Assembly (NCBI GenBank): GCA_030587525.1
Contig: JAUQYW010000355.1
Coordinates: 1-32,535 of the forward strand
Reading direction: 5' to 3'
Origin: Candidatus Sigynarchaeota archaeon
GTDB taxonomy: Archaea > Asgardarchaeota > Lokiarchaeia > Sigyniarchaeales > Sigyniarchaeaceae
Length of the DNA stretch: 32,535 nucleotides
In this document: in pieces, positions 1-32,535 of the stretch
How the letters are laid out: every line of letters starts with the position of its first letter
How positions within the stretch are numbered: the stretch's first letter is position 1
Notes under the pieces: model-generated
Seen by the model: only the letters and a program-made list of their open reading frames with translations
The model's database searches: none
What the model was told of the DNA's origin: nothing
Translations under genes and position numbers: made by a program

Positions 1-2
1 AA

Positions 3-179
3 CGAAAGAAGCAAACCCTGCTGAAACTCATGAAAGAGGTTCCTGTCGTCGATGTCCTGGAGATCCTGTCAAAAACATTGCCACGCAGGTGCGTGCGATT
101 TCTAGAGGCCGAAGAAAAGGTTGCAAGGAAAGTTCATGCTATGCTCGGAGCAAAGCTCGAGTTCGCCACTATCGGATAG
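3..179 (+). CDS. C-terminal part of an unrecognised protein (partial)
   Basis: An open frame enters from the left edge and ends at a TAG at 177-179, giving 58 residues. The peptide is charged and probably helical (it begins RKKQTLLKLMKEVP and ends LGAKLEFATIG), with a composition like real coding sequence; the other two + frames give a stop within 24 bases or a cysteine/arginine-rich nonsense peptide. No motif is recognised, so no function is offered. It is followed by 222 bases without a gene before the membrane-peptide/gelsolin/RING cluster, so it probably belongs to a separate transcription unit upstream. Confidence 0.5.
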   Translation, partial: RKKQTLLKLMKEVPVVDVLEILSKTLPRRCVRFLEAEEKVARKVHAMLGAKLEFATIG

Positions 180-306
180 CAAATTGGGGGCATGAACAGA
201 AATCGGTGAGGACGATGTAGAGAAGAGCATGGCGGGATCGAAAAAAGATAGGAAAGAATGGAAGAAAGGCTTGAAGAATCAATGACCGGTCGAAAAACTT
301 GAGGCT

Positions 307-384
307 TTTCCAATAACGTCTCCTACATGTCAGCGCATGTCAAAGGTTATTTCCAATAACGTCTAATACATGTCAAAGCACATG
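307..384. repeat. Two-copy 43-bp-period direct repeat before the gelsolin cluster
   Basis: The 15-mer TTTCCAATAACGTCT starts at 307 and again at 350, and each copy continues into a TACATGTCA block and a second, degenerate CATG half (GCGCATGT at 333-340, GCACATG at 378-384). Spacing is 43 bp, about four helical turns. It lies 18-95 bp before the first ATG of the cluster (402). A TATA-like stretch TCTAATACAT (363-372) sits in the second copy and would place transcription start near 395. Either a local duplication or a pair of regulator sites; only two copies, so not a CRISPR array. Confidence 0.6.
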
Positions 385-401
385 CCATAAGTCGATGCAT
401 T

Positions 402-539
402 ATGCCGCGATATCGCACCGGAAAATTGACCGCAGCAGAAAAGAACAGGAGAAACCTGGGCTTCGCGATCATCTTGATTCTACTCATTTCCTTGGTCATC
501 ACGCTGGTCGTGTTCATGTCGACGTTCAAAGGCAGTTGA
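402..539 (+). CDS. Small single-pass membrane protein (45 aa)
   Basis: An ATG at 402 opens 45 codons ending at TGA 537-539. The peptide has a basic N-terminal half (MPRYRTGKLTAAEKNRR), then one strongly hydrophobic stretch of about 20 residues (residues 20-39, AIILILLISLVITLVVF core) and a short tail FMSTFKGS. This is a tail-anchor-like layout, by the positive-inside rule with the basic N-terminus in the cytosol. The next gene starts 8 bases later, so the two are surely co-transcribed. I considered Sec61-beta, but its conserved Pro/Gly motif before the membrane span is absent. Function unknown; the link to the gelsolin-like protein is inferred from position only. Confidence 0.6.
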   Translation: MPRYRTGKLTAAEKNRRNLGFAIILILLISLVITLVVFMSTFKGS

Positions 540-547
540 AAGAAGCC

Positions 548-1273
548 ATGAGCGAGAAAAAAGAGAAGGAAACGGTCAAGATATTCCGCTTCAACAAGGA
601 CCTGGGAGAGTTCGAGGAAATTCCACCTGAGAAGATACCACCAGATGGCATCAAGAAACTGCTTCAAGATAATCCGACGGATTCTTACGCCATATTTCAA
701 GTACCTTACATCGTTTGGTTATATCACGGTTCCCAGACGTCCGTGCAGACCAAGTTCACGTCGGCGAGGATGATCTCGAAGCTGCGCGATGATATCCTGC
801 TGGGGGCAAAGATCGTGACGGTCGACGAGGGGAGCGAGCCACTCCCGTTTAAATTCGTCACGAAGATGGCAGACCCAAAGGATTTCGGCATAGAGCAAGG
901 CGCGGCGGAATACAAGCCCGCGTACACGGGCACCGAGGAGGATATGACCAAGCTCGAGAAGATGTCGCTAGAGAAAGTTTCCCTCCTGCTCGAACAAATT
1001 CCCACACCTGACGGTTTCGAGCGCGAAGTGGTTATCCACGACAACGCACTCTATGCCGTGAAAAACGCGCGTCGCAGGTTCATGGGCTCTGAAATCGAGG
1101 AAATCGAGTTGATCCCGCTCCCGAAAGATGCGAGCATCGAAAGTGGCACATATCTCGCCAAAGATTTAAATCCCAGATTGTTCTTCGAGAATAACAAGCT
1201 CTTGCTCATCGAATTGCTCCGGAAAACCGAACAGCGGAAGAAGCAAGAAACCTTGTTTGACAAGCTGGCGTGA
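548..1273 (+). CDS. Gelsolin-like domain protein
   Basis: 241 residues from ATG 548 (an in-frame ATG at 395 would overlap the membrane peptide and add a shadow sequence). Residues about 10-106 follow the gelsolin repeat: an N-terminal strand and acidic turn (KIFRFNKDLGEFEEIP), then a hydrophobic core (YAIFQVPYIVWLYHGSQ), a helix with alternating charges, and a strand ending KIVTVDEGSEPLPFKFV, which matches the gelsolin pattern ending in V-x-E-G-x-E-x-x-x-F. Gelsolin repeats bind and sever actin in eukaryotes, and Asgard archaea encode short gelsolins acting on their own actin-like proteins (established). The C-terminal half (about 130-241) is unrecognised: a linker, a small alpha/beta segment and a basic tail. 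It lies between a membrane peptide and a RING-type gene, suggesting a membrane-linked actin or protein-turnover role (inference). No actin gene is in the window. Confidence 0.7.
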   Translation: MSEKKEKETVKIFRFNKDLGEFEEIPPEKIPPDGIKKLLQDNPTDSYAIFQVPYIVWLYHGSQTSVQTKFTSARMISKLRDDILLGAKIVTVDEGSEPLPFKFVTKMADPKDFGIEQGAAEYKPAYTGTEEDMTKLEKMSLEKVSLLLEQIPTPDGFEREVVIHDNALYAVKNARRRFMGSEIEEIELIPLPKDASIESGTYLAKDLNPRLFFENNKLLLIELLRKTEQRKKQETLFDKLA

Positions 1274-1306
1274 ACGCCAACCGCTGGCAAGAGAGGTGCG
1301 TGGCAA

Positions 1307-1678
1307 GTGGATGAAAATTCCAAGGAAAAACAAGATGACGACAAGACCATAACCAATATCAAGTTCAAGGCACTTGCCATAAAAAAAGACATCCCGATCG
1401 ATTTTTGGAAAAAAAAAGACGATGCCGATTCCGACGAGCCCACGATTCTCGAAGTGCACGAGGCAAACGAGGGCGTGCCGGTTCGGGGCAAATGCATCGT
1501 TTGCTATAAACCGATTTACCAGAACGATGCCGATGTCTTTTCATGCCCGAATTGTAGCCGTGAAGCGCATTACCTTTGTGCGACGATCTTCATCACGGAA
1601 CACCAGATTTGCCCGGTATGCTCGTCAAAGCTCCAAATCAACAAAACGACTGGAAAGTACACGGTCGTGAAGAAATAA
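1307..1678 (+). CDS. Small RING-type zinc-finger protein
   Basis: 123 residues from a GTG start preceded by a GAGAGGTG ribosome site about 9 bases upstream. Eight metal ligands are visible: C63-x2-C66, C80-x2-C83, H88, C91 and C102-x2-C105, i.e. a C4HC3 cross-brace pattern as in RING-variant or PHD fingers, with C-P-x-C at the last knuckle as in RING. Residues 1-60 are charged and probably disordered. RING proteins act as ubiquitin ligases by docking an E2, and some Asgard archaea carry compact ubiquitin systems that include small RING proteins (established). Here no E1, E2 or ubiquitin gene is nearby, so ligase activity is inference; a purely structural zinc protein is possible. It follows the gelsolin-like gene by 33 bases, probably in the same operon. 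Confidence 0.65.
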   Translation: MDENSKEKQDDDKTITNIKFKALAIKKDIPIDFWKKKDDADSDEPTILEVHEANEGVPVRGKCIVCYKPIYQNDADVFSCPNCSREAHYLCATIFITEHQICPVCSSKLQINKTTGKYTVVKK

Positions 1679-1681
1679 ACC

Positions 1682-1729
1682 AGCATTGAAAAGTAAAATA
1701 AATGGCTCGTGCTTATTTTAGAATGAGCC
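1682..1729 (+). other. Intergenic motif and weak hairpin after the RING gene
   Basis: Just after the RING gene stop, AGCATTGAAAAGTAA (1682-1696) recurs with one change at 4858-4872, after the tsr3 gene. It is followed by a 7-bp imperfect hairpin (GGCTCGT at 1704-1710 pairing with ATGAGCC at 1723-1729). This may mark a transcript 3' end or processing site between the cluster and the aIF2-gamma gene; no T tract follows the hairpin. Confidence 0.25.
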
Positions 1730-1768
1730 GGATCGAATACCACGAGACCGGCACCACCACACGCTTGA

Positions 1769-3226
1769 GTGAACCACGCCTTGGGAAAGAAAAAACGGCC
1801 AATAAAATCATCGGACGATGTTGAAGTACCGGAGGAGGAACCACAAGAAGTATCCGCCTCGGAAGGAGCCCAGCAAGCTCAGGAAATGCCGCAAGAAGTG
1901 TTCAAACCCGTCGATAAATCCAATACAACGATGGAGGAAGCAGAAAAACTGCAAGCCGAGATGAACCTCGGCACGTGCGGCCACGTGGATCATGGCAAGA
2001 CGACGTTGGTCCAGGCGTTATCTGGCGTGCGAACTGACCGGTACTCTGAAGAGGTCGAGCGAGGCATCTCGATCAAGCTCGGTTATGCAGATACGATCAT
2101 TGCGCGCTGCACCAAGTGTCCAGAGCCGGATTGCTATTGGACCAAGGAAATGATCAAGCAAGAGTTCCTGAAGAAGGGACAGAAGGCAAAGGAAATCACT
2201 TTCAATAAGTGTCCAGCATGTGGCGGGGACATCAAGGTTTTGCGCAAGATATCGTTTGTCGATTCACCTGGCCACGAAATTCTCATGGCGACCATGCTTT
2301 CTGGTGCATCCTTGATGGATGGGGCCATGTTACTCGTCGCAGCCGACGAGAAAGTGCCCCAACCACAAACCCGGGAGCACATGGCTGCCCTGGATATTAT
2401 GAACATCAAGAACATCGTGATCGTGCAAAACAAGATCGATGCTGTTCCCCGGGAGAAATCGATCGAAAATTTCCAGGGCATCGTAGCCTTTACGAAAGGA
2501 ACCGTAGCGGAAAATGCGCCGATCTTGCCTGTATCGGCCGTGTTCAAAACAAACTTGCACGAGCTGGTCATGTATATCGAAAAATACATCCCGACCCCCA
2601 AGCGAGACCCAGCGAAACTCACGCGATTTTTCATCGCGCGAAGCTTCGATGTCAATAAGCCTGGAACTAAGATTCCCAACTTGCAGGGCGGCGTGTTCGG
2701 AGGTTCCCTCGGCGGGGGAATGTTGAAGATGGGTGACGAGATCGAGATCAAGCCCGGCTTGAAGCTGGACGACAAGTACGTTGAATTGACCACGATGATA
2801 GAATCCATAAGCGTGGGTTCCGCTCTTGCCGATCAAGCAGGCCCGGGAGGACTGCTCGGCATAAAAACAAAACTTGATCCAAGCATTACGAAATCCGATG
2901 GCTTGATCGGTTGCGTGCTTGGAAAGAAAGGTCAATTGCCCCCGTCGACTGATAGCATCGCGATCAGTGCACAGCTGCTCGATCGCGTGGTCGGCACGCA
3001 GGATGGCTCCATGAAAGTCGAACCACTCAAGATCGGCGAGAACATCCTCGTCTCCATCGGTACGACAACGACCCTCGGGGGAATTACATCGATCACGAAA
3101 AATAAGGTCCGCCTTAAGCTCGTGCGCCGGATATGCTCTGACCCGGGAATGCCCCTTGCGATCTCGCGCAATTTCAACAATCGCTGGCGGCTCGTGGGTT
3201 GGGGAAAGCTCGAGGAAATCTCTTGA
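1769..3226 (+). CDS. eif2g: Translation initiation factor aIF2 subunit gamma
   Basis: 485 residues from GTG 1769. The GTPase subunit of aIF2, which carries initiator Met-tRNA to the small ribosomal subunit. G1 is GHVDHGKTT (71-79), G3 DSPGH (165-169), G4 NKID (221-224); the gamma-specific zinc knuckle is C114-x2-C117-x4-C122 with C148-x2-C151 between switch regions. EF-Tu-like domains II and III follow. Archaeal gamma subunits are usually about 410 residues; this one has an extra 60-65 residue acidic, low-complexity N-terminus (Glu, Gln and Pro rich). An ATG at 1931 (codon 55) could restore a standard length, but the extension keeps good codon character, so I keep the long start with reserve. 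It is followed by the deoxyhypusine-synthase-family and Tsr3 genes, a translation neighbourhood. Confidence 0.95.
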   Translation: MNHALGKKKRPIKSSDDVEVPEEEPQEVSASEGAQQAQEMPQEVFKPVDKSNTTMEEAEKLQAEMNLGTCGHVDHGKTTLVQALSGVRTDRYSEEVERGISIKLGYADTIIARCTKCPEPDCYWTKEMIKQEFLKKGQKAKEITFNKCPACGGDIKVLRKISFVDSPGHEILMATMLSGASLMDGAMLLVAADEKVPQPQTREHMAALDIMNIKNIVIVQNKIDAVPREKSIENFQGIVAFTKGTVAENAPILPVSAVFKTNLHELVMYIEKYIPTPKRDPAKLTRFFIARSFDVNKPGTKIPNLQGGVFGGSLGGGMLKMGDEIEIKPGLKLDDKYVELTTMIESISVGSALADQAGPGGLLGIKTKLDPSITKSDGLIGCVLGKKGQLPPSTDSIAISAQLLDRVVGTQDGSMKVEPLKIGENILVSIGTTTTLGGITSITKNKVRLKLVRRICSDPGMPLAISRNFNNRWRLVGWGKLEEIS

Positions 3227-3263
3227 ACTCGCCAAGTCATACCAGCAAATCTTTCATCAAACC

Positions 3264-3299
3264 AGTTCTTTTTTCGAATCCATCGAATAGACCTTTTTT
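3264..3299 (+). terminator. Putative terminator after aIF2-gamma
   Basis: The gap after the aIF2-gamma stop carries T tracts at about 3269-3274 and 3293-3298, around a small perfect hairpin TTCGA-ATCCA-TCGAA (3273-3287). T-rich ends terminate archaeal transcription. The second tract ends only seven bases before the next start codon, so read-through into the next gene is also possible. Confidence 0.35.
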
Positions 3300-3305
3300 C
3301 ACGGG

Positions 3306-4262
3306 ATGATTATGGTAAAACCCGAGGAATCAAAACATGTCTGCAACGTGGACCAGTTCAACATCGAAAAGGGGGAAACAATTTCCACGCTGATGAAATC
3401 ATTTGCCGGTACCGGATTCAACGCGAAGCGCCTCGGCATGGCTTGCGAGATCTATGAAGCAATGGTGAAGGATAGGAAATGCGTGAAGATCATGACCCTC
3501 GCCGGCGCCATGGTTCCTGCTGGGATGCGCGCCGTCATCTCGGACTTCGTCCGCAGCGGGTTCGTCGACATCCTCGTGACCACCGGTGCCAACCTCACCC
3601 ATGATCTCATCGAAAGTATTGGCTGCCATCACCAGCAAGGATCCGATCAAGTTTCTGATGCGGAGCTCCACGAACACGAGATCAACCGCATTTATGACGT
3701 GTTTATGCCGAATAATGCTTATGAATCGATGGAAGATTTCATCCGGACGCTGAAATTTGACAAGACAATTCCCGTCGTCGAGTTTCTGGATTTTCTCGGG
3801 GGTGAATTGGAGCGGCTACCTGCAGAAGCCGTGCGGGACTCGATCCTGCGCACGTGCCACGAGAAAAAGGTGCCGATCTACTGCCCCGCGTTCACGGATT
3901 GCGGCCTCGGCATCCAGCTCGCCATGAACAACCGTGGGTTGAAGCTCGATCTCTTCGAAGACCTCAACCGCATGATCGGCAAGGCGTGGGATTCCGAGGA
4001 CGTTGGCGTGTTCATCATTGGCGGCGGGGTGCCGAAGAATTACACGTTCCAGGCTCTGCAATTCTCCCCGAACAGCGCGAGTTATGCGATCCAGGTCACG
4101 ACGGATCGCCCGGAGCCGGGTGGCTTGAGCGGCGCGACGCTGAGCGAGGCAGTCTCGTGGGGGAAGGTCAACGAAAAGGCGAGGACCATCACGGTCATCT
4201 GCGACGCGACCATCGCCGTGCCGCTCATCCTGGCATACTTGAAAGACACTTGCACGGCTTAA
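3306..4262 (+). CDS. Deoxyhypusine synthase family enzyme
   Basis: 318 residues. True deoxyhypusine synthase transfers the aminobutyl group of spermidine to a lysine of aIF5A, using NAD and a catalytic lysine. The family is clear: TLAGAMVPAGMR, DILVTTGANL, a FIIGGG loop, and EAVSWGK with catalytic K287 and a conserved glutamate (E281). Two positions differ from the human enzyme as I align them: the loop after GGG reads VPKNYT where human has VVKHHI (spermidine-contacting His288 becomes Asn), and GGLSGA replaces GSDSGA (Asp316 becomes Leu). These resemble the DHS-like subgroup, some members of which make homospermidine or other polyamines. Its place between aIF2-gamma and tsr3 favours a translation role; the active-site differences favour a DHS-like one. 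The start could also be ATG 3312. Confidence 0.8.
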   Translation: MIMVKPEESKHVCNVDQFNIEKGETISTLMKSFAGTGFNAKRLGMACEIYEAMVKDRKCVKIMTLAGAMVPAGMRAVISDFVRSGFVDILVTTGANLTHDLIESIGCHHQQGSDQVSDAELHEHEINRIYDVFMPNNAYESMEDFIRTLKFDKTIPVVEFLDFLGGELERLPAEAVRDSILRTCHEKKVPIYCPAFTDCGLGIQLAMNNRGLKLDLFEDLNRMIGKAWDSEDVGVFIIGGGVPKNYTFQALQFSPNSASYAIQVTTDRPEPGGLSGATLSEAVSWGKVNEKARTITVICDATIAVPLILAYLKDTCTA

Positions 4263-4269
4263 ACGGCGA

Positions 4270-4815
4270 ATGACCATGGCCGAGCCGGAATCACCGCCAG
4301 GAACGCGCAAACCATTCCCGCTCCAGTTGCACGTGCTGCATTTGGACCAGGACGATCCCAAGAAGTGCACGGCCAAGAAGTTGAAAAAATTCGGATTCGT
4401 CCGGTTGCACCCGACCTTGAGGACCGTGCCTGTGCAGTCCATCAAGCTCGATCCCTATGCCGACACGGTCATGAGCATCATGGACCGCGACATCATCTTG
4501 CGCCACGGGCTGACCGTTATCGATTGCTCGTGGAACGAGGCAAGCAGCGTGTTCAAGAATATGCGGTTAAAAAATGGCCGCCGGCTCTCGGTCATTTTCC
4601 TCGCGGGGAACCCCATCAACTATGCCATGCCCGGTAAGCTTAGCTCGGTCGAGGCTTTCGCCGCGGCCTTGATCATCACGGGTTTTTTCGAGGAAGCAGA
4701 AGTCTTGCTTTCGAAATTCACGTGGGGGCACACGTTCCTCGAACTCAACAAGCCCCGCATCGGCGAGATAAAAGCAGAATTGGCATCGCGAGGAATCAAA
4801 CCGGCGCGCCCTTGA
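4270..4815 (+). CDS. tsr3: Tsr3-type rRNA aminocarboxypropyltransferase
   Basis: 181 residues, close to the usual archaeal Tsr3 length. Tsr3 transfers the 3-amino-3-carboxypropyl group of S-adenosylmethionine to a hypermodified pseudouridine of small-subunit rRNA. Seen here: the N-terminal LQLHVLHLDQDDPKKCTAKK segment, the invariant DCSWNEA motif, and the SAM-pocket region with AGNPINYAMPGKLSSVEAFAAAL, where the N-P-x-N-Y and SxVEAFAA patterns are diagnostic. It begins 7 bases after the previous stop (ATG 4270, with an alternative ATG at 4276), so it is translationally linked with that gene. It converges on the chaperonin gene; the 65-base gap between them holds a repeat motif shared with 1682-1696. 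Confidence 0.9.
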   Translation: MTMAEPESPPGTRKPFPLQLHVLHLDQDDPKKCTAKKLKKFGFVRLHPTLRTVPVQSIKLDPYADTVMSIMDRDIILRHGLTVIDCSWNEASSVFKNMRLKNGRRLSVIFLAGNPINYAMPGKLSSVEAFAAALIITGFFEEAEVLLSKFTWGHTFLELNKPRIGEIKAELASRGIKPARP

Positions 4816-4880
4816 CTGGCACGGGCTAGAATCGCAATTGTAACGAGAAAAAAGAGGAGTATTGAAAAGTAAGTTGATTT

Positions 4881-6521
4881 TTAGTCCATGTCAGGCTCGC
4901 CGCCGGGTGGAGGACCTCCGGGACCGCCCTTGCCGCCACCGGCCGATTTCCTGGATTGGATTACATCATCGATGCGCAAGATCGTGCTCGCTGCTTCCGT
5001 TGCCGATTTCAAGGTTTGCTCGATCACGACCTTGGGTTGGATCACGTTCGCGGCCATCATATCTTCGACCTTGCCCGTGAAAAGATTGATCCCCGCGTTT
5101 TTCTGTCCTTCCTTGTGCTTGGACCGGAGTTCGACGATCACGTTGACCGGGTCAATACCACCATTCTCTGCGAGCACAGCAGGAATGATCTCGAGCACGT
5201 CCGCGAAATATTCGACGGCAATTTGCTCGCGACCGCTGACCGTTTCCTTGAATTTCCTGAGGACCGATGCGAGTTCCGCCTCGATCGCCCCGCCTCCGAC
5301 AACGAAGGCGGGATTTTCGATGGCATCCGCGACGACGCAGAGCGCATCGTGCAAGGCGCGGTCGAGCTCGTCGAGAACATGTTCGGTGCCGGCACGGACG
5401 AGCATAGAAACGGATTTCGGGTTCTTGCATTCCTCGATGTAGATCATCTGGTCCTTGCCCGTTTTACGTTCCTCCGCGAGCCCGGCGTTGCCGAGATCCT
5501 TGGCCGTGAGCTCGCGAACGCTGTTAATGACGCGGGCATGAGTTGCCCGGGCGAGCTTGTCGATGTCGGACTTCTTGACACGCCTGATGGCCATAATACC
5601 CGCCTGGGCGAGAAAGTTTTGCGCGTCATCATCGATGCCCTTCTGGCAGAACACGACGTTCGCACCCGCAGCCTTGATCGCATCAACCATCTTCCGCAGC
5701 ATCTTCTCTTCCTCGTCGAGGAATGCTTGCATCTGGGCTGGGTTCTTGATCTTGACCTCGGCATCGAACTCGGTCTTGGTGATCTCGAGCGCAGCGTCGA
5801 GAAGGGCAATCTTCGCGCCCTCGATGCGCTTGGGCATGGACGAGCTCACGACCTCCTTGTCGATGATGAGGCCCTTGATCAGCCTCGTCTCGTGCATCGA
5901 GGTTCCTTCTTTCTTGATGATCTGGATGTTCTTGATGTCACAGATAGCCTTCCCATCGCGCATATCCTTGATTTCAAGGCACGCGTCGACGACGATGTCT
6001 GCCATAATATCTTTCTCGCCAGCGATTCCCTTGCTGTTCATGGAAGTCCTGGCGAGTTGCTTGAGAATTATTTTGTCATCCTTAGGTATTTTCGAGGCGA
6101 TCGCGTCGATCGTTTCTATCGCCTTGTCCAACGCGATCTTGTAGCCTTTCACGATGACGGTCGGGTGGATGCCTTGATCGAGCAATTCCTGGGCCACCTT
6201 GAGCAGCGTGCCGGCGATGAGAACCGTGCTGGTCGTCCCGTCCCCGACCTTCTCGTCCTGGCTCTTCGCCAGCTGCACCATCATCTTGGCCATAGGATGA
6301 TCAGCTTCCATCTCGTCCAAGATGGTCGCGCCGTCGTTCGTGATGGTCACGTCACCGAGATTGTCAACCATCAACTTGTCCAGACCTTTTGGGCCCAATG
6401 TTGATTTGATGACCTCGCTGATGGCCATGGCAGCGGCGATGTTATTTTTCTGGGCGTCCTTGCCCGTCTTGCGCTCGGTGCCCTCTTTGAGCACGAGCAC
6501 GGGTATTCCTTCAAGAGTCAT
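4881..6521 (-). CDS. thsA: Thermosome subunit (group II chaperonin)
   Basis: 546 residues, full length. Subunits form a double-ring ATP-driven folding chamber in the cytosol. Visible motifs: the N-terminal strand, LGPKGLDKLMVD with TNDGATIL, the nucleotide-binding GDGTTS (93-98), the apical region with its helical lid, and VVGGGAIE plus a conserved C-terminal domain (NVIVELRSKHKEG). The tail is the usual Gly/Pro/Met-type flexible end (GGKGGPGGPPPGGEPDMD). The reverse strand carries long open frames caused by GC-rich codon bias, which are shadows. It is convergent with tsr3. Candidate TATA boxes lie at 6602-6608 and 6570-6585 in the upstream gap. Only one subunit type is in the window; archaea often have two or more elsewhere. 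Confidence 0.97.
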   Translation of the reverse strand: MTLEGIPVLVLKEGTERKTGKDAQKNNIAAAMAISEVIKSTLGPKGLDKLMVDNLGDVTITNDGATILDEMEADHPMAKMMVQLAKSQDEKVGDGTTSTVLIAGTLLKVAQELLDQGIHPTVIVKGYKIALDKAIETIDAIASKIPKDDKIILKQLARTSMNSKGIAGEKDIMADIVVDACLEIKDMRDGKAICDIKNIQIIKKEGTSMHETRLIKGLIIDKEVVSSSMPKRIEGAKIALLDAALEITKTEFDAEVKIKNPAQMQAFLDEEEKMLRKMVDAIKAAGANVVFCQKGIDDDAQNFLAQAGIMAIRRVKKSDIDKLARATHARVINSVRELTAKDLGNAGLAEERKTGKDQMIYIEECKNPKSVSMLVRAGTEHVLDELDRALHDALCVVADAIENPAFVVGGGAIEAELASVLRKFKETVSGREQIAVEYFADVLEIIPAVLAENGGIDPVNVIVELRSKHKEGQKNAGINLFTGKVEDMMAANVIQPKVVIEQTLKSATEAASTILRIDDVIQSRKSAGGGKGGPGGPPPGGEPDMD

Positions 6522-7081
6522 AAGTTCATCACATTTAGCGTGGATATTCTTTAACGGGATTGAATGATCGAAAATTAAAAAATTTTGCCGACATGGACTT
6601 CTATATAAGCAAGCCCGGGATTCGTTCGACTGGCTGTTCCGGTGCCCTTGACGAGGGAGGGAGGGATTTATAAACCGCGAGGCGAATAGTAACTTAATTC
6701 AATCGGGTTGACATCATGGTTGCTGCGTACCGGACTTTTTCATGGTCCTGGCGGGAATAAACAGATACGCACAAGCGGATGCAACGATAGTCTAGCTAGC
6801 GTTTTTTCTTCTTTCGCACCGATCGCGTGAAAAATGAACGAGCGGGCCGCATGCGTCGTTTTCCTTTTCACGCGTACCGTCGATGTTTTTGAAATCCAGC
6901 GTGCGTTACTTCTCGTAAGTATATAACGAGTTAGCGAGGCACGTGATAGACATGTATACGTCGATGTTAAGAACGTAATCTTGATGTTATTCATTATCAA
7001 CAACGCATAAAAACAAAGAATAAAAAATAAAGTTATAACCCGAAGAACAAACGAAAAAAAACATACACAAAGGTATCTACT
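6522..7081. promoter_or_regulatory. 560-bp divergent regulatory region, chaperonin / trpB2
   Basis: No credible gene is seen (an 87-codon minus frame at 6740-7003 has no family resemblance and low coding character). For the chaperonin (minus) there are TATA-like boxes at 6602-6608 (reads TTATATA) and 6570-6585. On the + side a TTTATAAA at 6667-6674 and AAGTATATAAC at 6917-6927 could start transcripts; the second would give trpB2 a leader of about 130 bases. AAAGGT at 7069-7074 is the trpB2 ribosome site, 7 bases before ATG 7082. The region also contains the long inverted repeat listed separately. Confidence 0.55.
6824..6874. repeat. 51-bp compound inverted repeat (possible structured RNA)
   Basis: CGCGTGAAAA (6824-6833) and TTTTCACGCG (6865-6874) are perfect 10-bp inverted arms. 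Inside them, AACGA (6837-6841) pairs with TCGTT (6856-6860), leaving small internal loops and a GC-rich apex. The element lies about 45 bp before a TATA box of trpB2. It could be a small RNA, a processing hairpin or a DNA site for a dimeric regulator; it has no T tract on either side that would make it a plain terminator. Confidence 0.5.
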
Positions 7082-8470
7082 ATGGACGTCATCAATCCCA
7101 TGTACCGGCTCCCGCCGGAGAAACTACCGAAGACCTATTTGAACCTGGCGGTTCACTTGGGCTATCAATTGCCATTGATTAGCCCGATGACCTTGAAACC
7201 TGCCACGCCCGAGGAGGCACTAATGATTTTCCCTGCGGGCGTAGTACAACAAGAAATGAATTTCAAGGACAAGGAGATTCCGATCGAGGATGAACTCCGC
7301 GCCGCGTATTATTATGCGCAACGCCCGACTCCTCTCCATCGTGCTTTGCGCCTTGAAAAGGCTCTCGGTGTCGACAGTGACAAGATCAAGATATTCTACA
7401 AGAACGAGTCAGTGTCGCCCACTGGAAGTCACAAGACGAACACCGCCCTTGCTCAAGTGTATTACGCGAAGAAGCAAGGGATCAAGGCAATTGCAACCGA
7501 AACCGGCGCAGGGCAGTGGGGATCAGCGCTCGCCTATGCTTGCGCATTGTTCGGGATCGAATGCCGGGTCTACATGGTCCGGGCATCGTACCGCCAGAAA
7601 CCCTACCGCGGCATTCTCATGCGAACGTACGGCGCCAAAGTTGTCGAGTCGCCGTCCAACATCACGGATATCGGCAAGAAATTCCTTGAAAAGGATGCAA
7701 ACCATCCAGGATCGCTCGGTATCGCGATTTCCGAGGCTGTCGAAGACGTGATCAAGCACAACGACACCACCCGGTATTCCCTCGGTTCGGTCATCAATGC
7801 GGTTCTCTTGCACCAGACCATCGTCGGCCAGGAGGCAAAGATGCAGATGGAAATGGCGAAGGAATATCCAGACGTCGTCATCGGATGCCATGGTGGTGGC
7901 TCGAACTTTTTCGGCGCTTCATCGGCATTTCTTGTCGACAAGATCGAGGGCAAGAAAAATCCCACGATCATCGCTGCCGAGGCAGCAGCCGCGCCGAAGC
8001 TGACGAGAGGAGTTTACGCGTTCGATTATGGAGACTCAGGCCACATGGCGCCGATTGCCAAGATGTACACGGTCGGCAGCGACTTTGTCCCGGCTCCCGT
8101 GCACGCGGGTGGTTTGCGGTACCATGGTGCAGCAATGCTCGTCTCTCTCGCGTTGAACAAGAAACTCATCAGTGCTGTTGCATTTAAGCAAACCGACATC
8201 ATCAAGGCCGGAATCCTCTTCGCCAAATCCGAGGGCTTCATTCCCGCGCCCGAGTCGTGCCACGCGATCCTCGAGGCAATCAACCAGGCCAAGGCCGCGA
8301 AGGACAAGAAGGAAAAGAAGGTTATCTTCTTCAACTGCAGCGGCCACGGGTACTTCGACATGGCAGCCTATGGCGATTTTCTCGATGGGAAACTCCTCGA
8401 TTACGAGCTTTCGGACAAGAGCATCAAGGAATCCATCGCGAAGCTCCCGAAGATCGAGGGCTTCCAATAA
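7082..8470 (+). CDS. trpB: Tryptophan synthase beta chain, TrpB2 type
   Basis: 462 residues; TrpB2 enzymes are longer than TrpB1 (about 400). The enzyme condenses indole with serine, or in some TrpB2 proteins phosphoserine, using pyridoxal phosphate. Visible: the TrpB2-type N-terminal extension, RPTPLHRALRLEKAL, the PLP lysine K118 in GSHKTNTA, the catalytic glutamate E140 in ETGAGQWGSA, and the phosphate-binding GGGSNFFG (269-276). No trpA or other trp gene is adjacent, typical of TrpB2, which often acts alone or salvages indole. It has a clear ribosome site (AAAGGT) and a T-rich 3' end. Convergent with the minus-strand gene ending at 8500. Confidence 0.95.
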   Translation: MDVINPMYRLPPEKLPKTYLNLAVHLGYQLPLISPMTLKPATPEEALMIFPAGVVQQEMNFKDKEIPIEDELRAAYYYAQRPTPLHRALRLEKALGVDSDKIKIFYKNESVSPTGSHKTNTALAQVYYAKKQGIKAIATETGAGQWGSALAYACALFGIECRVYMVRASYRQKPYRGILMRTYGAKVVESPSNITDIGKKFLEKDANHPGSLGIAISEAVEDVIKHNDTTRYSLGSVINAVLLHQTIVGQEAKMQMEMAKEYPDVVIGCHGGGSNFFGASSAFLVDKIEGKKNPTIIAAEAAAAPKLTRGVYAFDYGDSGHMAPIAKMYTVGSDFVPAPVHAGGLRYHGAAMLVSLALNKKLISAVAFKQTDIIKAGILFAKSEGFIPAPESCHAILEAINQAKAAKDKKEKKVIFFNCSGHGYFDMAAYGDFLDGKLLDYELSDKSIKESIAKLPKIEGFQ

Positions 8471-8477
8471 TTACAAT

Positions 8478-8494
8478 ATTTTTTCTTTTTTTAT
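8478..8494 (+). terminator. T-tract terminator of trpB2
   Basis: Within 25 bases of the trpB2 stop the + strand reads six T, a C and seven T, then TATATATAC. T runs of this kind are sufficient for archaeal termination. Confidence 0.6.
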
Positions 8495-8499
8495 ATATA

Positions 8500-9192
8500 C
8501 TACTGCTTCCGGCGGGTGCATTTCTCCTTCATCGTGCAATGCTCGCAAGACGACCCGGATTCTTGGCCGAGCGGCCGTGGACCAGCACCCATGATGAAGG
8601 AAGTCGACTTAACGGGGATCATGAGCATGGATGGCTCCAGCCGGACGCCGATCTCCGCGGTTTCCCGCTCGAGCAGGTCAAAAATCACGCGCTGGTCCGC
8701 GACCGCCCATGCCGATTCACCGGGGCCGATCGGGATGCTCGCGTGGTACCCCTTTTTCTCCTTGTAATGGTCGAGCTGGAGCTGCATAACGAGCTGGTCG
8801 CGGACAGCGCCGGCCGCCCACGATGCCATAAGGTCGAGAACGAGCGCGTGGAAGTTCTCGTTTTTCGCGATGTATTCCCTGATTCGCGTTTCCATACCAG
8901 GCCCAATCGTGCACACGCCCGCGACGAGCTCGGTCGCCCCGCACACGACCTTGGTGACGGGGCCGCCACCTATCTTGATCCCGCCTGCAAGGATGACCTT
9001 GTCTTGGGCGATACCATCGATGGAAAACGTGTTCCACGCGGCGATGGGCCTCGCGAGCTCGGCGAGCTCTCGCTTGGCGGTGTTGTATATCTCCAGGTTG
9101 CGGGGGGATTTCAGCACCCGATCTGCTTGCTTTCCGAGATGCATCTTGAAGACAGCCTCGTCGGGTTCGAGGTCGAAGTTGGTCTCGATCAC
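8500..9192 (-). CDS. B12-methionine-synthase-activation-domain-like protein
   Basis: 230 residues from GTG 9192. The sequence resembles free-standing versions of the cobalamin-dependent methionine synthase activation domain: an N-terminal helical segment, a central IKIGGGPVTKVVCGATELVAGVCTIG strand region, then IPIGPGESAWAVADQRVIFDLL and a closing LEPSMLMIPVKSTSFIMGAG, which corresponds to the SAM-binding end of that domain. Such proteins are thought to help reactivate or methylate corrinoid proteins. Unusually for MetH itself, it ends in a cysteine cluster, C216-x2-C219-x5-C225, suited to binding iron-sulfur or zinc. It lies 71 bases after the LeuA-family gene, same strand, perhaps in its transcript. 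No clear ribosome site precedes the GTG, and the frame stays open upstream with a hydrophobic stretch, so the start is uncertain. Confidence 0.6.
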   Translation of the reverse strand: MIETNFDLEPDEAVFKMHLGKQADRVLKSPRNLEIYNTAKRELAELARPIAAWNTFSIDGIAQDKVILAGGIKIGGGPVTKVVCGATELVAGVCTIGPGMETRIREYIAKNENFHALVLDLMASWAAGAVRDQLVMQLQLDHYKEKKGYHASIPIGPGESAWAVADQRVIFDLLERETAEIGVRLEPSMLMIPVKSTSFIMGAGPRPLGQESGSSCEHCTMKEKCTRRKQ

Positions 9193-9263
9193 ATGGGCTA
9201 GAATGGCGCCGAGTTGAAAAATAAGGAGGGAAAAAACCAGGATGCAAGAAATTCGGTTCGTGA

Positions 9264-10883
9264 CTAGATGCTGGGCTTCGCTTCCGCGGTGTCATGCGCC
9301 GTGCCGTTCGTTTTCTTGCGCATCTTCATGAGCTTGTTGAGGGCATTCATGACCGCTTGCACGCTCGACATGACGATGTCCTCGTGCGCTGCATTGCCGG
9401 AAACGACGATGCCATTCTCGTCCTTGATCTTGATCGTGGTGACCCCGAGGGCATCGGTACCGCCAGTGACAGCCTCGATCTCGTACTCCATGAGCTCGAT
9501 CTTGCCGATCTCCTTGAATGTCTTGAGGATGGCCTTGACCGCGGCGTCAACCGGGCCGACCCCGATCGACGAGTCGATGCGCTGCTCCCAGCCGTCATCG
9601 AGGCGCACGCGGATCTTCGCCGTCGCTGTCGGCGTGACCGAGCCCGTGAGCACCGTGAGCTCATCGAGGATGACGGTCTTATCTTGCTGGGCCAGGCGGC
9701 CGGTCACATCGTTCGCGATGGTGATCAAGTCGATGTCGCCGATCTTCTTGCGCTTGTCGCCGAGTGCTTTCAACCGCTCGAAAATATCCGTGAATTGCTC
9801 TTGCGTGCAGGTCACGCCGAGCTCGTCAAGCTTGGCCTTGAGCGAGTGGCTGCCCGTATGCTTGCCGATCGTGATGGACTGCGCGACGATGTCCGCCAGC
9901 TCGTCGGAACGGGGATAGCCGATCAGCTCCGGCGTGAGCGGCTCGTACGTGCGCGGGTTCTGGATGACAGCATGCGCGTGAATGCCGGATTCGTGCCGGA
10001 ACGCGTTTTTGCCGATGAGCGGAAACTGGACCGGGATCTTGATGTTGGAAAATCGTTCGATGAGCTTTGACGTCTTGTACAGCTCCTTGTACTTGATGGA
10101 CGTCTTCGCGCCGTAAAGCGCATACAACGCCGTCGCCACTTGCTCGAACGACGCGTTGCCTGCGCGCTCGCCGATGCCCAGGAAGGTCGTGTGCACGACT
10201 TCCGCGCCATTTTCAATGCCCGCAAGCGAGTTGGCAACCGCCAGCCCGAAGTCATTGTGGCAATGCACGCAGATCTTCACGTCTTTGGGCAAGGCCTCGC
10301 GGTTCTTGGAGACGACGTAACCAAACGCTTTTGGCGTCGTCGTGCCAACCGTGTCGGGAATGTTGATGCGCGTGGCGCCGGCTTGCACGGCGGTCAGGTT
10401 GGCCTTGATCAAGAAATCTAGGTCGGTCCGCGTGGCATCCTCCGCCGAAAACTCGACCACGTTGAAATGAGATTTGGCATAGGCCACCATCTCCGTGATC
10501 TTGGCGATGACTTGCTCGCGGGTCATTTTGAGCTTGTCACGCAAGTGCAGGTCGGACGTGGCGATGAACACGTGGATCGCGTTCATGTCGGCCGCGACGA
10601 CGTCGTCGATGTCCTTCTTGTTTAGCCGGGCAAGCCCGATGACTTGCGCCTTCAAGCCGAGGTGGGATATCTGCTTGCACGCCTCGAAATCACCTTTCGA
10701 GACGACGGGCATTCCCGCCTCGATGATATCGATGCCCAGCGTGTCAAACTGCTGGGCAATTTTCAACTTCTCGTCCAGGGTAAACGATACTTCCGGGGTC
10801 TGTTCCCCGTCGCGCATCGTCGTGTCAAAGAAGTAGACGTGTTCCGGTAACTTGGAACGTACCAGTTCTATGTGTGGGGACAC
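9264..10883 (-). CDS. leuA: 2-isopropylmalate synthase / citramalate synthase family
   Basis: 539 residues from GTG 10883. Homologues condense acetyl-CoA with 2-ketoisovalerate (LeuA, leucine path) or pyruvate (CimA, isoleucine path). The DRE-TIM barrel motifs are present: [17 protein letters not shown] at the N-terminus (catalytic Arg, metal Asp), [38 protein letters not shown], the metal site [15 protein letters not shown] and [16 protein letters not shown]-like (here [16 protein letters not shown]). A C-terminal regulatory domain of about 120 residues ([12 protein letters not shown]...[12 protein letters not shown]) suggests feedback control by the end-product amino acid. LeuA and CimA cannot be separated safely by eye; [12 protein letters not shown] leans toward LeuA. 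The start codon sits in a hairpin and the gene has a long leader (separate entries). Confidence 0.85.
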
Positions 10884-10893
10884 GTATATGTCC
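10878..10893 (-). promoter_or_regulatory. Hairpin enclosing the leuA ribosome site and start codon
   Basis: On the minus strand the sequence AAAGGACATATACGTGTCC carries the ribosome site (AAAGGA) and the GTG start. GGACA (10893-10889) pairs with TGTCC (10882-10878) across a 6-base loop, so the stem buries part of both. A translational switch is possible; a 5-bp stem alone would be only marginally stable. Confidence 0.4.
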
Positions 10894-10951
10894 TTTTTTT
10901 CGGGATTTTTACCCGAGAAAGGGATCGCCTGTCACCGATGTTCACTAATCC

Positions 10952-10968
10952 TTGCATCGTCGATGCAA
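10952..10968. promoter_or_regulatory. Perfect 17-bp palindrome, candidate leuA operator
   Basis: TTGCATCG-T-CGATGCAA: perfect 8-bp arms around one base, 69 bp before the leuA start. A TATA-like GTTTAAAAAG (minus strand, 11012-11021) would start transcription near 10990, so the dyad would lie just inside the transcribed region, a repressor-like place. Lrp-family regulators commonly control such genes in archaea; which protein binds here is unknown. Confidence 0.5.
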
Positions 10969-10973
10969 TGTTT

Positions 10974-10993
10974 TGACCGGGGTTGCACGGTCA
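10974..10993. promoter_or_regulatory. Second dyad at the predicted leuA transcription start
   Basis: TGACCG (10974-10979) and CGGTCA (10988-10993) are perfect 6-bp arms with an 8-base spacer, five bases from the 17-bp palindrome. It overlaps the position where transcription from the TATA-like box at 11012-11021 should begin. Confidence 0.4.
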
Positions 10994-11057
10994 CGATACC
11001 ACATGAAGAATGCTTTTTAAACGATCACAAAAATTCGGGAACCTTGCCCGGGATCGA

Positions 11058-11156
11058 CTATGCGCGGCAGCCGGTGCCGCTGATATTGCGACACATCACG
11101 ATGACCATACCGCCATAGAACACATGGTAAATGACATAAATGCGCGCGGTCGGCAT
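11058..11156 (-). CDS. Possible 32-residue leader ORF upstream of leuA
   Basis: An ATG at 11156 opens 32 codons ending TAG at 11060-11058. A TATA box (minus strand TTATAT, 11183-11178) lies about 24 bases before the ATG, the spacing of a leaderless archaeal mRNA. The peptide is rich in isoleucine and valine (eight of 32: MPTARIYVIYHVFYGGMVIV...). After its stop comes a 4-bp GC stem (CGGG-CAAGGTT-CCCG, about 11049-11035) and a run of five T, then the promoter-like region of leuA. This could be a small membrane peptide or a control peptide for leuA; coding by chance cannot be excluded. Confidence 0.3.
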   Translation of the reverse strand: MPTARIYVIYHVFYGGMVIVMCRNISGTGCRA

Positions 11157-11247
11157 ACTACTGTTTGCGCTGCAGCCATATAAGACCAAGGAGAAGGGGA
11201 GCGGCGGGAAGATATCAACAGGTCTAGTAGAGACTCCAGCTACATCA

Positions 11248-11382
11248 TTATAGCGGGAGTATAAACTGGCACGACGCACACCGTTCCGTATTGGCGGTAT
11301 TCCAGGCCCCGCAATTCGAGCACCACGAGACCCCGCACATGGGACAACGCTTGTTATACATCGCGCCTTGAGCGTGCAACAT
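11248..11382 (-). CDS. 44-residue triple-CxxC zinc-ribbon peptide
   Basis: On the minus strand an ATG at 11382 opens 44 codons to TAA. The peptide has three CxxC knuckles, CPMC, CSNC and CASC, in a 24-residue core beginning at MYNKRCPMC, the density expected of a small zinc ribbon or rubredoxin-like knuckle protein. A second ATG at 11361 (37 residues) has AAGG four bases before it and may be the true start. It begins 39 bases after the stop of the GTPase gene on the same strand, so the two probably form an operon. Function unknown; zinc binding is inferred from the cysteine pattern. Too short for standard gene callers, but the pattern is unlikely by chance. Confidence 0.6.
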   Translation of the reverse strand: MLHAQGAMYNKRCPMCGVSWCSNCGAWNTANTERCASCQFILPL

Positions 11383-11421
11383 TTACTCGTTGAAAAGGAG
11401 ATTGGTTCCAGATTTGGCGCT

Positions 11422-12105
11422 TTAGAGATCCTTGACTTCCTTCGACATCGTGGGCTTGAGCTTCTTCGGCGCCGCGCCTTGACCGAAAGTCTGGTACAAG
11501 CCAGTGCGGCGGGCGCACTCGGTGAAGGCGCGGTACACGTTCTGCGCCGACGGCATGATGGCGATGCTCGGATAAATGATGGGGTTCCACATGTTCAGGT
11601 CGTGGCCCGGCGGATACCAGAGGTTTTCTTGCTGCAAGAGCTCCTCGACCTCTTGCATCGTTAGGACGTTTTCGAGGTCAACCTTGTTCAGCATGACGAT
11701 GAGCGGGATGCGCGTGATGAGGTCCTCGCCAGCGACCGAACGGAGCTCCTTGAGGCTGTCGACGTTGTCCTCCCAGCGGTCGCGCTGGCCATCGAAGACG
11801 AAGATGACGCCATCAGTGCCCATAAAGATCTTCTTTCGGAGGGGGCTGAAACGAGCTTGGCCTGCTACGGTGTAGACGTGGAAGAAGATAGAATCCTTTT
11901 TGGTGCTTTGAAATACTCCTCGGTCGAAGTACAAGGTACTTCCGCTAGCCATGGCGATTTTGACCAGGTTTCCAGTCGGCCGGACATCCATTTTCTCCTT
12001 CTCGGTAATGTGGTACAGCGTGTCAACGGCGGTCGTCTTCCCGCTCGCCGCTGAGCCCCAATACAAGATCTTGATGAACACTTTGTTATCGGATACTCGA
12101 ACCAA
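11422..12105 (-). CDS. Small Ras-like GTPase (MglA/Arf-like)
   Basis: 227 residues from a TTG start with GGTGAG 8 bases upstream and TATATATA at 12147-12154. Motifs: P-loop GSAASGKT (17-24), a G3 of TVAGQ (79-83) where Ras has DTAGQ, and NKVD (140-143). The T-V-x-G-Q form, lacking the metal-contacting aspartate, is typical of MglA and related prokaryotic small GTPases, which use a different switch mechanism. A 40-residue C-terminal tail ends in a Lys-rich, Pro-containing stretch. Asgard genomes carry many such GTPases, mostly of unknown partners. It is followed by a tiny triple-CxxC gene. No lipid-attachment cysteine is seen at the C-terminus. Confidence 0.85.
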   Translation of the reverse strand: MVRVSDNKVFIKILYWGSAASGKTTAVDTLYHITEKEKMDVRPTGNLVKIAMASGSTLYFDRGVFQSTKKDSIFFHVYTVAGQARFSPLRKKIFMGTDGVIFVFDGQRDRWEDNVDSLKELRSVAGEDLITRIPLIVMLNKVDLENVLTMQEVEELLQQENLWYPPGHDLNMWNPIIYPSIAIMPSAQNVYRAFTECARRTGLYQTFGQGAAPKKLKPTMSKEVKDL

Positions 12106-12772
12106 GTTAAACGCTCACCATGTTATGGATATCCCGCTTGTCTCGATATATATACGATTTCGCCGCCCGAACTTCAGACACGTGAAACTGTGAATCCTCG
12201 TCTCGCCGAAATGCGATCGTGAAATCTATCGTGTATCGCCGTATAAAGTACCGTTACTAGTATTAACACGGTTAAAAATAAAAGTTTATGCCACAAACAC
12301 GTCATGAATTGCGTGTAACGATCTATGGAAAACTATCGGCTTGTAAGTTCATTCACCCGTGCCAAATACCCGGCGATGCTGCGATTGAACCCGGATGCAA
12401 GGATGACATCGGATGCACGACGGCGTTCTCGTGGCAGATCTCGCCGATCCGTGAAAAATTTTAATTTTTGATGAAATCCAAAAAGGATGCCATGCAAAAA
12501 TAAACTTTGTCTTCTTTTTTAACAATCTTTAATATATGAATCCTTTGAATATGAATCATCGATGTATTATGAGATCTTCACAAGAACGTCGTAAGTATGC
12601 TTGCTTTGCATAAAGACGATTTAAATTTTTTAATTATTGTTATTTTGCTAAATTCTGAATCATTATATTGTTAGCATGAGTATTTATTCATGGCAAAAAA
12701 CGTGTCTATAGCATTTACGGATTAATGATGAGAAATGACCTGTATAAAAATGCCTAATTCTAAATCTGGTGA
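12106..12772. promoter_or_regulatory. 667-bp AT-rich gap between GTPase and membrane-protein genes
   Basis: The GTPase end has TATATATA (12147-12154), giving a leader of about 20 bases. The other end has TATAAAAA at 12743-12750, 27 bp before ATG 12773, so the membrane-protein mRNA should be leaderless. In between there is a GC-richer patch with nested inverted repeats (CGGAT and ATCCG around GGCG and CGCC, about 12411-12451) followed by A/T runs, which might be a terminator-like or RNA structure. A 48-codon + frame at 12325-12471 was considered and not accepted. The rest is strongly AT-rich with no feature I can name. Confidence 0.45.
12743..12750 (+). promoter_or_regulatory. TATA box of the 646-residue membrane protein gene
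   Basis: TATAAAAA centred 27 bp before ATG 12773, with no ribosome site between; the mRNA should be leaderless. Confidence 0.5.
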
Positions 12773-14713
12773 ATGAAAATGTCTAGTGCTGATTTTTCGA
12801 GATTGACAAAGAAGTATCAAGCTTTCCTGCTAATTCATGGTTTTTGTAAAAGTTCATGGTTACTTCTCTCATTTACTCTTCAAATACTCACGTTTATCGA
12901 GGCTTACGAGCTCCATTTCTATCCGGCGATCTTGTGGCAGCATATGCTCCTGATTTCTGCCTTATGCGTATTGAATATCTGGTCCATCTATTACAGCGCC
13001 CGTCTTTCTGCACAATTCCTTCTTCTCTTTCTCTGGGTAGTTGATATTTTTTTCCAGGGGGCTCTTCCCGCAGATTTTGCAAGATTATTTCCTGAATATG
13101 CTAGTTATGCAGGTTTCTCGCTCACATGGCTGATATTTATGGCAATTGGAATCGTGAGCTTCCTCTTCATCTTCGTAATTTCCTTCCAACACTACTTTTC
13201 TGGCCTTTTACATCGAAAAAGTCATAAATATCGAGATAGTGTAGTTTCTGCGACTTTACGTCCACATCAAGAGAGTATCAAAAATAGATTCATCAATTAC
13301 CGAAGTTTTTTAAAGAAATTTCTCCTGTTGAAGAGAAATTGGATCGTGATTGGAATACTCTTCATCATGTTACCGGTGACGTGGCTCCTTCGTGTGGGAA
13401 TTTTCCAATATGATGCGATGATTATTAACCCAACGGGAGAGATTCGGCTTAGTAATGGAAGAATTGCCCAACCTTCCCAACCGGGCACGATGGAACTGGG
13501 ATGTTGGGGCGGAATTCCACCATTCCCAAACGTGACTAACTGGAAAAACGTCACGCAATATTATACATTGCCAAATTCGAGCGTTGTTCGCCCCGATCTC
13601 GATTTAATTCTGACCAAACTTGGTTCAGTGAAGTATGCACCCATTATTTCAATTGGAAATGAAACCACGGTAGGATCTCTTTCCGAATATGAACCTGTAG
13701 TCACCTTATGGGCTTCTTATGGGCTTCGTCTCTGTTTCTGCATTTGCACTGTCGGATTTCAAACATCTCGCACGATGTTCCAGTGGTGTGACATTGCCCA
13801 TCGAGTTCTGGACTGGGTACAAGCCCGAAATCTAACAACCATCGTTATAGGAGCAGACATGGAAGCAGCTTCTCCCTGGTATGTCCCAGGATCCGTCTGG
13901 AGCAGCGTTCCCGAACATGGCTTTCCCACGATACCGTATGCAATTGATACAGAATTTGATGATGCCGTTCGGGCCTATTTCGAAGAGATGGCAGCCCGTG
14001 CAGATTCACTTGGCGTTGATTTGTGGGCATGTCCCGCAGCAGTTGCGATTTACGATCATGTTGACTCCGATAATGACCTGGCATTAAATGAATGGCAAAC
14101 GGATTTCTGGAATGGATGGGATCGACTTCAACCTCAACTATATACTAGTTTGGGAGGAATCAACAGGGAACTCATGCACTTGCCGGTGGAATATGCAATT
14201 GATGCAAGGAATCGGGTAATGCCTTGCTTGTCGCCACAAAGCACGTTGGAGGAACTTGTTGCAGCGGCGCGACTATGCCGGCTTTATGGATGCGCTGGTA
14301 TCAATTACTGGCCGGGTTATTATTCGTGCACCAGTTCATACCACGGTTTATTCAATGAATATGGAAATGATTCTTGCCAGGTCGGTTTTACAGGAATTTT
14401 TGCAATCATTGATGAATTAAACAGGCCATTAGAAGATCTAGAGCCCATAAGTATCCGGACCGCCGTGATGCCAGACGAAACAATATCCCATTTCATCGAT
14501 AAACTCCACGGGGACCGATTTCTGGTGAGTGCAGATATAGGGCGGGACCTTGTAATGAATTTCGGTAGAAATGGCACGTTTGTATTCCTGCTCTTCATTA
14601 ATGGACTTCTTCTCCTGATGATTTGTATGAAATTATTCCCCACGCGTGCGTCAATTTCGCCTGGTAATCGACATGATGCTGTAAAACCTATGGAAAGCCC
14701 AACAAAACCATGA
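12773..14713 (+). CDS. Polytopic membrane protein with a large TIM-barrel-like ectodomain
   Basis: 646 residues. Four hydrophobic spans lie in residues 18-142, a fifth at 190-212, then a hydrophilic domain of about 390 residues and a last span near 606-628, followed by a short tail. Strand-helix alternation in the large domain (IISIGN, LRLCFCICTV, TTIVIGADMEAA, GVDLWACPAA, LQPQLYTS, VMPCLSP, CAGINYWPGYY) suggests an (alpha/beta)8 barrel, with acidic D362 and E364 at a strand end as in many glycosidases; no family could be named. By the neighbours (GH2, GH29 and lectin-like genes) it probably acts on surface sugars. The codon use is AT-richer than the flanking genes. The last span before the domain resembles that of the GH2 protein (L-F-x-x-x-W pattern), hinting at a shared anchor. 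Confidence 0.7.
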   Translation: MKMSSADFSRLTKKYQAFLLIHGFCKSSWLLLSFTLQILTFIEAYELHFYPAILWQHMLLISALCVLNIWSIYYSARLSAQFLLLFLWVVDIFFQGALPADFARLFPEYASYAGFSLTWLIFMAIGIVSFLFIFVISFQHYFSGLLHRKSHKYRDSVVSATLRPHQESIKNRFINYRSFLKKFLLLKRNWIVIGILFIMLPVTWLLRVGIFQYDAMIINPTGEIRLSNGRIAQPSQPGTMELGCWGGIPPFPNVTNWKNVTQYYTLPNSSVVRPDLDLILTKLGSVKYAPIISIGNETTVGSLSEYEPVVTLWASYGLRLCFCICTVGFQTSRTMFQWCDIAHRVLDWVQARNLTTIVIGADMEAASPWYVPGSVWSSVPEHGFPTIPYAIDTEFDDAVRAYFEEMAARADSLGVDLWACPAAVAIYDHVDSDNDLALNEWQTDFWNGWDRLQPQLYTSLGGINRELMHLPVEYAIDARNRVMPCLSPQSTLEELVAAARLCRLYGCAGINYWPGYYSCTSSYHGLFNEYGNDSCQVGFTGIFAIIDELNRPLEDLEPISIRTAVMPDETISHFIDKLHGDRFLVSADIGRDLVMNFGRNGTFVFLLFINGLLLLMICMKLFPTRASISPGNRHDAVKPMESPTKP

Positions 14714-14821
14714 TTATTATGCCACAATCAAGCCATCTGCTACATTCCATGTTCATACTGATAATGTAACGTTCCATGTTCATACCGTCTCGAGTAGCCG
14801 GGCTGGCTGATAGAAGAAAGG

Positions 14822-15800
14822 TCACGATTCAAATTCCTCTTCCAAGGGCTTCGACCAATACAGCGCAAACTTCAAGAGTTTCGGCATTCCTAGATGCTTC
14901 GTTACCTTTACCCGCACGAATTTCGCTGTTTGGGGCGGAACCCACGATAAAAATCGATGTCCAACCGCGGACCCTGATTTAAAACTCGTCCATTCCTTCC
15001 CATCGTCGGATTTTTCGATGGCAAATGCCCGGATTCGATGCCCTTCAGCAATATCTTCCTTCAGCTCGACGGTATTGAACTGCAATGGCCGGGGGAATTT
15101 GATTTCAACAATCGTTCCCTCGCCGCTCGTGGCAGCGAGCGATCAAACCGCATTTGGAGGTATTTGCCGAACTCTTCCACTGTTTTCACGTCGAATGCGG
15201 GAATCAAGCCCCGGTTGTCGATCACCATCCCCAGGAGCAGATTCGTGTTGCGTCCTACCGATTCGTAGTACCATTTCATTGCCAACCCAGCGAATGTAAT
15301 GGGGATTGACTCCATAAATGCTGCAAATGGCGGGAAACTAGCCGTGTAAAATCATCCCATTCAGGCGAAGGATAAGTGGGCATGTTTCCCGAGGACTTGT
15401 GGATATGCAGGTACGAGTTCGCTTCGCAAGAATAGTAAAGCCCCGGTTTTATGCCAAATTTATGGCACGACTGGATGAATGCTTTTACAATGTCGCCCTT
15501 GCCCTCTTGAAACGGCGTTTTATCGATGGCATAGTCGTATTCGGGATCGGGAAACAAGGTGAAACCCGTTACATGTTTGGCGGTCAACACTGCATAGGTC
15601 GCTCCCGCCGCTTTCACGGCGCGGAGCCATTGATCGGTATCCAGCTGTTGCGGGTTGAACAAGCGCACATCTGGGGGCGGGTTGAGTTTTCCACTGGAAA
15701 TGTGCATCCATGCCGGATCGAAGACTTCGATGTCAAAATGCAGGAGCACGCCGAATTCCAGGTTTGCCCAATCGATCAACTGGGTGGTGGGTCGATTCAT
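14822..15800 (-). pseudogene. Decayed GH29 alpha-L-fucosidase
   Basis: Three minus-strand pieces in different frames make one family. Piece 1 (15800 down to about 15340) is the N-terminal GH29 barrel: LEFGVLLHFDIEVFDP, then AVKAAGATYAVLTAKHVTGFTLF, then IKPGLYYSCEAN. Piece 2 (about 15330-15110) resumes in another frame near the GH29 barrel end, with SVGRNTNLLLGMVIDNRGLIP matching the usual S-K-x-G-N-L-L-L-N-x-G-P-x-x-D-G region. Piece 3 (about 15125-14822, third frame) is a beta-sandwich, discoidin-like tail (VELKEDIAEGHRIRAFAIE). Between pieces 1 and 2 roughly 150-200 residues are missing, including the segment with the nucleophile aspartate, so the product cannot be active. Alpha-fucosidases remove fucose from glycans. 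It lies 44 bases after the GH2 gene. Confidence 0.8.
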
Positions 15801-15844
15801 GATTTTATCTACTTGTTTTTTCTCGATTATTATTTATTGCTTGA

Positions 15845-18829
15845 TTACAAGTTTCCTGACGTGAAATTTGCGTAGATCGACTGCATGTTGGCAAGCACAT
15901 CTGGAGCTTGGAGAACCATGTTAACATCGTACATGCCCATGCCGCAGCACGTGATCCCGTCATTGAACGAGAACCAGGTGCAGCCAGCCATGAAAGGCCG
16001 GCTCATGTATGCTTGCATGCCCTCGATCAAGCATTTCGACTGGTTAGTACCTTCGCCGCGCCAATAGCCCCATTCCAGGTTGATGAGTGGTTTCCCGGGA
16101 TTTGCGTTGGCATAACGATCGGCGACGGCTCCGATTTCTGACAAGAACGCGTAATGCACGCCTTCGAACGTGCCCCCGTAGATGTTAGGGGAGCACACAC
16201 GGAGCTCGCGATATGCCGGGTTCCAATCTTGGCTGGATGCGCACGCAAATAAAAGAATGCGCTCCGGATCGTGCACATCGAGCAGGGATTTTAACCAGCG
16301 GAGGTATTGCAACAGGCTCGATGATGCCCAGGGCTCGTTGCAAGCGCCCCAGAGGAGCACGCTGGGACGGTTCTTCTCCCTGTAGACGGTTTCCATCCAC
16401 ATCTGCCCAAAAATGCCACTGGTACGCCCGAGCAACAAGTTCACGTCATTAGCCCAGGAAATGACGTTTTCTTCATCGACGGTGAGCCCGAGTCGATCCG
16501 TGAACAAGTATAGCACCGGGTCTAGGACAGAAATCCGGAGAAAATTGATGGACGCATTTTTCACAAGGACCAATTCGTCGAAGTAGTCGTCGGGAGTGTA
16601 ATAGAAAGCAATGGGCGGATACCTGCCGAAAATGACCGATGCTCCACCGAGCTTGATATCTGCACCGTTCAGGCGCAGTTCGATGTCTTCCGTCGTGAAG
16701 TTCCGGAATCCAGTTTGAGTGACGAAGTTATCAACGATCACGAAGTTTGATGTGATATTGACCTCGACTGCATAGAGATTCGGGTGTTTCGTGTTCCAAT
16801 ATTGCACGTTGCTTGCAGATACATCGAATTGATGCACGCTGTACGAGATCCCGCTCATTGAAATCGGTACCGTCTGGATCGGGATCAACGGCGAGTTCCG
16901 GACGATGTACTCCCAGGTGTTTTGGGATCGCATTGCGGCAGGTGCTGAAAAATTGAGGGGATAGATCCCGAGGGAGATGCTTCCCGTGAATCCGCTCGCA
17001 TTGATGCATCGTATCACGACATTTACCTTGATATTAGCCGTTCCATTCAGGTGATTCGTCGTCGTGAATGAACCCATCGTGACATCGGCTCGAACAATCG
17101 ATGCGAGGGGGGTTGCTTCGAGGTAAAATGGACGATCCAGTGCACCGGTATAAAGGTAATCCCCGAAGTCAGGAAAGATGCGATATTGATCACGGCTTGG
17201 AACTGCACCGACTTCGAGGCCTGAATCCGTGCGGATTGCAAACAAGTGATTCCCGGGCGAAGCCCAACGGGTAATGTCGAATGCAAAACTGTTCATCGAG
17301 TATTCATGATAGCCTACATAATTCCCATCGATCCAGAGGTCAAGGAATGCGGCACCCCCGCCATTAAACTTGAACAAAGTTGACTTGTTTTCAAAAGTAC
17401 CAGGCAGCATTACATCGCGCCGGAACCAGCAGACGCCGTTATATTTTCCAGGATTATACATTTCATAACCACCGGGCACCGTCGTGGTGGTCCACGTTGA
17501 GTCATCGAACCCTGGCTCGTGCTGCCCTTGCGTGATGGAGGGCATAAAGCGTGCCGTTCGGGGAGCAATTGAACTTGGGTCCGGGGGCCCAACACGTGCA
17601 AATCGCCATGGACCCGTAAGATCAAGGTATTGGCGCGACACGTTGCTTTGCAGTTCAAAACTTGGATATGCCGTATCACCAGAAAAAGGAATCTGCGTGC
17701 CACCCACCGTTTCGAATTTAAACGTTGGGGGCAGGTCGATCGCGACCGGATCCACGACGATTGGCTGGATGAACACGACCCAGTAGACGGGAAATAGCAC
17801 GAGGACAAGCAATCCCAGCTTGACAAGAACCAGATGCGGTTTCTTCAATCGTGGCTTGAAATGACTTATGAGCATCGATATTGCCTTGCCGATCCACGGG
17901 AGCACGGGAATGATGCTCAACCCAATAAATGGAAGTGCAGCATAGATGCCCAGGCCGATCAGGGGGGAGGCATCGGTATCCACCTGGATGACCAGTAATA
18001 CCAGTCCCACGACCTGCCCGATTAATGCAGCCATGTACATTGCACGTATTTGCCGATTTTTTTGCTTTTTCAGAGGTAAATTGAAATTCATGGTTGCCAA
18101 TCCAATGATCCAGCAACAAAGCCACGCATATAACGGTATCGACGACCACGAAAAATAATACGTCATAATGTTGCTATAAGTGTTCCAATATGCCGTCATG
18201 CGGGGGTGATAAAACGCCATCAGCCAGAGGACAGGAAGCACGCAGGCATCGGAAAGGATCGTGATAAAAGATGTATAGTGGTGGTGAAACTTCTTACCTG
18301 TGTATTGCCCAGTTCGAGCAATGAGGGGTTCATGAAGTGCTTGCGTGCTCCCAATGATGGTAAGCACGACGATGACCGCTGTGCCGATGATGATTCCGAA
18401 GAAAATATAATCACCTCGTTCACCTGCCAGCCAAAAAATCCCCCCGAGGTTGAACCGGTCCGTGTACGTGAACACGATATAAAGAATCACGTCCATGAAG
18501 ACGAGGGAAGCCAGGGGGATCGTGTTCAAGACTGGGTTTTGCAAGATAGTCAACCGAAAACACGATGCGAACAGATACACGATGCAAAATAGGGCGATGC
18601 CGCCCAATGTTACGAGCAAAATCATGATGAATGGAACGGATTGCACGTGAAATATTTGAGCGGCGATGTTATCAACGAAACTCCAGTATGATTGATTGAT
18701 AAAGATAATATAATAAAACAGCGCGATGAAAGCGATGCAAAATAAGGAGGGGATGACCTCGATCTTGATCCTCCCGAATTGATGGTACTTGAATGGTTTT
18801 AGTGGAGTTGATTCGTCCGACACGTTCAT
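15845..18829 (-). CDS. Polytopic membrane protein fused to a GH2-family glycosidase
   Basis: 994 residues. About ten hydrophobic spans fill residues 25-370, ending in LVLVLFPVYWVVFIQPIVVDP. Then comes a glycoside hydrolase family 2 module: a jelly-roll sugar-binding domain (DLTGPWRFA, CWFRRDVMLP, FLDLWIDGNYVGYHEYS), an immunoglobulin-like domain, and the catalytic barrel with the acid/base glutamate E832 in LLWGACNEPW and the nucleophile E919 in INLEWGYW, a spacing normal for GH2. Substrates of the family are beta-galactosides, glucuronides and mannosides; the type cannot be told here. The catalytic part should face outside. A strong GAGGAG ribosome site lies close to the start. Ordinary GH2 enzymes are soluble or have one anchor, so the large membrane domain is unusual. 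It diverges from the lectin-like gene across 24 bases. Confidence 0.8.
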   Translation of the reverse strand: MNVSDESTPLKPFKYHQFGRIKIEVIPSLFCIAFIALFYYIIFINQSYWSFVDNIAAQIFHVQSVPFIMILLVTLGGIALFCIVYLFASCFRLTILQNPVLNTIPLASLVFMDVILYIVFTYTDRFNLGGIFWLAGERGDYIFFGIIIGTAVIVVLTIIGSTQALHEPLIARTGQYTGKKFHHHYTSFITILSDACVLPVLWLMAFYHPRMTAYWNTYSNIMTYYFSWSSIPLYAWLCCWIIGLATMNFNLPLKKQKNRQIRAMYMAALIGQVVGLVLLVIQVDTDASPLIGLGIYAALPFIGLSIIPVLPWIGKAISMLISHFKPRLKKPHLVLVKLGLLVLVLFPVYWVVFIQPIVVDPVAIDLPPTFKFETVGGTQIPFSGDTAYPSFELQSNVSRQYLDLTGPWRFARVGPPDPSSIAPRTARFMPSITQGQHEPGFDDSTWTTTTVPGGYEMYNPGKYNGVCWFRRDVMLPGTFENKSTLFKFNGGGAAFLDLWIDGNYVGYHEYSMNSFAFDITRWASPGNHLFAIRTDSGLEVGAVPSRDQYRIFPDFGDYLYTGALDRPFYLEATPLASIVRADVTMGSFTTTNHLNGTANIKVNVVIRCINASGFTGSISLGIYPLNFSAPAAMRSQNTWEYIVRNSPLIPIQTVPISMSGISYSVHQFDVSASNVQYWNTKHPNLYAVEVNITSNFVIVDNFVTQTGFRNFTTEDIELRLNGADIKLGGASVIFGRYPPIAFYYTPDDYFDELVLVKNASINFLRISVLDPVLYLFTDRLGLTVDEENVISWANDVNLLLGRTSGIFGQMWMETVYREKNRPSVLLWGACNEPWASSSLLQYLRWLKSLLDVHDPERILLFACASSQDWNPAYRELRVCSPNIYGGTFEGVHYAFLSEIGAVADRYANANPGKPLINLEWGYWRGEGTNQSKCLIEGMQAYMSRPFMAGCTWFSFNDGITCCGMGMYDVNMVLQAPDVLANMQSIYANFTSGNL

Positions 18830-18853
18830 ATCTCCTCAAGTGAACCTTCACAT

Positions 18854-19693
18854 ATGAACATATTAAGGATTCCGCACCTAAAACACATCTTTTTACTATG
18901 TTTGCTTCTTATTCATGCCGAAATCCTGCTTGTCGCATCGTGCGTGAATGCGGCAAGTCCATCGTCACCATTAATCACGATCGATGACTTTTCAGGAGAT
19001 AGTGGGTTGTGGACATATAGGGGTGTCGCCATACGGAGCGACGGCGGAGTGATCCTTCTCGATAACAACACGAACGAGTATAGCCAACTCTGGTTCAATC
19101 GCGATCTCGGTTCGCCTTTCAAGGTGGAATTTGATGCCTCGGGTGTGGGATTTGGCGACACCGCGATCATGATGTTTTATAAAAATCGGAATTTCAATCC
19201 CAGCAGCAGTAACGGGTTCCAAGCCGGCTCCGGACCAGCGCCCGGTTATGGCATCGAGTTCGACTACTACGCGTATAGCGGGGACCCGGGATCGTGGGGA
19301 ACGAGCCACGTGGGGTTGCTCGAGGATCACACGACTAACCATGTTGCTTATAACATGAGCAGTGCTACATCCTTCCCATTATTTCTTGGATGGGTGAAGG
19401 TTGTGGTTGCTATAAATGAAACTCATGTGTCGGTCGATATCAACGGCACTCGCTGGCTAGACGTAAATCACACATTTTCCATGAGCAACAGGGCATTTGG
19501 TTTCTGCGGTGGTTGCAACTGGAACACGATGCTCTTCAAGATCGATAACATGAAGATCACGGAGTACGGCGATACCCCGGCACAACCGTTTCCATATCAA
19601 TCCCTGGTTTATTTGTTGCTGGTTGCTGGTGCTGTTGTTATTGGCACCCGGGTAACGCTCTCAATCATACGCGGGAAGAAAAAATCGAAATGA
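18854..19693 (+). CDS. Secreted, membrane-anchored L-type-lectin-like protein
   Basis: 279 residues: a signal peptide (1-33, ending before ASPSS), a beta-sandwich domain of about 200 residues, and a C-terminal anchor (about 250-270) with a basic tail RGKKKSK. In the domain, FDDFSG-type opening, a central GIEFDYYAYSGD (EFD at 135-137) and SHVGLLEDH recall the L-type (legume) lectin fold, whose calcium and sugar site uses an E-F-D strand; concanavalin-like LamG or glucanase folds are alternatives. A type I orientation places it outside the cell. Several N-x-S/T sites suit archaeal N-glycosylation. It diverges from the GH2 gene, so the two probably work on the same surface glycan (inference). 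Confidence 0.65.
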   Translation: MNILRIPHLKHIFLLCLLLIHAEILLVASCVNAASPSSPLITIDDFSGDSGLWTYRGVAIRSDGGVILLDNNTNEYSQLWFNRDLGSPFKVEFDASGVGFGDTAIMMFYKNRNFNPSSSNGFQAGSGPAPGYGIEFDYYAYSGDPGSWGTSHVGLLEDHTTNHVAYNMSSATSFPLFLGWVKVVVAINETHVSVDINGTRWLDVNHTFSMSNRAFGFCGGCNWNTMLFKIDNMKITEYGDTPAQPFPYQSLVYLLLVAGAVVIGTRVTLSIIRGKKKSK

Positions 19694-19750
19694 AACCAGC
19701 CTAATCCCAGTGGATAACCAGATTGTCGCAACTTTTAGAAACGAGACTCT

Positions 19751-20215
19751 TCAATTTTCCATGAATGCCAAATTTTTCCTATGTATCCAAACATATCGCA
19801 GCAAGGCGAAGTATATCACACCCGATCCGGCCAAGATGAAGCCAAGAACGATCATTGCCATAAAGAGCTCGTATTCCGGCGGCTCGCACTCGCAAACCGT
19901 TATGATAAACCCTTCAATATCCTCCTCCTCATGGCAGTTAAAACACTCGTAATACGGCCGCAATCGCGCCTCGTTGGGAAGGCCGATCGAGACGAGCACG
20001 ATGCCAAGACCGAGCACGGCGAGCGATACGCTGATCTTGCGCCGGTACGTGCCCCAAAATGGCCCTTCTGCCTGTTCGTTTTCCAACGTGTTCAACCCAT
20101 GCGCGCTTGATGGAAAGTATTGCATCTCCCACGTATATTGTTTTCCCAGGGCACCGAGAACGGTTTCCAATGCATTATTGAAAAAAGGAAAAAATCGACA
20201 ACTGCAAAATTGCAT
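19751..20215 (-). CDS. Two-span membrane protein with a cysteine-rich loop
   Basis: 154 residues if started at ATG 20215, whose A-T overlaps the TGA stop of apgM (TGATG), a usual coupling. Longer in-frame starts run inside apgM and are not needed. Residues 61-80 (ISVSLAVLGLGIVLVSIGLP) and 117-141 (LFMAMIVLGFILAGSGVIYF) are membrane spans; the loop between them has C91-x2-C94 and C108-x-C110, acidic and probably outside, able to form disulfides or bind metal. The N-terminus is soluble with two more cysteines. A second ATG at codon 31 is possible. Not recognised; coupling with a glycolytic gene looks like shared expression only. Confidence 0.6.
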   Translation of the reverse strand: MQFCSCRFFPFFNNALETVLGALGKQYTWEMQYFPSSAHGLNTLENEQAEGPFWGTYRRKISVSLAVLGLGIVLVSIGLPNEARLRPYYECFNCHEEEDIEGFIITVCECEPPEYELFMAMIVLGFILAGSGVIYFALLRYVWIHRKNLAFMEN

Positions 20216-21492
20216 CACGCGCCGAACGTTTTCAGCCGCAGCGTGAGCATGAGGATCAGGTTCATCAAATACACGGATCGAAAGTTGCCAAGCGACCCTT
20301 TTGCGCACGCCTTCTCGTTGAACCCGGGCACCAGGTCTCCGTCGTGGCCGGTGAATGGCCCGCAGGCAAGGACCGGGACCGGATGCCCCGAATGATCCTT
20401 GATCTTTGCGGGGGTGGCGTGGTCCGCGGTGATCACGATGGTATCGTTGGCGTCCATCACGTCGAGGATCTTTTTCAGGTTTTTATCGATTTCCTCGATG
20501 ATGTGAACCTTTCCTTGCACGTCACCGTCCTCGCCCGCGACGTCGGGATCCTTCACGTGCAGTATGGTTATGTCGTGATCCTTGAAGATTTCGGCCGCCT
20601 TTGCGAATTTTTTCGGGATAGTCTCGTCTTCTGGCACCACGGTTTCAATGCCCAGGAACCGGGCTAGGCCCATGTACAGCGGGAAGCCAGAAACAAATGC
20701 GGGACTCGAAAACTCGTATCGCTTGGTAAAAGGCGTGGGATACTTGATCATCCCGGCGCCACGGCTTAACAAGTGGTTCGCGGGAGCCATACCTTTCAGG
20801 ACGCGTTCCTTGTTGAACGGGTGCTCCATTAGCATCTTGTGCGACTCCCTCGTGAACCAGTTCATAAAGTCCGCTGTCTTCCGGGAGAGGAGATCGTCCT
20901 TCATGGCCTGGATGACATGGACCTTTTCAAAGCCTCGTGGATCCGCGCGGGGATCCGAGCCGTCGATCCAGGACGACGCGTTCTTGATAGTGATGACGCC
21001 ACGGTATCCCTTGGTCGCGTGCAACTTCCAGGACAACCCGTCCCACTCGTGCTTCATGTTATCGTTGAGGTACTTGAATAACATGGCCGCATCCTCGGTC
21101 TCGATCCTGCCGGCCCTACGGTCGAGCACGATCAACGTCCCTGGGTCCACGGTAGCAAAGTTCAAGCGGATGATCACGTCCCCTTCGTCCGTTGGAACGC
21201 CCTCGCCGAGCGCTTCCAAAGGTCCCCGCCCGACGTAGTTCTCGAGCGGGTTATAGCCGAGCAACGCGAGGTGTGCTGGGCCGGATCCCAGCGGAGTCCA
21301 TGGCACGTATGGCCAGACCATCCCATTCTGGCCGCGCTTGGCGAGAGCGTCGAGATTGGGCTTATGAGCGAACTCGAGCGGGGTCTTGTTGCCCAAGCTT
21401 TCGACGGGAACATCCGCTAGTCCATCGAGGATGACGAGCATGATATTGTATTTGCTGGGTCTTGGAAACACTATCGTCCCGAACATGTCCAT
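20215..21492 (-). CDS. apgM: 2,3-bisphosphoglycerate-independent phosphoglycerate mutase, archaeal type
   Basis: 425 residues. It interconverts 3- and 2-phosphoglycerate in glycolysis and gluconeogenesis, with two metals and a phospho-serine. The alkaline-phosphatase-superfamily motifs are present: D23 in VILDGLAD, S70 in PLGSGPAHLALLGY (the phosphorylated serine), the metal residues in HVKDPDVAGEDGD, and ITADHATPAKIKDHSGHPVPV near the end. Length and motifs match the archaeal ApgM branch rather than the bacterial iPGM. The start ATG 21492 has GAGAGGT nine bases upstream and a TATA box at 21537-21544. The membrane-protein gene overlaps its stop. Confidence 0.95.
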   Translation of the reverse strand: MDMFGTIVFPRPSKYNIMLVILDGLADVPVESLGNKTPLEFAHKPNLDALAKRGQNGMVWPYVPWTPLGSGPAHLALLGYNPLENYVGRGPLEALGEGVPTDEGDVIIRLNFATVDPGTLIVLDRRAGRIETEDAAMLFKYLNDNMKHEWDGLSWKLHATKGYRGVITIKNASSWIDGSDPRADPRGFEKVHVIQAMKDDLLSRKTADFMNWFTRESHKMLMEHPFNKERVLKGMAPANHLLSRGAGMIKYPTPFTKRYEFSSPAFVSGFPLYMGLARFLGIETVVPEDETIPKKFAKAAEIFKDHDITILHVKDPDVAGEDGDVQGKVHIIEEIDKNLKKILDVMDANDTIVITADHATPAKIKDHSGHPVPVLACGPFTGHDGDLVPGFNEKACAKGSLGNFRSVYLMNLILMLTLRLKTFGA

Positions 21493-21536
21493 AATTTTAA
21501 CCTCTCGTGATTATCAAATGGATATCCGCACATTTC

Positions 21537-21544
21537 TATATAAA
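21537..21544 (-). promoter_or_regulatory. TATA box of apgM
   Basis: TATATAAA on the + strand, TTTATATA on the minus strand, about 45 bp before the start, predicting a leader of about 22 bases with a GAGGT ribosome site. No other gene lies between. Confidence 0.5.
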
Positions 21545-21684
21545 ATGTTCGCCATTTGGTACGATCCACTTGACCAACACTAAGCCGGAGGGCTCCAGTA
21601 GCATGGACCTAAGACACGCGGGGCGATACAACGGATAAAACTCGCCATCCACAACGGATCCGCTCGATGCCGCACTGCGCCGCA

Positions 21685-21963
21685 TCATGGTTGTTTCGAT
21701 GGCATTTCTTTCTCCACGAACTCGACGAATTTCTCCAGTTTCACTAAAGCACTTTGATCTTCCTCGAATTTGGAACACCATCCTTGGCGGCAGATACTCA
21801 GCTCGCGAGCGTCCCCGGTGTGCTTCAGATGATCGTAATGGTGGATTTTGCAGGTCCCCCAATCAGAGCTAAGCATGGTGAATCGGCCGTGCCGGCACCA
21901 CCAGCAAGCTTGGCGAATCATGTATCCGATGTCCAACAGCACTTTTCTTTTGTTCTCGTCCAT
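21685..21963 (-). CDS. Small cysteine-rich protein, uncharacterised family
   Basis: 92 residues from ATG 21963. Cysteines C20-x2-C23, C38, C58 and C63 with the context WWCRHGRF, DWGTCKIHHYDHLKHTG and LSICRQGWCSKFE. Five cysteines plus a histidine cluster (H41, H42, H45, H48) are suited to zinc or iron-sulfur binding. The pattern (C-x2-C, W-G-x-C, G-x-C-x-x-F) looks like a conserved small family known only as hypothetical proteins; I cannot name it. It stands alone between apgM and the 251-residue gene on the same strand, with about 135 and 190 bases on either side. Confidence 0.6.
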   Translation of the reverse strand: MDENKRKVLLDIGYMIRQACWWCRHGRFTMLSSDWGTCKIHHYDHLKHTGDARELSICRQGWCSKFEEDQSALVKLEKFVEFVEKEMPSKQP

Positions 21964-22098
21964 TGCCTTGTCGCCTTAATTCTCGTTTTAGGAAGTTCAT
22001 TTTAGTCTTGCGGGTGCGTCCGATGAACGGATGCATTGACCGCAAGATGAAGATGATGCAGATTAATATCCTAAATAGAGGGATTAAAAAAAAGTCGT

Positions 22099-22854
22099 TT
22101 AATCAATCCAACGGACACCAGCAGCACCGATCCAAGACCGTTGTTCCTCGCGATTCGCGACCACGCGAAACCAGCTATGGAGTTCAACGGGTCTGTGATC
22201 CGGATGGCGAATGCTCCCCCGCACGAATGTACCCAGCCTTGTGGTGACCAGTTCCTCAGCCAGGTGAGCACGGGGTCCTGTCCTGTTCCCGATCCCGCAA
22301 TGCCGGGTAATCATGGCCTTTTCCGTCGCTATTGATTCCTCCTCGACTGGCGTCGCCGGGATGAAAAACCACTCGCCTTGGCGCTTGATCCGGCTGGTGG
22401 TGGATTCACGCTGGTGAACCAGCCCGGGTTTCAGTGCCCGGTGCGCCTCTTTAACTGTGTTCGCGGGCTTGTTTCCCTTCGGGAGCTGGGCAATGAAGAG
22501 ATGCGTCTGATCCTTTCCCACGAGCAGGGTTCGAGCCGCAGCCGGAGTCCGCCTCGTCTTACCTACATATTTTTTTTGATCGGGATCCCAGACGGTTTCG
22601 GTGAATGTTCGCTCCGGTTCACGGACGAACATGACAACCTGGTGGAGGTTTGTATCGACATCGATCACGTGAACATCGAACGTGCCATCACCGGGGCAAA
22701 TGCGGAAGAATTCGCGCTGCTGGCGGCCCTTGTGGCCGATGTCCATCGCGAAGATGGCCGGACCGCTTAACCTGCCATTGCCGACGGGAATGCCACCCGG
22801 TATGATCGAGGTTTCCAATCCTGCCCAGTCGAACCATTTCTTCAGATCTTGCAT
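22099..22854 (-). CDS. Uncharacterised 251-residue soluble protein
   Basis: 251 residues from ATG 22854, with AAAAGGTG 7 bases upstream and a TATA-like TTAAAT box (22905-22915). The N-terminal half is mixed alpha/beta with DGTFDVHVIDVD; the C-terminal half holds conserved-looking strings RIKRQGEWFFIPATP, RAHLAEELVTTRLGTFVRGSIRHPDHRPVELHSWFRVVAN, where several histidines and a charged R-H-P-D-H group could form a metal or nucleic-acid site. No signal peptide or membrane span. I do not recognise the family. It is the last gene on this strand before a gene-poor gap. Confidence 0.65.
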   Translation of the reverse strand: MQDLKKWFDWAGLETSIIPGGIPVGNGRLSGPAIFAMDIGHKGRQQREFFRICPGDGTFDVHVIDVDTNLHQVVMFVREPERTFTETVWDPDQKKYVGKTRRTPAAARTLLVGKDQTHLFIAQLPKGNKPANTVKEAHRALKPGLVHQRESTTSRIKRQGEWFFIPATPVEEESIATEKAMITRHCGIGNRTGPRAHLAEELVTTRLGTFVRGSIRHPDHRPVELHSWFRVVANREEQRSWIGAAGVRWID

Positions 22855-22932
22855 GATTATGCACCTTTTTGTTTTGTTGTTTCTAGGATAATTGATTTAA
22901 TGAAACTATTTAAGGATTCTCTTTTTGGCTCA

Positions 22933-23273
22933 TTAATCAGTACTATTTTTGGAGATTTCATTGCCTAAGTAAAACTGAAGCACGATATCTTCTAGCTCGC
23001 TCCTCTCTTGGTAGGTGATCACCTCCTCGATGGTCTACTCTTGGAAGAAAGAAGGGAACAACCTGTAATTCCAAAAAGCCCTGGCTTGGAATCCTCTATA
23101 CTTCAATTGTCACATCGGACGCTTGCTGCTGCTTCTGATGCCTCCAGATCCCGTAGCTTTGCTCGCTACGCCGATCGCTAGCAGCACGTCGAAGCCTTGA
23201 TATCAGAAAGAGGGAGATCGTACCGCCCGACCATGGCGCTAGCCGGTGCAGGTTTCAACATAGTTTCGTTCAT
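22933..23273 (-). pseudogene. Possible remnant of a broken small gene
   Basis: On the minus strand an ATG at 23273 opens 32 codons (MNETMLKPAPASAMVGRYDL, then PLSDIKA) to a stop at 23178; one base out of frame at the same place the text continues as GFDVLLAIGVASKATGSGG. After further frame breaks a last open stretch reads EEVITYQERSELEDIVLQFY and stops at 22935-22933. Together about 110 residues. The pieces look protein-like but match no family I know, and chance cannot be ruled out. Confidence 0.25.
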
Positions 23274-23414
23274 GTTCCATCGATCTCGTGTTCTGTTTTT
23301 TTGGAGATGTTGCATCTGCGATCATCTGGGTCGCCCCAGCTATATATTTTCTGCGAGGATCCCACGTGCATCCCATCCTTAAAGGCGTCGTGGCGATTTT
23401 TTCCAAGGGCGAAT

Positions 23415-23422
23415 CTTATATG
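23415..23422 (+). promoter_or_regulatory. TATA box of the 229-residue gene
   Basis: CTTATATG centred 27 bp before ATG 23446, with no ribosome site between, predicts a leaderless transcript. Confidence 0.5.
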
Positions 23423-23445
23423 CCCCCGGCTATACTGGAGAAGCA

Positions 23446-24135
23446 ATGGTCAGATCCACGGAATTCATCCAGCACGTGCAGTTGTTCGTTCCTTACCCCG
23501 TGAAGGCATCGCACGGGTTCATCACGACCGAGAAGGACGGGCGCTGCTTCCTCATCGACGCGTATTCGGGCGACATGCTCGCGAACCCGCAAGTGCCCGG
23601 GAAACACGTGCTCAGCCGCATCACGTCGAGCCAGTGCCCGTCTTGCTACCATTACGCGTCGCCAGAGGCCGCGTTCAATTGCATGCATTACGTCGCGGAA
23701 GGATACGTGCACCCGGTGCGGATCTGCGTTGTGACTGATTTTCACGCGGATGAAAAAATGGCCGCGCTGTGCCACGTGAACCGAAACCTCGGTAACGTCG
23801 ATTTTTCGCCCGTGCAATTGAAGATCCTGTCAATGCTCGTCGCCTTGCACGAAAACAAGATGCCGGCCGATATCCAGCAGAAAATTGACCTGGTGCCGTC
23901 GCAAGCCTCGCTGCTACGTGGCTCTTGCCCGTTTTTCGCCAATAACCGGGACATGAAACTCGCCTTGATCGCGAAAGGCATCGCCAGGCACCAACGAAAG
24001 CGGCATTTTCTCGATGTGCTCAAGGACATGCAATATTTGAAGGATGCACACCACGCCATCGGCGCAAGCTATTTTGACCGGAAAATCGCGGAGCTGGAAA
24101 ACCAGCTGGCCAAGATACGCGCCGGCACCGCGTGA
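23446..24135 (+). CDS. Uncharacterised 229-residue protein
   Basis: A full-length soluble protein. The N-terminal 60 residues look like a beta-rich module (FITTEKDGRCFLIDAYSGD). C64-x2-C67 with H69 and C79 (SSQCPSCYHYASPEAAFNCMH) may bind zinc. The C-terminal half is helical and basic (ARHQRKRHFLDVLKDMQYLK) and ends in a short coiled-coil-like helix. No family recognised. Its promoter predicts a leaderless mRNA. The eL22 gene follows 68 bases later on the same strand, so a translation or RNA role is thinkable, but that is guesswork. Confidence 0.65.
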   Translation: MVRSTEFIQHVQLFVPYPVKASHGFITTEKDGRCFLIDAYSGDMLANPQVPGKHVLSRITSSQCPSCYHYASPEAAFNCMHYVAEGYVHPVRICVVTDFHADEKMAALCHVNRNLGNVDFSPVQLKILSMLVALHENKMPADIQQKIDLVPSQASLLRGSCPFFANNRDMKLALIAKGIARHQRKRHFLDVLKDMQYLKDAHHAIGASYFDRKIAELENQLAKIRAGTA

Positions 24136-24209
24136 TTCCCCGTCAACCGCTCGAAGTAACTTCAAAAACCAGCCTTCATTTTTGATCTCATTCCACGGAG
24201 GTCATGTCC

Positions 24210-24572
24210 ATGGCGAAGAGTTCTGCTAAATCTGCGAAACCGGCCAAGGCCGCGAAAAAGGAAGTAGAAGTCAAGCCCATCACGGTCAACGCCGATCAGC
24301 TGAGTTTCAATAACGATAAAGATATCGATAACATGGCGCGTTTCTTGGAAGAACGGATCACGCCCCGGAGTGGTTTGAAAGAAGTCGTGCGATCCAAGAA
24401 TATGCTGGAGCTCAAGCTCACGAAACCGGTGAGCAAGCGCCTGGTGAAGCAATACTTGACGAAATATTTGCACCGTGCTGGCTTGCGGCTCGATTATCGC
24501 GTGCTCGCGACGTTCCAGGGCAAAAAAGAAGCCGATTTTCACATCTACCCGCGCCGCGTCTTTGAAATCTGA
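24210..24572 (+). CDS. rpl22e: Ribosomal protein eL22
   Basis: 120 residues from ATG 24210. Two ATGs are possible (24204 and 24210); the ribosome site GGAGGT (24197-24202) is one base from the first but seven from the second, which decides for MAKSSAK. After a basic Lys/Ala N-terminus comes the eL22 domain: ITVNADQLSFNNDKDIDNMARFLEERI, then LTKPVSKRLVKQYLTKYLHR and LRLDYRVLATFQGKKEADFHIYPR. eL22 is a large-subunit protein of eukaryotes and is absent from most archaea but reported in Asgard genomes (established), so it is the best lineage marker here. It converges on proC. Confidence 0.9.
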   Translation: MAKSSAKSAKPAKAAKKEVEVKPITVNADQLSFNNDKDIDNMARFLEERITPRSGLKEVVRSKNMLELKLTKPVSKRLVKQYLTKYLHRAGLRLDYRVLATFQGKKEADFHIYPRRVFEI

Positions 24573-24581
24573 GGTTTTCCC

Positions 24582-24600
24582 CGCTCAACGCGAGCGTTCC
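24582..24600. terminator. Possible bidirectional terminator between eL22 and proC
   Basis: CGCTC-AACGC-GAGCG (24582-24596) is a perfect 5-bp hairpin ten bases after the eL22 stop, followed by a T/C-rich stretch (TTCCCTTCCTTCTT). The two genes converge here. Confidence 0.3.
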
Positions 24601-24645
24601 CTTCCTTCTTAATACAAATGGAAAAAGAATAGGTCCCAGCGCAGC

Positions 24646-25485
24646 TCATTGCTGCATGATGTTGTCCGAGAGCACCTTTGATTTCTTCGCGGCCGCATCG
24701 ACAGCTTTTATAAGTATGCCTCGGAAGTTCCCGTCCTCAAGCACCTGCAAGCCCTCGACCGTCGTACCGCCGGGAGTCGTGACTTGATCCTTGAGCACCA
24801 TAGGATGCTTGTTCGTTTCTTGAACGAGTTTTACCGACCCGGCGACCGTGTCGAGCACCAATGCCCTCGCCAAGTCGCGGGGCAAGCCCATCTTCACGCC
24901 CCCATCGATCAAGCCTTCCAGGAAATAGAACACGTAGGCTGGGCCGCTGCCGGACAAGCCAGTAACCGCATCCAGGTATTTTTCCGGCACCTCGTGCACG
25001 TTCCCGATGGATCCCAGGATTTTCTTGCTATCAGCTTTGAAATCGGCTTGCGCGAATTCGTTGAATGCCACCGCCGTCACGCCCGCGTTCACGAGCGCCG
25101 GCGTGTTGGGCATGCACCGCGCCAGCGGAAATTTCTTGCCGGCGATCTTCTCATAATACGCCATAGGCACGCCCGTGACGATGGAAATCATGGGCTTTGA
25201 TGTGGCCAGGTCCTCGGCGATCTCCTGCAAGACCTCCTTGAGCACTTGCGGCTTCACGGCCATGATGATCAAGTTCGATCCTTGCACGAGCTCCTTGTTC
25301 GTCGCAAACGCCGTGTTGATGCCCAGCTCGGCCTTTTGGGTATCGAGGAGTGCCTTGTTGACGTCGAAAGCGTTTATCTTTGAAGCCTTGATGATGCCCT
25401 TGTTGATCAATCCCTTCATCATGGCAGAGCCCATGTTGCCCGTGCCGATGATGCCGATCGTGGTTATCGTCATGATGTACACCAT
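24646..25485 (-). CDS. proC: Pyrroline-5-carboxylate reductase
   Basis: 279 residues at the first ATG; the fifth codon (ATG 25473, giving MTITTIGIIG) is a better fit to family length. It reduces pyrroline-5-carboxylate to proline with NAD(P)H. The Rossmann motif GIIGTGNMGSAM opens the protein; MAVKPQ, CMPNTPALV, the signature GSGPAYVFYFLEGLIDGG, and the C-terminal TTPGGTTVEGLQVLE near the active site are all present. The SDR gene ends 5 bases before the longer start, so the SDR-proC pair is an operon. Converges on eL22. Confidence 0.95.
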   Translation of the reverse strand: MVYIMTITTIGIIGTGNMGSAMMKGLINKGIIKASKINAFDVNKALLDTQKAELGINTAFATNKELVQGSNLIIMAVKPQVLKEVLQEIAEDLATSKPMISIVTGVPMAYYEKIAGKKFPLARCMPNTPALVNAGVTAVAFNEFAQADFKADSKKILGSIGNVHEVPEKYLDAVTGLSGSGPAYVFYFLEGLIDGGVKMGLPRDLARALVLDTVAGSVKLVQETNKHPMVLKDQVTTPGGTTVEGLQVLEDGNFRGILIKAVDAAAKKSKVLSDNIMQQ

Positions 25486-25490
25486 GCTGT

Positions 25491-26342
25491 TCAGTGCTTC
25501 AGAAGAAATTCAATGAGCCGCTTGAGCTTCCTCGTGCTCTGCGCTAACCCGGGCTCTTTTTGCTCGAAATACGGGCTGAAGACTTCCCAAGAGGCCTTGC
25601 TTTCGGGCGGTGCTTCTGCGATGACCTTTCTCACGACCTGGACCTCGTTCACGTCGACGATCGTGTCGTTCATCTTGTTCGATTCCGGCAGTAAGAAGAA
25701 GATGTAATAGATCGGGAGCTCCTCGGGATCCATCACCGTCGGGGGCTTCTGGCCATCCCCTGCTTTTTTGCCGCGCAGCAGCCGCGTGTCGACCATGGTG
25801 GGCGAGAGCATGTTGAACGAGATGTTTTCCTTCGTGTATTCCAGCGCCAGTACCTTCTGCAGCCCGACGACTGCCCATTTCGATGCCACGTAGGCGGCAA
25901 ACTTCGGCATCACGGCGTTATACGCCGCGCTGCCCGTGATGATGAAACGCGCCTTGTCGTCCTTGCTCTCCTTGTTCATGACGGGATACGCCGCCTTGAA
26001 CGTGTTGAACACGCCGAGCACGTTGACGTTCATGATGCGGGCGAATTCCGCGGGATCGAAGTCGTGGGATTCTTTCTTGGACGACGCGCCCGCGTTGGCG
26101 ATGACCGCATTCAACGGGCCGAGTTCTTGTTGAAATTCCTTGAAGGCTTTGTCCATATCTGAATAATTGGTGACATCGCCGGTCTTCAGCACCACCTTGA
26201 CGCCGGTGCCGATCTTCTCGATATCCTTTTTGACGTTTTCCAGCTCGTCCATGGTCCGCGAGGTCAAGCCGATGTTGGCGCCCTCCTTGGTACATGCCAC
26301 GGCAACTGATCGTCCAATGCCCCGGCCGCCGCCGGTTATCAC
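25491..26342 (-). CDS. Short-chain dehydrogenase/reductase
   Basis: 283 residues from GTG 26342. Classical SDR: NAD(P)-binding GGGRGIG (4-10), NAG (83-85), catalytic S138, Y151 and K155 in YVASKW. After the core there is a longer than usual tail with a Pro-rich, charged segment. The chosen GTG cuts into the first strand: homologues normally have 5-8 residues before T-G-x-x-x-G-I-G, and the frame upstream does read ILLKGKNIV, but has no ATG, GTG or TTG there. AAAGGG nine bases before the GTG supports it as the real start; a rare ATT start is the alternative. First gene of the pair with proC; substrate unknown. Confidence 0.8.
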   Translation of the reverse strand: MITGGGRGIGRSVAVACTKEGANIGLTSRTMDELENVKKDIEKIGTGVKVVLKTGDVTNYSDMDKAFKEFQQELGPLNAVIANAGASSKKESHDFDPAEFARIMNVNVLGVFNTFKAAYPVMNKESKDDKARFIITGSAAYNAVMPKFAAYVASKWAVVGLQKVLALEYTKENISFNMLSPTMVDTRLLRGKKAGDGQKPPTVMDPEELPIYYIFFLLPESNKMNDTIVDVNEVQVVRKVIAEAPPESKASWEVFSPYFEQKEPGLAQSTRKLKRLIEFLLKH

Positions 26343-26460
26343 GATATTTTTCCCTTTGAGTAGAATCGCAATCCACCTTGCTGAGTAGGAAGTGTTAATT
26401 TGGATCTTTCCCTTCGAAAAATATTAACTTTGCAGAAAAAAACCTTAACGGGTGCAAATC

Positions 26461-26994
26461 ATGATCATGCCTAACCAGAAAGGCATCGTGCCCAAGATAC
26501 ACGAGACCGCGTTCGTCGCACCGGGTGCAACCATCATTGGCGACGTCGAGATCGGCGAGGGAACGAACGTGTGGCCCGGCGCGGTCATCCGCGGTGACAT
26601 GTGCAAGATACGCATCGGGAAACGATGTTCTATTCAAGATAATTGCGTCATCCATGCCGAGGCCGACACCAGCATCACGCTCGGTGACGACGTGCTCATG
26701 GGCCATGGTGCCATCGCGCACGGGCCGGGCGACATCGGCAGCAACAACCTCATCGCCATCGGTGCCATCAAGCTCATGGGCAAGAAAGTAGGCAAAGGTT
26801 GCATCATCGGCGCCGGCGCTCTCGTCACGAAGGACGTGGAAGATTTTTCCAAGATGATGGGAGCCCCCGCCGAAGTGAGGGGCAAGTTGGAGCCAAAAGA
26901 CACGACGCCGCAAGCAACAGGCGCTGAGAGATATTTCCAGCTCGGGCAAGCCTACAAGAAGCAAGGCCTCGACCAACGGCAGTACAAAGGATAA
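26461..26994 (+). CDS. Gamma-carbonic-anhydrase-like hexapeptide-repeat protein
   Basis: 177 residues from ATG 26461 (GGGTG seven bases upstream); GTG 26452 and ATG 26467 are also possible. Left-handed beta-helix repeats run from about residue 15 to 140 (ATIIGDVEIGEGTNVWPGAVIRGD...). The gamma-class metal histidines are present: one in CVIHAE and two in MGHGAIAHG, the H-x4-H spacing of the zinc or iron site in the trimer. Such proteins hydrate carbon dioxide or act as related CoA-thioester enzymes. A C-terminal helix (AERYFQLGQAYKKQGLDQ) caps it. It diverges from the SDR gene; a TATA-like AATATTAA lies at 26419-26427. Confidence 0.85.
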   Translation: MIMPNQKGIVPKIHETAFVAPGATIIGDVEIGEGTNVWPGAVIRGDMCKIRIGKRCSIQDNCVIHAEADTSITLGDDVLMGHGAIAHGPGDIGSNNLIAIGAIKLMGKKVGKGCIIGAGALVTKDVEDFSKMMGAPAEVRGKLEPKDTTPQATGAERYFQLGQAYKKQGLDQRQYKG

Positions 26995-27013
26995 AAAAAG
27001 GCACTAAAAAAAA
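26993..27013 (-). terminator. T tracts ending the dehydratase operon
   Basis: After the minus-strand stop at 27021 the minus strand carries a run of eight T (27013-27006) and one of six or seven (26999-26993), a typical archaeal terminator overlapping the end of the + strand gene. Confidence 0.5.
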
Positions 27014-27020
27014 GAAACAT

Positions 27021-28295
27021 CTATTTTTTATTCGATGCCATCAATTCGATGAAGCTTTCCATCCGGTTTTTCATCGGCTCATCGGCATACGCCCGGGGAT
27101 CGTCCATATCGCAATCCATTAGCCAGACCGGGATACCCTTGTCTTTCTGGATGGCATTCTTCAAGTCGACCATGCCCGTGCACGACGGCCGACAGCTCAG
27201 GTTCGAGTGCAGTATGATGCCGTCGAGCTTGTAATCATCGATGACCTTCTCGAAGTACTTGATGCGCTTCTCCACGGCATAGTTGTACGGCGTGTCGATG
27301 ATCAGCCGGGCGAGCTCCCGCAGCTGCTTGTCGATGGGCAGGCCGATCTTCTTCTTCGGCCCGAACGAGAACGTGTAAGGCTCGTAGGTGATGATGGCAC
27401 CGTAATTGGCGAGCTCGTGGAAGAACTTGATCTTGTACCACATGGGGATGCCCTCGAACAGGACCCGGTATTTCTCCTGTTCCTTCGTGAGCGATCCCGT
27501 GTTCTTCGCCACCCGTTCCTTGATGTCCTTGAGTAAGGCCTCGTAAAATGAGATGCCGATGTCCAAGCCGGGCAAGATGACCAGCGGGAAGATCGCTGCC
27601 ATGGTATCCTGGAACGACACGGGCGTCGGGAGAAGCTTGCGATACTCGTAGATCTCTTGCCAGAGATCGCTGAGCTTGGCGGATTTTTGAAGGATCGTGT
27701 TGAACTTGTTCTCATCGAATTTCTTACCCGTGATCTTTCCCGCAAACTCGATGAACTCGTTGAATTGATCAACGACGTAATCGATGTACTCCTCCATGCG
27801 CGCATCATCCGTGCCCGCCACGGCGACGGGGATGTCGAAGCAGAAGTAAGGAACCTTGAATTCCCGGGCTTGCGTCTGGAACCATTTCACGTGCGTGTCG
27901 CAGATCGTGTTCGTGCTGGCGAGAAACTTCGGCTTTCCAATGGCACCTTGCGCGATGCCAACTTTCTTGCCAACGGCGCCGATGTTGGTCTTGAAATAGG
28001 AACACAGATCCCGGGAGAAACCGAGGCTCTCCGCATACTCGATGAGTTTCAAGGAGACTTTCGCCGTCCCGGCCACGCATGCGGCATTCTCCGGGTGCAT
28101 GGGAAATATATCGAACAAGTAGCATAGCTCCACGGGGAATCCCGCGGTCACCCACGCGGTCTTCTTCCACGGCAACGATGACATAAACTTCGACTTCATC
28201 AAGTAGTTCTTGATGATCTTGCCGAGCTGGCTGTTAATTGCCGGCAACCGCTCGACTCGCAGCAATTTTTTCGTGTCTTGAGTGGCTTCACTCAT
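27021..28295 (-). CDS. 2-hydroxyacyl-CoA dehydratase / benzoyl-CoA reductase type subunit
   Basis: 424 residues. The HgdA/HgdB/BcrB-BcrC family uses [4Fe-4S] clusters to dehydrate 2-hydroxyacyl-CoA or reduce benzoyl-CoA, with electrons supplied by an ATP-dependent activator. Family features: TAGFPVELCYLFDIFPMHPEN at the substrate-binding N-terminal domain, CSYFKTNIG, NTICDTHVKWFQ, FCFDIPV, and GIILHSNLSCRPSC with cluster cysteines, followed by PVWLMDCDMDDPR. Its ATG overlaps the stop of the partner subunit (ATGA), so the two are translated together. No activator ATPase is in the window. Substrate cannot be told; the acyl-CoA synthetase next door would supply a CoA ester. Confidence 0.85.
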   Translation of the reverse strand: MSEATQDTKKLLRVERLPAINSQLGKIIKNYLMKSKFMSSLPWKKTAWVTAGFPVELCYLFDIFPMHPENAACVAGTAKVSLKLIEYAESLGFSRDLCSYFKTNIGAVGKKVGIAQGAIGKPKFLASTNTICDTHVKWFQTQAREFKVPYFCFDIPVAVAGTDDARMEEYIDYVVDQFNEFIEFAGKITGKKFDENKFNTILQKSAKLSDLWQEIYEYRKLLPTPVSFQDTMAAIFPLVILPGLDIGISFYEALLKDIKERVAKNTGSLTKEQEKYRVLFEGIPMWYKIKFFHELANYGAIITYEPYTFSFGPKKKIGLPIDKQLRELARLIIDTPYNYAVEKRIKYFEKVIDDYKLDGIILHSNLSCRPSCTGMVDLKNAIQKDKGIPVWLMDCDMDDPRAYADEPMKNRMESFIELMASNKK

Positions 28296-29335
28296 GCTTT
28301 TTCACCTATCTCCATAAATGCTTCGAGGCGATTCACTGCCTGGCGGTCGATCGTCGGGCTAAACTCGCGTTCCAGGTGGATCGCCTTGTAGCCCTTTGCT
28401 TTCAACGCTTTCATCGTGTACACGGAATCGAAGGCGTACGGCTCGCAAAACTTGAGGTTCTGCGAGACGACCGTGGTGATGTCACTGTCCTTCAGCTCTT
28501 TCAGCAAGAAATCGAGCCTTGGATCGGGCGGGTTCTTCGTCGCCGGGCGCGGCATGGCTGCCTTGTACTCGATGATGGCATCCAGCGGATCGGCCTTGTC
28601 GGGAATGAGGGTGGCGAAGCACCGCTCGCCGATCGACAAGTCATCCCGGACCACCCGGAGATTTGCTTCCTCGAGGGTGTCCATCCACTCGGGATACGTC
28701 ACGTCGGAGCCGGTCAGCAGGATCTTTTTCTTGCCATCGGGAAACGCGGGTCTCGCTGCCCACTCCTTCAACTTCTTGTCGAGCAGCGCGAGAAGGTCGG
28801 CTTTCGGTAATTGCACGCTTTTCACGCAGAGTTCAAGGTATTCTCGATTAGTGATATCCTTCTCTCCCCGCATCGCGGCGAGTTTTTGCAGCTTTCCCTT
28901 GATCTCATTCGATGTCTTGATGGCATCTTTCAATTTTGCATCGGTGATCTTCACGCCAAATTTTGCTTCGAGCCTGGTGATCAAGAGCTTCATTTCAGTC
29001 TTGAAAAACTTCGCAGCGGATTTTCTCTCGTAATTCATCGGCACGTTCAAGAAATGCAAGAACGGAGTCTTCACGTGCAATTTCCAAATGTCATAAAACC
29101 GGTGCGTTGTGTCGCAACCGTGCGCGAGAACGATGCCGGCCCACTCGCCCGAATGTGCCAGGGCATCCGTCATGAAACTGCGAGCCGCGGGGCATATGAA
29201 ATTCTGGAGATACTGGTCCGCCGGGTCATTCGGGGTTTTCACGTCACCGAGTATCTTGTAGGGCGTGAAACCCGCGGCCATGGCAATTTCCTCGGGAAAA
29301 TCATGGGAAGAGTCGAAATATGCTAGCTTATCCAT
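28292..29335 (-). CDS. 2-hydroxyacyl-CoA dehydratase family, second subunit
   Basis: 347 residues from ATG 29335. Shorter paralogue of the downstream subunit, as in HgdA/HgdB or BcrB/BcrC pairs. Seen: FDSSHDFPEEIAMAAGFTPYKILGD, NFICPAARSFMTDAL, VLAHGCDTTHRFYDIWK, a helical middle, then KKILLTGSDVTYPEWMDTLEEANLRVVRDDLSIGERCF and VSQNLKFCEPYAFDS. Cysteines in ICPA, HGCD, ERC and KFCEP correspond to cluster ligands in the family. It is the first gene of the pair and its promoter lies in the operator-rich gap shared with the acyl-CoA synthetase. Confidence 0.85.
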   Translation of the reverse strand: MDKLAYFDSSHDFPEEIAMAAGFTPYKILGDVKTPNDPADQYLQNFICPAARSFMTDALAHSGEWAGIVLAHGCDTTHRFYDIWKLHVKTPFLHFLNVPMNYERKSAAKFFKTEMKLLITRLEAKFGVKITDAKLKDAIKTSNEIKGKLQKLAAMRGEKDITNREYLELCVKSVQLPKADLLALLDKKLKEWAARPAFPDGKKKILLTGSDVTYPEWMDTLEEANLRVVRDDLSIGERCFATLIPDKADPLDAIIEYKAAMPRPATKNPPDPRLDFLLKELKDSDITTVVSQNLKFCEPYAFDSVYTMKALKAKGYKAIHLEREFSPTIDRQAVNRLEAFMEIGEKA

Positions 29336-29377
29336 TGGATTCTCATTTCCGTCGAGTTTAATGGTAGTGTGTACAAT

Positions 29378-29391
29378 GGAATGTGCATTCC
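29378..29391. promoter_or_regulatory. Perfect palindrome between the dehydratase and CoA-ligase genes
   Basis: GGAATG-TG-CATTCC, perfect 6-bp arms, 43 bp before the dehydratase start. A site for a dimeric regulator is the simplest reading; the regulator is unknown. Confidence 0.45.
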
Positions 29392-29397
29392 TTGGTT

Positions 29398-29432
29398 AAA
29401 GAATCCCGTCACCTCAAATAAAGAATCCCATC
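29398..29432. promoter_or_regulatory. Two direct repeats before the acyl-CoA synthetase promoter
   Basis: AAAGAATCCCGTC (29398-29410) and AAAGAATCCCATC (29420-29432), 12 of 13 bases identical and 22 bp apart, two helical turns. They sit just upstream of the TATA box at 29444-29452, an activator-like place. Confidence 0.45.
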
Positions 29433-29443
29433 GGAAACAATGC

Positions 29444-29452
29444 TTATATTTT
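29444..29452 (+). promoter_or_regulatory. TATA box of the acyl-CoA synthetase gene
   Basis: TTATATTTT centred about 78 bp before ATG 29526; transcription would start near 29472, leaving a leader of about 54 bases. The two direct repeats lie immediately upstream. Confidence 0.45.
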
Positions 29453-29525
29453 TTTAAATGGATCTTACGCACATCATTAATCCACCATGTAAAGAGGCGG
29501 GGTTAATGGCCGTAATGGTGATTTC

Positions 29526-31310
29526 ATGGCAGAAGAAACGAAAAAAAATGAATTGTTCACGGGCGAGGTCATCAATGCTCCGAAGACGAAGCCTTGGCTG
29601 AAATTCTACGCTAAAGGTGTTCCGGAATCCATTGCCTACCCAAAGGTCTCGCTTTACGAGCGTTTGACGCAAACCGTGGAAAAATATCCCGATGCTCCCG
29701 CTTGGGACTTCGGAGTTGGCGGGATGACCTCGACATATAAAAGGTTGTTAGCAGAAATTGACAAGTTTGCAGATGGCTTGGCAGCGGCTGGCTTCAAGAA
29801 GGGTGATGTCATGACAATCGCGATGCCTACCAGCCCGCAAGGCATCATCCCGGTCTATGCGGTCAACAAGCTCGGTGGCGTGGCATCTATGATCCATCCC
29901 CAGAGCCCGCCACCACAAATCAAAATGTACCTCAACTTGAGCAACAGCACGTGGGCATTGACCCTTGACGCGTTATACAAGCCTTTCAAGGAAGTGCTTA
30001 GCGAAACGCCGGTCAAGAAACTGATCTTGAGCAAGCTCCCGGATTACTTCCCGCCTGCATTCAAGCCACTGTTCTGGCTCGCGAAAGGCCGGAAGATAGC
30101 CAAGGTGCCAGCCGATGACAAGGTTATCTGGTTCAGCGACATCATGAAGGGATCGTACCCGAAAATGGAGACGGCAAAAATGTCGCCGGACGACACGGCC
30201 ATCATTCTCTATTCCGGCGGCACCACGGGCACCCCAAAGGGCATCGAGCTCACGAACATGAACATGATCTCCGAAGGTATGCAAGTCACGGCCTGGGGGA
30301 CTCTTGGCCCGGGACAGTCAATGCTGGCGATTATGCCAATATTTCACGGTTTTGGATTGGGCGTCTGCGTGAACACGGCATTCATGGCTGGGGGCAAAAC
30401 CATCTTGATCCCAATTTTCACGGCGGAATCCGTCGCCAAGCTGGTGAAAAAGAAACGACCCAACTTCCTGGTGGGCGTGCCTACCTTGTTTGAATCCTTG
30501 GCGAGTAACGAAGATTTCAAGAGCGCGGATCTCTCTTGCCTGACCCAGACGTTCTGCGGCGCCGACACGCTCCCGCGCAAGACCAAGGAAAAGTTCGAAG
30601 CGGTCACGCACGGTCGCGGTGCAAAGTGTAACTTGCTGGAAGGATACGGCCTCACCGAAGCGGTCACCGCGATCATGGCAATGCCGGTTGATCAGTATAG
30701 AGAAGGGAGCATCGGTCTTCCGTTCCCCGACATGCTCGCGATGATTTGCAAGGTAGGAACGAACGAGGAGGCCCCGTGCGGCGAGGAGGGCGAGCTCTGT
30801 GTATCTGGTCCCGCCGTCATGAAAGGCTATCTCAACAATCCGAAAGCGACCGCGGAAACGCTGAAGAAGCATGCAGACGGACGGATATGGCTCCACACCG
30901 GTGATCTTGGCAAGATGGACAAGGATGGATTCTTCTACTTCTCGCTGCGCCTCAAGCGCATGCTGAAAGTGTCCGGTATCAATGTTTATCCCAACCATGT
31001 AGAAGAAACCCTTCGCAAGATGCCCGACATCGAGGATGTCTGCATCATCGGGGTCCCCGACGAGAAGCAAATTACCCGTGTCAAGGCCTTCGTCATTCTC
31101 AAGGACAAGTCCCAGGCAAACGCCGAGATGGTCAAGAAAATCCAGGACTTCGGGATGGCGAATTTGCTCAAGTACGAGTCGCCGAGGGATGTTGAATTCC
31201 GGGAAACATTGCCAAAAACTCTCGTAGGGAAGATTGCGTTCAACACCCTTGAAAAAGAGGAGCTTGAGAAGTTGAAGGCTGCCGGGAAATACCCGTTCGA
31301 CAAGAAATAA
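29526..31310 (+). CDS. Acyl-CoA synthetase (AMP-forming)
   Basis: 594 residues, full length for medium/long-chain acyl-CoA synthetases. It activates a carboxylic acid with ATP to an acyl-adenylate, then to the CoA ester. Motifs: the P-loop YSGGTTGTPKG (229-239), the aromatic/Gly EGYGLTE, the TGDLGKMDKDGFF hinge, LKRMLKVSGINVYP, and the C-terminal catalytic lysine K569 in TLVGKI. No transit signal or membrane span. It diverges from the two dehydratase subunits, so it may load their substrate. A T-rich terminator follows. Confidence 0.93.
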   Translation: MAEETKKNELFTGEVINAPKTKPWLKFYAKGVPESIAYPKVSLYERLTQTVEKYPDAPAWDFGVGGMTSTYKRLLAEIDKFADGLAAAGFKKGDVMTIAMPTSPQGIIPVYAVNKLGGVASMIHPQSPPPQIKMYLNLSNSTWALTLDALYKPFKEVLSETPVKKLILSKLPDYFPPAFKPLFWLAKGRKIAKVPADDKVIWFSDIMKGSYPKMETAKMSPDDTAIILYSGGTTGTPKGIELTNMNMISEGMQVTAWGTLGPGQSMLAIMPIFHGFGLGVCVNTAFMAGGKTILIPIFTAESVAKLVKKKRPNFLVGVPTLFESLASNEDFKSADLSCLTQTFCGADTLPRKTKEKFEAVTHGRGAKCNLLEGYGLTEAVTAIMAMPVDQYREGSIGLPFPDMLAMICKVGTNEEAPCGEEGELCVSGPAVMKGYLNNPKATAETLKKHADGRIWLHTGDLGKMDKDGFFYFSLRLKRMLKVSGINVYPNHVEETLRKMPDIEDVCIIGVPDEKQITRVKAFVILKDKSQANAEMVKKIQDFGMANLLKYESPRDVEFRETLPKTLVGKIAFNTLEKEELEKLKAAGKYPFDKK

Positions 31311-31312
31311 CC

Positions 31313-31335
31313 CTTTTTTTCATTTCCTTTTTTCC
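31313..31335 (+). terminator. T-tract terminator of the acyl-CoA synthetase gene
   Basis: Directly after the stop the + strand reads seven T, CATTTCC and then six T, ending CCCC; a standard archaeal T-rich terminator. Confidence 0.55.
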
Positions 31336-31421
31336 CCGTTGTGCTGGCAGTAACTCGCGGCGAAGTTTTTTATGCCCTCGCTTACCTCGATCCATTAGAA
31401 TTCGTCCACGGATGTGCGCTG

Positions 31422-32535
31422 ATGCAACAGATGTCATCGCGGCAGCGAGCCTACGCTGTCCAGTCGATCAACTTGGCTGGATGCGCGCTCATCATTGCAT
31501 CGTTCTTCTGCCAGTGGACGAGAAACAAGCAATTCATCCAGGCGGTTGATGAATCCTTCCCGGGAGGATGGCTTTTACTCGTGATCGCGGCGTTCGCGAG
31601 CATTGGAAGCACGATCTTTTATTTTTTCCGGGAGAAACGGAAATTGCAATGGTTCGCCGTGCAAATCATCGCGACGAGCATCGTCATCTACATTTTTCTC
31701 GTGGTGACCGCGTTTTACGCAGGCTTGTTCAACCAGCTCGAGATCGGGTATTTCTTGTGCGGTCTTGGCCTCGTCCTTTGCGTGTTCGAGATCATCGTGT
31801 TCATCGTGTTCCATCCGAGCTTCGAGCCTGCACCCAACAATAGCAAGCAGCAAGCCATCGAAGCCGCGGCGGTTGACCTGGAAAAGAAATTCTACGAGGC
31901 ACTGGACCACGAGATCCGCCGGAAGATCTTGCGCATGATCGGCGAAAATGGTTATGGAACCTTCACCGAGTTCAAAGCTGCGCTCGATATCGGCACGGGA
32001 ACCTTGTATCATCACCTTAACACCTTGTCCACGCTTATTTACCAGAAGGACGATAAAAAGTACTATCTGACCAAGCTGGGCGAAATGACGCTGCAGTTCA
32101 TGCAAGACAACGTTTCATACCTCGGCGCGATCAAGGAGAAGGATATGCACGGCAAGGAAGCGCGGAAGATCAAGGAATACCTCGCTTGGCTTGATTCACG
32201 GCTATTGTTCTCGAAAATATTTGAAGGAACCTCGCGGTTCAAGCGATATTTATTGTTCCTCCCGATCACCATGTACATCGCCGGCGCGCTGCTTGGCTTC
32301 CAGAATTACTTCTATTTCTTCGCCGCCTACTCTTTCTATGGCACGGACACGCTCTTCACGCCGATGCTGCAATTGCCTGCGTTCATCATGCTCGGGATCG
32401 TATCGTGGTTCGTTATGTGGGGCCTGATCGAGGGCTTGTGCTATGTCAATTTCAAGAAGAAAGCGGATTTCTCGGTGTCCTTGGCAGGATGCGGGCTGTG
32501 CTCGCTGCCGATATTCTGCTTCGAGGTCGTCATGT
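31422..32535 (+). CDS. Membrane-embedded winged-helix protein (partial)
   Basis: An open frame from ATG 31422 to the window end, 371 residues with no stop. Four hydrophobic spans lie in residues 16-131, then a cytoplasmic winged-helix domain at about 160-228 (HEIRRKILRMIGENGYGTFTEF, TGTLYHHLNTLSTLIY, KKYYLTKLG), which is ArsR/PadR-like: recognition helix GTGTLYHHLNTL and a wing ending YYLTKLG. At least three more spans follow (276-293, 315-341, 350-371). So a DNA-binding-type domain is flanked by membrane helices on both sides, a build found in archaeal membrane regulators. A TATA-like TTTTTTAT lies about 55 bp upstream. An ATG at 31431 is an alternative start. Its signal and targets are unknown. 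Confidence 0.75.
   Translation, partial: MQQMSSRQRAYAVQSINLAGCALIIASFFCQWTRNKQFIQAVDESFPGGWLLLVIAAFASIGSTIFYFFREKRKLQWFAVQIIATSIVIYIFLVVTAFYAGLFNQLEIGYFLCGLGLVLCVFEIIVFIVFHPSFEPAPNNSKQQAIEAAAVDLEKKFYEALDHEIRRKILRMIGENGYGTFTEFKAALDIGTGTLYHHLNTLSTLIYQKDDKKYYLTKLGEMTLQFMQDNVSYLGAIKEKDMHGKEARKIKEYLAWLDSRLLFSKIFEGTSRFKRYLLFLPITMYIAGALLGFQNYFYFFAAYSFYGTDTLFTPMLQLPAFIMLGIVSWFVMWGLIEGLCYVNFKKKADFSVSLAGCGLCSLPIFCFEVVM

What the first reader, a model, noticed from the sequence alone, without database searches (positions are those of the whole stretch)
402..1678. Membrane peptide, gelsolin-like and RING-type genes in one tight cluster
A 45-residue single-span protein, a gelsolin-like protein and a small C4HC3 zinc protein follow with 8- and 33-base gaps, so they are very probably one transcript. 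Gelsolin-type actin control and RING-type ubiquitin ligation are eukaryote-like functions of Asgard archaea, but I know of no described unit joining them with a dedicated membrane peptide. The cluster could anchor an actin-severing or capping activity to the membrane and couple it with protein turnover. The gene order is seen; the joint role is inference.
Basis: partly seen in the sequence, partly recalled or inferred. Interest (0 to 1): 0.7.

Follow-up and report, generated by a model that had tools for sequence, protein, structure and literature searches.

The report
Gelsolin gene paired with membrane peptide
In one group of Asgard archaea, microbes closely related to the ancestor of our own cells, a small actin-control gene usually sits beside a gene for a tiny membrane peptide that may tie it to the cell membrane; a zinc protein joined the pair in one lineage.

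Summary
The three genes are real and placed as described (402-539, 548-1273, 1307-1678). The same order holds in the three genomes of the genus that carry the gelsolin gene; a fourth, small genome lacks it. They are not one ancient unit: the core is a pair. The gelsolin gene has an orthologue in 48 of 59 genomes of the order, and in 37 of 50 loci its direct neighbour encodes a 41-58 residue peptide with a basic tail and one C-terminal membrane span. Outside the window's genus the peptide lies downstream; here it lies upstream. A peptide profile used on further genomes gave 12 new hits, 10 beside the gelsolin gene. The gelsolin protein has one gelsolin domain plus a C-terminal domain without a solved relative, like the '1DGelX' architecture named in one paper. 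The glutamate aligned in Loki 2DGel is replaced, so calcium control looks unlikely. The close RING-type relative occurs only in the window's family among 59 genomes and also precedes eIF2-gamma. My best reading: a tail-anchored peptide tethers a calcium-independent actin regulator to the membrane. Pairing is shown; binding, membrane recruitment, actin activity and any ubiquitin step are inference.

The parts
402..539 (+). 45-residue peptide, six basic and one acidic residue before one C-terminal membrane span (tail-anchored type); member of a peptide family found mostly beside gelsolin-X genes in the order
548..1273 (+). gelsolin-X protein, 241 aa: gelsolin domain about residues 11-107, linker, X domain about 139-228; pI 5.3
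1307..1678 (+). 123-residue protein with C-terminal C4HC3 RING-type domain (residues 63-105)
1769..3226 (+). translation initiation factor eIF2 gamma, the gene after the RING gene; also next after the RING orthologue in G002 (L096)

Best explanation
A conserved two-gene module in which a tail-anchored mini-protein holds a gelsolin-X actin regulator at the inner face of the cell membrane. The peptide sits in the membrane by its C-terminal helix with its basic tail of about 20-30 residues in the cytoplasm. The tail binds the acidic gelsolin-X protein (through the linker or the X domain) or the actin filament it acts on. The gelsolin domain, which lacks the glutamate that aligns in Loki 2DGel and is closest in fold to single-domain ProGel, binds actin without needing calcium. 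In Sigynarchaeaceae a RING-type protein has joined the cluster and may mark the regulator or its targets for ubiquitin, or only share the transcript. Shown: the genes, the pairing in the order, the gelsolin similarity and modelled fold. Inferred: topology, binding, membrane recruitment, actin activity, every ubiquitin step.
For: Pairing: 37 of 50 loci; 37 of 49 by the strict rule against 0 of 251 control genes, and 7 of 251 controls by the loose rule. Ten of 12 new peptide hits in further genomes lie directly downstream of gelsolin-X on its strand. Gaps of -8 to 103 bases, with overlaps in L048, L061, L065 and L066, suggest co-translation. The order is reversed in the window's genus, so adjacency survived a rearrangement; a profile made without that genus puts its three peptides first among 1362 ORFs. 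Peptide tails are net +5 to +13 and gelsolin proteins net -6 to -28. Fold: Thor ProGel, TM-score 0.78 by target length. Glutamate replaced in the alignment to Loki 2DGel. Actin-family and E2 genes are in the window's genome.
Against: Eleven of 50 loci lack the peptide, among them every locus of four genera, so gelsolin-X can do without it. In whole-genome scans with the profile lacking this genus the window peptide is only second in G000 (E 0.13); its relative in G001 is first (E 0.003); and a peptide of G120, outside the order and away from gelsolin, scores better than both (E 2.6e-5). Such peptides lie away from gelsolin near DNA polymerase B in L136 and L168 and once in G161 (L169). None of 7 larger gelsolin-domain proteins read has a predicted span, so no fusion supports the link. 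Acidic archaeal proteins are common (recalled), so the charge match is weak. The window has Y-H-G where most relatives have W-x-G.
Confidence: 0.5

Rival explanations
1. The peptide does not bind gelsolin-X itself. It is a membrane-actin linker: its basic tail binds acidic actin filaments, and gelsolin-X trims or caps filaments at that site. The genes are paired because both act on membrane-near actin.
For: Same pairing data; basic tail without a conserved motif, which fits electrostatic binding to a filament as well as to gelsolin.
Against: No actin gene was noticed in the loci read (not searched for by profile there); tail length and sequence vary; nothing here tests actin binding.
Confidence: 0.2
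2. The three genes act as one unit in Sigynarchaeum: a RING E3 ligase recruited to the membrane with gelsolin-X to turn over actin regulators.
For: Order kept in three genomes with differing flanks; E2 genes in 20 of 20 genomes; a 736-aa relative passes the zf-RING_2 cut-off, 27.7 against 27.3 bits, and aligns with the zinc protein.
Against: No such gene beside gelsolin in 47 loci outside the genus. In the helix before the last cysteine pair the zinc protein has I-F where the 736-aa relative has Y-W, so a residue that often contacts E2 (recalled) is missing. In G002 the gene precedes eIF2 gamma.
Confidence: 0.12
3. The peptide serves the membrane in a general way (a small translocon or stress peptide, or a type I toxin-like peptide) and its place beside gelsolin-X is inherited gene order without a joint function.
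For: Related peptides lie elsewhere outside the order (L136, L168); the best NCBIfam hit of the window peptide is the type I toxin PepG1, 16.8 against a cut-off of 70 bits.
Against: Adjacency survives a swap of gene order and divergence of gelsolin to about 30-40% identity, while neighbours differ among the loci read; no translocon family is among the 25 of 50 weak Pfam families shown for 35 peptides.
Confidence: 0.18

Closest known systems
1DGelX proteins of Lokiarchaea (PMC9433394: abstract, passages and section 6 read; the 2020 PNAS paper on Asgard gelsolins, PMC7444086, is not held)
   Same: By name one gelsolin domain plus X; the paper counts two in MK-D1 and three in GC14_75
   Different: The passages I saw give no sequence of X and no partner peptide; that our protein is a 1DGelX rests on architecture and on my reading of the name
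Asgard 2DGel (PDB 7whg, 7whf, 7c2h)
   Same: Gelsolin-fold domain, profile similarity
   Different: Second domain is not modelled as a gelsolin domain here; the glutamate position holds T in the window and M in the family consensus
Thor ProGel (PDB 7c2f)
   Same: Best fold match of the N-terminal domain, TM-score 0.78 by target; no glutamate at that position
   Different: ProGel is a single domain without X
RING / Prok-RING_1 / PHD zinc domains
   Same: C4HC3 ligand order and weak matches to all three
   Different: Below all three curated cut-offs

Membership tests
Gelsolin superfamily (N-terminal domain) | Gelsolin/ADF fold | tested here: met
   AlphaFold2 model, block mean pLDDT 80-94 for residues 11-110; the 50 PDB matches listed are gelsolin-family proteins or their complexes
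Gelsolin superfamily (N-terminal domain) | Significant sequence similarity to known gelsolins | tested here: met
   Family profile to Loki 2DGel E 7.8e-8, Thor 2DGel3 3.5e-7. Against: single sequence has no Pfam hit and PDB 2DGel3 only at E 0.41; Pfam Gelsolin in 3 of 47 members, best E 0.015
Asgard 2DGel | Two gelsolin domains | tested here: not met
   C-terminal half: helix plus five strands, no PDB fold match better than E 0.11, no PDB sequence match; model confidence is moderate (mean pLDDT 73.5)
Asgard 2DGel | Calcium-coordinating glutamate in the long helix | tested here: not met
   Aligned position is M in the family consensus and T68 in the window; role of that glutamate recalled
1DGelX | One gelsolin domain plus domain X | tested here: inconclusive
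RING finger | Score above curated Pfam cut-off | tested here: not met
   Prok-RING_1 20.6 against 29.1, zf-RING_2 19.1 against 27.3, PHD 18.6 against 24 bits
RING finger | Eight zinc ligands in cross-brace order | tested here: inconclusive
   C63 C66 C80 C83 H88 C91 C102 C105 invariant in three orthologues; zinc binding and the cross-brace itself not tested
RING E3 ligase | E2-dependent ubiquitin transfer | not testable with these tools
   Five E2-family matches in the genome
Gelsolin-linked peptide family of the order (defined here) | Basic N-terminal tail, one C-terminal span, next to gelsolin-X | tested here: met
   weaker over the whole genome (second, E 0.13)

The most novel reading that the evidence does not exclude
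Asgard archaea of this order carry a dedicated membrane receptor for an actin regulator: a tail-anchored mini-protein that recruits a calcium-independent gelsolin-X protein, an early form of membrane-coupled actin control, which in Sigynarchaeum has been joined to ubiquitin-type turnover.
Probability: 0.35. Interest if true: 0.85.

Novelty: new variant of a known kind. Interest (0 to 1): 0.6.

Why it matters
Loki-type cells have an actin scaffold that runs into membrane protrusions (PMC9834061, passages), but how actin control is placed at an archaeal membrane is, as far as I know, open. A conserved gelsolin-peptide pair gives a small and testable candidate for that link in the archaea nearest to eukaryotes.

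Tried and rejected
A calcium-regulated two-domain gelsolin was considered and rejected: the second domain does not model or match as a gelsolin fold and the glutamate is missing. An N-terminally extended gelsolin read from 395 was rejected: substitutions fit the peptide frame. A known membrane family for the peptide was sought: Pfam gave only scattered weak hits over 35 members. A gelsolin-membrane fusion was sought: none in 7 larger gelsolin-domain proteins. The pair outside the order: G143 and G063, which gave the two longest matches outside the order among those listed, show no such peptide beside gelsolin-X. The gelsolin protein found no match in phage records. The X domain: only weak matches to unrelated Pfam families over 54 members, no PDB sequence match, no PDB fold match better than E 0.11. 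Literature: the searches (terms: Asgard gelsolin RING; gelsolin, Asgard archaea, 2DGel; 1DGelX; primitive gelsolin, cofilin, Asgard; Asgard, E3 ligase, RING, ubiquitin, Lokiarchaeota; gelsolin, Lokiarchae, transmembrane, operon; Sigynarchae). In the listings, and in the passages read of PMC9433394, PMC11417166, PMC12993045, PMC9834061 and PMC4917890, I saw no description of such a pair; most subscription papers are not held.

Limits: the strict peptide rule was set after seeing the peptides, so that control is post hoc. The test on new genomes is cleaner, but most of these genomes belong to genera already in the profile. One of the ten (L167) has a stop codon inside its peptide match, in one (L170) the match covers only part of the profile, and the peptide of L159 is letter for letter that of L033. 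G165 is the L105 contig again and was left out of the 12. The tree puts the window's genus on a long branch (2.48), so orthology there rests on best match and the neighbouring peptide. On that tree the peptide label needs at least 7 changes, of which well-supported branches force 3.

Full report
What is there. Three + strand genes lie at 402-539, 548-1273 and 1307-1678, with gaps of 8 and 33 bases. Codon-position differences show that the short peptide frame is the coding one. eIF2 gamma follows at 1769, then deoxyhypusine synthase and a Tsr3-type ribosome biogenesis gene. The two named records that match are Candidatus Sigynarchaeum springense (L105) and a MAG labelled Lokiarchaeota (L106, the same contig as L026), both at 80% identity of the gelsolin protein.

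The gelsolin protein. A search of 59 genomes of the order, the window's own included, found matches in 56 at E <= 0.001. Full-length or near full-length orthologues occur in 48 of the 59, at 50 places; the tandem pair of G010 was handled as one locus, so 49 loci, and L105 makes 50. The other 11 genomes gave shorter matches or none. A profile of 47 orthologues matches Loki 2DGel (E 7.8e-8), Thor 2DGel3 and Thor ProGel in the Protein Data Bank. The model has a gelsolin fold in residues 11-110, best matched by Thor ProGel. Residues from about 141 form a helix and five strands. With 54 sequences this X domain was modelled alone (mean pLDDT 73.5, pTM 0.60); it matched no solved fold better than E 0.11 and no solved sequence. 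X also occurs in longer gelsolin proteins, mostly in open frames of about 260-345 aa, in many families of the phylum. A paper on Asgard gelsolins counts proteins called 1DGelX (PMC9433394), and I place the protein there by architecture, not by sequence. In the alignment to Loki 2DGel the glutamate of the long helix falls on M in the family and T68 in the window, so calcium control is unlikely.

The peptide. Of the 50 loci, 37 have a 41-58 residue ORF (L051 is cut by its contig end) with a basic tail and a C-terminal span as the direct neighbour of gelsolin; 11 have none, L050 has it split by a frameshift, and L073 ends at the contig edge. By genus: 6 of 12 have it at every locus (g1, g3, g8, g10, g12, g13), two are mixed (g5 8 of 11; g9 12 of 16, two of these undetermined), and four lack it (g4, g6, g7, g14, one or two loci each). 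On the gelsolin tree this label needs at least 7 changes, 3 of them forced by well-supported branches. In the three loci of the window's genus the peptide is upstream; in the other 34 it is downstream. Among 251 other genes in the same loci the loose rule finds 7 and the strict rule 0, against 37 of 49 gelsolin loci. A profile made without the window's genus ranks its three peptides first of 1362 ORFs, E 1.5e-5 to 3.3e-4, next 0.41; over whole genomes it ranks that of G001 first (E 0.003) and that of the window second (E 0.13), and it scores a peptide of G120 away from gelsolin better than both (E 2.6e-5). The full profile, run on 83 genomes of the class, gave matches at E <= 1e-5 in 49. Thirteen of these matches lay in genomes not fetched before; one is the L105 contig again. 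Of the 12 new ones, 10 lie just downstream of gelsolin-X; one lies elsewhere in G161 and one, in G145 outside the order, beside DNA polymerase B.

The genus. The tool calls G165 and G166 the same species as the window. G165 holds the L105 contig and thus the cluster. G166 (2.7 Mb against 6.4 Mb for G165 and 7.8 Mb for the window's genome) has only a partial gelsolin match in a 331-aa frame and no peptide match, so the cluster is present in three of four genomes of the genus seen here.

The zinc protein. Its own Pfam matches are weak and below cut-off. A 736-aa protein of the same genome aligns with it over 79 columns (39%) and passes the zf-RING_2 cut-off, so a RING-type domain is likely. Matches to the query occur in 58 of 59 genomes, but close orthologues (55-70% identity) were found only in the window's family: G000 itself, G001, L105 and G002. 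In G002 it lies 76 bases from a contig end, so its upstream neighbour is unknown, and eIF2 gamma follows. E2-family matches are in 20 of 20 genomes searched, five in the window's own.

How it most likely works. The C-terminal span and the basic tail predict a tail-anchored peptide with its tail inside (positive-inside rule, recalled). The partner protein is acidic in the loci measured. I take the peptide to be the membrane anchor of gelsolin-X. No tool here could test binding; this step, and the role of the RING protein, are inference.

Verdict. Observation confirmed; the joint three-gene reading is only partly supported; the two-gene pair is wider and firmer than the finding claimed.

Noticed in passing
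L134 300-4125, L135 3924-7645: The longer gelsolin-X proteins lie next to a Roadblock/LC7 protein and a roughly 720-aa VWA protein, in two genera: a second gelsolin-linked cluster.
   Followed up: partly
L136 3953-4090; L168 3050-3190: Peptides of the same type in two genomes outside the order lie near DNA polymerase B and small coiled-coil-like genes (coiled coil judged by eye), not near gelsolin; the polymerase of L136 carries an intein domain match.
   Followed up: partly
L132 4017-4912: In G143 a gelsolin-X gene is followed by an 87-residue gene that looks like a solo X domain; gelsolin proteins with two X-like repeats, judged by eye, occur in L144-L146.
   Followed up: no
L097 2352-4562; L099 4158-6209: A roughly 650-740 aa protein with a C-terminal RING-type match and an N-terminal part without Pfam hit (tested in L097) recurs in many genomes of the order.
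   Followed up: partly
L026 6691-7587; L105 4865-5794: An inositol monophosphatase gene ends about 25 bases before the peptide in two genomes of the genus but is not directly upstream in the window.
   Followed up: no
L072 4539-4868; L071 4541-4909: A short gelsolin-like gene lies just before gelsolin-X in genus g6, which lacks the peptide; single-domain copies also adjoin gelsolin-X in three g12 genomes.
   Followed up: no
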